A stretch of DNA of 64,000 bases from Pseudoalteromonas sp. CO133X (GTDB lineage Bacteria > Pseudomonadota > Gammaproteobacteria > Enterobacterales > Alteromonadaceae). Made by a program: the position numbers and the translations under genes. Under the pieces are notes generated by a model. That model had not been told where the DNA came from, searched no databases, and saw nothing but the letters and a program-made list of their open reading frames with translations. Each line of letters begins with the position of its first letter. Position 1 is the stretch's first letter. This document shows, piece by piece, positions 1-64,000 of this stretch. The stretch spans positions 124,001 to 188,000 of the forward strand of contig SGPE01000009.1 in assembly GCA_004208945.1 (NCBI GenBank), in the 5' to 3' direction.

Positions 1-34
1 CACTCAATGAATTGAAATTGGTGTTAGGTGTACT

Positions 35-1531
35 ATGGAATCAAAAAAAATAACCAAGGTCGTAATCGCCGGTGGTGGCACAGCAGGGTGGATAACTGCC
101 GCATTACTCAATAAAGTGTTAGGCAAAGTGCTTGATATCACGCTAGTAGAGTCAGCAGAAATTGGTACTGTTGGTGTAGGTGAAGCAAGCATTCCACCCA
201 TCTTGCATCTAAATGGTGCCCTAGGCATTTCTGAAAAAGAATTTATTAAGGCTACTGGTGCAACGATTAAGCTAGGCATCGAGTTTGAAAATTGGCGCAG
301 CCAAGGTTACAGCTACATGCACGCCTTTGGTGAGATAGGTAAAGACTTTCCGTTTTGTGAGTTTTATCATTTTTGGTTAAAAGCACATCACGCTAATAAT
401 GCACCTGACTTTTGGGATTTTTCGCTTAACTATCAAGCTGCCAAAGCACATAAATTTGCCCACCTTAAACACATTCCTAACACCCAGTTAGCGGGCTTAC
501 ATTATGCTTACCATTTTGATGCCACTCGATATGGCGAATTCTTAAAAGAATTAGCGCAATCACGGGGCGTTAAACGTATTGAAGGCAAAATTGAATCGGT
601 TAATCAATGTCACCAAAGCGGGCATATTCGCTCTTTGCTACTTAAAAATGGCGAGCAAATAGATGGCGACTTATTTATTGATTGCACAGGTTTACGTGCT
701 TTATTAATAGAACAAACCCTTAATACTGGCTTTGAAGATTGGTCACACTGGTTACCATGTGATAGCGCGATTGCGGTGCAAAGTGATTCAGCTTCTGATG
801 CAATTCCTTATACGCGTTCAATTGCAAGAGACTCAGGCTGGCAGTGGCAAATTCCATTACAGCATCGTGTAGGCAACGGACTTGTGTACTCTTCTCGTTT
901 CTTATCAGACGAAACGGCAAAACAACAGCTTTTGAATAACTTACCGGCTAAACCACTAACAGAGCCGCGTGTTATTAAATTTAAAACAGGCCGCCGTTTA
1001 AAACAGTGGCATAAAAATGTGGTATCGGTTGGCTTATCGAGTGGTTTTTTAGAGCCATTAGAATCGACCAGTATTCACTTAATTCAAAGTGCAGCCATTC
1101 GTTTAATTAAGTTTTTTCCTCATCAAGGTATTAAGCCAAGCCTTGTAGATGAATTTAATCAACAAAGTAAAACAGAATTTGAGCGAATTCGTGACTTTAT
1201 TATTCTTCATTACAAGCTTACTGAGCGTGATGACAGTGCGTTTTGGCGTTTTTGTAAAGGCATGGATATTCCAAGCAGTCTTAAAAAGAAAATTGAGCTA
1301 TTTAAAACCAGCGGCAAACTTATAAGAGAAGACGATGAATTATTTGCCGAAATTGCATGGCAGCAAGTAATGATAGGGCAAGGGCTTATTGCAGAAGATC
1401 ACCATCCATTAACTGATGCGTTATCCGATGAGCAATTAAATGAGCTATTTAGTAATTTAAAAACCTTGATTAATAGCACTGTCGAGCAGCTGCCGACCCA
1501 CAGTCAATTCTTAGAAAAAGTACAAAATTAA
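35..1531 (+). CDS. Flavin-dependent tryptophan halogenase family protein
   Basis: This 498-residue protein belongs to the flavin-dependent halogenase family (PrnA/RebH type), which uses FADH2, O2 and halide to chlorinate or brominate an aromatic substrate. The FAD-binding GGGTAGW motif is at residues 13-19 and the family WxWxIP motif at 269-274. The catalytic lysine is present (Lys79, in [10 protein letters not shown]), as is the glutamate in FLEPLEST (Glu343), so the active site looks intact. There is no signal peptide. It ends 2 bases before the next amylase gene, so it is in the maltodextrin operon. Halogenase-like genes often accompany TonB-receptor sugar loci in marine and xanthomonad bacteria, where their substrate is unknown. 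The true substrate here cannot be read from sequence. Confidence 0.9.
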
Positions 1532-1533
1532 TT

Positions 1534-3384
1534 ATGAAAACAACACAGACATTTTTAGCGCTTACAACCGCATTTACACTTTTTAACTCGACAGCAAGTT
1601 TTGCAATTACCGCGTCACCAGAAAACTGGTGGGTAGGGATGCAAAACAACTCGTTACAAGTCATGCTTTACGATAACAATATTGCTAACAAAACGTGGCA
1701 AATGGTGCCTTACAAAGGCATTGAGTTTAAAGGGGTGACAACAACGAATAACCCTAACTACGCGTTTTTAGATTTAACCATTAGTGATAATGCAAAGGCG
1801 GGAACACTGACTTTTAAAGCTGAAGATGGCACTAGATTTACTTACCCTTTAAATGCCCGTGATAAGCAAAGTGCTAATCGACAAGGTTTTACAAATAAAG
1901 ACACGCTTTATTTAATCAACCCTGATCGCTTTGTAAATGGTGACACAAGCAATGACACCGTTGCTGGTATGAAAGAGCCTGCAAACCCAACCTTTAAAGG
2001 TGGCCGTCATGGCGGTGATATTCAAGGAATTATTAACAGCCTAGATTATCTTGAGGACTTAGGTGTGACACAACTTTGGTTAACGCCAGTGCTTGAAAAC
2101 GACATGCCAAGTTATTCGTATCATGGTTATGCTATTACTGACTTTTACAAAGTTGATCCGCGTATGGGTAGTAATGTGCTTTATAAAACCTTATCGGCAG
2201 AAGCGAAAGAGCATGGTATTGGTTTAGTGATGGACATGGTACTTAACCACTTTGGTTCATCGCATCAGTGGATGACTGATATGCCAACAGCTGATTGGGT
2301 TAACTTTGATGGCAAGTTTGAAAACGGTAAAAATGCCACAACTCACGCTAGACAAACAATTCAAGACCCTCATGCGAGCCAATACGACAAACGTCAATTT
2401 AATGATGGTTGGTTTGTTGAGTCGATGCCTGATCTAAATCAGCGCCAGCCGTTACTATCAACGTATTTGATTCAAAATGCCATCTGGTGGATTGAATACG
2501 CCAATTTAAGCGGCATTCGTGTTGATACCTACTCATACTCAGATAAAGCATTTTTAGCTGATTGGACTAAAGCGATTATGACCGAGTATCCAAACTTTAA
2601 TATTGTTGGCGAAGAGTGGACAACCAACCCGGCAATTGCTTCTTATTGGCAGCGCGGTAAAGTTAATCAAGATGGTTATACCTCTGATTTGCCAAGTGTG
2701 ATGGACTTTTCATTACAAGAGGCGTTGATCCAAGCACTTAACGAAGAAGAAAGCTGGAATACAGGTTGGATAAAAGTATATCAATCGCTTGCGAATGACT
2801 TTTTATATGCAGATACCGATAATATTTTAGTGTTTGCTGATAACCATGATATGAGTCGTGTTTACACTGAGCTTGGGCAAGACCTAGCAAAAACGAAACT
2901 GGCCATGACGCTACTGTTAACAACTCGCGGTATTCCACAAATCTATTACGGCACAGAGCTTTTGCTTGATAACACGCCAAGTAATGATCACGGTGATATT
3001 CGTATTGACTTCCCTGGTGGCTTTAAAGGTCAAAAAGCAAATGCTTTCACAGGTAAGGGGCTTTCAGCTGATCAGCAAGAGATGTTAGCTAGCATGAAAA
3101 AACTGCTTAAGCTGCGCCAAGAAAAGCCAGCGCTAAGCGAAGGTCGTTTAATGCATTTTTCGCCAAAGCAAGGCGTTTACAGCTATGTTAGAGAGCATAA
3201 TGGCCAAACTGTATTGGTTGTTCTGAACAAAAACCAACAAGCCATTGATTGGGATTTAAGCTACATGCAAGAAGTGCTGAAAGGCAATAATAAAGGGCAC
3301 GATTTAATCAGCGAAAAGGGCGTTGATCTTGCTACGCCAATCCGCTTAAAAGCTATGCAAGCACGCTTAATCGAGCTTGAATAA
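1534..3384 (+). CDS. Periplasmic GH13 alpha-amylase/neopullulanase-like enzyme (SusA/cyclomaltodextrinase type)
   Basis: A 616-residue glycoside hydrolase family 13 enzyme with an N-terminal signal peptide (cleavage near residue 24, ASFA). A beta-sandwich N-domain of the cyclomaltodextrinase/neopullulanase type (about 27-110) precedes the (beta/alpha)8 barrel. GH13 region I is MDMVLNH (233-239), region II GIRVDTYS with nucleophile Asp331, region III VGEEW with acid/base Glu360, and region IV ADNHD with Asp439. It likely cleaves alpha-1,4 (and perhaps alpha-1,6) bonds in maltodextrins in the periplasm. It follows the halogenase with a 2-base gap, so translation is probably coupled. Exact specificity (neopullulanase, cyclodextrinase or amylase) cannot be told from sequence. 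Confidence 0.93.
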   Translation: MKTTQTFLALTTAFTLFNSTASFAITASPENWWVGMQNNSLQVMLYDNNIANKTWQMVPYKGIEFKGVTTTNNPNYAFLDLTISDNAKAGTLTFKAEDGTRFTYPLNARDKQSANRQGFTNKDTLYLINPDRFVNGDTSNDTVAGMKEPANPTFKGGRHGGDIQGIINSLDYLEDLGVTQLWLTPVLENDMPSYSYHGYAITDFYKVDPRMGSNVLYKTLSAEAKEHGIGLVMDMVLNHFGSSHQWMTDMPTADWVNFDGKFENGKNATTHARQTIQDPHASQYDKRQFNDGWFVESMPDLNQRQPLLSTYLIQNAIWWIEYANLSGIRVDTYSYSDKAFLADWTKAIMTEYPNFNIVGEEWTTNPAIASYWQRGKVNQDGYTSDLPSVMDFSLQEALIQALNEEESWNTGWIKVYQSLANDFLYADTDNILVFADNHDMSRVYTELGQDLAKTKLAMTLLLTTRGIPQIYYGTELLLDNTPSNDHGDIRIDFPGGFKGQKANAFTGKGLSADQQEMLASMKKLLKLRQEKPALSEGRLMHFSPKQGVYSYVREHNGQTVLVVLNKNQQAIDWDLSYMQEVLKGNNKGHDLISEKGVDLATPIRLKAMQARLIELE

Positions 3385-3401
3385 TTGCAACTAATAGGCT
3401 G

Positions 3402-3430
3402 AATACGTATGCATTTACTGTCCGTATGCA
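3402..3430. promoter_or_regulatory. Candidate LacI-type operator upstream of the second GH13 gene
   Basis: The gap between the two GH13 genes holds TGAATACGTATGCA (centre between 3406 and 3407), an imperfect palindrome with the central CG typical of LacI-family sites. A second CGTATGCA follows 10 bases on (3423-3430). A very similar AAATACGTATGCA lies at 14703-14715, beside the LacI-family gene at 13505-14524. That match suggests that this regulator controls the locus. This is inference from motif sharing only. Confidence 0.4.
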
Positions 3431-3475
3431 GCCCTTAACATTAGTATGAACTGATATTTACAGAAAAATGAAGTA

Positions 3476-5356
3476 ATGATGACAACATATAAAATAACCG
3501 CGTTAGTCGTGGCATCGGTACTAGGTTTAACTGCCTGTGGTAACGATGCACCAGCAGAGCAGAACACACACAAAACGCAATCTGAATCTAGCCAAGCCGC
3601 TATCTCTAAGCCTGTGGTATATCAAGTATTCACTCGATTGTTTGGTAATACAAACACCACAAATAAACCCTGGGGCACATTAGAAGAAAATGGGGTAGGC
3701 AAATTCGCTGATTTTAATGATGCAGCATTACAAGGTATTAAAGAGCTAGGTACAACGCATGTTTGGTATACAGGTGTGCCGCGTCATGCTTTAGTAACTG
3801 ATTATACCGAATACGGTTTGTCACAAGATGACCCTGATGTTGTAAAAGGGCGTGCAGGCTCGCCGTATGCGGTGAAAGATTATTACGATGTTAATCCTGA
3901 TTTAGCAATTAACCCTGAGCGTCGCTTAGAAGAGTTTGTAGAGCTGATTAACCGCACTCATGAGCACGGTATGAAAGTTGTTATTGATATTGTGCCAAAC
4001 CACATAGCGCGTAACTACGAGTCGGTCGCAAAGCCTGAAGGTGTTAAAGATTTTGGCGCTGATGATGACACAACAAAAACCTATGCGCGCGATAATAATT
4101 TTTATTACGTAACAGGGCAGTCATTTCAAGTTCCTACCAATGATAGCTATCAAGTCTTAGGTGGTAATCCGCATCCACTTGCTGATAATCAGTTTGCTGA
4201 AACACCAGCAAAATGGACGGGCAATGGGGCACGTGCTGCTAAACCTGACATCAATGATTGGTACGAAACAGTTAAAATCAATTACGGTGTGAAACCAGAT
4301 GGTAGTTATGATTTCCCGACGCTACCTGCTGATTACGCTAATAAAGATTACCGTGCGCACTACGCATTTTGGCAAGATAAAGACCTGCCAAATAGCTGGT
4401 ATAAGTTTCGCGACATCGCACTATATTGGTTAGATAAAGGTGTTGATGGTTTTCGTTATGATATGGCTGAAATGGTGCCTGTTGAGTTTTGGAGCTTTTT
4501 AAACTCATCAATCAAGATGCAAAAAAGCGATGCCTTTATTTTGGCTGAGGTATATAACCCAACGCTTTACCGCCCATATATCCAACAAGGTAAGATGGAT
4601 TATCTGTACGACAAAGTCGGTTTTTACGACACGGTTAAAGCTGTGATGCAAGGTAAGCAACCAGCGGATACTATTTTCGATATTCAAAGCCAAGTGGCTG
4701 ATATTGAAGAGCACATGCTGCACTTTTTAGAAAACCATGATGAGCAACGCATTGCTAGCCCGGATTTCGCAGGTAGCAGTGAAAAAGGCAAGCCAGGTAT
4801 GGTGGTGTCTACCTTAATGTCGCGCTCGCCAACCTTACTCTATTTTGGTCAGGCAGTTGGTGAAGATGGTTCTGAAGATGGTGGTTTTGGCGACCCAACG
4901 CGTACCAGCATTTTCGATTATATGGGTGTACCTGCACATCAAGCGTGGATGAATAATGGTAAATTCGATGGCGGTGCGCTTTCAAAAGAGCAAGCTAATC
5001 TTCGCGCTTACTACACTAAGTTAATGTCCTTAAACACGCTTCCTGCCATTGTCGGCGGTGACATGCACGCTATTAAATTAACTGGCTCAGAGCAAGTCAT
5101 TGCCTTTACGCGCAAGCTAGGTCAACAGTTGGTGCTTGTGGTAAGTAATTTTTCAGAAAACCCACAAAATGTTGAGCTTACTCTTAATCAAGCGTTGTTA
5201 CCTAAGCTTAACCACAGTGATTTAACGTTAACTGATAACCTAGAAAATCATGCCGACATTGTGATTTCTGAGGCAACAACGAATGCGCCAATTCAATTAC
5301 AACTGAATGGCTTGAGCAGTGCAGTATTTACCTTAAAGGCTGACAATGAACAATAA
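3476..5356 (+). CDS. GH13 alpha-amylase family lipoprotein
   Basis: A 626-residue GH13 enzyme exported as a lipoprotein: the lipobox LTAC places the lipid cysteine at residue 21. After a low-complexity linker (22-42) the barrel carries region I DIVPNH (171-176), region II GFRYDMAE with nucleophile Asp329, region III LAEVY with acid/base Glu358, and region IV LENHDE with Asp422. A C-terminal beta domain follows (about 530-620). It probably hydrolyses starch or maltodextrin at the outer membrane or in the periplasm, next to the first GH13 enzyme. Two adjacent ATG codons open the gene and the first is used here. It overlaps the transporter gene by 11 bases. Confidence 0.93.
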   Translation: MMTTYKITALVVASVLGLTACGNDAPAEQNTHKTQSESSQAAISKPVVYQVFTRLFGNTNTTNKPWGTLEENGVGKFADFNDAALQGIKELGTTHVWYTGVPRHALVTDYTEYGLSQDDPDVVKGRAGSPYAVKDYYDVNPDLAINPERRLEEFVELINRTHEHGMKVVIDIVPNHIARNYESVAKPEGVKDFGADDDTTKTYARDNNFYYVTGQSFQVPTNDSYQVLGGNPHPLADNQFAETPAKWTGNGARAAKPDINDWYETVKINYGVKPDGSYDFPTLPADYANKDYRAHYAFWQDKDLPNSWYKFRDIALYWLDKGVDGFRYDMAEMVPVEFWSFLNSSIKMQKSDAFILAEVYNPTLYRPYIQQGKMDYLYDKVGFYDTVKAVMQGKQPADTIFDIQSQVADIEEHMLHFLENHDEQRIASPDFAGSSEKGKPGMVVSTLMSRSPTLLYFGQAVGEDGSEDGGFGDPTRTSIFDYMGVPAHQAWMNNGKFDGGALSKEQANLRAYYTKLMSLNTLPAIVGGDMHAIKLTGSEQVIAFTRKLGQQLVLVVSNFSENPQNVELTLNQALLPKLNHSDLTLTDNLENHADIVISEATTNAPIQLQLNGLSSAVFTLKADNEQ

Positions 5357-6830
5357 CAAACCAACACTAAGCTTTTGGCAAATATGGAATATGTGCTTTG
5401 GATTCCTTGGCATCCAATTTGGCTTTGCATTACAAAATGGTAATGTGAGCCGTATTTTTCAAACTCTAGGTGCGAATGTTGACGATATTCCAATTCTTTG
5501 GGTTGCAGCACCGCTGACAGGTCTTATCGTGCAACCAATTATTGGTTATTGGAGCGATAAAACATGGAATAAGTTGGGTCGTCGTCGTCCGTTCTTTTTC
5601 TATGGGGCTATTTTAACGACGTTATCGTTATTCATTATGCCTAACTCACCAAGCCTTTGGATTGCAGCGGGTATGTTATGGATCATGGATGCGTCAATTA
5701 ACGTGACTATGGAGCCTTTCCGTGCCCTTGTAAGCGATAACCTGCCTAAAAAGCAACGTGCAACTGGTTATGCAATGCAAAGCTTCTTCATTGGTGTTGG
5801 CGCGGTTGTCGCGTCTGCTTTGCCCTGGATGATGACTAACTGGTTCGATATTGCCAATACGGCACCTGCTGGGCAAATTCCTGACTCTGTGAAATTTTCG
5901 TTTTACTTTGGTGCCGTTGTGTTACTCGTTGCTGTTTTTTGGACGGTATTTACCACCAAAGAATATTCACCCCAAGAGCTTGAAAGCTTTCATGAACAAG
6001 AGCAGAGCGATGACTCAAAAGATGCTCAACAAAATGTGAATTTTAATAAAGGCGCTGTAATCTTTACGGTTCTTGGTCTTTTAGTGCTTGGTATTGTTAC
6101 GGGTCTTTCTCTTGAAAAAGAGCTTTATTTGCTTGCTGGTGGTTTGATTAGCTTTGGTGTTATTCAATTTATTGCTGGTGCTTTAAAAGCTAAAAACGCA
6201 ACCAGTGGTGGCTTTTATCAAGTTGTGAATGATGTATTCACAATGCCTGAGGCAATGAAGCAATTGGCTTGGGTACAATTTTTTAGCTGGTTCTCATTGT
6301 TTGCAATGTGGATTTATACCACCTCAGCGGTAACTAGTTTCCACTACGGCAGCAGTGACACAAGCTCACTTGCTTACAATAACGGTGCGGACTGGGTTGG
6401 TGTATTATTTGCCGCTTACAATGGTTTTGCTGCCATTGCTGCAATGTGTATCCCGATCATCGTAAAAAAAGTGGGGCTTAAAATGGCTCATGCTATCAAT
6501 CTTGTGCTAGGTGCATTAGGGCTGCTCAGCTTTATTATTATCAAAGATCCAAGTTTACTTATCTGGCCGATGATTGGGGTAGGTTTCGCTTGGGCATCAA
6601 TTCTCTCTTTACCGTACGCAATGTTAAGTACCTCAGTACCGAGTAAGAAAATGGGTGTGTACATGGGGATTTTTAACTTTTTTATTGTTATTCCGCAGCT
6701 TTTAGCGGCAAGCGTATTAGGCCTAATTTTACGCCACTTTTTTGATAATCAACCGATTTATGCGTTAGTGCTAGGTGCAGTGTCATTCGTACTCGCAGCA
6801 ATTGCTGTACTGCGCGTTAAGCAACAATAA
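5346..6830 (+). CDS. MFS sugar transporter (maltose/maltodextrin type, SLC45/GPH-like)
   Basis: A 494-residue inner-membrane protein of the major facilitator superfamily with about 12 hydrophobic segments. The cytoplasmic loop after the second segment carries GYWSDKTWNKLGRRRPF (about 66-82), the family-defining motif also found in sucrose and maltose transporters of the SLC45/GPH type. A hydrophilic loop (about 215-235) separates the two halves. Its place between two amylases and a glucoamylase makes maltose or short maltodextrins the likely substrate, with H+ symport. It overlaps the upstream amylase gene by 11 bases and lies 12 bases before the glucoamylase gene, so it belongs to the same operon. 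Confidence 0.92.
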   Translation: MNNNKPTLSFWQIWNMCFGFLGIQFGFALQNGNVSRIFQTLGANVDDIPILWVAAPLTGLIVQPIIGYWSDKTWNKLGRRRPFFFYGAILTTLSLFIMPNSPSLWIAAGMLWIMDASINVTMEPFRALVSDNLPKKQRATGYAMQSFFIGVGAVVASALPWMMTNWFDIANTAPAGQIPDSVKFSFYFGAVVLLVAVFWTVFTTKEYSPQELESFHEQEQSDDSKDAQQNVNFNKGAVIFTVLGLLVLGIVTGLSLEKELYLLAGGLISFGVIQFIAGALKAKNATSGGFYQVVNDVFTMPEAMKQLAWVQFFSWFSLFAMWIYTTSAVTSFHYGSSDTSSLAYNNGADWVGVLFAAYNGFAAIAAMCIPIIVKKVGLKMAHAINLVLGALGLLSFIIIKDPSLLIWPMIGVGFAWASILSLPYAMLSTSVPSKKMGVYMGIFNFFIVIPQLLAASVLGLILRHFFDNQPIYALVLGAVSFVLAAIAVLRVKQQ

Positions 6831-6842
6831 TAAGGACACACC

Positions 6843-9242
6843 ATGAAAAAATTTAATCTTATTACAGCAAGCTTGTTAGCGTTAGGTTTAACTGCTTGTA
6901 GTTCAGAGCAATCAGTTAATACATCAGTTGAGCAGGTTTCTGCGCCTGGAGCTCCGGGTGTGGAGCCTTTTTGGGCTTACTCAGGTAAAACAGGTATTGG
7001 TACATCATATGAGCAATACCAAGACGGCCACTATAGCGATGCAGCTGCTACAGGCAAAGTATCTAAAGTTTGGTTTTCAATCGCGAAAGGCATGATCACA
7101 GAAACCATGTTTGGTTTAATTCACCAAGCACAAATCAAAGATATGCAGTTTGTTGTAGTCGGTAAAGACTTTACTGTAACAGAAAGCGATGATCTGGATG
7201 TGAGCATTGATTATTTATACAAAGACGACACGGGTCGCCCATTATCGCTTGCTTACAAAGTAGTAAGTAAAGATAAACAAGGTCGGTTCACTTTAGAAAA
7301 ACATATCTTTACAGATCCAAACGGCCAAACATTGTTTGTTCGCAGCGTATTTAATACTGATCTTGACGGTGTGAAAGCCTACGTTAATGTAAATCCTTAT
7401 ATTGATAACAATGGCTTAGATGATTTTGCAAAAGTGACCGACAAGGGTCTAGTTGCTTGGCAAGATGAAAACTTTTTATCTTTACAAGCCGCTCAACCAT
7501 TTAAGCAAGCAAGCGTTGGCTTTACAGGTGTGAGTGATGGTTTAAAAGAGTTAAAAGCATCACAATCATTATCAGCGACTTACCAAAATACCGGTAATCA
7601 GTCGGGAAATGTAAGCTTACTTGCAGAGCTGGGCGAAGTATCAAAAAACACCACCTTTGATTTAGCTTTAAGCTTTGGTAACTCTGAAGCTGCAAGCTTC
7701 AAAGAAGGTCAAGCAAGTTTAAACCAAGGCTACCAAAAAGTACTTGCGGCATATAACGGTGAGGGCGCTGCAATTGGTTGGCAAGACTACTTATCAAGCC
7801 TTGAGCCTTTGAGCACACTATCTAATAGCACCGCTGATAATGGTAAGTTGCTCTACACCAGCGCCATGGTGTTAAAAGCGCAAGAAGATAAAACTCATGC
7901 CGGTGCTTTAATTGCGTCACTGTCTAACCCTTGGGGTGAAACAGTATCAGCTAAAACAGGTTCTACCGGTTATAAAGCGGTTTGGGTACGTGATTTCTAT
8001 CAAGTAGCAATGGCATTTATGGCCATGGGTGATACACGCACTGCTAAAACGGCGTTTGAATATTTAGAAAAAGTACAAGTAACAGATAACACACCAGGTA
8101 ATGGTGGTGACACGGGTTGGTTCTTACAAAAGACGCATGTTGATGGTGAGCTTGAGTGGGTAGGTGTGCAGCTTGACCAAACAGCAATGCCAATTATGTT
8201 AGCGTGGAAACTACATCAAGCAGGCGTACTTAGCGATCAAGAACTGACAGATTGGTATGGCAAAATGTTAAAGCCAGCTGCTGATTTCTTGGTTGACGGT
8301 GGTCTTGCGAAAATTCTTTGGAACGACACACAAATTACACCACCCGCAACACAACAAGAGCGCTGGGAAGAACAAAATGGCTTCTCACCTTCAACAACAG
8401 CTGCAGTTGTTGCAGGCCTTGTGACAGCTGCTGATATTGCTAAAAAAGCAGGCGACACCAAAAATGCAGAGCGTTACCTAGCAACGGCTAAAACCTACAA
8501 CAGTGAAATTGAAAGCACCATGTTTACGACTCAAGGTAACCTTAAGTCTGAAAATAGCGATGGCGAATATTTCATTCGTATTGGTCAAGACAAAGATCCA
8601 AACTCATCAACTACACTTAACGCTAATAATGGTCGTGAAGGCTTTGATAAAAAACAAATCCTTGATGGTGGTTTCTTAGAGCTTGTACGTTATGGTGTTC
8701 GTGATGCACTTGCGCCAAGTATTGTAAAAACATTACCAGAGTACGATGACGAAACCTTAGTTGATAACCTGCAAGTACGTTACACCTTTAATTTTGCTGA
8801 TGGCTCAGGTTCATTCCCAGGCTACCGCCGCTATGGTAACGATGGTTACGGTGAAGATGAAGTGACAGGCAACAACTATGCCGAAGGTGGTAACAACACC
8901 CCTGGTCAACGTGGTCGTGTATGGCCGTTTTTCACAGGTGAGCGTGGTCACTATGAAATCGCCGCTGCAAACGCAAGCAATAGCCTTGATGCGATAAAGC
9001 AACAAGCTATTAAAGACACCTATGTAAAAGGCATGGAAGCATTTGCTAATGAAGGGATGATGTTACCTGAACAAGTTTGGGATGGCGTAGGTAACAATAA
9101 AGCAGGCTATCAGCTAGGTGAGGGGACAAACTCAGCCACACCGCTTGCTTGGACTCATGCTGAATACATCAAGTTACTTCGCTCAGTGAGCGACAAACAA
9201 GTATGGGATCACTACCCAGTTATTGAAGATGCGTTAAAGTAA
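6843..9242 (+). CDS. GH15 glucan 1,4-alpha-glucosidase (glucoamylase) lipoprotein
   Basis: A 799-residue glycoside hydrolase family 15 enzyme that releases beta-glucose from chain ends of maltodextrins. The lipobox LTAC gives lipid Cys19, so it is anchored in an outer or periplasm-facing membrane. Residues about 35-300 resemble the N-domain of bacterial glucodextranases and glucoamylases. The (alpha/alpha)6 barrel follows from about 330, with the general acid motif RWEEQNGFSPST (Glu509/510 region) and the general base in LPEQVWDG (Glu743). An AAGGA Shine-Dalgarno precedes the ATG. It closes the operon and is followed by a strong terminator. It lies next to the MFS gene, so glucose or maltose release is coupled to uptake. 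Confidence 0.95.
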   Translation: MKKFNLITASLLALGLTACSSEQSVNTSVEQVSAPGAPGVEPFWAYSGKTGIGTSYEQYQDGHYSDAAATGKVSKVWFSIAKGMITETMFGLIHQAQIKDMQFVVVGKDFTVTESDDLDVSIDYLYKDDTGRPLSLAYKVVSKDKQGRFTLEKHIFTDPNGQTLFVRSVFNTDLDGVKAYVNVNPYIDNNGLDDFAKVTDKGLVAWQDENFLSLQAAQPFKQASVGFTGVSDGLKELKASQSLSATYQNTGNQSGNVSLLAELGEVSKNTTFDLALSFGNSEAASFKEGQASLNQGYQKVLAAYNGEGAAIGWQDYLSSLEPLSTLSNSTADNGKLLYTSAMVLKAQEDKTHAGALIASLSNPWGETVSAKTGSTGYKAVWVRDFYQVAMAFMAMGDTRTAKTAFEYLEKVQVTDNTPGNGGDTGWFLQKTHVDGELEWVGVQLDQTAMPIMLAWKLHQAGVLSDQELTDWYGKMLKPAADFLVDGGLAKILWNDTQITPPATQQERWEEQNGFSPSTTAAVVAGLVTAADIAKKAGDTKNAERYLATAKTYNSEIESTMFTTQGNLKSENSDGEYFIRIGQDKDPNSSTTLNANNGREGFDKKQILDGGFLELVRYGVRDALAPSIVKTLPEYDDETLVDNLQVRYTFNFADGSGSFPGYRRYGNDGYGEDEVTGNNYAEGGNNTPGQRGRVWPFFTGERGHYEIAAANASNSLDAIKQQAIKDTYVKGMEAFANEGMMLPEQVWDGVGNNKAGYQLGEGTNSATPLAWTHAEYIKLLRSVSDKQVWDHYPVIEDALK

Positions 9243-9262
9243 TTTTGCTAACGCAGTAACAC

Positions 9263-9297
9263 AAAAGCCACGGCACTCGCCGTGGCTTTTGTTTTTT
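9263..9297 (+). terminator. Rho-independent terminator of the maltodextrin operon
   Basis: A perfect 12-bp stem (AAAAGCCACGGC, loop ACTC, GCCGTGGCTTTT) is followed by a T-rich tract, 20 bases after the glucoamylase stop. Confidence 0.93.
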
Positions 9298-9426
9298 AAC
9301 ATTGTTAATCTCTAAGGAGGGCATTATATATTCTTGGTAACTTGATTATTACTACTCTGTTTATTATTGATTTAGCTAAAGAACACCCCAAATTAACTAT
9401 GCTCGAACTTTTAAGGGATTAAATAA

Positions 9427-10008
9427 ATGATTAGAACAGCATTATTATTATCTACATTACTTGTATTTAACGTCAAAGCAGATGACTTTTATAGTCAACT
9501 TGTTCAAGCCGCTAAGGAGCGAACAAATCACTCCGTTATTTATGACGGAAGCTATAAAAGAATTGCTTATCCAAATGGTGATGTACCTGCCACTATTGGT
9601 GTGTGTACTGATGTCATAATTCGCAGTTATAGGGCACTCGGAACTGATTTACAAGTACTCGTTCATGAGGACATGCGTGATAACTTTACTTTATATCCAT
9701 CAAACAGGATATGGGGTCTAACAAAGCCTGATTCAAATATTGATCACCGGCGTGTTCCTAACTTACAGCATTTCTTTAAACGACATGGGCATAGTCTGAA
9801 TATAAGTGAAGACGCGAGCAATTATAAGGGGGGAGATATTGTCACTTGGATGCTGCCTGGCAACTTACCTCATATTGGAATAGTGACTGATGAACTATCA
9901 AGAGATAAAAAAAGGCCACTGATTGTGCACAACATAGGTGCAGGGCCTGTACTCGAAGATATGTTATTTAGTTATAAAATAACAGGGCATTATCGTTATA
10001 AACCTTAA
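9427..10008 (+). CDS. Exported DUF1287 family protein (YijF-like)
   Basis: A 193-residue protein with a signal peptide (residues 1-18, cleavage near VKA). The rest matches DUF1287 as found in E. coli YijF. Characteristic blocks are the IYDGSYKRIAYPNGDVP segment, GVCTDVIIRSYR (Cys about residue 60) and LPHIGIV (His about 158). The conserved Cys and His fit the papain/NlpC-like fold proposed for this family, suggesting a periplasmic cysteine hydrolase or amidase, but no activity is established here. It stands alone after the amylase operon terminator, preceded by an AAGGGA-like ribosome site. Confidence in the family is good; function is unknown. Confidence 0.8.
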   Translation: MIRTALLLSTLLVFNVKADDFYSQLVQAAKERTNHSVIYDGSYKRIAYPNGDVPATIGVCTDVIIRSYRALGTDLQVLVHEDMRDNFTLYPSNRIWGLTKPDSNIDHRRVPNLQHFFKRHGHSLNISEDASNYKGGDIVTWMLPGNLPHIGIVTDELSRDKKRPLIVHNIGAGPVLEDMLFSYKITGHYRYKP

Positions 10009-10133
10009 CCGTTATAAATCTTAAACCCTAACATTTACACTGGGCTTCAATTACTTACAATTTTAATATACATTTAAGGTAACTGTTTGAACCTGTAATA
10101 GGTAAGCCTAATTTTAACTTCAAAGGGATTTAT

Positions 10134-11054
10134 ATGAAAACTGTTAGTACATTCATTACCAGCTTTTTAGTACTTTTTACGACGACTGCTTTTGCTTCAC
10201 AGGGAGTTGTGATTGAGAAGTCTGATAAATTTACTGAACTGTCAAAAGGCTTTAAGGTAAGTATCAGAACTGGCCCTACAAAAAACGCTAAAATTTATGA
10301 CTTTTCGACAAATAAAATAACCGTCGCTGATGAGCATGGTGCGCCTTTTCAACGTTACTATTTGCAACTTGCCACAGCCGATAGAGAGTGGGCTAAGGAA
10401 ATCGTTATGTTTGATGATAAAACGAATGTAATTGACTTAAATGCACTACTTTTTGGTCAATTGATAGATACGTCGAAACTGAAAAAATTAGACTCAGCGC
10501 ATGCTTTTTCTTTTTATAATCGTCTTGAACGTATTCTTTCGCAAGAATATGGCACATTTGAACAGGTGTACAAAGGTGGCCTTGCTGACTATCTCAATTA
10601 TATGTCGATAGAGGCAGGTTTTGATAATTACATAGCAAGAACAGGTATAGCGGGTGATAAACTCACACAAGCACTTAAAGAAGTAAAAATGCCGCCTTTG
10701 GTTGAACACCAACAATTAATGACTGAGTTTATTAAAGCTGTAAATCAAAAGGACAAAACCTGGTTGTTGGCTCAACAAAGACCTAATTCTTCACAGCGAG
10801 ACTCGGGAGTTTATGCGCGCGGTTTAAACGTACTGTTTGAGTACTTTGATAGTATTGGTAATCCTACAAAGTTTAACATTATACGAGAAACAGAGGGCCG
10901 TTCTTTTGATCTTAATTCGAATAAATACTTTATTATTGAATTGCTTGAACATAAAGGCCGACGAGAAAAAATAGAGATGGAGTTTATGTTTGTGGATACT
11001 TATGGTGGTCGCTTTATCGCTGAATACGACATTACAGGTGTGCATTTTCGTTAA
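10134..11054 (+). CDS. Exported protein of unknown function
   Basis: I do not recognise this 306-residue protein. It opens with a clear signal peptide (MKTVSTFITSFL..., cleavage near TAFA at residue 22) and has no other membrane segment and no lipobox cysteine, so it is probably periplasmic. The mature part is mixed charged and hydrophobic with no cysteine-rich or repeat region. The C-terminal third (about 200-306) looks like an alternating beta-strand domain. A ribosome site AAAGGGA precedes the ATG by 6-8 bases. It has its own short upstream gap and ends at a bidirectional hairpin, so it is probably a single-gene transcript. The gene is real; the function is not known. Confidence 0.7.
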   Translation: MKTVSTFITSFLVLFTTTAFASQGVVIEKSDKFTELSKGFKVSIRTGPTKNAKIYDFSTNKITVADEHGAPFQRYYLQLATADREWAKEIVMFDDKTNVIDLNALLFGQLIDTSKLKKLDSAHAFSFYNRLERILSQEYGTFEQVYKGGLADYLNYMSIEAGFDNYIARTGIAGDKLTQALKEVKMPPLVEHQQLMTEFIKAVNQKDKTWLLAQQRPNSSQRDSGVYARGLNVLFEYFDSIGNPTKFNIIRETEGRSFDLNSNKYFIIELLEHKGRREKIEMEFMFVDTYGGRFIAEYDITGVHFR

Positions 11055-11077
11055 GTAACGTTTTTAAGTAAAGCAGA

Positions 11078-11108
11078 AAAGCCGCAGGTTACGAAAACGT
11101 GCGGCTTT
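11078..11108. terminator. Hairpin terminator between convergent genes
   Basis: AAAGCCGCA (11078-11086) pairs perfectly with TGCGGCTTT (11100-11108) between two convergent genes, with T-rich flanks on either strand. It likely serves both directions. Confidence 0.75.
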
Positions 11109-11117
11109 GATATTTAC

Positions 11118-13304
11118 TTACAGCCCCGCTTTTTTAGCGCGAGCAGCGTGTAGCTTTTTATAACTATCAATTAAACGCTGATGCCTATCCAAGCCTTCAA
11201 GCTTCATGCTGGTTTCTGTTAAACCATAAAACATTACATCGCCGTTGATTGAGCCAACGACGGCATCCATGGTGTCTTGACCAAACATACGGGTGAAGCT
11301 GTGAATGTAATCTTCAATCTCTAGGTCATCGCTTAGTGCTACTTCTAATGTGGCGTGCATTGCTTGATAGAATAAGCCACGTTCAACAATGGTGTTGTCG
11401 TTGTATTGTAAGAAGGCTTCAACTAGCTCCATTGCTGCTTCTAAATCACCAAGTGCTAGGTAAATAAGTAGTTTTAGCTCAAGGATTGTTAATTGGCCCC
11501 ACACTGTGTTTTCATCAAACTCAATGCCGATTAAAGTGATGATATCAATGTAGTTATCAAGTTCACTTTGTTCAAGACGTTCAACGAGATCAGCAAGTTG
11601 ATCTTCTGATAAGCGATGCAGATTTAAGATATCTTCGCGGAAGTTTAGCGCTTTATTGGTATTGTCCCAGATTAAGTCTTCTACAGGGTACACTTCTGAG
11701 TAATCAGGCACTAAAATGCGACACGCTGTACCAAGATCTGAGAACTCAGCAATGTAAGCTTCTTTGCCTAGGCTTTCTAAGATACCGAATAAGCTAGCTG
11801 TTTCTTCTTCATTGCTGCCTGAGAAATCCCACTCAACAAAATCATAATCGTGTTTAGCGCTGAAGAAGCGCCATGAGATAACACCAGTTGAATCAATAAA
11901 GTGCTCTACAAAGTTTTCAGGCTCAGAGACCGCCATGCTATTAAACGTTGGCTTAGGTACATCGTTTAAGCCTTCAAAGCTTCTGCCTTGCAACAGTTCA
12001 GTTAAGCTGCGCTCTAATGCAACTTCAAAACTTGGGTGCGCACCAAAAGAGGCAAATACACCGCCTGTTTTAGGATTCATGAGTGTTACGCACATCACAG
12101 GGAACTGACCACCTAGCGAGGCATCTTTTACAACAACAGGGAAACCTTGTTCTTCAAGCCCTTTGATACCCGCTACAATGCTTGGGTACTTGTTTAATAC
12201 CGCTTCAGGTACGTCAGGTAAAACAATTTCTTGCTCGATAATTTGGCGCTTAACGGCACGCTCGAAAATTTCAGATAAACATTGTACTTTTGCCTCGGCA
12301 AAGTTGTTACCTGCGCTCATACCATTACTTAAGAATAAGTTTTCGATAAGGTTTGAAGGGAAGTAAACCGTTTCACCGTCTGACTGTCGAACATATGGAA
12401 TAGAGCAAATACCACGCTCTTTATTGCCAGAGTTGGTATCGATTAAGTGTGAACCACAAAGCTCACCCTCTGGATTATAAATTTCACGGGTATAGTCATC
12501 TAAAATGCCCTCAGGGAGTGAGTCATCGTCGGTGAGTGCAAACCATTTTTCATTTGGGTAATGAACAAACTCGCTATTGGCAATGTCTTCGCCTAAAAAC
12601 TGGTCGTTATAGAAGAAGTTACAGTTTAAGCGCTCAATAAACTCACCTAAAGCCGAACATAGCGCGCTTTCTTTCGTTGCACCTTTACCATTGGTAAAAC
12701 ACATTGGTGACGCTGCATCACGAATATGGAGTGACCATACATTTGGCACAATATTACGCCAAGAAGAGATCTCGATTTTCATCCCTAACTCTTCAAGGAT
12801 AGCCGTCATATTAGCGATGGTTTCTTCAAGCGGTAAATCTTTACCTAAAATAAAGGTATTGTTTTCATCATCTGGTTTTGCCATTAGCATCGCTTGCGCG
12901 TCAGCTTCAATGTTTTCAACGGTATCGATCTTAAACTCAGGGCCTGTTTGAATAACGCGTTTTACTGTACAACGTTCAACAGAGCGTAAAATACCCGTGC
13001 GATCTTTCTCCGATAGGCTTTCTGGTAACTCAACCTGAATTTGAAAAATTTGGTTATAGCGGTCTTCAGGGTCAACAATGTTATTTTGCGCAACGCGAAT
13101 ACCATCAGTCGGGATATCACGTGAATTACAATATACTTTAATAAAGTAAGCCGCGCACAACGCAGAAGACGCCAAAAAGTAATCGAATGGGCTAGGCGCT
13201 GAGCCATCACCTTTGTAGCGAATAGGTTGGTCTGCAATGACAGAGAAGTCATCAAACTTGGCTTCAAGTCTGAGGTTGTCGAGAAAATTAACTTTAATTT
13301 CCAT
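11118..13304 (-). CDS. ycaO: OsmC-YcaO fusion protein (RimO accessory factor-like YcaO)
   Basis: A 728-residue fusion. The N-terminal part (about 1-135) is an OsmC-like domain, seen in SAPSPFDYFLASSALCAAYF, the peroxidase-family cysteine region. The rest is a YcaO domain. It carries the ATP-binding glutamate pairs in ALGEFIERLNC and CLSEIFERAVK, followed by a C-terminal TPR-like helical region. E. coli YcaO is about 586 residues and lacks the OsmC part. YcaO enzymes activate amide backbones with ATP; E. coli YcaO has been linked to methylthiolation of ribosomal protein S12. The reading frame extends upstream, but the ATG at 13304 has a clear AAAGGTGGA site and begins the OsmC homology (MEIKVNF), so I chose it. 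Confidence 0.9.
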   Translation of the reverse strand: MEIKVNFLDNLRLEAKFDDFSVIADQPIRYKGDGSAPSPFDYFLASSALCAAYFIKVYCNSRDIPTDGIRVAQNNIVDPEDRYNQIFQIQVELPESLSEKDRTGILRSVERCTVKRVIQTGPEFKIDTVENIEADAQAMLMAKPDDENNTFILGKDLPLEETIANMTAILEELGMKIEISSWRNIVPNVWSLHIRDAASPMCFTNGKGATKESALCSALGEFIERLNCNFFYNDQFLGEDIANSEFVHYPNEKWFALTDDDSLPEGILDDYTREIYNPEGELCGSHLIDTNSGNKERGICSIPYVRQSDGETVYFPSNLIENLFLSNGMSAGNNFAEAKVQCLSEIFERAVKRQIIEQEIVLPDVPEAVLNKYPSIVAGIKGLEEQGFPVVVKDASLGGQFPVMCVTLMNPKTGGVFASFGAHPSFEVALERSLTELLQGRSFEGLNDVPKPTFNSMAVSEPENFVEHFIDSTGVISWRFFSAKHDYDFVEWDFSGSNEEETASLFGILESLGKEAYIAEFSDLGTACRILVPDYSEVYPVEDLIWDNTNKALNFREDILNLHRLSEDQLADLVERLEQSELDNYIDIITLIGIEFDENTVWGQLTILELKLLIYLALGDLEAAMELVEAFLQYNDNTIVERGLFYQAMHATLEVALSDDLEIEDYIHSFTRMFGQDTMDAVVGSINGDVMFYGLTETSMKLEGLDRHQRLIDSYKKLHAARAKKAGL

Positions 13305-13504
13305 TAAAAAATTCCACCTTTGTGCGCGTTGCATGCAAAAGCCGTAAATGGCTTTGCACTGCGTTTTCATCATAATGGTGCAATTATCTGCTTTTTCGAA
13401 GTAATAGTCTTGGGTAAATCGAAAAAAAAGCAATTTTATTAGTTTATTGTTTTTAAAAGCTGCAATTTAGGGTAAATACAAAGGAGTTATCGCTACATAA
13501 TAAC

Positions 13505-14524
13505 TTATACACTCGAGCCACGAATGATCAATCTTGGTGGGAGTAGGGTGCTCTCCACTTGTTCTCCGCGAATTAATTTAAGCAAGTTATCAACTAACAT
13601 TTGCCCTGCTAAGGTTGTATCTTGCTGAATTGTGGTCAACGGAGGGTTGACGAAATTAGCGATTGAAATGTTGTCAAAGCCAACCACGTGAACATCATCA
13701 GGCACTTTAATTTTTGCTTCTTTTAAAGCGCGAATAGCACCAATGGCAATCAGGTCGCTGGCAGCAAATAGTGAGTTAAAGCGAATATTATTTGCTATAA
13801 GTGAGCGGGTAGCATGATAGCCTGACTCTTCTGTAGAAATAGCATTAGCCATTTTACGTTCGTTAAGTTTTATGCCTTTTGCTAAAAATGCATCTTTAAA
13901 GCCTTGGTAGCGGGCAAAAAACTCCGGGCTATGCTCAGAAGCATCGCCGATAAATGCACAATCAGTTCTACCGGTTGCAAGTAAATGTTCTGCTGCTAAT
14001 TTACCACCGCCGTAGTTATCGCAGCTCACCGTTAAATCTGGGCGGTTATCAACACTTGCACCCCAGCATACGAACTTAGTATTTTGTTCAATAAGGGTTC
14101 TAAACTTAGGCTGGTAATCTAAGTAGTCACCATAGCCTAATAAGATCAGACCATCTGCACGGTGGCTATCTTCGTAGTCAGCTTGCCAATCTGAGCTACT
14201 TGATTGAAAAGACACAAGCAGATCATAGCCTTCTTTTGCACAGGCTCGAGTGATACTACCAAGCATAGCTAAAAAGAATGGGTTTATTTGTGATTCGTCT
14301 GATGTAGGGTCTTCAAATAACAAAAGCGCGAGGGTACTACTTTGCTGTGTTCTGAGGTTACTAGCGTTTTTATCTACTTTGTAATTAAGTTGTTTGGCGA
14401 CTTCATGAACACGTCGGCGCGTTTCTTCATTAACCAAAGGGCTATTTCGAAGTGCTCGTGACACAGTTGACTGAGAAACACCTGCATAATGTGCGATGTC
14501 AAAAGATGTCGCTTTACCTTTCAT
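13505..14524 (-). CDS. LacI-family transcriptional regulator
   Basis: A 339-residue LacI/GalR repressor. The N-terminal helix-turn-helix (residues 6-27, TSFDIAHYAGVSQSTVSRAL) and hinge helix (about 50-60) are followed by a periplasmic-binding-protein-like sugar domain, with the typical DDVHVVGFDN block near residue 280. It lies between the maltodextrin operon and glk, and is divergent from glk. The TACGTATGCA motif occurs both in its upstream region and in the amylase operon, so it may respond to maltodextrin or glucose. It could be the maltose regulator of this locus, or could share the ACCGGT sites with the second LacI gene; sequence alone does not settle this. Confidence 0.92.
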   Translation of the reverse strand: MKGKATSFDIAHYAGVSQSTVSRALRNSPLVNEETRRRVHEVAKQLNYKVDKNASNLRTQQSSTLALLLFEDPTSDESQINPFFLAMLGSITRACAKEGYDLLVSFQSSSSDWQADYEDSHRADGLILLGYGDYLDYQPKFRTLIEQNTKFVCWGASVDNRPDLTVSCDNYGGGKLAAEHLLATGRTDCAFIGDASEHSPEFFARYQGFKDAFLAKGIKLNERKMANAISTEESGYHATRSLIANNIRFNSLFAASDLIAIGAIRALKEAKIKVPDDVHVVGFDNISIANFVNPPLTTIQQDTTLAGQMLVDNLLKLIRGEQVESTLLPPRLIIRGSSV

Positions 14525-14701
14525 AGGGTATTAATTCCAAAGCAATAGTGATGATTTGTAACGGCCATTTTCGGCTATTTAATATTTTTTTCAAGCTATT
14601 TGTGATAAGTCGTTTTTATCTGTAAATGATCACGTTACAGAGTCATTTTTTGACGTAGCATCACAACGTTAAACGGGCTCAATAAGCAAGTACTTCGTTG
14701 T

Positions 14702-14715
14702 AAAATACGTATGCA
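14702..14715. promoter_or_regulatory. Candidate operator TACGTA type between lacI-like gene and glk
   Basis: AAAATACGTATGCA has a TACGTA core and the same right half (GTATGCA) as the site at 3400-3413. A weaker relative, TCAAAACGTATTTG, lies at 14792-14805. The position, 178 bases upstream of the LacI-family start at 14524, would suit autoregulation. Confidence 0.35.
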
Positions 14716-14738
14716 AAGGCAAATATTTAAAATTTTTA

Positions 14739-14768
14739 TTGATTCAATGCTGACACCGGTGTCATAAT
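14739..14768 (+). promoter_or_regulatory. glk promoter with perfect LacI-type operator
   Basis: TTGATT (14739-14744) and CATAAT (14763-14768) are 18 bases apart and read as a sigma-70 promoter for glk. Between them sits the perfect 14-bp palindrome TGACACCGGTGTCA (14751-14764), identical to both sites upstream of edd. A bound LacI-type repressor would cover the spacer and -10 box. Confidence 0.75.
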
Positions 14769-14805
14769 GTCGATGTTTTATCATTTTGTTGTCAAAACGT
14801 ATTTG

Positions 14806-14835
14806 GCTGCCCATTCATTTGGGCAGCATTTTTTT
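14806..14835 (+). terminator. Intrinsic terminator inside the glk leader
   Basis: GCTGCCCA (14806-14813) pairs with TGGGCAGC (14820-14827), followed by ATTTTTTT. It lies downstream of the operator/promoter and 117 bases upstream of the glk start on the same strand, so it would stop a leader transcript of about 60 bases. Downstream are more self-complementary stretches (14854-14872 and about 14887-14901). It may act as an attenuator, end a small RNA, or be bypassed by another promoter. Confidence 0.7.
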
Positions 14836-14951
14836 AATACTAAAGATAGTTGCTTTGAGTTAATAACTCAAAGGTTATCTTGAACAGTGGCTTTGCCATT
14901 GAAAACTATAAAAATAAGCGGCAAACAGCTTAGACACATAGAGAAAACATA

Positions 14952-15950
14952 ATGAACACACAGTCTAACACCGATTTTGATCCTATCCTTGTTGCCGATA
15001 TTGGCGGCACAAATGCGCGCTTTGCTTTAATCACTGATTTTAATGAACATACAAATCAATTTGTCATTGAGCATAACCTTAAATTTCCAAGTGCAGATTT
15101 TGGTTCCCTAGAAAGTGCCATTGAGCACTATTTCAGTCAAATATCATATGCAAAGCCAAACAGAGCGTGTTTAGCTGTTGCAGGCCCAATTAAAGCGGGC
15201 CAAGTCCATTTAACTAATTTAGGTTGGCATTTTAGCGTTGAAAACCTAAAAACTAAATTTGCATTCACTCAGCTAGAAGTTATCAATGATTTTGCTGCAT
15301 TTGCCTATGCAGCGCCTTATTTGGATGATTCACAAAACGTAGCTGTTAAAGCAGGGCAAGCAGACAACAATGCCAATATTGCCGTGATGGGGCCTGGCAC
15401 AGGCTTTGGTGCTGCATGCTTGGTGCGTACTTCGCAAGGCAGCGCAGTACTTAGTTGTGAAGCGGGGCATATTACCCTTGCAGCGGTTACAGAGTTAGAT
15501 CGCCAGTTAATCACCGAGCTTAAAAAGCAATTAAATCATGTGTCAGTAGAAACTGTTTTTTCGGGCCCAGGTATAGCGCATTTATATAAAGCGATGGCAG
15601 CCGTTAAAGGCGTTGCAGTAAAAAACCTTGATGCAGCACAGATCAGTGAGCTTGCAACAACAGGACAATGTGATATCTGCGATGCAACCCTTAATCAATT
15701 TTGTGATTGGGTTGGCAGTGTTGCAGGTGATTTATCCCTTACATTTGGTGCTCTAGGTGGTGTATTTATTGGCGGTGGTATTTTACCTCGTATGCAACAA
15801 CGTTTACTATCTAGCCGATTTGTTGAGCGCTTTGCAGACAAAGGCATTATGTCGCAATATACTTCACAGATACCTGTAACCTTGGTAACACAAGATAATA
15901 TTCCGCTAGTTGGTGCTGCTGCGTGTTTACACGTTAGTAGTCGAGCTTAA
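14952..15950 (+). CDS. glk: Glucokinase (E. coli Glk family)
   Basis: A 332-residue cytoplasmic kinase that converts glucose plus ATP to glucose 6-phosphate. The phosphate-binding ADIGGTNARFAL motif is at residues 15-26, the catalytic region INDFAAFAYA near 113-122, and the second phosphate loop GPGTGFGAA near 145-153. GALGGVFIGGGILPR near 270-284 is also typical. Length matches the E. coli Glk type (about 320). It is the first gene of a glk-lacI pair whose start is preceded by a long regulated leader. It would feed glucose from the maltodextrin enzymes into the Entner-Doudoroff genes downstream. Confidence 0.95.
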   Translation: MNTQSNTDFDPILVADIGGTNARFALITDFNEHTNQFVIEHNLKFPSADFGSLESAIEHYFSQISYAKPNRACLAVAGPIKAGQVHLTNLGWHFSVENLKTKFAFTQLEVINDFAAFAYAAPYLDDSQNVAVKAGQADNNANIAVMGPGTGFGAACLVRTSQGSAVLSCEAGHITLAAVTELDRQLITELKKQLNHVSVETVFSGPGIAHLYKAMAAVKGVAVKNLDAAQISELATTGQCDICDATLNQFCDWVGSVAGDLSLTFGALGGVFIGGGILPRMQQRLLSSRFVERFADKGIMSQYTSQIPVTLVTQDNIPLVGAAACLHVSSRA

Positions 15951-15975
15951 TTGGAGCGGACTGGATGATTATCGT

Positions 15976-16989
15976 ATGAAAAAAGTAACCATTAATAGCG
16001 TCGCAAGCTACGCCGGTGTATCTAAAAAAACAGTGTCTCGCGTGCTCAACAATGAGCCTAACGTGAGTGATGCTACCCGAGAAAAAGTACTAAAAGTATT
16101 TAAAGAGCTAGATTACACACCAAACCCAATCGCCCGTGGCTTAGCGCAAAACCGCAGTTTTATTATTGGTTGTTTGTATGATAACCCAAGTAAAAGCTAT
16201 ATCACTCGCGTACAAACTGGTGCGCTGGCAGCATGCCATGACCATAATTACAATTTATTGATCCACCCATGTGAACTTCGTGGGCAAGACCTAATTAACA
16301 ATATTGAACAACTTCTTCAAACATCGCGTTTAGATGGTATTGTATTAACACCGCCATTTTCTGATTTTCCAGAGCTTGTCACTTTTTTAAAATCGAAAAA
16401 AATCCCTTATGCGCGCGTTGCATCTGCAGTTCTTGAAGATGATTCTATTTCTGTGCGCAGCAATGATGAGCAAGGTGCGTTTGAAATAACAGAGCATTTA
16501 ATTAAATTAGGTCATAAAGAAATCGCTTTCATTAAAGGTCACCCAGATCACAGTGCGACAGAGCAGCGCTTCAAAGGTTATCGCCGTGCGCTTGCTTCTA
16601 ATGGTATTGAATTTAATGAACGTTTAGTAGAAGAGGGTAACTTTAGTTATCACTCTGGTGTTGATAGTGCTCGTACAATTCTTGATTTAGAGCCGCGCCC
16701 AACGGCAGTCTTTGCATCAAACGATTATATGGCGGCTGCAGTACTTAAACTAGCAACACAAATGCAATTAAAAGTGCCTGATGATATTTCAATTGCCGGT
16801 TTTGATAACGCACCCATTGCACGTCATATTTGGCCTGGACTAACAACTATTGCGCAACCAGTTGAAGAAATGACCCACCAAGCGGTTACACAACTAATTA
16901 GTCATATTAGTGAGCCACAAGAAACACCTTATCAGGTAACGCTTGAAGCAAAACTAATTACCCGCGAGTCAACAGCTGCAATTAAATAA
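15976..16989 (+). CDS. LacI-family transcriptional regulator of the glucose/Entner-Doudoroff genes (predicted)
   Basis: A 337-residue LacI/GalR-type repressor. Its helix-turn-helix is at residues 4-25 (VTINSVASYAGVSKKTVSRV), and the sugar-binding domain ends with the DDISIAGFDNAPIA block near 273-286. The frame is open further upstream, into glk, but family alignment starts at the ATG at 15976, which has a GGAT ribosome-site-like stretch 9 bases before it. It is co-transcribed with glk and sits between two regions carrying the palindrome TGACACCGGTGTCA. It is the best candidate for the protein that binds these sites. The effector is not visible; a glucose-derived sugar or phosphate is likely. 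Confidence 0.92.
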   Translation: MKKVTINSVASYAGVSKKTVSRVLNNEPNVSDATREKVLKVFKELDYTPNPIARGLAQNRSFIIGCLYDNPSKSYITRVQTGALAACHDHNYNLLIHPCELRGQDLINNIEQLLQTSRLDGIVLTPPFSDFPELVTFLKSKKIPYARVASAVLEDDSISVRSNDEQGAFEITEHLIKLGHKEIAFIKGHPDHSATEQRFKGYRRALASNGIEFNERLVEEGNFSYHSGVDSARTILDLEPRPTAVFASNDYMAAAVLKLATQMQLKVPDDISIAGFDNAPIARHIWPGLTTIAQPVEEMTHQAVTQLISHISEPQETPYQVTLEAKLITRESTAAIK

Positions 16990-17012
16990 AATTCAATTTG
17001 TTTTTTCACAGT

Positions 17013-17050
17013 AGCCCGAGATTGAGTGACGCTTTCTCGGGCTTTTTTTA
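17013..17050 (+). terminator. Rho-independent terminator after glk-lacI
   Basis: AGCCCGAG (17013-17020) pairs with CTCGGGCT (17036-17043), followed by a seven-T tract. Confidence 0.88.
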
Positions 17051-17235
17051 TGTAAATTCCTTCCTTGGTTGTTTTTATATAACCGCCTGAATTTTAAGTG
17101 TTATATTTCTATTTTTCGAAGTTAAAGTGGAACTTTAAACATAACTTGAGCATGAATTTTACTCATAGTTAGCTAAAATAGTGTTGTTCATTATTTGGTC
17201 ATTTAAAAAAATTAAACTAAATTTAACAGATAAGG

Positions 17236-17283
17236 TTGACACCGGTGTCACAGTCATGAGTTAATACAGTGACACCGGTGTCA
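17236..17283 (+). promoter_or_regulatory. Twin LacI-type operators at the edd-eda-gap promoter
   Basis: Two perfect copies of TGACACCGGTGTCA lie at 17237-17250 and 17270-17283, centres 33 bases apart (about three helical turns). The first overlaps a consensus -35 hexamer (TTGACA, 17236-17241), with AT-rich -10 candidates near 17260-17267. The second lies around the expected start of transcription. Same-face spacing fits cooperative repression. Confidence 0.8.
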
Positions 17284-17418
17284 GGTTGGTTGTGAGAGAC
17301 AGCCTGTCAGCGTACCTTTGAACGGGTAAATCAAAGATGCTCAGTGCAATTATTTTCGTGGAGTCTGTAATTGTCACTGAGCCTTTATCCTCTAACTATA
17401 GAGATGAGTCGAATTTAT

Positions 17419-19269
17419 ATGTTGCATCCTCGTATCCAAGAAGTCACCGAACGCGTTATTGAACGTAGTAAAGAGACCCGCCAAGCTTATTTAGATCGTA
17501 TCGCGCACGCAAAAAAACAAACAAGAGTACGTGCCGGCTTAGGTTGCGGTAATATTGCACACGTTATGGCTGCTTGTAGCAGCGATGACAAAGCTCGTTT
17601 AAAAGCAGATGAGCAACCAAATTTAGCGATTATTAATGCTTACAACGATATGCTTTCTGCGCATGTGCCTTACAAAGAATATCCTGATTTAATAAAAACT
17701 ATTGCTACCAAGTACGATGCAACAGCACAAGTTGCTGGTGGCGTGCCTGCAATGTGTGACGGTGTTACTCAAGGCCGTGACGGTATGGAGCTTTCATTGT
17801 TCTCACGTGATGTGATTGCAATGTCTACTGCGGTTTCTTTATCACACGACGTGTTCGACGGTGTTTTCTGTTTAGGTGTGTGTGACAAGATTGTCCCAGG
17901 ACTGTTAATTGGTGCCTTATCTTTTGGTCATTTACCAACGTATTTCTTACCAGCAGGTCCAATGCAATCGGGTATCCCGAATAAAGAAAAAGCTCGTGTT
18001 CGTCAAAAATTTGCACAAGGCTTAGTAAGTCGTGAAGAGTTATTAGAAGCTGAAAGCGCGTCTTATCACAGTGCAGGTACCTGTACTTTCTACGGTACGG
18101 CAAACTCGAATCAAATGTTAATGGAAATCATGGGCTTACATTTACCAGGTAGCTCTTTCATTAACCCTTACACAGAACTACGTGATGGTTTAACAGGTCA
18201 TGCTGTCGAAACCATGTTAAAGCAGTTAATTGATACAAAAGACGCTAACTGTCTTGCTGATGTAGTGAGTGAAAAAACGATTATTAATGGTTTAGTTGGC
18301 TTGTTATCAACAGGCGGCTCAACGAACCACGCAATCCACCTAGTAGCAATTGCGAAAGCAGCGGGTGTAATCCTTACTTGGAAAGACATGGCTGACTTAT
18401 CAGAAGTTGTGCCACTTCTTACGCGTATCTATCCGAATGGTTCAGCAGATGTGAACCACTTCCAAGCTGCCGGCGGTATGGGCTTCTTAATGAAGCAACT
18501 ACTTAGCAAAGGTTACTTACACAACGACGTGAAAACCATTGTGGGTGATGGCCTAGAAGCATACACCACAGAGCCAATGTTAGATAAAGACTCATCAGTG
18601 ATCATGACAAACAGCACAGGCCCAAGCAAAGTTAAATGGGTGGCGTGCCCTGAAAAGTCACACGATGAAGAAGTGTTACGTCCGATTGATAACCCGTTTA
18701 GCAAGCAGGGTGGTTTACAGCTTCTAACAGGTAACCTTGGCAAAGCCGTTATCAAAGTTTCTGCAGTGGCTGAGTCCCATCAAATTGTATCTGCACCGGC
18801 TAAAGTATTTAGCTCACAAGGTGAGTTACAAGAAGCGTATAGCCGCGGTGAATTAAACACAGACTTTATTGCTGTAATTAAAGAGCAAGGTCCAAAAGCG
18901 AAAGGTATGCCTGAGCTTCACAAATTAACGCCAGTAATGGCAACACTGCAAGACCAAGGCTACAAAGTGGCGATTGTCACAGACGGTCGTATGTCGGGTG
19001 CATCAGGTAAAGTGCCTGCTGCTATTCACTTAGCACCAGAAGCGGTTGAAGGTGGTGTAATCGCAAAAATTCACGAAGGTGATTTAGTGACCCTTGATGC
19101 ACCAGCGGGTGTATTGAAAGTACATGTAAGCGATGAAGAATTAGCAAAACGTGAATTACAACTTAGCCAGCCAAGCCAAACATACGGTACAGGCCGAGAG
19201 TTATTTGCAGGTTTCAGAAATATAGTAAGTAGTGCAGACCTTGGCGCAAGTGCCTTTGGTTTAGAATAA
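17419..19269 (+). CDS. edd: Phosphogluconate dehydratase (Entner-Doudoroff)
   Basis: Edd dehydrates 6-phosphogluconate to 2-keto-3-deoxy-6-phosphogluconate and carries an iron-sulfur cluster. The IlvD/Edd family cysteines appear in [16 protein letters not shown] and [12 protein letters not shown], and the C-terminal [11 protein letters not shown] block is present. The protein is 616 residues from the ATG at 17419, where homology to E. coli Edd begins ([17 protein letters not shown]). In-frame starts at 17404 (ATG) and 17371 (TTG, preceded by TGGAG with 7-base spacing) are also possible, and the TTG has the better ribosome site. It is the first gene of edd-eda-gap, behind the twin operators. 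Confidence 0.95.
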
Positions 19270-19303
19270 TAATACGCCGTTACTGGGCTATGAGGAACAT
19301 ACA

Positions 19304-19924
19304 ATGAGCATTGAGAAAATTTTATCATCGGCACCTGTGGTACCGGTTGTTGTTATCGAAAAACTTGAAGATGCAGCACCCCTTGCACGTGCGCTTTATA
19401 ACGGTGGCTTAAAAGCATTAGAAATTACTTTACGTACGCCGATTGCGGCAGAAGCTGTAAAGCTAATGAAAGAAGCCGTACCAGAAGCATACGTTGGTAC
19501 AGGTACCGTTGTTGATAAAGCGACATTTAATGCATCTGTTGAAGCCGGTGCTGATTTCATGGTTAGCCCAGGTGTAAACGACGAATTATTAGCACTGGCT
19601 AAAGAGACTGATATTCCATTTTTGCCTGGTGCAGCAACACCAAGTGAAGTAATGAAATTAGCAAGCCATGGCTTTAAGTTCTTAAAGTTCTTCCCTGCAG
19701 AAGCGGCGGGTGGCACTGCAATGCTTAAATCAATTGGTGGTCCTTTACCACAAGTAACTTTTTGCCCTACGGGTGGCATTAGCCTTGAAACAGCGCCTAA
19801 CTACCTCGCACTTGAAAACGTTATCTGCGTAGGTGGTACTTGGATGTTAGATAAACAACTTATTGAAAACAAAGACTGGCAAGCCATTGAAGCGCTTGCT
19901 CGCCAAGCAAGTGAAGTAAAATAA
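19304..19924 (+). CDS. eda: KDPG aldolase (2-dehydro-3-deoxy-phosphogluconate aldolase)
   Basis: Eda is the class I aldolase that splits KDPG into pyruvate and glyceraldehyde 3-phosphate, and may also act on 4-hydroxy-2-oxoglutarate. The 206-residue protein has the usual length. The Schiff-base lysine is Lys128 in FLKFFPAEAAGG, the catalytic glutamate is Glu40 in ALEITLRT, and the GTGTV phosphate loop is near 66-70. The ATG has a TGAGGA ribosome site 8 bases upstream. It lies 34 bases after edd and 18 before gap, so the three genes are one operon. The products pass directly to Gap and pyruvate metabolism. Confidence 0.96.
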   Translation: MSIEKILSSAPVVPVVVIEKLEDAAPLARALYNGGLKALEITLRTPIAAEAVKLMKEAVPEAYVGTGTVVDKATFNASVEAGADFMVSPGVNDELLALAKETDIPFLPGAATPSEVMKLASHGFKFLKFFPAEAAGGTAMLKSIGGPLPQVTFCPTGGISLETAPNYLALENVICVGGTWMLDKQLIENKDWQAIEALARQASEVK

Positions 19925-19942
19925 TTAACGGGAGATATTAGA

Positions 19943-20947
19943 ATGATTAATGTTGCAATTAATGGCTATGGACGTATCGGTCGTAACGTATTACGTGCTC
20001 TTTACGAGTCAGCTCAAAACAACGAAATCAAAATCGTTGCAATCAACGATTTAGCACCAGCAAATGTTAACGCGCATTTAACTCAATTTGACTCAGTACA
20101 CGGTCAATTTTCTCAAAAAGTAACACTTGCTGAAAACACCATGCTAATTGGTAATGATGAAATTACGCTTACGCAAGAGCGTGATCCTGCAAACCTGCCT
20201 TGGAAAGCATTAAACGTAGATATCGTTTTAGAATGTACAGGTTTATTCACTTCACGTGACGCAGCGGCTAAACACATTGAAGCAGGTGCTAAAAAAGTAA
20301 TCGTTTCTGCGCCTGGTACTGACATGGATGCAACCGTTGTTCATGGTGTTAACAGCGACGTATTAAACGCTGACAGCAACATCATTTCGAACGCATCGTG
20401 TACAACAAACTGTTTAGCGCCGATTGCAAAAGCAATCAACGACACAGTAGGTATTGAGCAAGGTAGCATGACGACAATTCATGCCTACACAAACGATCAA
20501 AACTTATCTGACGTTTATCACCCAGACTTATACCGTGCACGTAGCGCAACTCAGTCGATGATCCCAACTAAAACAGGTGCTGCTAAAGCAGTTGGCCTAG
20601 TGCTTCCTGAACTTGCGGGTAAACTTGACGGCATGGCAGTACGTGTACCAACAATCAACGTTTCTTTAGTAGACTTAACGTTCGTTGCTAAGCGTGAAAC
20701 AACTGCAGCAGAAATCAACGAAGTAGTTAAAGCAGCATCAGAAGGTGCAATGCAAGGTATTCTTGAGTATAACGAGCTACCGCTTGTTTCTATCGACTTT
20801 AACCACAACCCAGCGTCTTCAATCTTTGATTCTACACAAACTAAAGTAGATGGTAAGCTAGTTAAAGTAATGGCTTGGTATGATAACGAGTGGGGTTTCT
20901 CAAACCGCATGTTAGACCAAGTTAAAGCGCTAGGTCAGTTCTTATAA
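19943..20947 (+). CDS. gap: Type I glyceraldehyde-3-phosphate dehydrogenase
   Basis: A 334-residue cytoplasmic GAPDH that oxidises glyceraldehyde 3-phosphate to 1,3-bisphosphoglycerate. The Rossmann motif [10 protein letters not shown] is at residues 6-15, and Asp36 (AINDLA) indicates NAD preference. The catalytic Cys153 is in SNASCTTNC and the partner histidine in TIHAYTNDQ near residue 180. Because it follows edd and eda with an 18-base gap (GGGAG ribosome site), it is the Entner-Doudoroff-linked copy. The genome may carry another gap or an epd elsewhere. Erythrose-4-phosphate dehydrogenase is a close relative, but the operon favours GAPDH. Confidence 0.93.
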
Positions 20948-20993
20948 GATTAGGTTCTTATATAGATCAGTAAAAGTTTAAGCTTTATCCAAC

Positions 20994-21020
20994 AAAGCCA
21001 CGCTTATCGTGGCTTTTTTG
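20994..21020 (+). terminator. Rho-independent terminator of edd-eda-gap
   Basis: AAAGCCACG (20994-21002), loop CTTAT, CGTGGCTTT (21008-21016) and a T tract, about 47 bases after the gap stop. Confidence 0.9.
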
Positions 21021-21223
21021 GTTTTAGTGCTTAGTTACTTCCTTAATATGGATTGATATAAATACTAATCTATTTAATTTTTCTGTAAATTTTAAAAATA
21101 ATGTTAAATGTTAAAAGGGGAAAGACAGTAACAATGGCATAAAACATAGATTGCCTAGTATCCAAAGGTGATGAGAGCCAGTGATATGTTATGGCTGAAA
21201 AAATTATAAAATAGATTGTTAAG

Positions 21224-21421
21224 TTAATTATTTTTATCATTATCCGACGCTCGTTGCTTTTTTAGCAAGTAGGACAAATAGTTTAAGTAAATAATAATTA
21301 TTACTCCTGTTGAGAAGAAAGTAATATTTTGCAGCATGTCAGTGGAAGAGTGTAGCCACCCTAAAATGGCAATCATCTCAATCAAAAATACCCCTGCTAT
21401 TAATTTTATAATGTATTTCAT
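21224..21421 (-). CDS. Possible small two-helix membrane protein
   Basis: A 65-residue frame with two strongly hydrophobic segments (about residues 3-22 and 31-53) and a charged C-terminus (KKQRASDNDKNN), the pattern of a small inner-membrane protein. I do not recognise a family. The ribosome site before the ATG is weak. It lies in an AT-rich gene-poor island where chance hydrophobic frames are expected, so it may not be expressed. No neighbour suggests a role. Confidence 0.35.
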   Translation of the reverse strand: MKYIIKLIAGVFLIEMIAILGWLHSSTDMLQNITFFSTGVIIIIYLNYLSYLLKKQRASDNDKNN

Positions 21422-21962
21422 TGTAAATTAGGCGTGATTATTAATAATGCTGACACTTTTTACTCCTTTAAAAACCGTTTGCTCAGTTCATTAATAAGGC
21501 TACGTAGTTCCTTTTTTAAAGTCAATTGTATCAAACATTAAGGTATGGCTTTGTTAGGTTTCAATTGATGATATTAGAGACTGGGATTATTATCTTAATT
21601 CGGGGACATGTAGGCTCTTTTGAATTTAAAGCTATACAAGATGTGGGTTCATTGTTATTAATTTACAATAAAAAGAAAGAAAGGTTAATTTTTTTAGAAA
21701 ATGAGATGAATAGGGTGATTAAAGAGCTTATTTAATCTAAGTGAAGCTTAGACTTCTTGGGCTTCAGTAACTTTTAATAGGATTTATTTATAACTGCTTA
21801 TCTCAATGAGAACTCGTTAACTTTTCCATAAGGGCTATTTAGGGAGCAATGTGCTTTGCTAATTTTTCAATATTATTATAATGTTTAGTGAACCAAATAA
21901 TGAAGCCTTTTACATAAGCTACAATAATTAATTTAATGTATAAACATAAGGAGGGTAGTCTT

Positions 21963-22151
21963 TTGAAAATGTTAAAGAATCTAGAAAATTTAAAGAAAAA
22001 TGGTGAGTTGTTAGGATTATCTAATTTAACTTTCATCCCTAAAAACAGTGTTAGATATGATGCTGGAAACGGTTTTGTGACTGAAGATATAGCAACCTTT
22101 AAGAAAAAATACGAGACTAAGATCACCCAGTTGAAGCTTGAAATGTTTTAG
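21963..22151 (+). CDS. Small basic protein with TTG start and very strong ribosome site
   Basis: A 62-residue lysine-rich frame starting at TTG 21963, or at ATG 21969 two codons later. An AAGGAGGG sequence (21948-21955) lies 7 bases before the TTG, a near-perfect Shine-Dalgarno at proper spacing, which is the main reason to call it. The protein is helical and charged at the N-terminus (KMLKNLENLKKNGELLG). No family, signal peptide or membrane segment is seen. The frame is open further upstream to an ATG at 21936, but that start has no ribosome site. It sits alone in the AT-rich island. Function is unknown. Confidence 0.45.
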   Translation: MKMLKNLENLKKNGELLGLSNLTFIPKNSVRYDAGNGFVTEDIATFKKKYETKITQLKLEMF

Positions 22152-22393
22152 CTGGATCTTTAAATTTGTCAGAAAGTGGAAATAACATCAATGTGGTCAT
22201 CAGAGAATGACTAACTGATTACTTAAATCTACTTTTTTGCATATTATTATCTTTCCCTAATTTGAGATACTCTATAAATTGGTAAGCTAGATGTCTATAG
22301 TTTAGGGGAAGTCCAAAGATCACACAGGGCAATGCTTGCTTAGCTGATATTTTTTCCTAAAAGCTTCTGTGCTATGCTGCGATAAATTTTTAA

Positions 22394-23530
22394 ATGGATT
22401 TTTGTGTTATGTCTCGTCTTTCGCAACGAGTGTTCCGCGCTGAACAATTCCAGATCGGTGAAGGCAATATTAGTGGCTATATTGCGTGCTTTTTGGCTAT
22501 TTTATCCTGTTTAGGGGTTTTAGCGTTTCACTTTCCTGAGTACTTAACGACGCCAGAGCTCAGACAAAATTACAGTGTTGAGTTTTTACGTCAGCTAATG
22601 TTTGTGGCATTAATTATTTCGGGCAGTTTAGGGCTCTTGAATTTTGTTCGTAATACTAATAAACGACTCGGTGCAACGGCTTGGTTTTTTATCGTTGTGG
22701 CAATTGCGTTTGGTGGGCCGAATGTTGAAGTGGGCGACTTCAGAGATAACACGCCGTATTTAGGGCTAGATTGGTTTATTCTTGATTTACTTGGCTCTAC
22801 ACTCATTTTTATCTTAATAGAAAAGCTTTTACCGCATCGTAAGGAGCAAAAGATCCTCCGCTCTGAGTGGCAAGGTGATTTGAACCATTTCTTTGTAAAT
22901 CATTTAATTATCGGTTTTGTACTGCTTGCTACTAACCAGTTTGTGCATCATGCATTTGGTTGGGCGGTATCAGAGACTGTGCAAGGCTTTATTGTACAAA
23001 TGCCGTTTCTTTTACAACTGTTTTTGATTATTTTAGTAGCCGATTTAATGCAGTATTTTGTGCATCGTGCTTATCATGAAGTGCCACTGCTTTGGCGTTT
23101 TCATGCTGTACATCACAGTGCAAAAGAAATGGATTGGTTGGCAGGCTCTCGACAGCATATTTTAGAAATTTTAGTCACCCGAAGTTTAGTGCTCACACCG
23201 ATTTTTGTGTTAGGTTTTCCATCTGAAGTGATTAGCCTTTATGTGATTATTGTCGGTTTTCAGGCTGTGTTTAACCATGCTAACGTTAGAGTGAAGTTTG
23301 GCTGGTTAAGGTATGTGATTGTTACACCACAATTTCATCATTGGCACCATTCTTCAGATAAAGCAGCTATCGACAGAAACTATGCCGCGCACTTTTCGTT
23401 TTTAGATTATTTGTTAGGTACCGCTGTAAAAGGCCAAGCTGAATGGCCCGATAAATACGGGGTGGTTGGTGACTACATGCCTGAAGGCATGCTTAGGCAG
23501 CAGCTATTTCCTTTTAAAAAACAAAAGTAA
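22394..23530 (+). CDS. Sterol desaturase/fatty acid hydroxylase family membrane protein
   Basis: A 378-residue integral membrane di-iron oxygenase. Hydrophobic segments occupy about 27-45, 68-85, 95-110, 170-190 and 210-230. The three histidine clusters of the fatty acid hydroxylase superfamily are present: HRAYHEV (HxxxH, about 223-228), HAVHHSAKE (HxxHH, about 236-240) and FHHWHHSS (about 315-320). Such enzymes hydroxylate or desaturate lipids, and the substrate here is unknown. The gene is not in an operon. An internal ATG at 22409 has a better-placed GGA and is an equally likely start; it would remove five residues. Confidence 0.88.
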   Translation: MDFCVMSRLSQRVFRAEQFQIGEGNISGYIACFLAILSCLGVLAFHFPEYLTTPELRQNYSVEFLRQLMFVALIISGSLGLLNFVRNTNKRLGATAWFFIVVAIAFGGPNVEVGDFRDNTPYLGLDWFILDLLGSTLIFILIEKLLPHRKEQKILRSEWQGDLNHFFVNHLIIGFVLLATNQFVHHAFGWAVSETVQGFIVQMPFLLQLFLIILVADLMQYFVHRAYHEVPLLWRFHAVHHSAKEMDWLAGSRQHILEILVTRSLVLTPIFVLGFPSEVISLYVIIVGFQAVFNHANVRVKFGWLRYVIVTPQFHHWHHSSDKAAIDRNYAAHFSFLDYLLGTAVKGQAEWPDKYGVVGDYMPEGMLRQQLFPFKKQK

Positions 23531-23538
23531 TCGCTAGG

Positions 23539-23572
23539 TTATTTAACGGCTAAACTATTAGCCGTTAAATAA
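23539..23572. terminator. Perfect 15-bp inverted repeat between convergent genes
   Basis: TTATTTAACGGCTAA (23539-23553), loop ACTA, TTAGCCGTTAAATAA (23558-23572). It lies between the stop codons of the hydroxylase gene and the YebC-family gene. It is most simply a bidirectional terminator, though without a long T run. Confidence 0.7.
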
Positions 23573-23579
23573 TATGACA

Positions 23580-24293
23580 TTAAAATTGTGCGTTGTGATA
23601 AACGTTTTGTACGTCGTCACAGTCTTCTAGCATGGCTAAAAAGCGCTCCATGACTTCAACGTCTTCACCTTCAATTGGTGCTTCTACTTGTGGCACAAAA
23701 GCAATTAGATCTTCGTGGAAATCAGTAATGCCCATTTCTTCAAGTGCTGTGCGGGTGTTGTTGTATTCTGTGTGTGGCGCGAATACGGTGACTTTACCGT
23801 CTTCAACTTCTACATCAGTTACATCTACATCAGCCATCATTAGTGCTTCTAAAACAGCTTCGTCATCATCACCATCAAATACAAAAATAGCGAGGTGATC
23901 AAATAAGTGTGATACTGAATTTTGTGCGCCAATTTTTGCATTTGCTTTTGTAAAACAAACACGTACGTCAGCGAAGGTACGTTTGTTATTGTCGGTTAAG
24001 CAGTCAACAATGATCATACAGTTGCCTGGGCCGTAACCTTCGTAGCGAGTTGCTACGTAATCTTCGCCGCCACCGCCTTTGGCTTTATCGATTGCACGCT
24101 CGATTACGTGCGTAGGTACTTGGTCTTTCTTCGCACGCTCAATTAAGCGACGAAGCGCTAAGTTGCCATCGGGATCAACACCACCATTCTTAGCGCAGAT
24201 ATAAATTTCTTTTCCGTACTTTGAATAAACTTTGGTTTTTGCACCCGCAGTTTTTGCCATTGAGTCTTTTTTGTTTTGATAAGCTCTGCCCAT
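23580..24293 (-). CDS. YebC/PmpR family protein (YeeN-like)
   Basis: A 237-residue protein of the YebC/PmpR family (TACO1 in mitochondria). It matches E. coli YeeN better than YebC: it lacks the usual HNI start block and keeps the YeeN-like [42 protein letters not shown] and QNVYHNAQF blocks. Family members are described as transcription regulators and, more recently, as factors that help ribosomes through difficult sequences such as proline runs. The acidic middle domain (about 140-160) is typical. It is a single gene convergent with the hydroxylase gene. Whether it acts on DNA or on the ribosome cannot be read from sequence. Confidence 0.92.
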
Positions 24294-24367
24294 CTGCGTG
24301 TTGCCTTTTTGTTATAGATAAAAATAAAGCGGTTATTCTAATCATTTAACCTACTAGTTAACAGTGT

Positions 24368-26158
24368 TTATTCTTCGCTTTGCTGTAACTGCCACATTCG
24401 TGCGTATTCACCATTCGCTGCAAGCAGTTGATGGTGCTGACCTTGTTCAACAACCTGTCCTTGTTTCATCACAATAATTTTGTCTGCGTCAGTAACTGTT
24501 GATAAACGATGTGCAATCACTAAGCTGGTGTGCCTTTGTGCGACTTCACGCATCGCACTAAGAATGGCTTGCTCTGAATGCGAATCTAGCGCCGATGTTG
24601 CTTCATCAAATAATAAAATCGGTGAACCTTTTAAAATGGCTCTGGCTATTGCAATGCGCTGCTTTTCACCGCCCGACACTTTTAAACCGCGCTCACCAAC
24701 AAGGGTTTTATCGCCTTTATCTAGGCTTGCAATAAATCCATCTAAGTGGGCAAGGCTTATCGCTTTATCAATTTCATCTTCGCTTGCTGTTGGATTTCCG
24801 TAGGCGATGTTTTCGCGAATGCTGGTATTAAATAGCACGGTATCTTGCGGTACGATGGCAATAGCTTGGCGCAAACTTTCAAGTGTTACTGTGTTGATTG
24901 CTTGCTCATCGATATAAATTTTGCCCGCATCCACATCATAAAAGCGGTAGAGCAGGCGGCTTAGAGTGCTTTTACCTGCGCCACTGGCACCCACAATCGC
25001 CACTTTGCTGCCAGAAGTAACTTCAAAACTTAAGTTATTTAAAATCGGCCGTTGTTTGTCGTAACTAAACGACACATTTTCAAATCGAATGGCTGCTTTT
25101 GTTGTATTTAATGGTTTTGCATCTTTGTCATCGCTAATGGCGGCTTTTCGATTTAACAGCCCCAGCATATTTTCAAGATCAGTCAGCGCCCGGCGTATTT
25201 CACGATAAACAAAGCCTAAAAAGTTAAGCGGCAAGAATAGCTGAATCATGTAAGCATTGATCATCACAAGCTCACCTATTGTCAGCTCTTTATTGACCAC
25301 TGAGCTGGCACCTAGCCACATTAGCGCTGTAATAGCCGCGGCAATAATAAGCGCTTGCCCTGAATTAAGCGCCAGTAATGATAAACGATTTTTTAGCCTT
25401 GCTTGTTCCCACTTAGCTAAAAAGCTGTCGTAGGTGCTCGCTTCATAGTGTTCATTGTTGAAGTACTTAACGGTTTCGTAATTTAGTAAGCTGTCGATAG
25501 CACGGGTGTTTGAGTTGTTATCGGCAGCATTTGCTTCACGAATAAATCGATTTCGCCACTGCGTTACAATCACAGTAAAAGCAATGTAAGTAGCGACTGC
25601 AATTAATGTGACAAGTGCAAACCAAGGTGAAAACAAGGTTGCAAAAATAATCGCTACTGTGATTATTTCAAATAAGGTTGGTACGATATTAAACATCAAA
25701 AAGCGCATTAAAAAGCTGAGGCCATTTGTGCCACGCTCTATATCGCGACTAATTCCACCTGTTTGCCTATCAAGATGAAAGGCAAGTTCTAAACTATGCA
25801 AGTGTTTAAATACTTTTAAGCCAATATGGCGCATAGCTTGCTCTGTAACACGACCAAATAATGCATCGCGTACTTCACCAAAAAATACACTGGCAAAGCG
25901 CAGTAAACCATAAGCGATCAGCAAGGCAATTGGAACGCTTAATAGCGGGTTGATACTCGCATCAACCGCGTCAATTATTTCTTTTAGTGCCCAAGGCATC
26001 AGCAATGTGGCGCCTTTTGCAGCAATAAGCGCCAAAATGGCTAAAATAACGCGGCCTTTAAAGCTCATTAAATAGGGCCAGAGTGTTTTGATGCTTTGTG
26101 ATAGGTTCATTGCATCAGGCGATCTCGTCACCTGTTCTTTGCGGCTCATTCCACGCAT
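24368..26158 (-). CDS. ABC exporter, fused permease-ATPase (Atm1/HMT1-like)
   Basis: About 596 residues with an N-terminal six-helix membrane domain and a C-terminal ATPase. The ATPase shows Walker A GASGAGKST, signature VSGGEKQRIAIARA, Walker B ILLFDEATSALD and the switch histidine in VIAHRLSTV. The membrane domain resembles the Atm1/ABCB7 group: MPWALKEIIDAVDA, and the NYETVKYFNNEHYEA block that is typical of that group. Atm1-like proteins export glutathione-related sulfur or metal conjugates, so a role in heavy-metal or glutathione export is likely. The frame is open to 26215, but the ATG at 26158 (or 26149) fits the family better. It is divergent from the alcohol dehydrogenase gene. Confidence 0.9.
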   Translation of the reverse strand: MRGMSRKEQVTRSPDAMNLSQSIKTLWPYLMSFKGRVILAILALIAAKGATLLMPWALKEIIDAVDASINPLLSVPIALLIAYGLLRFASVFFGEVRDALFGRVTEQAMRHIGLKVFKHLHSLELAFHLDRQTGGISRDIERGTNGLSFLMRFLMFNIVPTLFEIITVAIIFATLFSPWFALVTLIAVATYIAFTVIVTQWRNRFIREANAADNNSNTRAIDSLLNYETVKYFNNEHYEASTYDSFLAKWEQARLKNRLSLLALNSGQALIIAAAITALMWLGASSVVNKELTIGELVMINAYMIQLFLPLNFLGFVYREIRRALTDLENMLGLLNRKAAISDDKDAKPLNTTKAAIRFENVSFSYDKQRPILNNLSFEVTSGSKVAIVGASGAGKSTLSRLLYRFYDVDAGKIYIDEQAINTVTLESLRQAIAIVPQDTVLFNTSIRENIAYGNPTASEDEIDKAISLAHLDGFIASLDKGDKTLVGERGLKVSGGEKQRIAIARAILKGSPILLFDEATSALDSHSEQAILSAMREVAQRHTSLVIAHRLSTVTDADKIIVMKQGQVVEQGQHHQLLAANGEYARMWQLQQSEE

Positions 26159-26318
26159 GGGGTCTCTTAAAGTCAATTTGATAAAAATAGGCAAAAGCTT
26201 TCGTGTTTTAGGCAAGTGTAGTTTGCAGATTTACCTCTATACTGAGTGCAGTATACACCAGTGCATTAGCAAATTAGTTAATGCATGAGTTAAACACGAA
26301 GAAAATTAAGGAGTAAGC

Positions 26319-27365
26319 ATGAAAACTGTCGGTTATGCAGCACATGATTCTGAAAAACCATTAGAACCGTATCATTTTGAACGCCGTGCACTTCGTGATG
26401 AAGATGTATCAATTGAAATTCTGTATTGTGGCGTGTGCCATTCAGACTTACACACAGCAGAAAACGACTGGGGCTGGACTCAGTACCCAGTGGTACCAGG
26501 TCATGAAATTGTTGGCCGCGTTCTTGAAGTGGGCAGCGGCGTTACTAAATACAAAGTGGGCGATAATGTTGCAGTAGGGTGTATGGTTGATAGCTGTTTA
26601 AGCTGTGACCAATGTCATCATGGTGAAGAACAGTTTTGTCGTGAAGGCATGGTAGGGACCTACTCAGGCCAAGACCGTATCACTGGAGAACTCACTCAAG
26701 GTGGTTATTCAAAACACATTGTGGTGCGAGAAGAGTTTGTATTGAGCGTACCAGAAGGTTTAGACCTTGCTAAATGTGCGCCAATTCTATGTGCCGGTAT
26801 CACAACGTATTCGCCACTACGCACGTGGAATGTCGGCCCAGGTAGTCGTGTTGGTGTGATTGGGCTAGGTGGTTTAGGCCACATGGCAATTAAAATCGCA
26901 GCTGCAATGGGCGCACATGTTACGGCAATTAGCCGTAGTGATAAGAAAAAACAGCAGGTTTTATCTTATGGCGCAAAAGACTTATTGGTATCGAGTGATG
27001 AAGCTGCCATGCAAGCGCATGCTAATCAGTTTGATGTGATCATTAATACCATTCCGGTAAAACACGACTTTACGCCGTACATTCCGCTTTTAGATATTGA
27101 TGGTACGCAAGTATTGGTTGGTCAAGTAGGTGAGCTTGAAGAGACTAACTCAGTGCCGTTATTAATGGGGCGTCGCCGTGTTGCTGGCTCATTAATTGGC
27201 GGTATAGCGCAAACCCAAGAAATCCTCGATTTCTGTGCGTTACATAATATTCTGCCAGAAGTCGAAATGATCAAAATGGACCAAATTAATGACGCATTCG
27301 ATAAATTAAAGCAAGGTGATATGGCCTCACGCTTTGTTATCGACATGTCATCATTAGAAGTTTAA
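26319..27365 (+). CDS. Zinc-dependent NADP alcohol/aldehyde reductase (YahK/CAD family)
   Basis: A 348-residue medium-chain dehydrogenase of the cinnamyl-alcohol-dehydrogenase/YahK type. The catalytic zinc site is CGVCHSD with GHEIVGRV, and the structural zinc cysteines are in CLSCDQCHHGEEQFC (about 92-106). The nucleotide loop GLGGLGHMA (about 179-187) is followed by a serine/arginine pair that suggests NADP. Such enzymes reduce a broad range of aldehydes. A strong TAAGGAG ribosome site precedes the ATG. It is a single gene with its own terminator and is divergent from the ABC exporter gene. The physiological aldehyde is not known. Confidence 0.93.
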   Translation: MKTVGYAAHDSEKPLEPYHFERRALRDEDVSIEILYCGVCHSDLHTAENDWGWTQYPVVPGHEIVGRVLEVGSGVTKYKVGDNVAVGCMVDSCLSCDQCHHGEEQFCREGMVGTYSGQDRITGELTQGGYSKHIVVREEFVLSVPEGLDLAKCAPILCAGITTYSPLRTWNVGPGSRVGVIGLGGLGHMAIKIAAAMGAHVTAISRSDKKKQQVLSYGAKDLLVSSDEAAMQAHANQFDVIINTIPVKHDFTPYIPLLDIDGTQVLVGQVGELEETNSVPLLMGRRRVAGSLIGGIAQTQEILDFCALHNILPEVEMIKMDQINDAFDKLKQGDMASRFVIDMSSLEV

Positions 27366-27389
27366 CTTGTTTAAAAAAGTTAAATGACT

Positions 27390-27417
27390 AAGCGGGCCTA
27401 ATTAGGCCCGCTTTATT
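27390..27417 (+). terminator. Rho-independent terminator after alcohol dehydrogenase
   Basis: AAGCGGGCCT (27390-27399), loop AATT, AGGCCCGCTT (27404-27413), then TTATTTTA. Confidence 0.88.
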
Positions 27418-27520
27418 TTAGTTACTTTTATTTTGTCACTATTTGTTTAAGTAATGCCTTGTGTTTTATTTTTTTACCCTCATTATATCCCTGTTATCCG
27501 CTTAATTTATTGGTCAGTTC

Positions 27521-27958
27521 TTGTTACGGTTTTTCTCAGTCATTATCTTGCTATTTACTGTGTTCTTTAGTGCACAGAGCATGGCTATGCCTGACAATCA
27601 CTCACACTATGCTGCGACTAAATTGTTCCAAGTGAAGCTGACTAAAACCCCTGTTATTTCCCAAACTCATACAGTTGAACATCCTAAGCCGGTAGAACCA
27701 TCGGGGTTTGATACCCTTGTGCCGCGTTTAACTGCCAGTAATTCATCATTGTTTCTTTATCATAGTCAGGTTGATCCTGATTACGAGCTATTGATTGAAT
27801 TCTTTGCTGAAGATTGGGGAAAAGAGCACTTTTTAGCGCCGCCAGGTGCTGTGCGTGTGATCCCATGGTTTGCGTTAGCCACTCAACGTAAATCCCGTAT
27901 TAGTGGCTGGAAAGACGCTAATCTCTTGTACAAAGCCAATACGACCTATCATAGCTAA
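27521..27958 (+). CDS. vemP: VemP-like secreted arrest peptide upstream of secDF
   Basis: A 145-residue protein with a signal peptide (residues 1-22, cleavage near SMA) and a short mature part. Its C-terminus is RISGWKDANLLYKAN (126-140) followed by TTYHS. This closely matches the ribosome-arrest motif of Vibrio VemP as I recall it (RIxGWKETNAMYVALN), with the same Arg, Ile, Gly, Trp, Lys, Asn and Tyr spacing. As in Vibrio, the gene lies just upstream of a secD-secF pair and ends beside a hairpin that covers the secD ribosome site. VemP stalls its ribosome until the Sec machinery pulls the chain, so low SecDF activity raises secDF translation. The start is TTG; a stop codon 18 bases upstream leaves no ATG option before the signal peptide. 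Confidence 0.82.
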   Translation: MLRFFSVIILLFTVFFSAQSMAMPDNHSHYAATKLFQVKLTKTPVISQTHTVEHPKPVEPSGFDTLVPRLTASNSSLFLYHSQVDPDYELLIEFFAEDWGKEHFLAPPGAVRVIPWFALATQRKSRISGWKDANLLYKANTTYHS

Positions 27959-27960
27959 AC

Positions 27961-28028
27961 GACTTCCTTCGTTACTTTTTATTTTTTGGAATTAAATTTT
28001 TACCGGCTGACAATGCCGGAAGGAAGTC
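27961..28028 (+). promoter_or_regulatory. Stem that sequesters the secD ribosome-binding site
   Basis: GACTTCCTTC (27961-27970, 2 bases after the vemP-like stop) is the exact reverse complement of GAAGGAAGTC (28019-28028), which contains the AAGGAAG Shine-Dalgarno of secD (start 28033). A small CCGGC/GCCGG hairpin (28003-28019) lies inside the loop and abuts the right arm. A ribosome arrested at about codon 144 of the vemP-like gene would cover the left arm and free the ribosome site. Confidence 0.8.
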
Positions 28029-28032
28029 ATGT

Positions 28033-29844
28033 ATGTCACATAAATCTAAGCCGGCGCTATGGCGTCGTCTAAAAATGAGTTATGTCGCTATGATAGCGGC
28101 GTGTATTTTATTAGCGGTTAGCGCACTACCTAACCTTTACCCTAACAAATCTTGGTTGCACATTAGCTTGCCAGATCAAACTGTGACGCTGCAAAGTGTG
28201 ACAACGTCACTAAATCAACATGGTTTTGAAGTGACAGAAGCCAATGATAGCCAAGCACAACTGGCTATTTTATTAGCTGAGCCGACTCAAAGTGCTAATG
28301 CGTTGAGCTTTATAAAAACGCAATACCCACAGCTAGAGGTTAAAATTGTTGAGCATGCGACAAGCCCACAATGGCTTCAGCAGCTTGGCCTTTCACCGAT
28401 TAAATTGGGACTCGACTTAAATGGTGGCGTTTTATTTGTGCTTGATGTTGACCTAGATAAAGTAATGCAAGAGCACTTAAACAGTGTGTATCAACAAACT
28501 AAATTGACGCTTCGCAAAGACAAAATTCGTGGTATTCGGGCAAGTGAAGTAAAAGAAGGGGTTGAGCTACAAATTTTACCAAGTGGTGAGGAGCAACTTG
28601 CAGGGCTTGTCTCAACGTTACAAGGTCAATTCAAAGGCCTGATGCAAACTAAATCAACAACGAATAACCTAACCACGGTATTACTGCATTTTAATGAGCA
28701 AAGCCAAAACGAATTCAATAAACAAGTTATGGCGCAAAGCTTAACAACCCTGCGTGGTCGTATTGAAGAGCTTGGTATCACTGAAGCAGTAACGCAAAGA
28801 CAAGGTAAGCAGCGCATTCGCATTGAGTTACCCGGTGTGCAAGACCCATCTGAAGCAAAGCGTATTATCGGTGCAACTGCGACCCTCGATTTTTATCAAG
28901 TCGTCGAAGTAGGTGGTAAAGCGTTTAATGTACAAGGCGGTGGCGTTGTTAATTTAAATCCGATGGCGATTTTTTCAGGTGATCACATTAATAATGCCAG
29001 TGTTGGCAAAGATGAATGGGGCAAGCCTTTAGTTCAGCTTAGTTTAGATTCGCAAGGTGGTGATGCGATGTCTGCTTTTTCGAAGCACAACATAGGTAAG
29101 CCTATGGCCACGGTGTATTCTGAATACTCACGGGATGCAAATGGCGACGTTGTGAAAAAAAGCGAAGTGATTAATGTGGCAAACATTGCCCAACATTTAA
29201 GTTCTCGTTTTAGCATTACTAACATGAAAAGCCCGCAAGCAGCCTACGATTTAGCGCTTTTACTACGCGCAGGGTCACTCACAGCGCCAGTGACAATCGT
29301 TCAAGAACAAACCATAGGCCCAAGCTTAGGCAGTGAAAACATTGAACACGGTTTAGCTGCGTTAATGCTGGGTATCGGTATTACCCTTGCCTTTATGGCG
29401 CTTTGGTATCGTCGCTTAGGGCTGATTGCCAATATTGCTTTACTGCTTAATTTAACGGCTTTAGTTGGTTTAATGTCGTTATTACCGGGGGTTGTGCTGA
29501 CCTTACCGGGGATTGCAGGACTTGTACTGACGATAGGGATGGCAGTTGATACAAATGTGATTATCTTTGAGCGAATAAGAGAAGAGAAGCGTAAAGGTCG
29601 ACCTACATATCAAGCGATTGAGCAAGGTTATAACCAAGCTTTTACGACTATTTTTGATGCCAATGTGACCACCATGATCACGGCAATTATTTTATACGCT
29701 ATAGGTTATGGCCCGGTGAAAGGCTTTGCAATCACATTAGCGCTTGGACTATTAACTAGCGTTTTTACTGGCGTTTATATTTCGAAAGCCCTTAGCCAAA
29801 CACTCTACATTAAACTAACTAATTTAACGGGGGCTAAAGCATGA
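28033..29844 (+). CDS. secD: Protein translocase subunit SecD (SecDF paralogue)
   Basis: A 603-residue SecD, which with SecF uses ion flow to pull secreted proteins out of SecYEG on the periplasmic side. One membrane segment (about 15-33) is followed by a large periplasmic P1 domain that starts with KLGLDLNGGVLFVLDVD. Five more membrane segments lie in the last 160 residues. The conserved GMAVDTNVIIFERIREEKRKGR-type block (shown in part) keeps the ion-pathway aspartate. It has no yajC or tgt neighbours, unlike the standard secDF locus, and is preceded by the vemP-like gene, matching the Vibrio SecDF2 arrangement. It overlaps secF by 4 bases. Confidence 0.93.
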   Translation: MSHKSKPALWRRLKMSYVAMIAACILLAVSALPNLYPNKSWLHISLPDQTVTLQSVTTSLNQHGFEVTEANDSQAQLAILLAEPTQSANALSFIKTQYPQLEVKIVEHATSPQWLQQLGLSPIKLGLDLNGGVLFVLDVDLDKVMQEHLNSVYQQTKLTLRKDKIRGIRASEVKEGVELQILPSGEEQLAGLVSTLQGQFKGLMQTKSTTNNLTTVLLHFNEQSQNEFNKQVMAQSLTTLRGRIEELGITEAVTQRQGKQRIRIELPGVQDPSEAKRIIGATATLDFYQVVEVGGKAFNVQGGGVVNLNPMAIFSGDHINNASVGKDEWGKPLVQLSLDSQGGDAMSAFSKHNIGKPMATVYSEYSRDANGDVVKKSEVINVANIAQHLSSRFSITNMKSPQAAYDLALLLRAGSLTAPVTIVQEQTIGPSLGSENIEHGLAALMLGIGITLAFMALWYRRLGLIANIALLLNLTALVGLMSLLPGVVLTLPGIAGLVLTIGMAVDTNVIIFERIREEKRKGRPTYQAIEQGYNQAFTTIFDANVTTMITAIILYAIGYGPVKGFAITLALGLLTSVFTGVYISKALSQTLYIKLTNLTGAKA

Positions 29845-30761
29845 GATGGTCAACATTAACTGCAGCGAGTAAAGCGCGCGTTTTAGGGTTATTACTAAGT
29901 TGTGTTTTAGTCATCGCGAGCTTAAGTGCTTTATCTGTAAAAGGGCTAAACTTTGGTCTTGATTTTACAGGTGGCTACATCAGTGAAATTAACACAACGT
30001 CAGTGACGTCAATTGCTGATTTAAAAGCAAAGTTAAGCCCTGAGGTTGCGAGTAAATTAACCATTAGTAAAGCGGGTGAATATCACTTTGTTTTAAGAGA
30101 AGCACCAGAGGCTAGCAAAGCGAGTACTTGGCAAGCAGAGCTGAATGAGCAAGGTGTAGACTATAGCGTCTTATCTAGCTCATTTTTAGGTTCACAAGTG
30201 GGTGATGAGCTTTTTGAGCAAGGTTGTTTAGCTTTATTTGCGGCGCTGATTGCAATTATGGTTTATCTTGCCGTGCGCTTTGAATGGCGACTCGCGGTAG
30301 GTTCAGTGGTTGCACTGTTACATGATTTAATCTTAGTGCTTGGTTTGTTTTCCTTGTTAGGGCTTGAATTTAATTTAACCGTGCTGGCGAGTTTACTGGC
30401 TATTATTGGTTATTCATTAAATGACTCAATTATTGTTGGCGACAGAGTCAGAGAGCTTTTACGTATTCAGCCAGACAATCAACGCATTAATACCCATGTT
30501 GTAATTAACGATGCAATTGGCTCTACGTTAACGCGTACATTGATCACCTCAGGCACAACACTTGCGACCATTGCTTGCATTTGGCTGCTTGCAGGGGCTG
30601 CATTAACGGGTTTTGCCATCGCGTTATTTGTAGGCATTGTGGTGGGCACCTTCTCATCGATTTGTATCGCTGCGACCTTGCCGCAGTTATTGGGGTTAAG
30701 TTCAGAAAATTACACCCAAACACTGGATGATAAAACCAAAGCCTATATGGATATGCCATAA
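29841..30761 (+). CDS. secF: Protein translocase subunit SecF (SecDF paralogue)
   Basis: A 306-residue SecF partner of the preceding SecD. The first membrane segment (about 12-32) leads into the GLDFTGGYISEI block and a short periplasmic domain. Five membrane segments follow from about residue 130. LLHDLILVLGLFSLLG and IGYSLNDSIIVGDRVREL are the conserved SecF blocks, including the SLND(S/T) motif. Its ATG overlaps the secD stop (ATGA), so translation is coupled and the hairpin control of secD extends to secF. In Vibrio the second SecDF is thought to be proton-driven for low-salt conditions; whether that holds here is inference. Confidence 0.93.
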   Translation: MRWSTLTAASKARVLGLLLSCVLVIASLSALSVKGLNFGLDFTGGYISEINTTSVTSIADLKAKLSPEVASKLTISKAGEYHFVLREAPEASKASTWQAELNEQGVDYSVLSSSFLGSQVGDELFEQGCLALFAALIAIMVYLAVRFEWRLAVGSVVALLHDLILVLGLFSLLGLEFNLTVLASLLAIIGYSLNDSIIVGDRVRELLRIQPDNQRINTHVVINDAIGSTLTRTLITSGTTLATIACIWLLAGAALTGFAIALFVGIVVGTFSSICIAATLPQLLGLSSENYTQTLDDKTKAYMDMP

Positions 30762-30786
30762 GTCACTTTTATAACTTACTTTCATC

Positions 30787-30820
30787 AGCCGCTATTTTTC
30801 CATAGAATAGCGGCTTTTCT
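30787..30820 (+). terminator. Rho-independent terminator after secDF
   Basis: AGCCGCTATT (30787-30796) pairs with AATAGCGGCT (30806-30815), then TTTCTGTTTT. Confidence 0.85.
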
Positions 30821-30837
30821 GTTTTAACTGCTTTGAT

Positions 30838-31314
30838 ATGAATAAAACACACGTAATTGAACATTTACGCTTTGCGCTAGAGGCACAACTACAAAACGCC
30901 AAAGCAGCGGCAAAAGCGGCTCATGACGCTGCAACTCACGAAGAAAGTGTCGCTGAAACCCAATACGATACCTTGGGTTTAGAGGCCGCATACTTAGCGC
31001 AAGGGCAAGCTGAACGAGTTAATGAGTGCTACCGTGATATTCAAGCATTCAATACGGTGTTCAAAGAAAGCGAATTTAATAAGGTTCGTGAAGGTGCATT
31101 AGTGTGTCTTATCGATGAGCAAGATAACGCAAAGTGGTTTTTTATGGGCCCAAGTGCAGGTGGCTTAGTGGTGACCATAAAAGAGCAACCTATCTTTGTT
31201 GTAACCCGAGAAGCGCCGTTAGGTAAGCAACTGATTGGCAAACAAATTGATGACGAAGTTGAACTCTCTATTGCCGGCAATAAACAGCTGTACACCATAG
31301 ATCAGTTAATTTAG
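30838..31314 (+). CDS. GreA/GreB-like transcription elongation factor family protein
   Basis: A 158-residue protein related to GreA/GreB. The N-terminal half (about 1-75) is a coiled coil with a tip rich in acidic residues (THEESVAETQYD, about 34-45), like the catalytic tip of Gre factors. The C-terminal half is the FKBP-like Gre domain, ending with VVTREAPLGKQLIGKQIDDE, close to the SPLGKALLGK block of GreA. Such proteins bind RNA polymerase in the secondary channel, but this subgroup is not well studied. It lies 24 bases after the secF terminator hairpin and is probably transcribed alone. Confidence 0.75.
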   Translation: MNKTHVIEHLRFALEAQLQNAKAAAKAAHDAATHEESVAETQYDTLGLEAAYLAQGQAERVNECYRDIQAFNTVFKESEFNKVREGALVCLIDEQDNAKWFFMGPSAGGLVVTIKEQPIFVVTREAPLGKQLIGKQIDDEVELSIAGNKQLYTIDQLI

Positions 31315-31415
31315 TTATTGGTATTTTTAATCAGTAAATTTCATCTTCAAGTAAAAAATATCTCGTTGGTAACAAAGCAAAAAAACCTCTATAAATCACT
31401 TCAAGCATAATGCTT

Positions 31416-31456
31416 ATACCAATACGCTAAATTACACAATTATTGTGTATTGGTAT
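31416..31456. repeat. Nested inverted repeat (ATACCAATAC type)
   Basis: ATACCAATAC (31416-31425) is matched exactly by GTATTGGTAT (31447-31456). An inner ACACAAT/ATTGTGT pair (31434-31440, 31442-31448) lies between them. The form resembles short dispersed intergenic repeats seen in Alteromonadales, but only this copy is visible in the window, so that is a guess. Confidence 0.5.
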
Positions 31457-31554
31457 TTCAAGCACCCATCTAGTTAAGTGAAATTTAGCCTCATGCGTTC
31501 ACTTAATTGGTTGGGTGTTTTTCATTTTATCTATGGCTTAATTTAGGAAAAGTC

Positions 31555-32949
31555 GTGTTTAAAACCTTGATTGTGGTTGATAACAATGAGCAACGTATTG
31601 CTCAAAATTTCGAAAATGTCATTACCTTTGACACCTACTTACGTGATTACCCAAAACATAATGAGCCAAAAACTCGCATTTTAAACTTGTGTGATACAGG
31701 GCAGTATTTAAGTAAAGGTTATTATTGTTCTTTACTTGCTGAAGCAAGAAAGCATCAGGTATTACCGAGTGTAAAAACAATTAATGCACTACGCAGTGAT
31801 GAGCACAGTACGCGTCATAAAGAGCTTGCTGGTGGCACAGTATTTTTTGGTCACACAGATCAAGAGCAGCAAAGCAAAGCAACTAAAGCGCTATTTTCAC
31901 AATACCCAGCGCCTATTTTAGTGTGTGATGAGCAAGGGGTTGTTAAGCAAGGTGCGATTGCTTCACTAAATGACACCGCCTTTACGGAGTTTGTGAAACA
32001 ACTCAGTAGCTTTACGGAATCCGTGTGGCGTATAAACGATAAAAAACGTCGTTATCGTTGGGATATGGCTATTTTGGTTGATCACCAAGAAAAAGTGCCG
32101 CCAAGTGACAAAGATGCTATTGCTAAATTTATTAAAGCAGCTGCTAAACATGGTATTTATGCCCAAGCACTGACATTTGATGAAATTACCAGCATCGCAC
32201 AGTTTGATGCGTTATTTATTCGTCAAACAACGGCCATCGACCATCCAACCTATCGTTTAGCGAGTAAAGCACAAAGCTTAGGGCTGGTAGTAATTGACGA
32301 TGCAGAGTCGATACTGCGCTGTTGTAATAAAGTGTATTTGCACGATGCCTTTAATTATCAAAAAGTGCCGAGTTTAAAAACTCACGTTGTGGCTGATACA
32401 AGTGAAGAGACAATTGAAAGCTTAGAAGCACACTTTAGCTATCCGCTGGTATTAAAAATGCCAGAAGGCTCTTTCTCAAAAGGCGTGTTTAAAGTTGCTA
32501 ATCGTGATGAGTTAGTTGCTAAGTTAACAGAACTGTTTGAGTTCAGTGCACTTGTGCTTGCACAAGAGTACATGTACACCGAATACGACTGGCGTGTCGG
32601 GGTGTTAAATGGCCGTGCAATTTATGCGTGTCGTTATTTAATGGCGCGTAATCACTGGCAAATTTACAACCATGATGCAAAACGTTTCTTCTCAGGTGGC
32701 TTTGAAACCTTGCCAACATTTGAGCTACCTAAAGTGGTACTTGATGCGGCATTAAAAGCCTGTAAAACGGTGGGTAAAGGTTTGTATGGTGTTGATGTTA
32801 AAGAACACCAAGGCAAGGCATACGTGTTAGAAGTGAATGACAACCCAAGTATTGACCATAAAGTCGAAGATGCTTATTTAGGTGATGAGCTTTATATGAT
32901 CATTATGGATGAGTTTAAACAACGCCTTGAAGCGCGGGGCCGCGGTTAA
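31555..32949 (+). CDS. RimK-family ATP-grasp ligase
   Basis: A 464-residue protein with an N-terminal unknown domain (about 1-190) and a RimK-like ATP-grasp domain (about 200-460). The ATP-grasp part shows YPLVLKMPEGSFSKGVFKV, the VLAQEYMYTEYDWRVGVL block and the metal-binding end LEVNDNPSIDHKVED. RimK enzymes add amino acids, often glutamate, to proteins or peptides using ATP. The start is GTG 31555 with an AGGA site 6 bases before it; the frame is open to 31507 but that start has no ribosome site. It overlaps the next gene (GNAT plus C39 peptidase) by one base. The pair is a recurring neighbour set in gammaproteobacteria; its target is unknown. Confidence 0.88.
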   Translation: MFKTLIVVDNNEQRIAQNFENVITFDTYLRDYPKHNEPKTRILNLCDTGQYLSKGYYCSLLAEARKHQVLPSVKTINALRSDEHSTRHKELAGGTVFFGHTDQEQQSKATKALFSQYPAPILVCDEQGVVKQGAIASLNDTAFTEFVKQLSSFTESVWRINDKKRRYRWDMAILVDHQEKVPPSDKDAIAKFIKAAAKHGIYAQALTFDEITSIAQFDALFIRQTTAIDHPTYRLASKAQSLGLVVIDDAESILRCCNKVYLHDAFNYQKVPSLKTHVVADTSEETIESLEAHFSYPLVLKMPEGSFSKGVFKVANRDELVAKLTELFEFSALVLAQEYMYTEYDWRVGVLNGRAIYACRYLMARNHWQIYNHDAKRFFSGGFETLPTFELPKVVLDAALKACKTVGKGLYGVDVKEHQGKAYVLEVNDNPSIDHKVEDAYLGDELYMIIMDEFKQRLEARGRG

Positions 32950-34052
32950 TGAATGCATCTGTTTGTCAAATCCGTTTTGCTAAGGCTGCGGATTTGGCGG
33001 CCCTTGTTGCCATTGAAGAGCAAAGCTTTAGCCAAGATAGGTTAAGTAGTCGTAGTTTAAAGCGCTGGATCAGCGCAAGCCACGGCTTACTGATGGTGGC
33101 CGAGGTAGATAATCAACTGGTTGGTTATGGTTTAGTGTGGTGCCACAAGGGGACCCGCCTTGCTCGGTTATATTCATTGGCTGTTTTGCAATCTCAGCAA
33201 GGCAAAGGTATTGCTTCACAGCTACTGCTTGCGCTTGAAAATGAAACGGCTAAACGGGGCCGTTTATACATGCGTTTAGAAGTTGCGGTAAACAACCAAT
33301 CAGCAATTCGCTTGTATGAAAAGCAGGGTTACCAGGTGTTTGGTCATTACAGTGATTATTATGACGACCATAGTGATGCCCATCGAATGCAAAAAAACAT
33401 TCGTCGTAATATCGAATTTAATGCCGATAAACACACGCCTTGGTATCAGCAAACAACTGAGTTTACCTGTGGCCCCGCGGCATTATTAATGGCGATGTCG
33501 TCATTAAACGAAACACCTATGAGCCAACTCAAAGAGCTGGATATCTGGCGTGAAGCAACTACTATTTTTATGACATCAGGTCATGGCGGTTGTCATCCTC
33601 TAGGGTTAGCACTTGCTGCAATGAAACGTGGTTTCAAAGCCGATGTTATTTTAAATACCCGTGGTTCGTTGTTTATTGATGGCGTAAGAAGCGAAAAGAA
33701 AAAAGCGATCTTGCATACAGTACACAATCAGTTTGTAGCAGAGGCGATTACTGCAAAACTGCCGGTGCGGTATCAAGAGTTAACTTTGCAAGCTATTGAA
33801 GATTGGCTTGCTGAGGGTAAAGCGGTGGTGTTATTGATCAGTACCTATCGATTCGATGGTAAAAAATCACCGCATTGGGTGTGTGTAACGCATATTGATG
33901 AGCATTGTTTATACGTGCATGACCCGTTTTGTGAAAATGAAAAGCAATTGGCGATTGATTGTCAGCATGTGCCGATAGCGAAAGCTGATTTTACTAAAAT
34001 GGCCAGCTTTGGTTCATCAAGGTTAAGTACCGCAATGGCCTTTTCTATTTAA
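32949..34052 (+). CDS. GNAT acetyltransferase fused to a C39-like cysteine peptidase
   Basis: A 367-residue two-domain protein. Residues about 5-155 are a GNAT acetyltransferase with the acetyl-CoA loop QSQQGKGIASQLL and the terminal IRLYEKQGYQ block. Residues about 165-360 are a C39-type papain-fold peptidase with active-site Cys in TTEFTCGPAALLMA and His in SPHWVCVTHID followed by VHDP. C39 peptidases classically remove leader peptides at double-glycine sites, but these stand-alone fusions have no attached ABC transporter. It starts inside the stop codon of the RimK gene (TAATG), so the two are co-translated. A peptide- or protein-modifying system is likely. No precursor gene is seen nearby. 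Confidence 0.88.
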   Translation: MNASVCQIRFAKAADLAALVAIEEQSFSQDRLSSRSLKRWISASHGLLMVAEVDNQLVGYGLVWCHKGTRLARLYSLAVLQSQQGKGIASQLLLALENETAKRGRLYMRLEVAVNNQSAIRLYEKQGYQVFGHYSDYYDDHSDAHRMQKNIRRNIEFNADKHTPWYQQTTEFTCGPAALLMAMSSLNETPMSQLKELDIWREATTIFMTSGHGGCHPLGLALAAMKRGFKADVILNTRGSLFIDGVRSEKKKAILHTVHNQFVAEAITAKLPVRYQELTLQAIEDWLAEGKAVVLLISTYRFDGKKSPHWVCVTHIDEHCLYVHDPFCENEKQLAIDCQHVPIAKADFTKMASFGSSRLSTAMAFSI

Positions 34053-34070
34053 TATAATTTTGGAAGTACA

Positions 34071-34565
34071 GTGACGTTTAGTAGTCTATTAGATATTGCT
34101 CCATACTCTTGGCCAGCGATTGGTAGCGCTGCATTTTGCGGTGCTATTATTGGTATGGAGCGTCAATTACGTGGTAAGCCGGTGGGTATTCGCACATCTG
34201 CATTAATTGTATTAGGGACTTATTTGTTTTTAGCAACGGCTTTTATGTTACATGGTGATGTGATTGATCACTCCCGTGTGGTTGGGCAAATAATTACCGG
34301 AATTGGCTTTTTAGGTGCAGGTGTTATGCTAGCGAAGGATGGCGCAGTGGTTGGCGTTACGTCTGCGGCGACTATTTGGGTACTGGCATCTATTGGCGTT
34401 GTCATTGCCACCGATAACTTACTCGCTGCGATAAAGCTTTCAGTGTTAGTCGTTGTTATTTTATATGGTGTTGATGTGCTTGAGGCTAAGTTTAAAAACT
34501 TAGGGCGCGGCGTGCATGCACGGGTAAAACGTTATTCAAAGTTGTACTATCGTAAAGAAAAGTGA
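34071..34565 (+). CDS. MgtC/SapB family membrane protein
   Basis: A 164-residue inner-membrane protein of the MgtC/SapB family with about four or five hydrophobic helices. The defining block GAIIGMERQLRGKPVGIRT is at about 25-43, and GQIITGIGFLGAGVML and VGVTSAATIWVLASIG follow. It lacks the C-terminal ACT-like domain of Salmonella MgtC. Family members affect membrane energetics or Mg2+ limitation responses. The start is GTG 34071 with a GGAAG ribosome site. It lies 18 bases after the GNAT/C39 gene and may be the end of that operon. Confidence 0.88.
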   Translation: MTFSSLLDIAPYSWPAIGSAAFCGAIIGMERQLRGKPVGIRTSALIVLGTYLFLATAFMLHGDVIDHSRVVGQIITGIGFLGAGVMLAKDGAVVGVTSAATIWVLASIGVVIATDNLLAAIKLSVLVVVILYGVDVLEAKFKNLGRGVHARVKRYSKLYYRKEK

Positions 34566-34609
34566 GCAAAAGTTAGCTATTAAACAACACTAAACGGAAA
34601 ATAAAATTA

Positions 34610-35068
34610 ATGGCACCATGTTACACAATAAAGCCTGCTAGTTTACAAGACGTATTGCTGGTTGATTGCCAAATTCCCGAATTTGATGGCAGAAATACGC
34701 TCAATAAATTACAAGCTAGGATAGCTAAGTGTGAGCACCTTATTTTAGGTGCCTATATAAATAATGAGCCTGTGGCTTACAAACTGGGTTATGCGTTACA
34801 TGCAAATACCTTCTATAGCTGGCTTGGTGCAGTGGCGCCAAAATGGCGAGGGAAGGGGATTGCACAGGCATTATTGAAAGCGCAGGAAGCATGGATTAAA
34901 GAACATGATTATGATGCTATTCATGTAAAATCAATGAATCGTTTTCCTGCAATGCTGAGTATGCTTATTAAAAATGACTATCAAATAGTGGGCTATAAAG
35001 ACAAAGGCACACCACAAAGTAGTAAAATTTTATTTTCCAAAACATTTCTTCCAGATAAAACTACTTAG
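34610..35068 (+). CDS. GNAT family N-acetyltransferase
   Basis: A 152-residue single-domain acetyltransferase. The acetyl-CoA binding block is VAPKWRGKGIAQALLKAQE (about 75-93), followed by the strand and helix of the C-terminal half (IHVKSMNRFPAMLSMLIKNDY). The acyl acceptor cannot be predicted. It lies 44 bases after the MgtC gene. Its last 8 bases overlap the 3' end of the convergent histidine kinase gene, so the two are transcribed towards each other with no terminator between. Confidence 0.82.
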   Translation: MAPCYTIKPASLQDVLLVDCQIPEFDGRNTLNKLQARIAKCEHLILGAYINNEPVAYKLGYALHANTFYSWLGAVAPKWRGKGIAQALLKAQEAWIKEHDYDAIHVKSMNRFPAMLSMLIKNDYQIVGYKDKGTPQSSKILFSKTFLPDKTT

Positions 35069-36260
35069 GTAAGTTTATTAAAAAGTGTGCGCCTACTGAG
35101 CTCTCAAGCGCACATATATCACCTTGCAGTTGTTGGGTCACTATTTTCTTCGCGATACTCAGGCCAAGCCCCATACCTGATTGATTATCTTTGCCTTTGT
35201 AAAATGGGGTAAAAATAAAGTGGTGTTCGCTGCTGTTAATGCCGATGCCATTATCTATGTAATGAACTTTTAAAACTTCGTCAAAATCATAAATATTAAT
35301 CTCAATGACTGGGTTATCGGTTTTACTAAATGCATGTTCAATGGAGTTTTGCAGTAAAATAAACAGGACTTGTTTGAGTAAATCAGTCGCTACTTCACAT
35401 TGGCTATGTGGATCCTGATATTTCACTGTAAGTTTAATATTCTGATGTTTCATTTTTTCTTCTAAATGATCCGTTAGAGACTCAGCAAGTTCAGCTAAGG
35501 ACATAATCGTTTTATTTGATTGTGGATTAGGATAAAGCAAATCCTGCAAAATGCGGATTTTGTACGCACAAGTTGATAAGTTTCGATTTAACAATTCACT
35601 GGTGTTTATTATTGTGCTTAATGTGTTTTGTAATGCGAGTTCACTTAATCTTTTTTGTAGCAGTTTAGCTTGAGTCTCTTTTACAGCCAACTCTGTTACG
35701 TCTACTGCGGTGATGCAATTACCAAGAGGGGTATTAACTTCATGAGCAATCCCTCTGATTAAGGTAGCAAGCTCTGCAAATTGCTGTTGTTCAAACGCTT
35801 GCTTTTGCTGATACAGTAACTTGAGCTGTGTTTCAAAACTTTGCTTTATTGTTTCAAGAAGCTTGATTACAGGCTCGTCATACTCATGCGGTTTGCTATC
35901 GAGAATGCAAATAGTGCCAAACGGAGTCGTATCTCCAGCACTAATTGGCAAGCCTAAATACGAAATCATATTAAGTTTGATGTCAGGGTTTTCTTTCCAG
36001 TCATCATCAATCAGTGCATTTGGAATATTAAGCAGTTTTTGGGTTTTTATTACATGTTCGCAATAAAGGCCTGAATCTTCTAATTCTTCGCTGTCACCAA
36101 TCTTATAAGGATTTTCTTGATAATCATTTTTCGAAAATACGCTAATAATGTTGTTTTCGACTTTCATTACTAACGCAACAGGGACATTGGCAAACAGGGC
36201 TAAAACTTCAAGCGTTTTATTCCAACTCTGCACTAACTCATTATAATCAGGTTGATACAT
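35061..36260 (-). CDS. GAF-domain sensor histidine kinase
   Basis: A 399-residue cytoplasmic sensor kinase with no membrane segment. A GAF domain covers about 10-145, and a coiled region leads to the dimerisation helix with phosphoacceptor His in RGIAHEVNTPLGN (about 165-180). The ATPase domain shows the N box NSIEHAFSK, the G1 box DNGIGI and the G2 box GMGLGLSIAKKIV. It would sense a small ligand or redox state through GAF and phosphorylate a response regulator. No response regulator is encoded nearby, so this is an orphan kinase. It converges on the GNAT gene with an 8-base overlap. Confidence 0.9.
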   Translation of the reverse strand: MYQPDYNELVQSWNKTLEVLALFANVPVALVMKVENNIISVFSKNDYQENPYKIGDSEELEDSGLYCEHVIKTQKLLNIPNALIDDDWKENPDIKLNMISYLGLPISAGDTTPFGTICILDSKPHEYDEPVIKLLETIKQSFETQLKLLYQQKQAFEQQQFAELATLIRGIAHEVNTPLGNCITAVDVTELAVKETQAKLLQKRLSELALQNTLSTIINTSELLNRNLSTCAYKIRILQDLLYPNPQSNKTIMSLAELAESLTDHLEEKMKHQNIKLTVKYQDPHSQCEVATDLLKQVLFILLQNSIEHAFSKTDNPVIEINIYDFDEVLKVHYIDNGIGINSSEHHFIFTPFYKGKDNQSGMGLGLSIAKKIVTQQLQGDICALESSVGAHFLINLPK

Positions 36261-36383
36261 TTATTGGCTCAAAATAGTGAGATACAACTATTTAAAAGCT
36301 TAGTAATAATTTTTAAATCAGCAACTTGAATAAGCTGTATCGGTGTTAATTTTTTAACTTTATTTAATTCATATGGCCTATGT

Positions 36384-37394
36384 TTAACCAAAAAGCTTTC
36401 GTCTTACTACAGTACGATACTCACTGGGCGTTTGTGATAACACTTTTTTAAAAACCCGGGTTAAATGGCCTTGGTCATTATAACCAACTTCAAGTGCCAC
36501 CTCTTGAATCGATAAATTTGATGAAGCTAGTAGCTCTTTTGCTGCTTGTACGCGTAATTGCTGCCAATACTCAACGGGCGTTTGGCTGGTGGCTTGGCGA
36601 AATCGCCGCGTGAAGGTGCGATAACTCAAGCTAAATTGCGCCGCAACCTCATGCAGTGTTAGCTCAGAGGCTAAATTGTTTTTTAACCAAAACTGGATCT
36701 GCGCGATAAGTTCATCAGGGTGTTTATCAACAGCACCTTCAAGGTAGCGTTGATCTTCATAAGGCTTACGAATTTCATGGGAAAAGTTGCGCTCAACATG
36801 TTGCGCTGCTTCTCGGCCATAATATTGGCTGATAATATGGACAATCACATCAGCAAGGGCATTTAAACTAGCAACTGTATACATGCGCTCAGATTGCGTG
36901 ATGAAAAAGTCAGGTTTAAGCTGCACATTTGGGTAATCCCGCTTAAATTGCTCTGCATAATGCCAATGAGTAGTTGCGGGGTGACCGTCCAGCAACCCAG
37001 CCTCAGCTACTAAGCAGTTGCCGGTCCCCACACCAATAATATGGCTTCCTTGCTGCCAAGAATCGCTAAGCCAGTGTATTAATTGCTGTTGTTTACTCAC
37101 TACCGGACGCGGGTTACGCCAAATACCAGGTACAATAATTAAGTCACTGGTGGGGGCAGTGTCAGCTTCGCAGTCTGGCACAATAGCAAGACCTGTACGA
37201 TTGGGGATGGCATTTAAGTTACTTGCTACCAAGTTAATGTTTAAGGGCCTAAATTCTTCTGATTGCGAATGGCTTTTAGCAAAAGCTTCGCCTGCTCTGA
37301 GCATTTCGATAGGCAGAGTTAAACTGGTTATTAGCAAGTGAGGATAAACCAATATACTAATTTCTATCGCTTTTGCTTGTTGAAGATTCGTCAC
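36384..37394 (-). CDS. GlxA/FtrA-type AraC-family transcriptional regulator
   Basis: A 336-residue regulator with an N-terminal DJ-1/PfpI-like amidase-fold domain (about 10-195) and a C-terminal AraC DNA-binding domain (about 230-330). The two helix-turn-helix motifs are LTLHEVAAQFSLSYRTFTRR and LSIQEVALEVGYNDQGHLTRVFKK (shortened here), followed by the PSEYR end. Such proteins (GlxA, FtrA, ArgR of Pseudomonas) often sense amines or amino acids. The cysteine expected in a working amidase nucleophile elbow is present as GTGNCLVAEAG. The start codon is GTG. It is divergent from the ketoacyl synthase gene, which it might control. Confidence 0.88.
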   Translation of the reverse strand: MTNLQQAKAIEISILVYPHLLITSLTLPIEMLRAGEAFAKSHSQSEEFRPLNINLVASNLNAIPNRTGLAIVPDCEADTAPTSDLIIVPGIWRNPRPVVSKQQQLIHWLSDSWQQGSHIIGVGTGNCLVAEAGLLDGHPATTHWHYAEQFKRDYPNVQLKPDFFITQSERMYTVASLNALADVIVHIISQYYGREAAQHVERNFSHEIRKPYEDQRYLEGAVDKHPDELIAQIQFWLKNNLASELTLHEVAAQFSLSYRTFTRRFRQATSQTPVEYWQQLRVQAAKELLASSNLSIQEVALEVGYNDQGHLTRVFKKVLSQTPSEYRTVVRRKLFG

Positions 37395-37521
37395 TCAAAT
37401 TGCTCCGACCAGTTAATTTTGGCTCATTGTGCAGGATATTTGGCTATTTAAGCACAAACTGTGCGGGTTAATCCATTTAAACTTGGCTTAATTCTCGTAA
37501 CACGTTTTCTCAAGGTTAATT

Positions 37522-39420
37522 ATGACAGCATTACCCGTTATTGTTGGTATGGGTGGTATTAATGCCGCTGGCCGCACTTCTTTTCATCAAGGTTATCGTC
37601 GTATCGTGTTAGACAGCTTGGACGCTAAAGCCCGCCAAGAAACATTTTTAGGGTTAGCGACACTCATGAATTTAGTCACGCTGACTGAAGGTGTTTTAAA
37701 AGATGCAGATGGAAACACTGTTAATGAAGCTGATATTGAAGCTCGATTCGGTGAGCAGGTTTTAGCTGGTACGCTTATTCGTAAGATTGAAAAAAATCAT
37801 TTTGATGTTGACGCCACACCTTGGCAACAAAAAATGACGCTGACAGCATCAGATGAGCAACAGATTGTATTTGAAACGCGTCGTCGTGATTTACCAACGC
37901 CAGTACCTGAAAGTTGGTTAGTTGAAGACCTTAGCGATAAAAAAGTAAAAGTAACTATAAGTGCTGATATTGCAGTTAAACATGACAGCACACGTGATAA
38001 CCCTATTAAAGCAGCTGGTCAGTTACCAACAGGTTTTGAACCTGCAAATATGTACAACAGTCGTTATCAACCTAGAGGCCTTCAAGCAACTATTTTTGCC
38101 GCAACAGATGCAATTCGCTCAACAGGGCTTGATTGGCAGCATGTTATGAATAGCGTTGAACCTGATCAAATTGGCACTTATTCAGCATCTGTTGTTGGAC
38201 AAGTAGATGGCGAAGGGTTAGGTGGTTTAATCCGCTCACGTCAGCAGGGCGACCGTGTAAGTACTAAACAATTAGCACTTGGCTTAAATACCATGTCGAC
38301 TGACTTCATTAACGCGTATGTGACGGGTAATGTTGGGACAACGTTTACCACATCAGGTGCGTGTGCGACATTTTTATATAACCTACGTGCTGCGGTAAAT
38401 GATATTCAAGCGGGTCGTACTCGTGTCGCGATTGTGGCATCGGTTGAGTGTGCAATCACACCTGAAATTGTTGAAGGTTTTGGCAATATGAGTGCGCTTG
38501 CTAATGAAGAAGGACTCAAGCGCTTAGATAATACAGAGGTGGTTGATCACCGCCGTACAAGCCGCCCATTTGGCGAGAACTGTGGCTTCACAATTGGTGA
38601 GGGAGCACAGGTTGTTATTTTGATGGATGATGCCCTGGCTTTAGAACTCGGTGCAGACATTCAAGGCTCCGTTGCTGATGTATTTGTTAATGCAGATGGT
38701 ATTAAAAAATCAATCACCGCCCCTGGACCTGGTAATTATATTACTATGGCTAAATCAGTCGCGCTGGCTAGTAGTATTGTTGGCCAAGAAGCAGTGCAAA
38801 AACGTAGCTTTATTTTGGCGCATGGTTCAAGTACACCCCAAAACCGAGTTACAGAATCGCTTATCTACCATAAAGTAGCAGAGACTTTTGCTATTGATAA
38901 CTGGAAGGTTGCTGCGCCTAAAGCGTATGTTGGCCATACGATTGCTCCTGCTAGTGGTGATCAGTTGGCTATGGCACTGGGTGTGTTTAGCCACAACATT
39001 ATGCCAGGTATCACGACAATCGATAAAGTCGCTGAGGATGTATATAGCGATCATTTAGATATCCGCACTGAGCATTACCAGTGTGATGCAATGGATGTCG
39101 CATTTATTAACTCAAAAGGGTTTGGTGGTAATAATGCGACAGCAACAGTGCTTTCACCTGCAATGACATTAAAGATGTTAGCTAAGCGTCATGGCGATGC
39201 GGCCATGGCACAATATCAAGACCGTCATACTCAAGTTGCACTAGCACAAGCTGACTATCAGCAACAAGCTGATTTAGGTCATTATGAGCTAATTTACCGT
39301 TTTGGGGATGGTTTAATCGATGAAAATGAGATTGTAATGAGTGCTGACTCAATGACAATCCCAGGTTTTGATAAATCAATTGCGTTATCAAAATCGAACC
39401 CGTATCAGGATATGTTTTAA
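37522..39420 (+). CDS. Stand-alone beta-ketoacyl synthase family protein
   Basis: A 632-residue condensing enzyme, longer than FabB or FabF (about 410). The thiolase fold has active-site Cys281 in TTSGACATFLYN, His434 in LAHGSSTPQ and His472 in YVGHTIAPASGDQL, the Cys-His-His triad of decarboxylating ketosynthases. N-terminal (about 40-200) and C-terminal (about 560-632) extensions have no clear motif. It is a single gene, not joined to acyl carrier protein or reductase genes, so it is not part of a visible polyketide or PUFA cluster. A role in fatty acid elongation is likely, but substrate length is unknown. Confidence 0.88.
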   Translation: MTALPVIVGMGGINAAGRTSFHQGYRRIVLDSLDAKARQETFLGLATLMNLVTLTEGVLKDADGNTVNEADIEARFGEQVLAGTLIRKIEKNHFDVDATPWQQKMTLTASDEQQIVFETRRRDLPTPVPESWLVEDLSDKKVKVTISADIAVKHDSTRDNPIKAAGQLPTGFEPANMYNSRYQPRGLQATIFAATDAIRSTGLDWQHVMNSVEPDQIGTYSASVVGQVDGEGLGGLIRSRQQGDRVSTKQLALGLNTMSTDFINAYVTGNVGTTFTTSGACATFLYNLRAAVNDIQAGRTRVAIVASVECAITPEIVEGFGNMSALANEEGLKRLDNTEVVDHRRTSRPFGENCGFTIGEGAQVVILMDDALALELGADIQGSVADVFVNADGIKKSITAPGPGNYITMAKSVALASSIVGQEAVQKRSFILAHGSSTPQNRVTESLIYHKVAETFAIDNWKVAAPKAYVGHTIAPASGDQLAMALGVFSHNIMPGITTIDKVAEDVYSDHLDIRTEHYQCDAMDVAFINSKGFGGNNATATVLSPAMTLKMLAKRHGDAAMAQYQDRHTQVALAQADYQQQADLGHYELIYRFGDGLIDENEIVMSADSMTIPGFDKSIALSKSNPYQDMF

Positions 39421-39453
39421 GATCAAGACATGTTTAAGCACATTCTTGACAGC

Positions 39454-39478
39454 AAGGCGCTTCTATAGCGCCTTTTTT
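39454..39478 (+). terminator. Rho-independent terminator after ketoacyl synthase gene
   Basis: AAGGCGCT (39454-39461), loop TCTAT, AGCGCCTT (39467-39474), then TTTTCTT. Confidence 0.87.
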
Positions 39479-39479
39479 C

Positions 39480-39896
39480 TTATTTAAAGCGTTTTACATA
39501 TCGTAAGGTTACAAAATTGATCAACGCCATCAAAAAAGCTATTTCATAGCGACTAAACGCAACGGCAATGCCAATTAAACCCATATTCCAAATACTTGCA
39601 GCAGTCGCTGTACCATAGGTGGAATTTTTATTCTTTAAAATTGCGCCACCACCAATAAAGCCTATACCGGTGATAATTCCTTCGAGTACTTTTGATTCAG
39701 CCTCTGAGCTTGTTAAAACTGACATGCCAACCAATGCATAGCCACAGGACGCCACTGCAACCAGCGGAAAAGTTCTTAAGCCAGCTCCGTTGCTTGTCTT
39801 TTCTCGGTCAAAGGCCATAGGTAAGGCAAGTAAATAGGCAATACCTAGGTGAATTAAATTATCAATGACTTCATGCCAGTCTAAATTAAAGTCCAT
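39480..39896 (-). CDS. MgtC/SapB family membrane protein (second, short)
   Basis: A 138-residue inner-membrane protein with four hydrophobic segments. The family blocks are LALPMAFDREKTSNGAGLRT (about 20-39), GIITGIGFIGGGAILK (about 74-89) and TYGTATAASIWNMGLIGIAV (about 92-111). It is only weakly similar to the other MgtC protein at 34071-34565, so the two are distant paralogues and not a recent duplication. It stands alone and converges on the ketoacyl synthase gene. Its role is probably in membrane potential or Mg2+ homeostasis, by family analogy only. Confidence 0.85.
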   Translation of the reverse strand: MDFNLDWHEVIDNLIHLGIAYLLALPMAFDREKTSNGAGLRTFPLVAVASCGYALVGMSVLTSSEAESKVLEGIITGIGFIGGGAILKNKNSTYGTATAASIWNMGLIGIAVAFSRYEIAFLMALINFVTLRYVKRFK

Positions 39897-40116
39897 TTAT
39901 CAATTCCTTAAATATACACTCTGTTTACATAGCAAGTTTAATACCTAGTTAATATTTATAGAAAAATAAGGTAATTAGGACATCTAGCCGAGTTTTAGTG
40001 GATCTTAATTGCTATAATTTTGCGAATTTTACCCAGTAGCGTGTCAAATTTTCAGACTTAGTTTATTTGCACACCGTCATGCACTTTTTAAAAGTGTTCA
40101 CTATGTAGGCTATAAT

Positions 40117-41610
40117 TTGAAACATTCAATCACCATGCTAGAAAAAACAGCCCTGGCTATTTGTATTTTTATTGCGCTCATTGCTGCGGCTCAGCCTGAA
40201 CTGATGACGGAACATATACAGCCTGTGGTTCAGGACATCCTCTCTTTTCTAGGAAGTGGCTTTTTCCTGTTCGTTAACTTCTTATTATTTGCCGTTATCA
40301 TTCTTTCATTTAGCCCCTTGGGCGGCCGAAAAATAGGCGGTGAGCATGCAAAAATTGAATATTCCAACTTTGGCTGGTTTGCCATGTTATTCGCAGCCGG
40401 AATGGGATCAGGACTGGTCTTTTGGGGAGTTGCAGAGCCTGCACTGCATTTTATGAACCCTCCTTTAAAGCAAAGTCTATACCCTGATAGGTTAGCAAGT
40501 AGCCTTGCATTAACCCTTGTTAATTGGGGAGCTCATGCATGGGCCTTGTATGCCGTGTTTGGCTTAGTGCTAGGAGGGTTGACGCAATACAGTGGTAACT
40601 CTGGAGATATATGTGCACCTGTTATGAGTGCGTTTGGAAATAAACTTAGCCTACGTAAGAAGCGAGGAGTGGTCTTTACGATTAAACTAATTGCTGTTTT
40701 TGCTGTGTTCTTCGGCGTTGTTGGAACAATTGCAAACTCAACGTTACTTATTAGTAAGGGCGTTGAGATTGAACTGGGTATTACATCGCCTTTGTTGATA
40801 GGCACTGTAATCGTAAGTGTATTATTTGTTACTTATACTTTATCAGCGAAGTTAGGTCTCAGAAGAGGGGTACAATCGTTAAGTATCTTTAATGTCCTTT
40901 TAGCATTTTCATTATTGATTTGGCTGTTATTTATCGTGCCTGTTGCACCTATTATGAAGATTGCACTAGATGGAACTGGTTATTATTTACAATTACTAGC
41001 CACAGGAACATGGCAGTTTGATAGTCAATTAAACACATCCACTTGGGCAACGCACTGGACATATAACTATTATTTTTGGTGGTTAGCTTGGGGGCCATTT
41101 GTCGGTGTATTTCTAGCCAACATTAGTCAAGGCAGAAAGGTGTGGCAATTTATTTTGGCGGTTGTCGGTATTCCTACATGTGTCACGATTATTTGGTTTT
41201 CTGTATTCTCTGGTGCTGCAATTGAGTGGGACAAACTAAACCAAGCCGGTATTTTATCAGCGATTAAGCATGACTACACTCAAGGATTATTTGTATTTTT
41301 TAGTCAATTAGGCTGGCAAGGAACCATTTTGATATGGAGTAGCTTGTTATTACTTTTAGTGTTTGTTGCAACCTCGGCGGACTCCGCTATTTTAGTGATA
41401 AGGCAGCTTGTTCAAAATCAGTTTAAAAATGAGAGCACACTGTATGCATGGTGTTTGGCGTTATTTATGTGCAGTTTTGCACTGCTTTTACAACAAGATG
41501 AGCCTTTAAATCGGAGTATAGCGATTTTAGGGGCTTTGCCATTTTTAGCTGTATTTATTTTGCAATTAGCAGGGTTTTTGAAAGAGTTTGTTCGTGACTT
41601 GTGTGCATAA
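40117..41610 (+). CDS. BCCT-family transporter (betaine/choline/carnitine type)
   Basis: A 497-residue membrane transporter with 12 hydrophobic segments. The BCCT signatures are MGSGLVFWGVAEPALHFMNP (about 94-113) and the TM8 tryptophan-rich stretch YYFWWLAWGPFVGVFLANIS (about 320-339). These carriers bring in quaternary amines as osmoprotectants or nutrients, usually with Na+. The longest frame starts at TTG 40117. A TATAAT box immediately before it (40111-40116) would place transcription start after this codon, so ATG 40135 may be the true start. It lacks the long regulatory C-terminus of BetP, suggesting no direct osmosensing. Confidence 0.88.
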   Translation: MKHSITMLEKTALAICIFIALIAAAQPELMTEHIQPVVQDILSFLGSGFFLFVNFLLFAVIILSFSPLGGRKIGGEHAKIEYSNFGWFAMLFAAGMGSGLVFWGVAEPALHFMNPPLKQSLYPDRLASSLALTLVNWGAHAWALYAVFGLVLGGLTQYSGNSGDICAPVMSAFGNKLSLRKKRGVVFTIKLIAVFAVFFGVVGTIANSTLLISKGVEIELGITSPLLIGTVIVSVLFVTYTLSAKLGLRRGVQSLSIFNVLLAFSLLIWLLFIVPVAPIMKIALDGTGYYLQLLATGTWQFDSQLNTSTWATHWTYNYYFWWLAWGPFVGVFLANISQGRKVWQFILAVVGIPTCVTIIWFSVFSGAAIEWDKLNQAGILSAIKHDYTQGLFVFFSQLGWQGTILIWSSLLLLLVFVATSADSAILVIRQLVQNQFKNESTLYAWCLALFMCSFALLLQQDEPLNRSIAILGALPFLAVFILQLAGFLKEFVRDLCA

Positions 41611-41684
41611 TTCGAACATTTTTTTACAGTAAAATATAAGCAGAGCAATATACTTAATGAGTTATTATGAGTGTGAGGAAAAGG

Positions 41685-42008
41685 ATGTCTAAACTTATTA
41701 CATTAATTTTAGCCTTCGTAGTGCTCAGCGGTTGTACAGCGATCGGCTTTGTTGCTGATGGTATTGCAGGTAGAAGTAATCAAGCACAATCGGCAAGTGC
41801 TTATTCCGAGGTTAGGTCAGATCATCGCGTGAACTATGGTTTAACAATGACTATGTTAGGCTATGAAATAGATAAGGCGATTATTGGAGCGCTTGAAAAA
41901 GGAAGTAAAGATAAAAAAGTTAAACTTGAATGTCGCAGAATAAGTCGAGTTGTGAAAGAGTGTGTGGAGGTAACACCTAAAATCCAATCTATTAAAAGGG
42001 AGCCCTAA
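41685..42008 (+). CDS. Small lipoprotein, first of a tandem pair
   Basis: A 107-residue lipoprotein with lipobox LSGC (Cys about 17). I recognise no family. The C-terminal half carries YEIDKAIIGALEKGSKDKK and LECRRISRVVKECVEV. A closely similar pattern occurs in the next gene, two bases downstream, so they are paralogues. Two conserved cysteines in the CR(R/Q)I(S/T)R..KEC motif could form a disulfide in the periplasm. The ATG at 41685 has a GAGGA ribosome site 5 bases before it. An upstream ATG at 41667 is in frame but less well placed. Confidence 0.72.
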   Translation: MSKLITLILAFVVLSGCTAIGFVADGIAGRSNQAQSASAYSEVRSDHRVNYGLTMTMLGYEIDKAIIGALEKGSKDKKVKLECRRISRVVKECVEVTPKIQSIKREP

Positions 42009-42010
42009 TA

Positions 42011-42331
42011 ATGGTTAGTCGAATAAAATACATAGTTCTGATTGTGTTAATTTTTCAACTCACAGGTTGCACTCTTGCAGGGGTAATACTGGATGGTCAA
42101 GCTAATAATTCTCGCTCAAACGGTACTAAAAATGCGGCCGGTTCAGGTGTGTTTGTCAAAGATTCAGAGGCAAAATCTTTTGGAGAACTTGGCGAGCAAA
42201 TAGATAAATCAATTATAAATTTTATTATTGATACTGCAGAGAAAAAGCCACAGTTAAAATGCAGACAAATAACAAGGACTATTAAAGAGTGTGAGGAAAT
42301 TGCTCCCCCACACTCATCAAATGGCAATTAA
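42011..42331 (+). CDS. Small lipoprotein, second of a tandem pair
   Basis: A 106-residue lipoprotein with lipobox LTGC (Cys about 20), followed by a Ser/Asn/Gly-rich linker (30-48). Its C-terminal part, EQIDKSIINFIID and LKCRQITRTIKECEEI, mirrors the preceding gene, so this is a tandem duplication that has diverged. It starts 2 bases after the first lipoprotein's stop, and its last 4 bases overlap the 3' end of the convergent fghA gene. No function can be assigned; a periplasmic or outer-membrane location is expected. Confidence 0.72.
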   Translation: MVSRIKYIVLIVLIFQLTGCTLAGVILDGQANNSRSNGTKNAAGSGVFVKDSEAKSFGELGEQIDKSIINFIIDTAEKKPQLKCRQITRTIKECEEIAPPHSSNGN

Positions 42332-43164
42332 AGGTATTGCTTATGAAACACTAAGTGCTCATCAATAAAGCTACTAATGAAAAAGTAACTGTGATCATAG
42401 CCTGCGTGCATGTTTATCTCAGCGGGATAATCTCTTTCATTCACTACTGCAAATAAGTTTTCTGTTTTAAGCTGCTCTGTTAAAAAGTTATCAGCTTCGC
42501 CTTGATCAACGCGTATTGGCAGGTAATTATCAGCTTCTGCCTGCTTCATTAGTTCACACGTATCGTATTTAAGCCAACTGCTTTTGTTACTACCTAAATA
42601 ATTAGTAAACGCCTTTTCACCCCATGGGCAGTTAACAGGGTTTACGATTGGGCTAAAGGCACTGGCACTCACATATTGCTCAGGGTTTCTAAGGGCAATC
42701 ATCAATGCGCCGTGACCACCCATTGAGTGACCTGCAATGGCTTTTTTATCACTGACGGGGAAGTGTGCCTCAATAAGTGCTGGTAACTCAGAAACAACAT
42801 AATCGTACATATTATAATGCACGTTATAAGGGGCCTCTGTAGCGTTCACATAAAAACCTGCACCTTGGCCAAAGTCGTAGTTTTCATCATCAGGCACATT
42901 ATCACCACGAGGGCTCGTGTCTGGTGCAACGATTGCAATACCTAGCTCAGCCGCTTTTTTGAAGGCACCTGCTTTTTGCATAAAGTTTTCATCAGTACAG
43001 GTTAAACCTGATAACCAATACATGACGGGGACTTTGTTTGTTTCACTGGCACCAGGCGGTAAAAATATTGCAAAACGCATAGCACAATGCGTACTGCTTG
43101 CTTGGTGTATGTATTGTTTATGCCAGCCACCGCTGACTTTTGTTGAGCTTATGTTTTCTAGCAT
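42328..43164 (-). CDS. fghA: S-formylglutathione hydrolase
   Basis: A 278-residue serine esterase (FrmB/esterase D family) that hydrolyses S-formylglutathione to formate and glutathione, the second step of formaldehyde detoxification. The nucleophile elbow is AGHSMGGHGALM (Ser about 146), and the catalytic Asp and His lie in DQGEADNFL and GYDHSYFFI. The WLSGLTCTDENFMQKAG block is diagnostic. The frame is open to 43203, but the ATG at 43164 has an AAGGA site 7 bases upstream and matches the E. coli FrmB start. It lies 55 bases after frmA, forming a two-gene operon. Confidence 0.95.
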   Translation of the reverse strand: MLENISSTKVSGGWHKQYIHQASSTHCAMRFAIFLPPGASETNKVPVMYWLSGLTCTDENFMQKAGAFKKAAELGIAIVAPDTSPRGDNVPDDENYDFGQGAGFYVNATEAPYNVHYNMYDYVVSELPALIEAHFPVSDKKAIAGHSMGGHGALMIALRNPEQYVSASAFSPIVNPVNCPWGEKAFTNYLGSNKSSWLKYDTCELMKQAEADNYLPIRVDQGEADNFLTEQLKTENLFAVVNERDYPAEINMHAGYDHSYFFISSFIDEHLVFHKQYL

Positions 43165-43219
43165 AACCACATCCTTGAAACGAAGACGCTTGGGGTCAGC
43201 CAAGCGTTAGGTTTATAGA

Positions 43220-44350
<1,131 letters not shown>

Positions 44351-44451
44351 TTATAGTTGTTGGAAGTAAGTAATAAACCTAGTCTATTTTATTTATTTCT
44401 CAATGAATGATAATCTCAGTTTTATTAAAACACTTTTACAGTATGGTAATA

Positions 44452-45333
44452 ATGAATCGTTGGCATGGAATCGATGAGTTTTTAGCAGTAGCAGAAACTG
44501 GCAGTTTTACTAGGGCTGGTAAAATGCTTGGTATGTCGGTGGCGCATGTGAGTCGGTATGTCTGTCAATTAGAGGAGCGTTTAAATACACAACTGTTGAC
44601 CAGAACAACCCGCAAAGTTGTGCTAACCAAAGAAGGTGAAATATTTGCTCATCAAACAAAACAACTTCAGCATGCAATGGATGATGCAACGGCACTGCTT
44701 GCTGAGCAGCAATTGACACCTAAAGGGACTATAAAGCTGACTGCTCCTGTAATGTATGGAGAAAGTTATATTATGCCAGCGGTGCATTCGTTTATGCAAA
44801 AGCACCCTGATATTGAAGTGATCAGCCATTTAAGTAATGAGCAAGTGAATCTACTCGAAGAAGGGTATGATTTGGCAATACGACTAGGGCATTTAAAAGA
44901 TTCTTCTTTAAAAGCAAGGCGCATTAGTCAGCGCAGGCTTGTTATTTGCTGTAGCCCAGAATATATCAATAAATTTGGCCAACCACACAGTGTGAGTGAG
45001 TTACACCATCATCATTGCTTAATTGGTAATAACAGCTATTGGCGGGTAAAAGGGCAAAACCAAGATAAACACATAAAAGTAGCAGGGCGCTTACAATGTA
45101 ACAGTGGTTGGGCATTGGTAGATGCTGCAATTAAAGGGTTAGGTATTGTGCAACTACCAGACTATTATGTAAATGAGCACTTAAATACGGGGAATCTCGT
45201 TGCTGTGTTATCGAATGTTGCGCCTGCACCTGAAGGTGTATGGGGGGTGTATCCACCAAGACAGTTTATTGCAACGAATGTAAAAGCATTACTTGATCAT
45301 CTTGTTGAGAGTGTTCAAGTATCGGATTTATAA
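44452..45333 (+). CDS. LysR-family transcriptional regulator, divergent from frmA
   Basis: A 293-residue LysR-type regulator. The N-terminal winged helix-turn-helix is at about 3-60 (DEFLAVAETGSFTRAGKMLG, then MSVAHVSRYVCQLEERL), and the rest is a two-lobe effector domain. LysR proteins typically control the gene divergent to them. Here that is frmA-fghA, with a 110-base gap, so a formaldehyde- or glutathione-linked signal is plausible. Starts at 44407 and 44443 are in frame, but homology begins at MNRWHGIDEF (44452). No cysteine pattern pointing to a redox sensor is obvious. Confidence 0.9.
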   Translation: MNRWHGIDEFLAVAETGSFTRAGKMLGMSVAHVSRYVCQLEERLNTQLLTRTTRKVVLTKEGEIFAHQTKQLQHAMDDATALLAEQQLTPKGTIKLTAPVMYGESYIMPAVHSFMQKHPDIEVISHLSNEQVNLLEEGYDLAIRLGHLKDSSLKARRISQRRLVICCSPEYINKFGQPHSVSELHHHHCLIGNNSYWRVKGQNQDKHIKVAGRLQCNSGWALVDAAIKGLGIVQLPDYYVNEHLNTGNLVAVLSNVAPAPEGVWGVYPPRQFIATNVKALLDHLVESVQVSDL

Positions 45334-45422
45334 TTATTTTTTACAATTTCTCGCATCCCATCATGGCTAAATATATGCTAACATGAGCGCATATTTAGCC
45401 CTTGGATTACCCATAAATTATT

Positions 45423-46640
45423 ATGTTTCAACCTGTTAGCCTTTTTATAGGGCTGAGATATAGTCGCTCTTCAAAGGGTAATGCCTTTATCTCATTTATT
45501 TCATTTTTTTCTATTGCAGGCATCGCTATTGGCCTGATGGCTCTTTTTACGGTTAGCTCGGTTATGAATGGTTTCGAGAATAATCTAAAAACCAATATGC
45601 TAGGGCTAATTCCTCATATTGAAGTAGAAGGGGATTCCCATTCAAAAGAGGCAATGGCGACGCTTAAAACTCAGCTTACAAACTCTCAAGATGTAAAACA
45701 AGTCAACCTATACCGTCATGGTGAAGCCATTTTACAAACAAATAAAGACTTACATGGTGTGTTGTTACAAGGGCTTTATGATGATGGAAACTCACTTTAT
45801 CAGATTAAAGATAAAATTGTCGTGGGTGATTGGTCATTGGTGATGGATAAACAGTACCATATTGCCATAAGTCGTTATTTAAGTCGCAAGCTTGGTATCT
45901 CCATTGGTGATAAAGTGCGAGTTATTATGCCAAATGCAAGCGCGTATACCCCCTTGGGTAGGGTGCCGAGTCAACGCTTATTTACGGTCGCAGCTTTATA
46001 TGAAACGCAATCTGAAATAGATACCTCTTTAGCCTTCACCAGTGGTTACTCATTACAGCGAGTTTTAAAAATAGCATCATCAGCAGCACCTAATTTAAGT
46101 GTATCCTTGTATGAGCCTTTTGCTGTTGAGGATGTTTTACAATCACACAGTCAGATGTTAGCTGGGTTTAAGTATTCAGATTGGCGAGACACGCAAGGAA
46201 CCCTTTTTGCCGCTGTAGCAATGGAGAAAAGGATCATGTCAATGCTATTGGGACTGATTGTTTTAGTTGCTGTATTTAATATTGTCTCAGCGTTGACCAT
46301 GATGGTGAGCGAAAAGCAAAGTGAAGTCGCAATTTTGCAAACGCTGGGTTTAACGCCCAAGCAAGTACAGCATGTATTTATGATACAAGGCTTATATAAC
46401 GGTCTTATCGGTACCAGTATCGGTGCTTTACTTGGGGTATTGTTAAGTAGCAATATCAATGAATTATTGAATATGTTAGGCATCAATTTATTAGCAGGTG
46501 TGAGCTTACCCGTTAAATTTGATGTTATGAGTTTGAGCCTAATTGCCGCAGGGAGTATTGCGATGAGCTTTTTAGCCACTTTGTATCCTGCCCGAAAAGC
46601 TGCAAAAGTGAATCCAGCAGAGGTATTACGTTATGAGTGA
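45423..46640 (+). CDS. lolC: Lipoprotein-releasing ABC transporter permease LolC
   Basis: A 405-residue permease of the LolCDE machine, which releases mature outer-membrane lipoproteins from the inner membrane to LolA. One N-terminal membrane helix (about 25-47) is followed by a large periplasmic domain and three C-terminal helices. SLFIGLRYSRS at the start and the AILQTLGLTPKQVQHVFMIQG block are typical. Its 3' end overlaps lolD by 8 bases. LolC and LolE are paralogous and the order lolC-lolD-lolE is the standard one, which supports the assignment. Confidence 0.93.
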   Translation: MFQPVSLFIGLRYSRSSKGNAFISFISFFSIAGIAIGLMALFTVSSVMNGFENNLKTNMLGLIPHIEVEGDSHSKEAMATLKTQLTNSQDVKQVNLYRHGEAILQTNKDLHGVLLQGLYDDGNSLYQIKDKIVVGDWSLVMDKQYHIAISRYLSRKLGISIGDKVRVIMPNASAYTPLGRVPSQRLFTVAALYETQSEIDTSLAFTSGYSLQRVLKIASSAAPNLSVSLYEPFAVEDVLQSHSQMLAGFKYSDWRDTQGTLFAAVAMEKRIMSMLLGLIVLVAVFNIVSALTMMVSEKQSEVAILQTLGLTPKQVQHVFMIQGLYNGLIGTSIGALLGVLLSSNINELLNMLGINLLAGVSLPVKFDVMSLSLIAAGSIAMSFLATLYPARKAAKVNPAEVLRYE

Positions 46641-47331
46641 TCTAGTCATCAATTGTCAGCAGCTGAACAAAGTTTATCAAGATGGCGATAACCAAGTTGA
46701 AGTATTAAAAGGGGTTGAACTGGCGCTTAAACAGGGTGAAATGTTGGCCATCGTTGGCAGCTCAGGATCGGGTAAAAGTACTTTATTGCACATTTTAGGA
46801 ACTCTCGATAATGCAACAAACGGCACAGTCGAAATTAAAGGTAAGCAAGTAGGAAAGCTAAACCGCAAACAACAAGCTAACTTTCGCAACGAAAATCTTG
46901 GTTTTATTTACCAATTCCATCATTTGTTAATGGAATTCACTGCGATTGAAAATGTTGCTATGCCATTGCTTATAAAAGGCTTAAGTGCAATTGAAGCGAA
47001 CAAAAAAGCATTAATGATGCTTGATAAAGTAGGTCTTTCTCATCGCAGTGAACATAAACCTTCAGCGTTATCAGGCGGTGAGCGTCAACGTGTTGCCATT
47101 GCAAGGGCCTTAGTTACTGAGCCTGCGTTAGTACTTGCAGACGAACCAACAGGTAATTTAGACAAACAAAATGCAATAAAAATTTATGACTTAATTAAAG
47201 AGTTAAATAGCAGTCTCAAAACAAGCTTTGTTGTGGTCACGCATGATTTAGAGCTTGCAGATAAGCTGGGAAAAATTGCTTATTTAGATGATGGTAAGCT
47301 TGCAATTAAAGAGTCTCAAAATGTTGCTTAG
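46633..47331 (+). CDS. lolD: Lipoprotein-releasing ABC transporter ATPase LolD
   Basis: A 232-residue ABC ATPase that powers LolCDE. Walker A is GSSGSGKSTLLH (about 41-52), and the Q-loop region has the LolD-typical IYQFHHLLMEF block. The signature is LSGGERQRVAIARAL, Walker B LVLADEPTGNLD, and the switch histidine VVVTHD. Its start overlaps lolC and its end overlaps lolE by 11 bases, showing tight translational coupling of the three subunits. Other MacB-type ATPases look similar, but the neighbours and the FHHLL motif favour LolD. Confidence 0.95.
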   Translation: MSDLVINCQQLNKVYQDGDNQVEVLKGVELALKQGEMLAIVGSSGSGKSTLLHILGTLDNATNGTVEIKGKQVGKLNRKQQANFRNENLGFIYQFHHLLMEFTAIENVAMPLLIKGLSAIEANKKALMMLDKVGLSHRSEHKPSALSGGERQRVAIARALVTEPALVLADEPTGNLDKQNAIKIYDLIKELNSSLKTSFVVVTHDLELADKLGKIAYLDDGKLAIKESQNVA

Positions 47332-48565
47332 TGCCTTTATTTCAAAACGTTTTCGCGCACACAGTGGTCATAAAGATGGTCAAAATGGTTTTGTGAGTTT
47401 TATAGCAAAGGCTTCGACCATAGGTATTCTATTAGGTGTTGCTGTTCTTATTGTTGCGCTATCGGTTATTAATGGCTTTGAGCAGCAATTGGTGCACAGA
47501 TTATTGTCTGTTGTGCCACAAGTTGAATATGTAGCCCCTAATAAACCGATCAATGATTGGCAAAATAAAGTCAAATTACTAGGTGAGCAAAATGGCGTTG
47601 CTGGCGCAGCGCCTTTTATCAGTGTAAGTGGTATGGCACAGTTTAAAAATGAACTGAAAGCGGTTGAGGTACGCGGAGTTGAAGCCGATTTAGAGAACCA
47701 AGTTTCTGCGCTTAATCAGTTTACTCAGGGCCGTTTAGTAAGCCAACTACAGCAAGAAGATGTCATCTTAGGTCAACAAATCGTCAATAAGCTTGGTCTA
47801 GAAATTGGCGACCCCGTTACGTTATTGATCCCACAGATTAATCAACAAACGAGTAAGTTACTCTCACCAAAGCGGGTGAGTTTAAAGCTTGTGGGTATTG
47901 TTAATATGGGCGGGCCTATAGATGAAACAGCTGCGTATATAAGATTAGATAAAGCACAAGCTGTGCTGGGTTTTACTAAAAACCAAGTAACAGGGCTTAG
48001 GTTAAAAGTGGATGATGTTTTTGCTGCACATCAAACGGCGATGCGGGTCGGGCAAGTTATCCCCGACTATGTGTATGTGTCTAGTTGGTTTAGAACACAA
48101 GGCAGTTTGTATCAGGATATTCAAATGGTTCGCACGATTGTTTATATCGTGGTGTTTTTAATTATTGCTGTTGCCAGCTTTAATATTGTTTCATCCTTGG
48201 TGATGGAAGTACGCGAGAAACAGGCAAACATTGCTATCTTAAAAACCATGGGTGCACAAGATAGTACAATCTTGGCAACTTTTGTTATGCAAGGCTTTAC
48301 TCAAGCCCTAATTGGTGTGCTGTTAGGTACTATTATTGGTGTTATGGTGGCACTTAATATAAGTGAGCTGTTTACTTGGTTAAGCAACCTAGCTGGTGAT
48401 AACCCGTTACAAGGTGTTTATTTTGTTGAGTTTCTACCGAGTAAGTTAGTTTGGCAAGATATTGTTGTTACAGTTTTTGTTACTTTTATTTTGGCTATAC
48501 TAGCAACACTTTATCCAGCATGGCAGGCAACAAGAATTGACCCTGCAAAGGTGTTAGGTAACTAA
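47321..48565 (+). CDS. lolE: Lipoprotein-releasing ABC transporter permease LolE
   Basis: A 414-residue permease paralogous to LolC and the second membrane subunit of LolCDE. The cytoplasmic start SAFISKRFRAHS leads into a membrane helix at about 30-52, a periplasmic domain, and three C-terminal helices. The block NIAILKTMGAQDSTILATFV is the LolE/LolC coupling helix. The reading frame is open to 47288, but the ATG at 47321, overlapping the lolD stop, matches family starts. It completes the operon, and no terminator hairpin with a T run follows at once. Confidence 0.93.
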   Translation: MLLSAFISKRFRAHSGHKDGQNGFVSFIAKASTIGILLGVAVLIVALSVINGFEQQLVHRLLSVVPQVEYVAPNKPINDWQNKVKLLGEQNGVAGAAPFISVSGMAQFKNELKAVEVRGVEADLENQVSALNQFTQGRLVSQLQQEDVILGQQIVNKLGLEIGDPVTLLIPQINQQTSKLLSPKRVSLKLVGIVNMGGPIDETAAYIRLDKAQAVLGFTKNQVTGLRLKVDDVFAAHQTAMRVGQVIPDYVYVSSWFRTQGSLYQDIQMVRTIVYIVVFLIIAVASFNIVSSLVMEVREKQANIAILKTMGAQDSTILATFVMQGFTQALIGVLLGTIIGVMVALNISELFTWLSNLAGDNPLQGVYFVEFLPSKLVWQDIVVTVFVTFILAILATLYPAWQATRIDPAKVLGN

Positions 48566-48656
48566 AAGTGTGAATCAAGCTTAAATGCTCGCAAACACTT
48601 GCACCCCAGTATATTAAGCCTTAAAGTGTCCTAAATGTAGTAGAAGAGTAACCAAT

Positions 48657-49103
48657 ATGGAACAAAAACAAGCTAAGCCACTGACAGAAGAAGAGCAAGC
48701 ACAAGCACACAAACAAAGTATTATGTGGCAACGAGAATGTTTCCAGAACGCGCAAAAGCATTTAGCTGAAAAAGGTGTGATCCCGCAAACAGTCATTGAA
48801 AAAGAAAGCCGCTTTATTGCGCCACTAGTTGCTGTTTGGAAATTCAAAGCTCAAAATGGTAAAAGCTACTGGGTGGTGACGGGCCGTTTACCAACGGACC
48901 ACGCCGAAGCGAGTGCAGCGAAAGATGCACGTGAAGCTTTACGCTTTTTTTCGATGCAGTGGCAGCTTAAAGCCGACCAACTTATGCAATCAGGTGCAGT
49001 TGATAAAACAAAAGTTGATTTTGCGAACCTGTTGATAAATCGTGCACACGGTTTATATGAGTTATTTGAAAAAGATGATATGTGGCAAAACGAGCCTGCA
49101 TAA
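48657..49103 (+). CDS. Conserved protein, DUF4826-like
   Basis: A 148-residue soluble protein, probably the DUF4826 family of marine gammaproteobacteria, though I assign this from memory of the sequence style. No signal peptide, membrane helix or catalytic motif is visible. The N-terminal 25 residues are Glu/Gln-rich and helical. A central WKFKAQNGKSYWVVTGRLPTDH (shortened) beta block precedes a helical C-terminus. An AGTAACC-like weak ribosome site precedes the ATG. It lies 91 bases after lolE and ends at a strong bidirectional hairpin. Function unknown. Confidence 0.68.
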   Translation: MEQKQAKPLTEEEQAQAHKQSIMWQRECFQNAQKHLAEKGVIPQTVIEKESRFIAPLVAVWKFKAQNGKSYWVVTGRLPTDHAEASAAKDAREALRFFSMQWQLKADQLMQSGAVDKTKVDFANLLINRAHGLYELFEKDDMWQNEPA

Positions 49104-49117
49104 TCTGAGTTTATTGT

Positions 49118-49147
49118 AAAAAGCTGAATAGAACTATTCAGCTTTTT
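49118..49147. terminator. Bidirectional terminator hairpin
   Basis: AAAAAGCTGAATA (49118-49130), loop GAAC, TATTCAGCTTTTT (49135-49147). It is a perfect 13-bp stem with A and T runs on both sides, between convergent genes. Confidence 0.92.
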
Positions 49148-49158
49148 ATTTTGTATCG

Positions 49159-49617
49159 TTAATGCACCAAGGTGAATGGTCGCGTATCAAATTGTTTGAT
49201 GGGGCAAAGCATTCGTTGTCTTGGAATACCAGCTTCCATAAATACTAAGCCATCTGCTGCAAAACCATTTCGTTTAAACCTGTCAACTTCGTTCAAAATG
49301 CAATTAATACTCACACAGTCGCACCCTTGTTTTTCAGCCATTTTAACTAAATAGGTTAGTAGCGATTTATAGACAGAGCGATTGCGATGCTCAGGCAAGA
49401 CAGCAATACGGCCTATGAGCCCATCATTACATAAACGCCCTGTAGCGACAGGGCATTTACCATCTTTTGTAACCAATACATGGTGTGCTGTTTGATCAAG
49501 ATGATCAAATTCTACGTGTTTAGGGATGTGTAATTCATATACAAACACACGCTCCCTGATTTGTTGCAAGAGTTCCTTGTCGATACTCCATTCAACTTCA
49601 TCGATATGATAGCCCAT
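49159..49617 (-). CDS. GNAT family N-acetyltransferase
   Basis: A 152-residue single-domain acetyltransferase resembling the ElaA/YjdJ-like group. The acetyl-CoA block is IGRIAVLPEHRNRSVYKSLL (about 68-87), where the usual Q/RxxGxG loop appears as HRNRSV, lacking the second glycine. That loop is unusual and may weaken acetyl-CoA binding. The C-terminal DRFKRNGFAADGLVF block is typical. The start is ATG 49617, 9 bases after AGGAG; a GTG at 49623 is too close to that site. It lies 12 bases downstream of roxA, so the two are probably co-transcribed. Confidence 0.8.
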   Translation of the reverse strand: MGYHIDEVEWSIDKELLQQIRERVFVYELHIPKHVEFDHLDQTAHHVLVTKDGKCPVATGRLCNDGLIGRIAVLPEHRNRSVYKSLLTYLVKMAEKQGCDCVSINCILNEVDRFKRNGFAADGLVFMEAGIPRQRMLCPIKQFDTRPFTLVH

Positions 49618-49629
49618 AAACACACGCTC

Positions 49630-50775
49630 CTAACAAAACCAAATACCCTCATTTAAAAGTGTAGTAAAGGTTTTCAAGAAAATGTGATTATTTTTTGAAC
49701 TATTTATGTCGGTAGCTGTCAGGTAAGTTTGATCGGTGAGCTTTTTGATTAGCTCAAGTTCATCTAAATCATGCATATAGTTAACACCATTGATGCTTAA
49801 TAGAACCTGTTCATCAATTATTTGGTAAATTGCACGAGTACCGCCTAAACGCTCAAAAACAACGTCTTCATCATTTAGTAAGTCATTTACATCATCTAAT
49901 GTGTAGGGCTCTTCTAAAGGCGCTAAATCCATTTCATGCTTTGGCTGGCTCATGCTATTGCCTAGCCAAGTCTTAAACACTGCGTCATCATTAATCGCAG
50001 CAATCATTAATTGTTTTACTTTCTCGGCTTCAGTTTGGTCAAGTTTACCTTTTGATGAGCGTAATTTAAGCTCTGCATCACCGTATCGTTGATTGCCAAG
50101 TTCAGTATCAATGAGGTGATCAGCAAATTGTGATAATAAATCACGCTGATTAGGCGCTCTAAAACCCACAGAGTAATTAAGTGCATTTTCAACTGCGTAA
50201 CCTTCATGTGGGCAACCTGGTGGAATATAGAGAATATCTCCAGGTTCTAACACACAATCGATAACCGCAGGGAATTGCTCAACTTGCAACAGACTTTTAT
50301 TTTGCGCAAATTGTTTTAAATTCGCGTCAGGCATACCAACTCGCCAGTGGCGTTTACCTTCACCCTGAATAATAAACACATCGTACTGGTCTAAATGCGG
50401 GCCTACACCACCACCTGGGGTTGAGTAGCTGATCATCAAGTCATCGATACGCCAGTTTGGAATAAAGCGAAATGGTTCTAGTAGTTGCGCAGCATCGTTA
50501 TGCCAATGGTCAACTGCTTGCACTAAGAGTGTTGAATGTTGCTCTGTCAGTAAGCTAAAGTCTTCAAACGGGCCATGATATGCTTGCCAATTATCTGAGT
50601 GATTGGTCACAATACGTGATTCAATGCTTTCTTCCATTGCTAGACCGGCTAATTCTTCGGGCTCTATAGGATCAGTAAAATCTGTGAAGCCTTGTTTAAT
50701 AAGTAATGGTTTTTTCTGCCAATACTCAGCTAAAAATTGCTCTTGGGTTAATGAATTGATGGTTAATTGATACAT
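49630..50775 (-). CDS. roxA: Ribosomal protein L16 arginine hydroxylase (JmjC/cupin)
   Basis: A 381-residue Fe(II)/2-oxoglutarate-dependent oxygenase of the RoxA (YcfD) type, which hydroxylates an arginine of ribosomal protein L16. The iron ligands are in HLDQYDVFIIQGEGKRHWRV (His and Asp, about 126-128) and the distal His in PPGCPHEGYAVENA. The JmjC-like core is followed by a C-terminal winged-helix dimerisation part (about 210-381). The YWQKKPLLIKQ start block is typical of the family. It lies between purB and a GNAT gene on the minus strand. Confidence 0.92.
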   Translation of the reverse strand: MYQLTINSLTQEQFLAEYWQKKPLLIKQGFTDFTDPIEPEELAGLAMEESIESRIVTNHSDNWQAYHGPFEDFSLLTEQHSTLLVQAVDHWHNDAAQLLEPFRFIPNWRIDDLMISYSTPGGGVGPHLDQYDVFIIQGEGKRHWRVGMPDANLKQFAQNKSLLQVEQFPAVIDCVLEPGDILYIPPGCPHEGYAVENALNYSVGFRAPNQRDLLSQFADHLIDTELGNQRYGDAELKLRSSKGKLDQTEAEKVKQLMIAAINDDAVFKTWLGNSMSQPKHEMDLAPLEEPYTLDDVNDLLNDEDVVFERLGGTRAIYQIIDEQVLLSINGVNYMHDLDELELIKKLTDQTYLTATDINSSKNNHIFLKTFTTLLNEGIWFC

Positions 50776-50800
50776 AACATGACCTAAGCGAATTGATATA

Positions 50801-50832
50801 AAAAAAGCGAAAGGAAGGCCTTTCGCTTTTTT
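50801..50832 (-). terminator. Rho-independent terminator after purB
   Basis: AAAAAAGCGAAAGG (50801-50814), loop AAGG, CCTTTCGCTTTTTT (50819-50832). It is a perfect 14-bp stem just downstream of the purB stop and upstream of roxA, so roxA probably needs its own promoter or read-through. Confidence 0.93.
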
Positions 50833-50848
50833 AAGTCTTAATTTGAAT

Positions 50849-52252
<1,404 letters not shown>

Positions 52253-52855
52253 TTAAATATACTGTTTAGCAATGGCAAGGATTTTTCTCTTCGAAAAGAA
52301 AAAGTGACGGCGTTTACCGCCCATTTGTCGCCATAACACGGCACTACGAATTCCGGCCAATAAAAGGGCGCGGATTTTGTTTTGCGTGAGTTGCTGTTTT
52401 AATAACTCTGGCTTGCCGTATACTTGAATACGATGCCCAAGGGGGCTTAGCACCGATGAGTAAATATCGGCAAGCGCTGCGACCACAGTATCATCTGTGA
52501 TAGCAAAATGGTCGAGGCGACGCTTAACATCATCAATGCGACGACCTAATTCATTTAAACTGTTTTGTTTTGCACTTAATGCGCGCTCTAACTGCATTAA
52601 GCCACCCACATATTTTACGATTTCAACGTCTTTGTCAGAGCCTGCTGAAAGCTGGGCGATTAAGACACGGTAACCGTCACGTAAATTATGTTTACCCTGA
52701 TATACATCTTCAGGGCTATTAGGTGATGTCTCGACAATACAGTTTAGTAATTTTTCTAATTCGTGATCACTGCCTTGGCCATATTGCGCAACTTTTTGTA
52801 CTTGTTTGGCAACTTGGCACATGGCGGCTAAAGCCATGACTTGGTGTTCTGTCAT
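52253..52855 (-). CDS. hflD: High frequency lysogenization protein HflD
   Basis: A 200-residue helical protein of the HflD family, conserved between mnmA and purB in gammaproteobacteria. In E. coli it binds phage lambda CII and affects lysogeny, and it associates with the inner membrane. The VMALAAMCQVAKQVQKVAQ start and LLLAGIRSAVLWRQMGG end are typical. No membrane segment is evident. It starts on the last base of mnmA, so the two are translationally coupled. The cellular role beyond lambda is not settled. Confidence 0.93.
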   Translation of the reverse strand: MTEHQVMALAAMCQVAKQVQKVAQYGQGSDHELEKLLNCIVETSPNSPEDVYQGKHNLRDGYRVLIAQLSAGSDKDVEIVKYVGGLMQLERALSAKQNSLNELGRRIDDVKRRLDHFAITDDTVVAALADIYSSVLSPLGHRIQVYGKPELLKQQLTQNKIRALLLAGIRSAVLWRQMGGKRRHFFFSKRKILAIAKQYI

Positions 52856-53970
52856 TATTTGATCACCGAATCAATAATACCACCACCTAAACAGACCTCT
52901 TCAGCATAGAATACGGCTGATTGACCTGGTGTAACTGCTTTTTGTGGCTCATCAAATAATACGCGTGCCATACCATCTTCCCCAACGAGTAAAGTACAGC
53001 TGATGTCTTCTTGGCGATAACGAGTTTTAACAGTACAGCGTGTGGTACCTTTGGGGCCTTCGCGATCAACCCAGTGAAGTTGATTTGCATTTAAGCCATT
53101 ACTGTATAGGCGAGGGTGGTCTTTACCTTGACCAACCACTAATACATTACGCTCAACGTCTTTATCAACCACATACCAAGGTTCACCTGAACCTTCTTTC
53201 ATGCCACCAATTAATAGACCTTTACGTTGACCAAGGGTGTGGTACATCAAGCCTTCGTGATCACCTACTTCGTTGCCATCGGTATCTTCAATTTTACCTG
53301 GCTGTGCTGGTAAGAATTTTTGTAAGAAGTCTTTAAATTTACGCTCACCGATAAAGCAAATACCGGTACTGTCTTTTTTATCGTGAGTAATTAAATCTTG
53401 TTCTTCAGCGATGCGGCGAACTTCAGGCTTAGCAATATCGCCAACAGGGAACAGTGTTTGCGCAATATGTTCATGGCTTAAAGTGTATAAGAAATAACTT
53501 TGATCTTTGTTGTCATCAAGACCACGACACATAACAAATTTATCACCACGCTTTTCGCGGCGTACATAGTGGCCTGTGGCAATGTAATCAGCACCCAAAG
53601 CCTCTGCTGCAAATTCTAAAAATGCTTTGAATTTGATTTCTTTATTACACATAATGTCTGGGTTTGGCGTACGACCTGCCTTGTACTCAGCTAAAAAGTA
53701 CTCAAACACATTGTCCCAGTATTCGGCTGCAAAATTTACAGTATGAAGCTCAATACCTAGTTTGTCGCACACAGCTTGCGCGTCTTTAAGGTCTTCAGCT
53801 GCAGCGCAATATTCATCATTATCGTCTTCTTCCCAGTTTTTCATGAACAGGCCTTCAACTTGATAGCCTTGTTGCTTTAATAAATACGCTGATACAGAAG
53901 AATCCACACCGCCGGACATACCCACGATGACTTTAATGTGACTATTTTCGCTCATAATATTCGCTGTCAT
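52855..53970 (-). CDS. mnmA: tRNA-specific 2-thiouridylase MnmA
   Basis: A 371-residue enzyme that thiolates U34 of Lys, Glu and Gln tRNAs, receiving sulfur from the Tus relay. The PP-loop ATP site is [15 protein letters not shown] (about 18-32). The first catalytic cysteine is in [14 protein letters not shown] (about 105) and the second in [16 protein letters not shown] (about 207). The [13 protein letters not shown] and C-terminal [13 protein letters not shown] blocks are typical. A second in-frame ATG at 53955 could be the start; neither has a strong ribosome site. Its sulfur donors tusBCD-tusE are encoded about 1-2.5 kb upstream on the same strand. Confidence 0.96.
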
Positions 53971-54042
53971 TTTTTAACTGCTATGGAAAGGCTGGCATTA
54001 TAGCATGCTTTTAGACGCCCAAACCAGCCAAAATCACAGTCG

Positions 54043-54477
54043 CTATTGGTAAATCAAACTCAGTGGGTAGGCTTTGCCAGCTAAATGATCTTCAATGCAT
54101 TTTAAAACTAGAGGGCTTCTAAGCGGCAGGCTTTTAATTTGCTCAAGGCTAAACCAATCTGCGCCTAGAATGTCATCATCTTGGGGGGAGGGTACAAATA
54201 GCTCAGCGCAACTAAAAGCAAAGCTAAAACGCATATAGTGAACGCCATTTGCGGCATACAAATTATAAATGCCAACAAGGTGACTGGCATTAAGGCTAAT
54301 GCCTGTTTCTTCAATAAGTTCGCGATGAGCTGCTTCTGCTAAGGTTTCATTGGCTTCTAAATGGCCGGCAGGCTGGTTATAGCAAATATCACCTGTGTGT
54401 TTATCGCGCTCTTTAACAAGTAAAAATTTCTCTTGGCATGTGACGATGGCGGCCACTGTGACATTGGGTTTATGCAT
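54043..54477 (-). CDS. nudJ: Nudix phosphatase NudJ
   Basis: A 144-residue Nudix hydrolase. The Nudix box reads [23 protein letters not shown] (shortened: Gx5Ex7REUxEExGU, about 38-60). E. coli NudJ acts on hydroxymethylpyrimidine pyrophosphate and other nucleoside or thiamine-related pyrophosphates. The order mnmA-nudJ-rluE is the E. coli order, which supports the NudJ assignment over other Nudix proteins. Its ATG overlaps the end of rluE by 8 bases, so the genes are co-transcribed. Confidence 0.9.
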
Positions 54478-55117
54478 CTGGGTTGTTCACTACTTTAAAT
54501 TGGCCGTTATCTAAGCCATCGAGAGTATAGTCACCAATGCTGTAACGAATTAATCGCAAAGTAGGGAAGCCAACATGAGCAGTCATCCGGCGAACTTGGC
54601 GATTACGTCCTTCAGTGATAGAGATTTCTAACCAACTGGTTGGAATGTTTTTCCGCTCGCGAACGGGTGGTGTACGCGGCCAAATTGATGGCTCGTCAAT
54701 ACGTCTGACCTTAGCGGGCTTGGTCATGCCATCTTTAAGTTCTACGCCTTTGTTAAGGGCAAAGAGTGCCTCATCACTGACATCACCTTCTACTTGCACC
54801 CAATATGTTTTAGCTGTTTTTTTATTGGGTTCAGTAAGTGTGTGTTGTAACTTACCGCAGTTTGTAAGAAGCAAGAGTCCTTCGCTGTCTCTGTCTAGGC
54901 GTCCTGCCGCATACACGTCTTTAATAGTAATAAAGTCGGCTAGGGTTTTACGGTTTTGATCATCAGTAAATTGGCAAAGCACATCAAATGGTTTGTTAAA
55001 CAGCACGACTTTGCGTTGCTCTGGGCTAATTGCTTTTTTTACTTCTCGTTTTTGCGTAGGTCTTGAGTATGTTCGGCCACTGCTGCGACGCAGTTTATTT
55101 TTTGGTTTATTTACCAT
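54470..55117 (-). CDS. rluE: 23S rRNA pseudouridine(2457) synthase RluE
   Basis: A 215-residue RluE/RsuA-family pseudouridine synthase. The catalytic aspartate lies in [17 protein letters not shown] (about 75-91), and the RsuA-type [19 protein letters not shown] block follows (about 170-188). A basic N-terminal tail (about 1-35) is typical of RluE. It modifies U2457 in domain V of 23S rRNA. The ATG at 55117 shares a base with the tusE stop (TAATG) and follows an AGGTG site. The GTG at 55126 is an alternative start. Confidence 0.93.
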
Positions 55118-55446
55118 TAAATGCACCTAGCCGGTTTAGGTAAACCTGCAATTTTAGTTGCTTGCTTAGCGGGGCCTTTTGGAAACAGTTTGTATAAATA
55201 CATACTGTTACCTTTTTCTTCACCTAGCTTTTGAGCCATTGCTTTTACCAGCATACGAATAGCGGGGCTGGTGTTGTATTCAAGATAAAAATCACGCACA
55301 AAATGCACAACTTCCCAGTGCTGTTCACTTAAAGTAATGTTTTCTTGCTCGGCAATAATAGGTGCAAGTTCTTCACTCCAATCATTTGTATCAAGCAAAT
55401 AGCCTTGCTTGTCTGTTTCAATCTGTTTGTTATTAAATTCAAGCAT
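55117..55446 (-). CDS. tusE: Sulfurtransferase TusE (DsrC family)
   Basis: A 109-residue DsrC-type carrier that takes sulfur from TusBCD and hands it to MnmA. The functional penultimate cysteine is Cys108 (PKPARCI end), in the flexible C-terminal arm. [20 protein letters not shown] (about 38-57) and the helical core are typical. It overlaps rluE by one base and follows tusB by 3 bases. In E. coli tusE lies apart from tusBCD, next to yccA; here all are joined. Confidence 0.95.
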
Positions 55447-55449
55447 GAT

Positions 55450-55716
55450 TTACCAAGTAATCGTGTTTTGAGCTGATAATGTGAGTTCTACAAACTCAGC
55501 ATAGCTAATGTTAATATCACTTTCGGTTAGTGAGATGGCGCGTGCAGTGGCATCTTCTTCCAATAAGTGCAGGGTAGCAGAAAATTGTTTAAATTGGTTG
55601 ATGTTATAACAAGCATCACCAACCAAAAGTACAGCGTGGTTGCTATCAATCAAATTCTCAAGTGTATTAAGGCAGTAATGCGATAAAGGTTTTGAAAAAA
55701 TATGTAAGGTACTCAT
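55450..55716 (-). CDS. tusB: Sulfurtransferase complex subunit TusB (DsrH family)
   Basis: An 88-residue small subunit of the TusBCD complex, of the DsrH family. The start MSTLHIFSKP and the central VLLVGDACYNI block fit. The cysteine within that block (about residue 38) is not thought to be essential in E. coli. It lies between tusC (4-base overlap) and tusE (3-base gap). As a short diverged protein its call depends partly on neighbours, but the fit in length and order is good. Confidence 0.9.
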   Translation of the reverse strand: MSTLHIFSKPLSHYCLNTLENLIDSNHAVLLVGDACYNINQFKQFSATLHLLEEDATARAISLTESDINISYAEFVELTLSAQNTITW

Positions 55717-56069
55717 AGAGTCACCACTTGATGCTGTTGAGCTATTAAAGCACGCTGCTGTTCAAAGTTAGCAACTTTAACGTCAATAATGAGATTTTCC
55801 TTAGTTAAATTAAAATCCATAAGTGACTTCTCGCACACATATATGTTTTCAACATCATATAACTCAAGCGTTTTTATCGTTTTAAAATAATTTTTAATAC
55901 CTAACAGTTCAGGTTGTTGGTTTTTTTTAAGTGCTAGCACTGCATCCGCACTTAATAACCAACTGATATTCTGATCAATAGCTGCGAAGATAAGTGCCAT
56001 GTCGAGCGATTCCCGAATGTGTTGGCCGTCAAATGGAGCATGTTGACTTATTACTAAAACATTTTTCAT
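55713..56069 (-). CDS. tusC: Sulfurtransferase complex subunit TusC (DsrF family)
   Basis: A 118-residue DsrE/F-fold protein, the TusC subunit. MKNVLVISQHAPFDGQHIRE is the typical start and ESLDMALIFAAIDQNISWLL the DsrF core. The complex forms a TusB2C2D2 hexamer in the cytoplasm that relays persulfide sulfur from IscS through TusA to TusE. It overlaps tusD and tusB by 4 bases each, so the subunits are made in a coupled way. Confidence 0.92.
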   Translation of the reverse strand: MKNVLVISQHAPFDGQHIRESLDMALIFAAIDQNISWLLSADAVLALKKNQQPELLGIKNYFKTIKTLELYDVENIYVCEKSLMDFNLTKENLIIDVKVANFEQQRALIAQQHQVVTL

Positions 56070-56419
56070 TTAAATTGCACCCATTTATCTGCTTCACTGG
56101 CTAGCATTGCAAACTCAGCAAGCCCTGCAACCTTGAAAACACCCGTATTCTGTGTATCCAAACCACGTTTTTCGGCTGCTGTAACGCATAACAATAGAGG
56201 AACTTCTTTTGCCGATAACTTTTGCCAAAGTTGCTTTATAGGTAGTTCATCGCTAGCAAGATCTAAATGATTGCTCGCATGGAAAATTCCTGCTTGGTAT
56301 AAGAAAATAGCTGAAATGGTGTGGCCGCCTGCAATACAAGCTTCAGCAAACTTAATTAAGCGCTGTGTTGTATCATGATCAGTCGGTGCGGTATGAAGAG
56401 ATAGTACAAATTGTGCCAA
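56066..56419 (-). CDS. tusD: Sulfurtransferase complex subunit TusD (DsrE family)
   Basis: A 117-residue DsrE-family protein, the catalytic subunit of TusBCD. The sulfur-carrying cysteine is Cys78 in PLLLCVTAAEKRG, the same number as in E. coli. The start, FVLSLHTAPTDHDTTQRLIK, is typical. It is the first gene of tusDCB-tusE-rluE-nudJ on the minus strand. Upstream lies a yccA-type gene with a hairpin between them. Confidence 0.94.
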   Translation of the reverse strand: MAQFVLSLHTAPTDHDTTQRLIKFAEACIAGGHTISAIFLYQAGIFHASNHLDLASDELPIKQLWQKLSAKEVPLLLCVTAAEKRGLDTQNTGVFKVAGLAEFAMLASEADKWVQFK

Positions 56420-56432
56420 AACGCATCCAATA

Positions 56433-56462
56433 AAAAAGCCCCTAGAAAGAGGCTATTTTATC
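56433..56462 (-). terminator. Likely terminator after the yccA-type gene
   Basis: AGCCCCT (56439-56445) and AGAGGCT (56450-56456) form a stem with one G-T pairing or mismatch. On the minus strand it is followed by TTTTTT. It would end the yccA-type transcript before tusD. Confidence 0.65.
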
Positions 56463-56476
56463 AGATAAATATCTAT

Positions 56477-57142
56477 TTAGTCATCACTTGCGCCAAGTAG
56501 GTGTAGAAGTGATGTAAATAAGTTATATACATTCAAGTAAAGGGCGACAGTTGCACGAATGTAGTTAGTTTCACCACCGTTAATAATGCGGCTTGTGTCA
56601 AATAAGATTAAGCCAGACATGATTAAAACTACAGCAGCATTGATAACCATGAAAGTAATAGAGCTACCGATGAATAGGTTTACTAAACTGGCAATGATAA
56701 CAACGATTAGACCAACTGTTAAAAAGCCACCCATGAATGAGAAGTCTTTTTTAGTCGTCAGTGCATAGGCTGATAAACCAAAGAAAATTAACGCGGTCGA
56801 ACCAAGAGCCTGCATAATGAGTAATGGGCCGTTTGGCATTGCTGCATAGTAATTTAAAATAGGACCAAGGCCTGCGCCCATAAGCCCTGTAAATACAAAT
56901 ACCCAAGCGACACCAGAGGCTGAGTCAGCTTTTTTGTTGACTACAAAAAGTACACCAAATGCAATAAGGCTGAATACCAGACCCATGAAGTAAGGTAAAT
57001 TCATCGCCATTGAAATACCGGCTGTCACTGCGCTGAATGCTAATGTCATGGCCAGTAAGAAATAAGTATTTTTAAGTACTTTGTTTGTTTCAATGGTCGA
57101 CATAACCGGTTTAGCGGTATTGTACGAGTGATTAAACGCCAT
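56477..57142 (-). CDS. yccA: Bax inhibitor-1/YccA family membrane protein
   Basis: A 221-residue inner-membrane protein with seven hydrophobic segments, of the BI-1 family. In E. coli YccA interacts with and protects SecY from FtsH when translocation jams. The NTYFLLAMTLAFSAVTAGIS start and LFDTSRIINGGETNYIRATV (about 180-199) are family blocks. An AAAGGAGCTC ribosome site precedes the ATG. It lies next to the tus genes, as in E. coli where yccA neighbours tusE. Both this protein and the SecDF locus at 28 kb deal with Sec translocation, but they are not linked in sequence. Confidence 0.9.
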   Translation of the reverse strand: MAFNHSYNTAKPVMSTIETNKVLKNTYFLLAMTLAFSAVTAGISMAMNLPYFMGLVFSLIAFGVLFVVNKKADSASGVAWVFVFTGLMGAGLGPILNYYAAMPNGPLLIMQALGSTALIFFGLSAYALTTKKDFSFMGGFLTVGLIVVIIASLVNLFIGSSITFMVINAAVVLIMSGLILFDTSRIINGGETNYIRATVALYLNVYNLFTSLLHLLGASDD

Positions 57143-57362
57143 TGTAGAGCTCCTTTAAATGAACTATTTAGTTCGTTAGTTCCAATTATTAAACTAGAAC
57201 TAAGACTACCAAGAGTTATATATTTGGGCAAACCTTTGTAGTTCAATAGACACGATAAATAATTGAAAAGTTCAATGTTGCGCATAATCTAAACGCTGCT
57301 GTACTAATGCTGAGCAAATTAATTGTTTTTTAATCACTTAAACAGTTTTTTGAAAAAAAAGC

Positions 57363-57391
57363 TTCACAAAGCTCATTGGCTTATCTATTAT
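57363..57391 (+). promoter_or_regulatory. Stable-RNA promoter for the two tRNA-Ser genes
   Basis: TTCACA (57363-57368), a 17-base spacer and TATTAT (57386-57391) are followed by a GC-rich discriminator (GCACGCCG) just before the first tRNA. That discriminator is typical of stringently controlled tRNA/rRNA promoters. Confidence 0.7.
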
Positions 57392-57401
57392 GCACGCCGT
57401 C

Positions 57402-57492
57402 GGAGAGATGGCAGAGTGGTCGAATGCACCGGTCTTGAAAACCGGCAGGGGTTTGTAGCCCCTCTAGGGTTCAAATCCCTATCTCTCCACCA
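57402..57492 (+). tRNA. serT: tRNA-Ser(UGA), copy 1
   Basis: 91 bases including an encoded CCA. The acceptor stem GGAGAGA (57402-57408) pairs with TCTCTCC (57482-57488). The anticodon stem CCGGT/ACCGG encloses CTTGAAA, giving anticodon UGA. The long variable arm (GGCAGGGG...CCCCTC region) is the class II feature of serine tRNAs, and the T loop GGTTCAAATCC is canonical. It reads UCA (and UCG/UCU by wobble) codons. Confidence 0.97.
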
Positions 57493-57536
57493 TTATTACT
57501 AAGCTATTTGCGCAAGCGAGTAGTTATTTCACATTC

Positions 57537-57627
57537 GGAGAGATGGCAGAGTGGTCGAATGCACCGGTCTTGAAAACCGGCAGGGGTTTGTAGCCCCTCT
57601 AGGGTTCAAATCCCTATCTCTCCACCA
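57537..57627 (+). tRNA. serT: tRNA-Ser(UGA), copy 2
   Basis: Identical over all 91 bases to the copy at 57402-57492, 135 bases further on, separated by a 44-base spacer. The same anticodon UGA and encoded CCA are present. Both copies lie before one terminator and behind one promoter, so they form a single transcript. Confidence 0.97.
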
Positions 57628-57634
57628 TCATCAG

Positions 57635-57662
57635 AGCCGCTGATTAGTTCAGCGGCTTTTTT
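57635..57662 (+). terminator. Rho-independent terminator of the tRNA-Ser pair
   Basis: AGCCGCTGA (57635-57643), loop TTAGT, TCAGCGGCT (57649-57657) and six Ts, 7 bases after the second CCA. Confidence 0.93.
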
Positions 57663-57772
57663 GTGTCCAATCCTTTCTCATCTCTAGTACGACTATTGTC
57701 GATATTTCGGATTTTCTCTAGTTAGTCCATGCTTATTACTTCTCGTATTATCTTTGTTAAAGTAGGGAATTT

Positions 57773-58168
57773 ATGAAACATCGTATAGCAAAGAGTGTAG
57801 GACTATCTTTATTATCGCCTGTGATCATTGGTTGTGTCTTAGGCCTGTATTATGCGTTTACCTTAGAAGGAAATGGCTTAAGTATTTTCTTTAACCTCTT
57901 AGTGAGCGCCATTTCTAATGCCCATATTGTTGGCTTAACAATGGCGGCCTTTGTCGTGCCTGGTTACTTATTAATGTATAAGTACGCGAAAGTGAACTAC
58001 TCGGGTGTTTTAACACTGGGTTTATTAGGTGGCGCTATTTTTAGTTACTTGCTGAGTGCAACGGCGGGTACCGCATTTATTGTGAATGCACTTATGTCTG
58101 CATTGGCTGCAGGTTTATTCTTATTTGGATTGAGACAGGGCTTGGTAGTTCAAACTCCCCATCAATAG
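57773..58168 (+). CDS. Small integral membrane protein of unknown function
   Basis: A 131-residue protein with four hydrophobic segments (about 10-30, 48-70, 80-98, 102-122). A basic N-terminus (KHRIAK) points inside. I recognise no family. The glycine-rich GLLGGAIFSYLLSATAG helix suggests close helix packing. It lies between the tRNA terminator and msrC as a single gene with no ribosome site of note (TAGGGA, 8-9 bases upstream). It could be a small carrier or a regulator of another membrane protein; function is unknown. Confidence 0.75.
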   Translation: MKHRIAKSVGLSLLSPVIIGCVLGLYYAFTLEGNGLSIFFNLLVSAISNAHIVGLTMAAFVVPGYLLMYKYAKVNYSGVLTLGLLGGAIFSYLLSATAGTAFIVNALMSALAAGLFLFGLRQGLVVQTPHQ

Positions 58169-58293
58169 CAGAATATTTAATCAAGCTGACTGAAATTGAG
58201 GGCAAAATGTTTTTTTTTGCCTTTAAAAGGTTTCATTTGTCGCCCACAAAGAGTACCTTTAGCTACTGTATGTTTAATAAGAAGTAGTTTGGT

Positions 58294-58752
58294 ATGTCGA
58301 AGCAAAAATTTTACCAGTCATTAGTTAAACAAACTGAATCGCTGATTAATGGTGAGTCAAATGTTATAGCGAATATGGCAAATATTAGTGCGCTTTTGTT
58401 TACCTCGTTAGAGGATATTAACTGGGCGGGTTTTTATTTAATGGATTCGCCAGATGAGCTAGTACTTGGTCCGTTTCAAGGCAATCCAGCCTGTATCCGT
58501 ATTCCTGTAGGTAAAGGAGTATGTGGCACGGCTGCTAAGACACAAGAAACACAGTTAGTGGAAGATGTTCATGCATTTGCCGGTCATATAGCCTGTGACG
58601 CTGCATCTAACTCTGAAATTGTGGTACCCATTTTTAAAGATGGTAAAGTTTTTGCCGTACTTGATATTGATAGTCCAAGTATCGGACGTTTCGATGTTGA
58701 CGACCGCACAGGTCTAGAAGCACTTGTAAAATGCTTTGAGGCAAACCTGTAA
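58294..58752 (+). CDS. msrC: Free methionine-(R)-sulfoxide reductase (GAF type)
   Basis: A 152-residue GAF-domain enzyme matching E. coli MsrC (YebR), which reduces free L-methionine-(R)-sulfoxide using cysteine thiols. INWAGFYLMD, LGPFQGNPACIRIPVGKGVCGTAA and GHIACDAASNSEIVVPI contain the conserved cysteines (about 69, 79 and 103). Length is slightly shorter than E. coli MsrC (165). It is the first gene of msrC-(acidic ORF)-proQ-prc, the same order as E. coli yebR-proQ-prc with one extra gene. Confidence 0.95.
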   Translation: MSKQKFYQSLVKQTESLINGESNVIANMANISALLFTSLEDINWAGFYLMDSPDELVLGPFQGNPACIRIPVGKGVCGTAAKTQETQLVEDVHAFAGHIACDAASNSEIVVPIFKDGKVFAVLDIDSPSIGRFDVDDRTGLEALVKCFEANL

Positions 58753-59030
58753 TGAAAGATCTGCTAAACGTGCAAGATTACCTTTTTTCCATTCAAGATG
58801 TTGGTGATTGGGAAGGAGAAGAAGAAGTTGTAGCCGAAAGGCTCAATGAGTTGATTCACATGGCTTGGGATCGTCTCCCTGACGACCTTGACTGTGAATC
58901 GATTGATGAAATTATAAATGGTATTTGGGAACACCTTCGAGGGGAGCTTGCACTTTTAGAGGCCGAATTCGAAGAGTTGACCGACTGGGTAACACACTAT
59001 GTCGATTCATCACTTGATGAAAAGATGTAA
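58752..59030 (+). CDS. Small acidic protein between msrC and proQ
   Basis: A 92-residue, strongly acidic, mostly helical protein with three tryptophans (about residues 20, 39 and 59). It has no signal peptide, membrane segment or known family that I can name. Its ATG overlaps the msrC stop (TAATGA), and proQ begins 14 bases after it, so it is certainly in this operon. Acidic partners of basic RNA-binding proteins are a known theme, and ProQ is very basic, but a link is only a guess from position and charge. Confidence 0.72.
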   Translation: MKDLLNVQDYLFSIQDVGDWEGEEEVVAERLNELIHMAWDRLPDDLDCESIDEIINGIWEHLRGELALLEAEFEELTDWVTHYVDSSLDEKM

Positions 59031-59044
59031 TAAAAGGTTCTAAC

Positions 59045-59695
59045 ATGGAAACCACAAACAAGCTAAAAGATATTAATGAAGTACTGGATTTCTTATATCA
59101 AGAATTTCCGCAATGTTTTAAACAAAAAGACGGCATTCAGCCGCTTAAAGTCGGTATCTTTAAAGATATCGCTGAGCGCATTGAAGGTTCTGAGAAAGTA
59201 AGTAAAACTCAGGTTCGTCAAGCACTTAGAAAGTATACCTCAAATTGGCGCTATTTAGAGGCAGTGACTAAATCTGAGTTCCGCATCGATCTTGATGGTA
59301 ATCAAGATGAAAAAGTGGAACAAGAACACATTGAGCACGCCCAAAAAGCACTTGAAGAAAGCCGCGCCAAAATGGCTAAGCGTAAAAAGCAGCAACGTCC
59401 ACGTAGAGATTCAGACACAAAATCTTACAAAAAGAACGGTGCTCAAAATGCCAAATCTGGTGATAAAGGCGCTAGAGTAGGTAATAAGCCTGCAAAAGCT
59501 GCACCTGCTAAACGTTCAGGAAAAGTTGAACCTTTACCTGCCTCTGAGGTCAAGGTTAATAGCAAAGTGAAAGTTAAACTTGGCCAAGCTCTTGTAAATG
59601 CTGTTATAACAGAAGTGAACAAAGATGAAGTTCATGTTGAGTTAGTAACAGGGATGCAAGTTAAGACCAAAGCAGACAGCCTGTATATCATTTAA
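59045..59695 (+). CDS. proQ: RNA chaperone ProQ
   Basis: A 216-residue RNA-binding protein. The FinO/ProQ domain is at about 8-110, with the LGIFKDIAERI-like KVGIFKDIAERIEG, the SKTQVRQALRKYTSNWRYLE block and conserved basic residues. A Lys/Ala-rich linker (about 110-165) and a C-terminal Tudor-like domain (about 168-216) follow. ProQ binds many small RNAs and mRNA 3' ends. Length and layout match E. coli (232). It lies directly before prc, which in E. coli is also its neighbour. Confidence 0.95.
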   Translation: METTNKLKDINEVLDFLYQEFPQCFKQKDGIQPLKVGIFKDIAERIEGSEKVSKTQVRQALRKYTSNWRYLEAVTKSEFRIDLDGNQDEKVEQEHIEHAQKALEESRAKMAKRKKQQRPRRDSDTKSYKKNGAQNAKSGDKGARVGNKPAKAAPAKRSGKVEPLPASEVKVNSKVKVKLGQALVNAVITEVNKDEVHVELVTGMQVKTKADSLYII

Positions 59696-59721
59696 TAGCT
59701 GTAAAAAGAAAGGAGTTGTGT

Positions 59722-61746
59722 ATGAGTAAAAAGTTTACGCTCATTCCGTTAGTCGCTGCCCTGTTTTCAGGCTCATTATTGGCCGCTGCAGATAATTTAA
59801 CTGAAGATGATTTGCCAGTACTCAAGCAAGAAAGCCAGCATAGTACAGCAAGCAAACGGGTGACAAACTTATTTACTCGTGCACACTATAAACCAATACG
59901 TTTTAACGATAGCTTATCTGAAAAAGTCTTCGAACGTTATATTGAGTCTCTTGACTACAATAAGAGTGTCTTTTTAGCCTCAGACATTGCTTCTTTTGAG
60001 CAATATAAAGATCAGTTTGACAATGCATTGTCGACAGGCAAACTTGGTTTTGCATTTGATATTTTTAACCTGAGCCTAAAACGTCGCTTTGAACGTTATG
60101 ACTATTCTTTATCGCTCCTAGAAAAGGAAATGAAGTTTGATAAAGAAGATGAGTACGTGTTTGACCGTGAAGAAGCTAATTGGGCTACAAGCCAAGCTGA
60201 GCTCGATGAGCTTTGGCGTCAGCGCGTTAAGTATGATGCGTTACGTTTAAAAATGACGGGTAAAGATTGGCAAGGAATTAAAGACGTTCTTACCAAGCGC
60301 TACCACAATGCGCAAAAACGTTTAGTGCAAACAAACAGTGAAGATGCTTTCCAAATCGTGATGAATTCATTTGCACGTAGCATCGAAGCACATACTTCTT
60401 ACTTATCGCCACGTCGTGCTGAACAGTTTAAGATGGATATGGACCTTGAGCTTGAAGGTATAGGTGCCGTTCTTAGCTATGATGAAGATTACACGGTTAT
60501 TCGTAGTTTAGTGCCAGGTGGCCCTGCGGATAAATCAGAACAAATCAAAGCCGATGACCGAATTATTGGTGTAGCTCAAGATGGCGAAGAATTTGTTGAT
60601 GTGATTGGTTGGCGTCTTGATGACGTGGTTGACTTAATCAAAGGCCCTAAAGGCACTAAAGTTCGTTTGCAATATTTAAAAGGTGCAGACGCCCATGGTA
60701 CACCTAAAGTCGTTGAGATTACGCGTGATAAAATTCGCCTTGAAGACCGCGCAGCCAAATCAGAAGTATTTGAAGCTAAATATTCAGACCTAACCAGTAA
60801 AATAGGTGTGATTGAAATACCAGGTTTCTACAATAACTTATCGCAAGACGTTAAAGTTGAAATAGCTAAGTTAAAAGAAGCTAAGGTTGATGGTATTATT
60901 ATCGATTTGCGTCAAAACGGTGGTGGTTCTTTATACGAAGCAACTCAGTTGTCAGGTTTATTTATTGATCAAGGACCCGTGGTACAAATCCACACTTTAA
61001 ATAATCGAATTGAAGAGCAAAAAGACCGCGATGGTGTCACTTTTTATGATGGTCCATTAACCGTTTTAGTTGATCGATACAGTGCTTCAGCATCTGAAAT
61101 ATTCGCAGCTGCAATGCAAGACTATGGTCGTGCAATTGTCATTGGTGAGCAAACCTTTGGTAAAGGTACAGTACAACAGCATAAACCACTTGGTCGTGCT
61201 TATGACTTATATGATCACCCATTAGGTAGCGTACAGTACACAATTGCTAAATTCTATCGTATTAATGGTGGTAGTACTCAGCATAAAGGTGTGATACCAG
61301 ATGTATCGTTCCCATCGGCAATCGATCCAGCGGATTGGGGCGAAAGCCAACAAGACAACGCGTTACCGTGGGATAGTATCATTCGTGCTAAGTATAACTC
61401 TGTTGATAACCTAGAGCCTGCAATTGCGTATGTGAATAAGTTACATGATACACGTATTGCGAGCGAGCCAGAGTTCGGTTACGTATTTGATGACATTAAG
61501 CGTTATCAACAAGAGAAAGATCGTAAAACAATTTCACTGGTTGAAGCCGCTCGTATTAAAGAGAAAGATGAAGGTGAAGAAAGAGCACTTGAGCGTGCCA
61601 ATGAACGCTTAGCTCGCCTAGGTGAAAAGCCGGTAGAGAACTTAGACGATTTACCTGACACCTTAGATGATCTTGACCCATTTTTGGAAGAAGCGGCATT
61701 AATCACGCAAGATTACATCAAGTACGGCCGTATCGCGAAAAAATAA
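59722..61746 (+). CDS. prc: Periplasmic carboxy-terminal (tail-specific) protease Prc
   Basis: A 674-residue periplasmic serine protease with signal peptide (1-22). It has an N-terminal helical part, a PDZ domain (about 235-325) and a protease core with catalytic Ser456 in SASASEIFAAAM and Lys481 in FGKGTVQQ (25 residues apart, as in E. coli). A C-terminal DUF3340-like helical region (about 560-660) follows. Prc trims FtsI, degrades tagged proteins and controls peptidoglycan hydrolases with NlpI. The ATG at 59722 has an AAAGGAG site; an upstream TTG at 59716 is too close. It ends the msrC-proQ-prc operon. Confidence 0.95.
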   Translation: MSKKFTLIPLVAALFSGSLLAAADNLTEDDLPVLKQESQHSTASKRVTNLFTRAHYKPIRFNDSLSEKVFERYIESLDYNKSVFLASDIASFEQYKDQFDNALSTGKLGFAFDIFNLSLKRRFERYDYSLSLLEKEMKFDKEDEYVFDREEANWATSQAELDELWRQRVKYDALRLKMTGKDWQGIKDVLTKRYHNAQKRLVQTNSEDAFQIVMNSFARSIEAHTSYLSPRRAEQFKMDMDLELEGIGAVLSYDEDYTVIRSLVPGGPADKSEQIKADDRIIGVAQDGEEFVDVIGWRLDDVVDLIKGPKGTKVRLQYLKGADAHGTPKVVEITRDKIRLEDRAAKSEVFEAKYSDLTSKIGVIEIPGFYNNLSQDVKVEIAKLKEAKVDGIIIDLRQNGGGSLYEATQLSGLFIDQGPVVQIHTLNNRIEEQKDRDGVTFYDGPLTVLVDRYSASASEIFAAAMQDYGRAIVIGEQTFGKGTVQQHKPLGRAYDLYDHPLGSVQYTIAKFYRINGGSTQHKGVIPDVSFPSAIDPADWGESQQDNALPWDSIIRAKYNSVDNLEPAIAYVNKLHDTRIASEPEFGYVFDDIKRYQQEKDRKTISLVEAARIKEKDEGEERALERANERLARLGEKPVENLDDLPDTLDDLDPFLEEAALITQDYIKYGRIAKK

Positions 61747-61765
61747 ATACTTACTTATGATTAAT

Positions 61766-61790
61766 AAAAAGGCGCTTAGGCGCCTTTTTT
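61766..61790 (+). terminator. Rho-independent terminator after prc
   Basis: AAAAAGGCGC (61766-61775), loop TTAG, GCGCCTTTTT (61780-61789) and a further T. Confidence 0.93.
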
Positions 61791-61915
61791 GCTACCTAAA
61801 ACAGGTCAGCTTGTTATAATTGGACAATCTGGCTGTCAAAAAAGCCACTGAAGTTTTGCGTCAAGCTTACAATAATAATTAAACACGCCACATAAGACGT
61901 GTAGGAGACTATCTT

Positions 61916-63394
61916 TTGAATTCTATTGAAGAAAAGCCGATCAAGCAGGCTAGTTTTTTAGATGCTTTGATCCCAATTACTGTGCTTGTGTGCCTTTTAG
62001 GCGCTGCTGTTTATTTGTTTGGTGATAATTCGTCATCAGGTCCCAACCAAATTGCATTATTGTTCGCTACTTTTACAGCGGCGTTAATTGGTTTAAAAAA
62101 TGGCTATACATGGAAAAAACTTGAACAAGCCATGATTGAAGGGATCACTTTATCCCTTGGTGCAATTATTATCTTGCTTATGGTTGGTGCTTTAATTGGT
62201 ACTTGGTTATTATCTGGAACTGTACCCACCCTTATTTACTATGGCCTTCAAATCATTAATCCCAGTTGGTTTTATGCTGCCAGTTGTTTAATCTGTGGCA
62301 TTGTAGCTATGAGTATTGGTAGTTCATGGACCACAGCTGCAACTATTGGTGTGGCGTTATTAGGTGTTGCAACTGGTCTTGGTCTTGAGCAAGTTGTTAC
62401 TGCTGGTGCTGTTATTTCTGGTGCATACTTTGGTGATAAGTTAAGCCCTCTTTCAGAAACCACAAACTTAGCACCTGCAGTAGCCGGTGCCGATTTATTT
62501 GACCATATTCACCATATGCTTTGGACAACGGTACCAAGCTTTATCATCGCTTTAATTATTTTTATCTTTATGGGCTTTAATGCCGGTGGCTCAGCTGAGG
62601 CAGGGCGTATTGAAGAAATTGTCAATTTACTGGAACAAAACTTCAACATTGGTTTTGAAATGCTAGTGCCCTTAGCTGTGCTGCTATTTTTAGCTATTCG
62701 TAAAATGCCAGCTTTTCCTGCTATATCAATCGGTGCTGTGCTTGGTGCTATTTGGGCAATGCTATTTCAATCAGATTTAATTAGCAGCCAAATTGATGCA
62801 TCACAAGGTGAAATTATTGGCTATTTTAAACTAGTATGGACCACTTTTTTCGATGGGTTTAGTATCGATACTGGTGATGAAAAAATGGATTCATTGCTCA
62901 GTGGTGGTGGTATGGCTGGCATGTTAACGACTACATGGTTAATTATGACTGCGCTTATGTTTGGTGCCATTATGGAAAAAACGGGCTTACTTGATATGTT
63001 CGTAAAGAGCATCTTAAAAATAGCGAAGAGTACCGGCTCGCTTATTACCGCAACGATTGCTACGTGTATCGGTACAAATGCGGTAGCGGCTGATCAATAT
63101 ATTGCCATTGTCGTGCCTGGCCGCATGTTTAAAGAAGAATATGAAAAACGTGGTTTAAGGCCGGTTAACTTATCACGCACCTTAGAAGATGGCGGAACGA
63201 TAACTAGTCCATTGATCCCCTGGAATACTTGTGGTGCGTATATGCAAAGTGTTTTATTAATCAATCCATTTGATTATGCACTGTATGCTTTCTTTAATTT
63301 AATTAATCCGTTCCTAGCGGTTATTTATGCTTATTTGGGAATTAAGATTTTACGCATTACCCCAAAACATGCGAAACCAAGCACTGTTGAATAA
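61916..63394 (+). CDS. nhaC: Na+/H+ antiporter NhaC
   Basis: A 492-residue NhaC-type antiporter with about 11-12 membrane helices. Blocks include GIVAMSIGSSWTTAATIGVA, GAVISGAYFGDKLSPLSETT and the C-terminal TLEDGGTITSPLIPWNTCGA, which hold the conserved polar residues of the ion path. It exports sodium in exchange for protons, useful in seawater. The start is TTG 61916, with TAGGAG 8 bases before it; no ATG fits. It stands alone between prc and pepN. Malate/lactate NhaC-like carriers are a less likely alternative. Confidence 0.92.
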   Translation: MNSIEEKPIKQASFLDALIPITVLVCLLGAAVYLFGDNSSSGPNQIALLFATFTAALIGLKNGYTWKKLEQAMIEGITLSLGAIIILLMVGALIGTWLLSGTVPTLIYYGLQIINPSWFYAASCLICGIVAMSIGSSWTTAATIGVALLGVATGLGLEQVVTAGAVISGAYFGDKLSPLSETTNLAPAVAGADLFDHIHHMLWTTVPSFIIALIIFIFMGFNAGGSAEAGRIEEIVNLLEQNFNIGFEMLVPLAVLLFLAIRKMPAFPAISIGAVLGAIWAMLFQSDLISSQIDASQGEIIGYFKLVWTTFFDGFSIDTGDEKMDSLLSGGGMAGMLTTTWLIMTALMFGAIMEKTGLLDMFVKSILKIAKSTGSLITATIATCIGTNAVAADQYIAIVVPGRMFKEEYEKRGLRPVNLSRTLEDGGTITSPLIPWNTCGAYMQSVLLINPFDYALYAFFNLINPFLAVIYAYLGIKILRITPKHAKPSTVE

Positions 63395-63436
63395 TAACGT
63401 AAGGCCCTACAGAAGTGGGGCCATTTGGAGCCTTTT

Positions 63437-64000
63437 ATGTCTGTAACGAATAAACCTCAAGCTCAATATCTAAAAGATTACCAAGCCCCACAATTTTCAA
63501 TTCACCATATCGATTTACGCTTCGAATTAGCACCATTAAAAACCACAGTGCAATCGACAATGACGGTGAGTCGTACGGATAATACCGAGGCCGATCTAAT
63601 ATTAGATGGTGTGGATTTAGTGCTTATTTCATTATCTGTAAATAATGAACAATACGATGATTATACACTTGAAGATGAAAAGCTGATTATCCATCATTTA
63701 CCGGACAGCTTTACACTTAAAATAGAAAATCATATTGATCCACAAACAAATACATCACTTGAAGGGTTGTATTTATCTGGCGGTGCGTATTGCACGCAAT
63801 GTGAAGCGCAAGGTTTTAGAAAAATTACGTATTACATGGATCGCCCTGATATTTTAGCCAGCTTTGATGTCACCATTATCGCGGACCAGAAATACACTCA
63901 TTTATTATCAAATGGTAATCAAATTGACGCTGGCACATTGGATGACGGTCGTCATTTTGTAAAATGGCAAGACCCATTCAAAAAACCAAGTTACTTGTTC
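63437..64000 (+). CDS. pepN: Aminopeptidase N, 5' part only (runs off the window)
   Basis: The first 188 codons of an M1-family aminopeptidase N, a cytoplasmic zinc enzyme that removes N-terminal residues from peptides. The PepN-type block LEGLYLSGGAYCTQCEAQGF followed by RKITYYMDRPDILASF is diagnostic of bacterial PepN. The zinc motif HExxH lies beyond the window edge, so it cannot be seen. GGAG lies 6 bases before the ATG. The frame is open to the last base. Confidence 0.95.
   Translation, partial: MSVTNKPQAQYLKDYQAPQFSIHHIDLRFELAPLKTTVQSTMTVSRTDNTEADLILDGVDLVLISLSVNNEQYDDYTLEDEKLIIHHLPDSFTLKIENHIDPQTNTSLEGLYLSGGAYCTQCEAQGFRKITYYMDRPDILASFDVTIIADQKYTHLLSNGNQIDAGTLDDGRHFVKWQDPFKKPSYLF

What the first reader, a model, noticed from the sequence alone, without database searches (positions are those of the whole stretch)
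27521..28032. VemP-like ribosome-arrest sensor controlling a second SecDF outside Vibrio
Sequence: a 145-residue secreted ORF (TTG start) ends in RISGWKDANLLYKAN plus five residues. Two bases after its stop lies a 10-base arm that pairs exactly with the secD ribosome site (27961-27970 with 28019-28028), then secD-secF. Known: in Vibrio alginolyticus, VemP stalls its ribosome through a C-terminal motif (RIxGWKETNAMYVALN as I recall), which opens a hairpin to raise SecDF2 when secretion or salinity changes. Inference: the same switch operates here. Aligning the motifs puts the stalled P-site near codon 144, whose leading edge would cover the left arm.
Basis: partly seen in the sequence, partly recalled or inferred. 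Interest (0 to 1): 0.93.

Follow-up and report, generated by a model that had tools for sequence, protein, structure and literature searches.

The report
VemP-type secretion sensor beyond Vibrio
In a marine Pseudoalteromonas, a small gene lying just before a second set of protein-export motor genes ends in the same motif as Vibrio's ribosome-stalling sensor VemP and is followed by a predicted RNA hairpin over the next gene's start signal, so it likely turns that motor on when export slows.

Summary
Confirmed and extended. ORF 27521-27958 has a signal-like start, low dN/dS and the published VemP-class motif RxxxWKxxNxxY. A profile comparison with Vibrio VemP aligns 22 ungapped columns (P 1.5e-7), putting Tyr143 on VemP stall residue 156. 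A perfect 10-bp inverted repeat covers the secD ribosome-binding site (13 of 20,000 shuffles do as well). The genome has a separate primary secDF.

The family runs through the GTDB order, against a 2024 statement that it is Vibrio-specific.

New leads: the cassette also precedes a secreted S41 peptidase, with strong hairpins, and yqjA-mzrA, with mixed hairpin evidence; one Pseudoalteromonas group has lost the motif's Arg and Trp, gained cysteines, and keeps the hairpin in register.

Against strict VemP identity: Arg-85 and V151/L153/N154 are missing, and a ribosome on codon 143 would reach only 2-4 of the 10 bp. Stalling is untested. The window's gene is a new member of the VemP class.

The parts
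27521..27958 (+). VemP-class monitoring-peptide ORF (145 aa, TTG start)
   Evidence: dN/dS 0.10-0.16 in 4 pairs of its group
27521..27586 (+). signal-peptide-like N-terminus (codons 1-22, MLRFFSVIILLFTVFFSAQSMA)
   Evidence: read from sequence; no signal-peptide predictor run; start position agrees with relatives in A3
27749..27769 (+). LFLYHSQ, same spacing as the VemP short hydrophobic segment LALF-NTQ; the next residue is Val, not Arg-85
   Evidence: sequence against L163 and PMC11470409 passages
27896..27931 (+). arrest motif R126-ISG-W130-K-DA-N134-LL-Y137
   Evidence: R126, W130, N134 invariant and G129, K131, Y137 at 90% or more in 35 family rows; aligned to VemP R139-Y150
27947..27949 (+). 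predicted stalled P-site codon 143 (Tyr), equivalent of VemP residue 156
   Evidence: ungapped hhalign register; arm register of the family
27961..27970 (+). left arm of the switch hairpin, starts at P+14
28019..28028 (+). right arm, holds the secD Shine-Dalgarno AAGGA (28020-28024)
28033..29844 (+). secD2 (target)
   Evidence: NCBIfam TIGR01129 and Pfam SecDF domains; VemP-linked SecD group
29841..30761 (+). secF2 (target)
   Evidence: TIGR00966, PF02355
27390..27413 (+). terminator-like hairpin after the upstream dehydrogenase gene; the scan found none between the ORF and secD

Best explanation
ORF 27521-27958 is a VemP-class monitoring peptide whose C-terminal motif is predicted to stall its ribosome at about codon 143, which would open the hairpin 27961-27970/28019-28028 that likely masks the secD ribosome-binding site and so raise SecDF2 when export is slow. 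Shown by calls: the ORF, its selection, the motif and its homology to Vibrio VemP, the inverted repeat over the SD, its compensated conservation in register with the motif across the family, the separate primary secDF. Inferred: the stall, release by the pulling force of export, SD exposure, and a response to low Na+ or low proton-motive force as in Vibrio.
For: Profile-profile match Pseudoalteromonas (A3, 12 rows) to Vibrio VemP (A4, 6 rows): probability 93.9, P 1.5e-7, 22 columns without gap, 122-143 on 135-156. Profile A1, which holds no V. alginolyticus-type row, matches 87 of 394 genomes of the order at E<=0.01; it reaches other Vibrio members at about 1e-18 and the V. alginolyticus-type L163 only at 0.006. 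65 of 108 Pseudoalteromonas genomes match (12 of these are the cysteine variant and 3 the S41 type). Of 119 distinct motif ORFs, many of them near relatives, 105 have secD next; of 51 clusters, 42. Cross-pairing of arms in the 51 representatives: own minus foreign -2.87+-0.53 kcal/mol at +6, within about 0.5 of zero from -90 to -6 and from +18 to +78; mean own -9.76 against permuted -7.05, sd 0.36, 0 of 20,000 with a window from P+6, z -4.5 and 0 of 20,000 with one from P+12. In 17 representatives with longer tails the signal follows the stall codon (-3.56+-0.85) somewhat better than the stop (-2.47+-1.05). A footprint to P+15 eases SD opening by 2.20+-0.33 kcal/mol in the 46 of 51 computed (28 gain over 1), control 0.44 (13 over 1). 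dN/dS is low, and lower over the last 30 codons than over the whole ORF in 14 of 14 pairs. VemP-linked SecDs and SecD1s separate with 100/100.
Against: Not kept in the window: Arg-85 (Val84), V151, L153, N154 of VemP, which are invariant in A4. In the window itself a footprint to P+15 lowers the cost of SD opening only from 6.94 to 5.04 kcal/mol (a gain of 0.5 in the family-wide set-up), P+17 to 2.63, while P+12 raises it to 9.12; a terminating ribosome would lower it to 2.04, so coupling without arrest is not excluded. In 13 of the 51 representatives the own arm ranks below 25th of 51. No SD was seen for the ORF by eye and no sigma-70 match upstream. Only the motif region aligns to VemP. No stall data.
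Confidence: 0.87

Rival explanations
1. Leader ORF with plain translational coupling: any ribosome that reaches the stop codon opens the hairpin and lets secD be read, without programmed arrest.
For: A ribosome on the stop codon would free the SD more than one on codon 143 (2.04 against 5.04 kcal/mol).
Against: Does not explain a signal-bearing ORF with a VemP motif kept over 22 columns, nor dN/dS of 0-0.13 over the last 30 codons (14 pairs); and in 17 members with long tails the arms follow the motif slightly better than the stop, a difference within the errors.
Confidence: 0.07
2. Arrest peptide of this motif, but the regulated trait is not Sec force: e.g. a small ligand or ion sets the stall, and the signal peptide only disposes of the product.
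For: Arg-85, which imposes PpiD dependence on VemP release (PMC7793623, passages), is missing in the window; some relatives sit before genes outside the Sec pathway.
Against: Signal-like N-terminus in nearly all representatives (listed, judged by eye) and secD as the next gene in 105 of 119.
Confidence: 0.05
3. The secreted protein has its own periplasmic job and the inverted repeat is incidental.
For: No function could be assigned by Pfam or NCBIfam.
Against: 13 of 20,000 shuffles; own-arm pairing in the family at one place only; W116, R126, W130, N134 invariant in 35 rows, of which all but one of the other 34 are at most 43% identical to the window.
Confidence: 0.01

Closest known systems
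VemP of Vibrio alginolyticus (vemP-secD2/F2)
   Same: Signal-bearing ORF before a second secDF; R, S-G-W-K, N and Y of the motif in the same register; 2 (window) or 3 (VemP) residues after the stall codon; hairpin over the secD SD whose arm starts at P+14 (window) or P+12 (L163, V. alginolyticus-type).
   Different: Window lacks His138, V151, L153, N154 and Arg-85 equivalents; 145 against 159 aa; different linker between the Sec-contact region and the motif.
VemP-like class of Fujiwara et al. 2024 (PMC10987492; passages plus sections 6 and 14 read)
   Same: Meets its criteria: uORF of secDF, N-terminal signal, RxxxWKxxNxxY-like motif.
   Different: The main text names no Pseudoalteromonas (0 occurrences); its supplementary lists could not be opened, so the window's gene may already be among the 339. 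It screened only upstream of secA, secDF and yidC.
uDF_RQH_Enterobacterales of Alteromonas naphthalenivorans (PMC10987492, passages)
   Same: Arrest peptide with N-terminal signal, stem-loop partly masking the secDF2 SD, arrest-dependent secDF2 expression shown there.
   Different: RGPP motif; no such motif in the window.
SecM (secA) and MifM (yidC2)
   Same: Monitoring-substrate logic (as described in PMC7897499, passages).
   Different: Different arrest motifs and targets.

Membership tests
VemP class (broad, as in PMC10987492 Methods) | small uORF of unknown function directly upstream of secDF, same strand | tested here: met
VemP class (broad, as in PMC10987492 Methods) | RxxxWKxxNxxY-like motif near the C-terminus | tested here: met
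   R126..W130-K131..N134..Y137, conserved in relatives
VemP class (broad, as in PMC10987492 Methods) | homology to V. alginolyticus-type VemP | tested here: met
   hhalign P 1.5e-7; only the motif region aligns. Their own clustering was not repeated
VemP class (broad, as in PMC10987492 Methods) | N-terminal localisation signal and spacer over 30 aa | tested here: met
   hydrophobic stretch within residues 4-18, spacer about 100 aa; by eye, no predictor available
VemP class (broad, as in PMC10987492 Methods) | hairpin masking the downstream SD, opened by the stalled ribosome | tested here: inconclusive
   hairpin and register met; opening is inferred and by calculation marginal for the window
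VemP class (broad, as in PMC10987492 Methods) | translation arrest and export-coupled release | not testable with these tools
   needs in vitro translation, toeprint, pulse-chase
V. alginolyticus-type VemP (strict) | PTC-proximal V151, L153, N154 | tested here: not met
   K138, N140, T141 in the window; invariant in the 6 Vibrio rows of A4
V. alginolyticus-type VemP (strict) | Arg-85 three residues after the short hydrophobic segment | tested here: not met
   segment and Gln are there at the same spacing (LFLY-HSQ), next residue Val84
V. alginolyticus-type VemP (strict) | (hydrophilic)xP motif around P67 | not tested
   no reliable alignment in that region
V. alginolyticus-type VemP (strict) | second secDF beside a primary one | tested here: met
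   SecD1 at G000:C34 with tgt- and yajC-like ORFs upstream, recognised by eye; tree
V. alginolyticus-type VemP (strict) | induction at low Na+ because SecDF1 is Na+-driven and SecDF2 H+-driven | not testable with these tools
   ion coupling not examined
RQH arrest peptides (RAPP-like) | R-A/G-P-P-like motif | tested here: not met
   no such motif in the ORF

The most novel reading that the evidence does not exclude
The VemP arrest cassette is not a Vibrio SecDF2 device but an order-wide, portable export-force switch that evolution has re-plugged: besides secDF2 it controls a secreted S41 peptidase (Pseudoalteromonas, Ferrimonas, a Psychrobiaceae MAG, Gilvimarinus) through an SD-masking hairpin placed at the same distance from the stall codon, and sits before yqjA-mzrA in Yersinia, Serratia, Hafnia and kin (MzrA being a SecD N-terminal fragment). 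In one Pseudoalteromonas group the Arg and Trp of the motif are replaced by a cysteine-bearing version while hairpin and register stay, which would be a second, possibly redox-tuned, way of stalling by the same lineage.
Probability: 0.55. Interest if true: 0.8.

Novelty: new member of a known kind. Interest (0 to 1): 0.62.

Why it matters
[quoted passage not shown] The wider family offers two direct tests: can the same stall switch drive a protease instead of an export motor, and can a lineage lose the Trp that VemP cannot do without and still stall?

Tried and rejected
Single-sequence PDB search for the ORF gave no match. Rfam 'evalue' search around the switch gave six weak matches, none reaching its gathering score and none on the hairpin. 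The first homologue search gave 6 hits; the alignment search gave 45, with Moritella, Ferrimonas and a Kangiellaceae MAG among the names. Class-wide search (5 of 369): the three matches outside the order end before the motif and were set aside. ChaA as a target: 1 of 119 and 3 of 118 loci, but no own-arm pairing (+0.65+-0.67 at +6, 3 loci; L117 rank 42 of 51), so not claimed. yqjA as a switched target: pairing good in 3 representatives (L015, L034, L151), absent as a group in the 13 named loci (+0.20+-0.63), and blocking gives no gain in L034 and L151, so only the gene order is claimed. E. coli strain WB61 has a 27-residue annotated ORF before yqjA without the motif; other E. coli were not read. 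Nine motif matches in unrelated taxa were judged chance. Library searches (PMC open licences only): VemP with Pseudoalteromonas, with DedA, with Photobacterium, and arrest peptide with peptidase S41 found 0 papers each; VemP with protease or ChaA listed 15 of 18 papers, none with ChaA; two further searches were not informative on this point.

Full report
What is in the window. The stretch lies in a Pseudoalteromonas genome: the closest named protein is 94% identical over 86% and from P. arabiensis. Between a zinc alcohol dehydrogenase-type gene with its terminator-like hairpin (27390-27413) and secD-secF lies ORF 27521-27958. It begins with a hydrophobic, signal-like stretch and ends RISGWKDANLLYKANTTYHS. 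Neither Pfam nor NCBIfam names it. The TTG start agrees with the starts of relatives in alignment A3. It is under purifying selection: dN/dS 0.16 against P. lipolytica-type L045, 0.10-0.14 in three further pairs of its group, 0.12-0.24 in ten pairs of a second Pseudoalteromonas group; over the last 30 codons 0-0.13, lower than over the whole ORF in 14 of 14 pairs.

The hairpin. 27961-27970 and 28019-28028 are perfect complements; the right arm contains the secD Shine-Dalgarno AAGGA, eight bases before ATG 28033. In 20,000 dinucleotide shuffles of the region 13 had as long a perfect match between those zones. RNA folding gives -22.7 kcal/mol, z -2.07.

It is a relative of VemP. Twelve Pseudoalteromonas proteins (A3) were compared as a profile with six Vibrio proteins (A4) whose first member, L163, carries the signatures quoted for V. 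alginolyticus VemP (TLALFNTQR, QSP, HRISGWKETNAMYVALNSQ; 159 aa). hhalign: probability 93.9, P 1.5e-7, 22 columns without gap, window 122-143 on VemP 135-156. VemP stalls with residue 156 in the P site (PMC5449182, passages), so codon 143 is the predicted stall codon here. A pairwise BLASTP finds the same core, 9 of 14 identical. Kept are the counterparts of R139, S141, G142, W143, K144, N147, Y150. Not kept are V151, L153, N154 and Arg-85, all invariant in A4. The short hydrophobic segment and Gln-84 have counterparts at the same spacing (LFLY-HSQ), which I take as suggestive only.

Distribution. With the window protein alone 33 of 394 genomes of the order match at E<=0.001; with profile A1 (35 rows, none V. 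alginolyticus-type) 87 of 394 at E<=0.01. The V. alginolyticus-type L163 is reached only at 0.006, other Vibrio members at about 1e-18, and some of the weakest matches lack the motif (L156, L162, L165 among those read; L157 is a variant). Pseudoalteromonas: 65 of 108 genomes, 66 places, about 50 of them read. Rest of the class: 5 of 369 with profile A2, of which two are the window and a family member and three end before the motif. A few believable loci carry names that I recall as lying outside the order (L288 Gilvimarinus, L196 Pseudohongiella, L276 titled Marinobacter), so the limit to the order is not strict. [quoted passage not shown] PMC10987492 reports 339 VemP-like sequences by a motif that the window meets (passages); its main text does not name Pseudoalteromonas, and I could not open its supplements.

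What lies downstream. One search listed 148 rows with the motif; two rows (a second strand of L134, and L165) and duplicate proteins were dropped, leaving 119, many of them near relatives. Next gene: secD 105, S41 peptidase 7, DedA/YqjA 4, ChaA 1, none within the fetched DNA 2. In 51 clusters of the 117 with a next gene: secD 42, S41 5, DedA 3, ChaA 1. The named 118: secD 81, YqjA 13, ChaA 3, S41 2, other 19. Of the 19, nine are judged chance hits in unrelated taxa, five end too early to tell, and five are L182 (a short SecD-like ORF, by eye), L196 (an ABC-permease-like protein, by eye), L217 (RodA/FtsW family), L234 (a small ORF, then a DedA-like protein) and L293.

SecD2. The window genome has another secD (42% identical) on contig C34, with tgt- and yajC-like ORFs upstream and a secF-like ORF downstream, recognised by eye. 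In a tree of 58 SecDs, many of the VemP-linked ones cut short by the locus end, the 42 VemP-linked and 13 SecD1 rows are separated by a branch with 100/100 support; the V. alginolyticus-type SecDs are one twig of the VemP-linked side. Of 26 relatives searched 16 are Pseudoalteromonas: the 11 with a match have a second SecD; of the five without, four have none and the fifth (G463) has the cysteine variant below, missed by the profile.

A test of the switch. If the ORF stalls where VemP does, the SD-masking arm should sit at the ribosome's front edge in all members, whatever its sequence. For the 51 representatives (ORF ends clustered at 60% from 117 loci; start codons chosen by SD strength, codon and position, never by pairing) I slid an 18-base window along the message and compared pairing with the own SD region against the mean over foreign SD regions. 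The difference stays within about 0.5 kcal/mol of zero from -90 to -6 and from +18 to +78, and is -1.45+-0.44, -2.87+-0.53 and -1.96+-0.48 at 0, +6 and +12 from the predicted stall codon. With a 24-base window from P+6 the own pairs average -9.76 against -7.05 (sd 0.36) permuted, 0 of 20,000; with one from P+12, z -4.5, 0 of 20,000. The window's own arm ranks first among 51 both ways. In 17 representatives with longer tails the signal is a little better aligned to the stall codon (-3.56+-0.85) than to the stop (-2.47+-1.05), a difference within the errors. In the 81 named secD loci, unclustered, the lowest value is again at +6 (-2.15+-0.38), but on a broad base of -1.4 to -1.7 from -12 to +12. 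Not all members fit: in 13 of 51 the own arm ranks below 25th of 51, in part perhaps because the start codon was misjudged. Within Pseudoalteromonas the arms change together: GACUUCCUUC/GAAGGAAGUC in the window group, UUCUUCC/GGAAGAA in L038, UUUUCUUAU/AUAAGGAAAA in L059, UUUCCUUAUU/AGUAAGGAA in L086.

How far the ribosome reaches. Over the 46 representatives that could be computed a footprint to P+15 lowers the cost of opening the SD by 2.20+-0.33 kcal/mol (28 of 46 by more than 1), a control block further on by 0.44 (13 of 46). In the window the gain is small: 6.94 free, 5.04 at P+15, 2.63 at P+17, 9.12 at P+12, and 2.04 for a ribosome on the stop codon. The exact stall codon or edge therefore matters here, and simple coupling remains a live rival.

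Re-wiring. S41: the peptidases tested (L033, L074) have an S41 domain and an IRBP-type N-terminal domain and a signal-like start by eye. In Pseudoalteromonas the 8 close orthologues (E<=2.1e-90; 108 of 108 genomes have some S41 match) all have a small ORF upstream ending in a W-[RH]-[DN]-[SN]-N motif; two more distant paralogues looked at do not. None of these 8 genomes had a secD-linked match. Own-arm ranks among 51: L016 1, L074 1, L082 1, L033 3, L018 19; L288 (Gilvimarinus) beats 47 and L250 49 of 51 foreign partners. The nine non-secD representatives together give -5.66+-1.26 at +6. YqjA: the order is ORF-yqjA-mzrA in Yersinia, Hafnia and Edwardsiella (MzrA seen within reach in 7 of 13 named loci); MzrA of L034 matches the SecD N-terminal Pfam domain (1.5e-19) and, weakly, the SecD model (2.4e-8), so this looks like a remnant of the vemP-secD2 neighbourhood; the hairpin evidence is mixed. 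A PMF or ion theme linking SecDF2, YqjA (alkaline-pH sensitivity on loss together with YghB, start of the abstract of PMC10846249) and ChaA is a guess.

Cysteine variant. In 14 loci (12 Pseudoalteromonas, L157 from another genus, L354) the end reads like PWHQCATRARTGLINDCQPANLTYRARLTYQLSA: the Trp and Arg positions are lost, two cysteines appear, N and Y or F stay, and a SecD-like gene follows. W143A abolishes VemP arrest (PMC7793623, passages). Yet own-arm pairing at +6 is -5.93+-0.70 in the 13 loci parsed (L157 was not parsed; the loci are close relatives and the baseline upstream is -1 to -2). So the switch geometry is kept with another motif.

Verdict. The stall is untested. The wider family is where the surprise lies.

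Noticed in passing
L016, L018, L031, L033, L074, L075, L082, L250, L288, L295-L302: VemP-type ORF before a secreted S41 peptidase, with an SD-masking hairpin of up to 14 bp in the best cases; the 8 Pseudoalteromonas genomes with it showed no secD-linked copy.
   Followed up: yes
L068-L073, L076-L081, L157, L354: Variant of the arrest motif without the Trp and Arg, with two cysteines, still before secD and, in the 13 of 14 parsed, with the hairpin in the same register.
   Followed up: partly
L015, L034, L151, L152 and 13 named loci such as L183, L194, L200, L218: VemP-type ORF before yqjA (mzrA next where seen) in Yersinia, Serratia, Hafnia, Edwardsiella and kin; MzrA matches the SecD N-terminal domain. 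The one E. coli genome read lacks the ORF.
   Followed up: partly
L117, L203, L239, L257: VemP-type ORF before a ChaA-like cation/proton antiporter in Vibrionaceae, without hairpin support.
   Followed up: partly
L197, L217: Photobacterium ORF ending HRLGGWKEANIQY with a second hydrophobic stretch before the motif; in L217 a RodA/FtsW-family gene follows, in L197 the locus ends.
   Followed up: partly
L234: Photobacterium lutimaris: VemP-type ORF, then a short ORF with one hydrophobic segment (no Pfam match), then a DedA-like gene.
   Followed up: partly
L162: ORF ending RLTHNKQANLLYKIINAFD (no Trp) before a gene whose first 110 residues have no Pfam match.
   Followed up: partly
window 28029-28043: An out-of-frame ATG overlaps the secD start (ATGTATGTCACATAA, four codons and a stop); the first codon is TTG in L045.
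   Followed up: no
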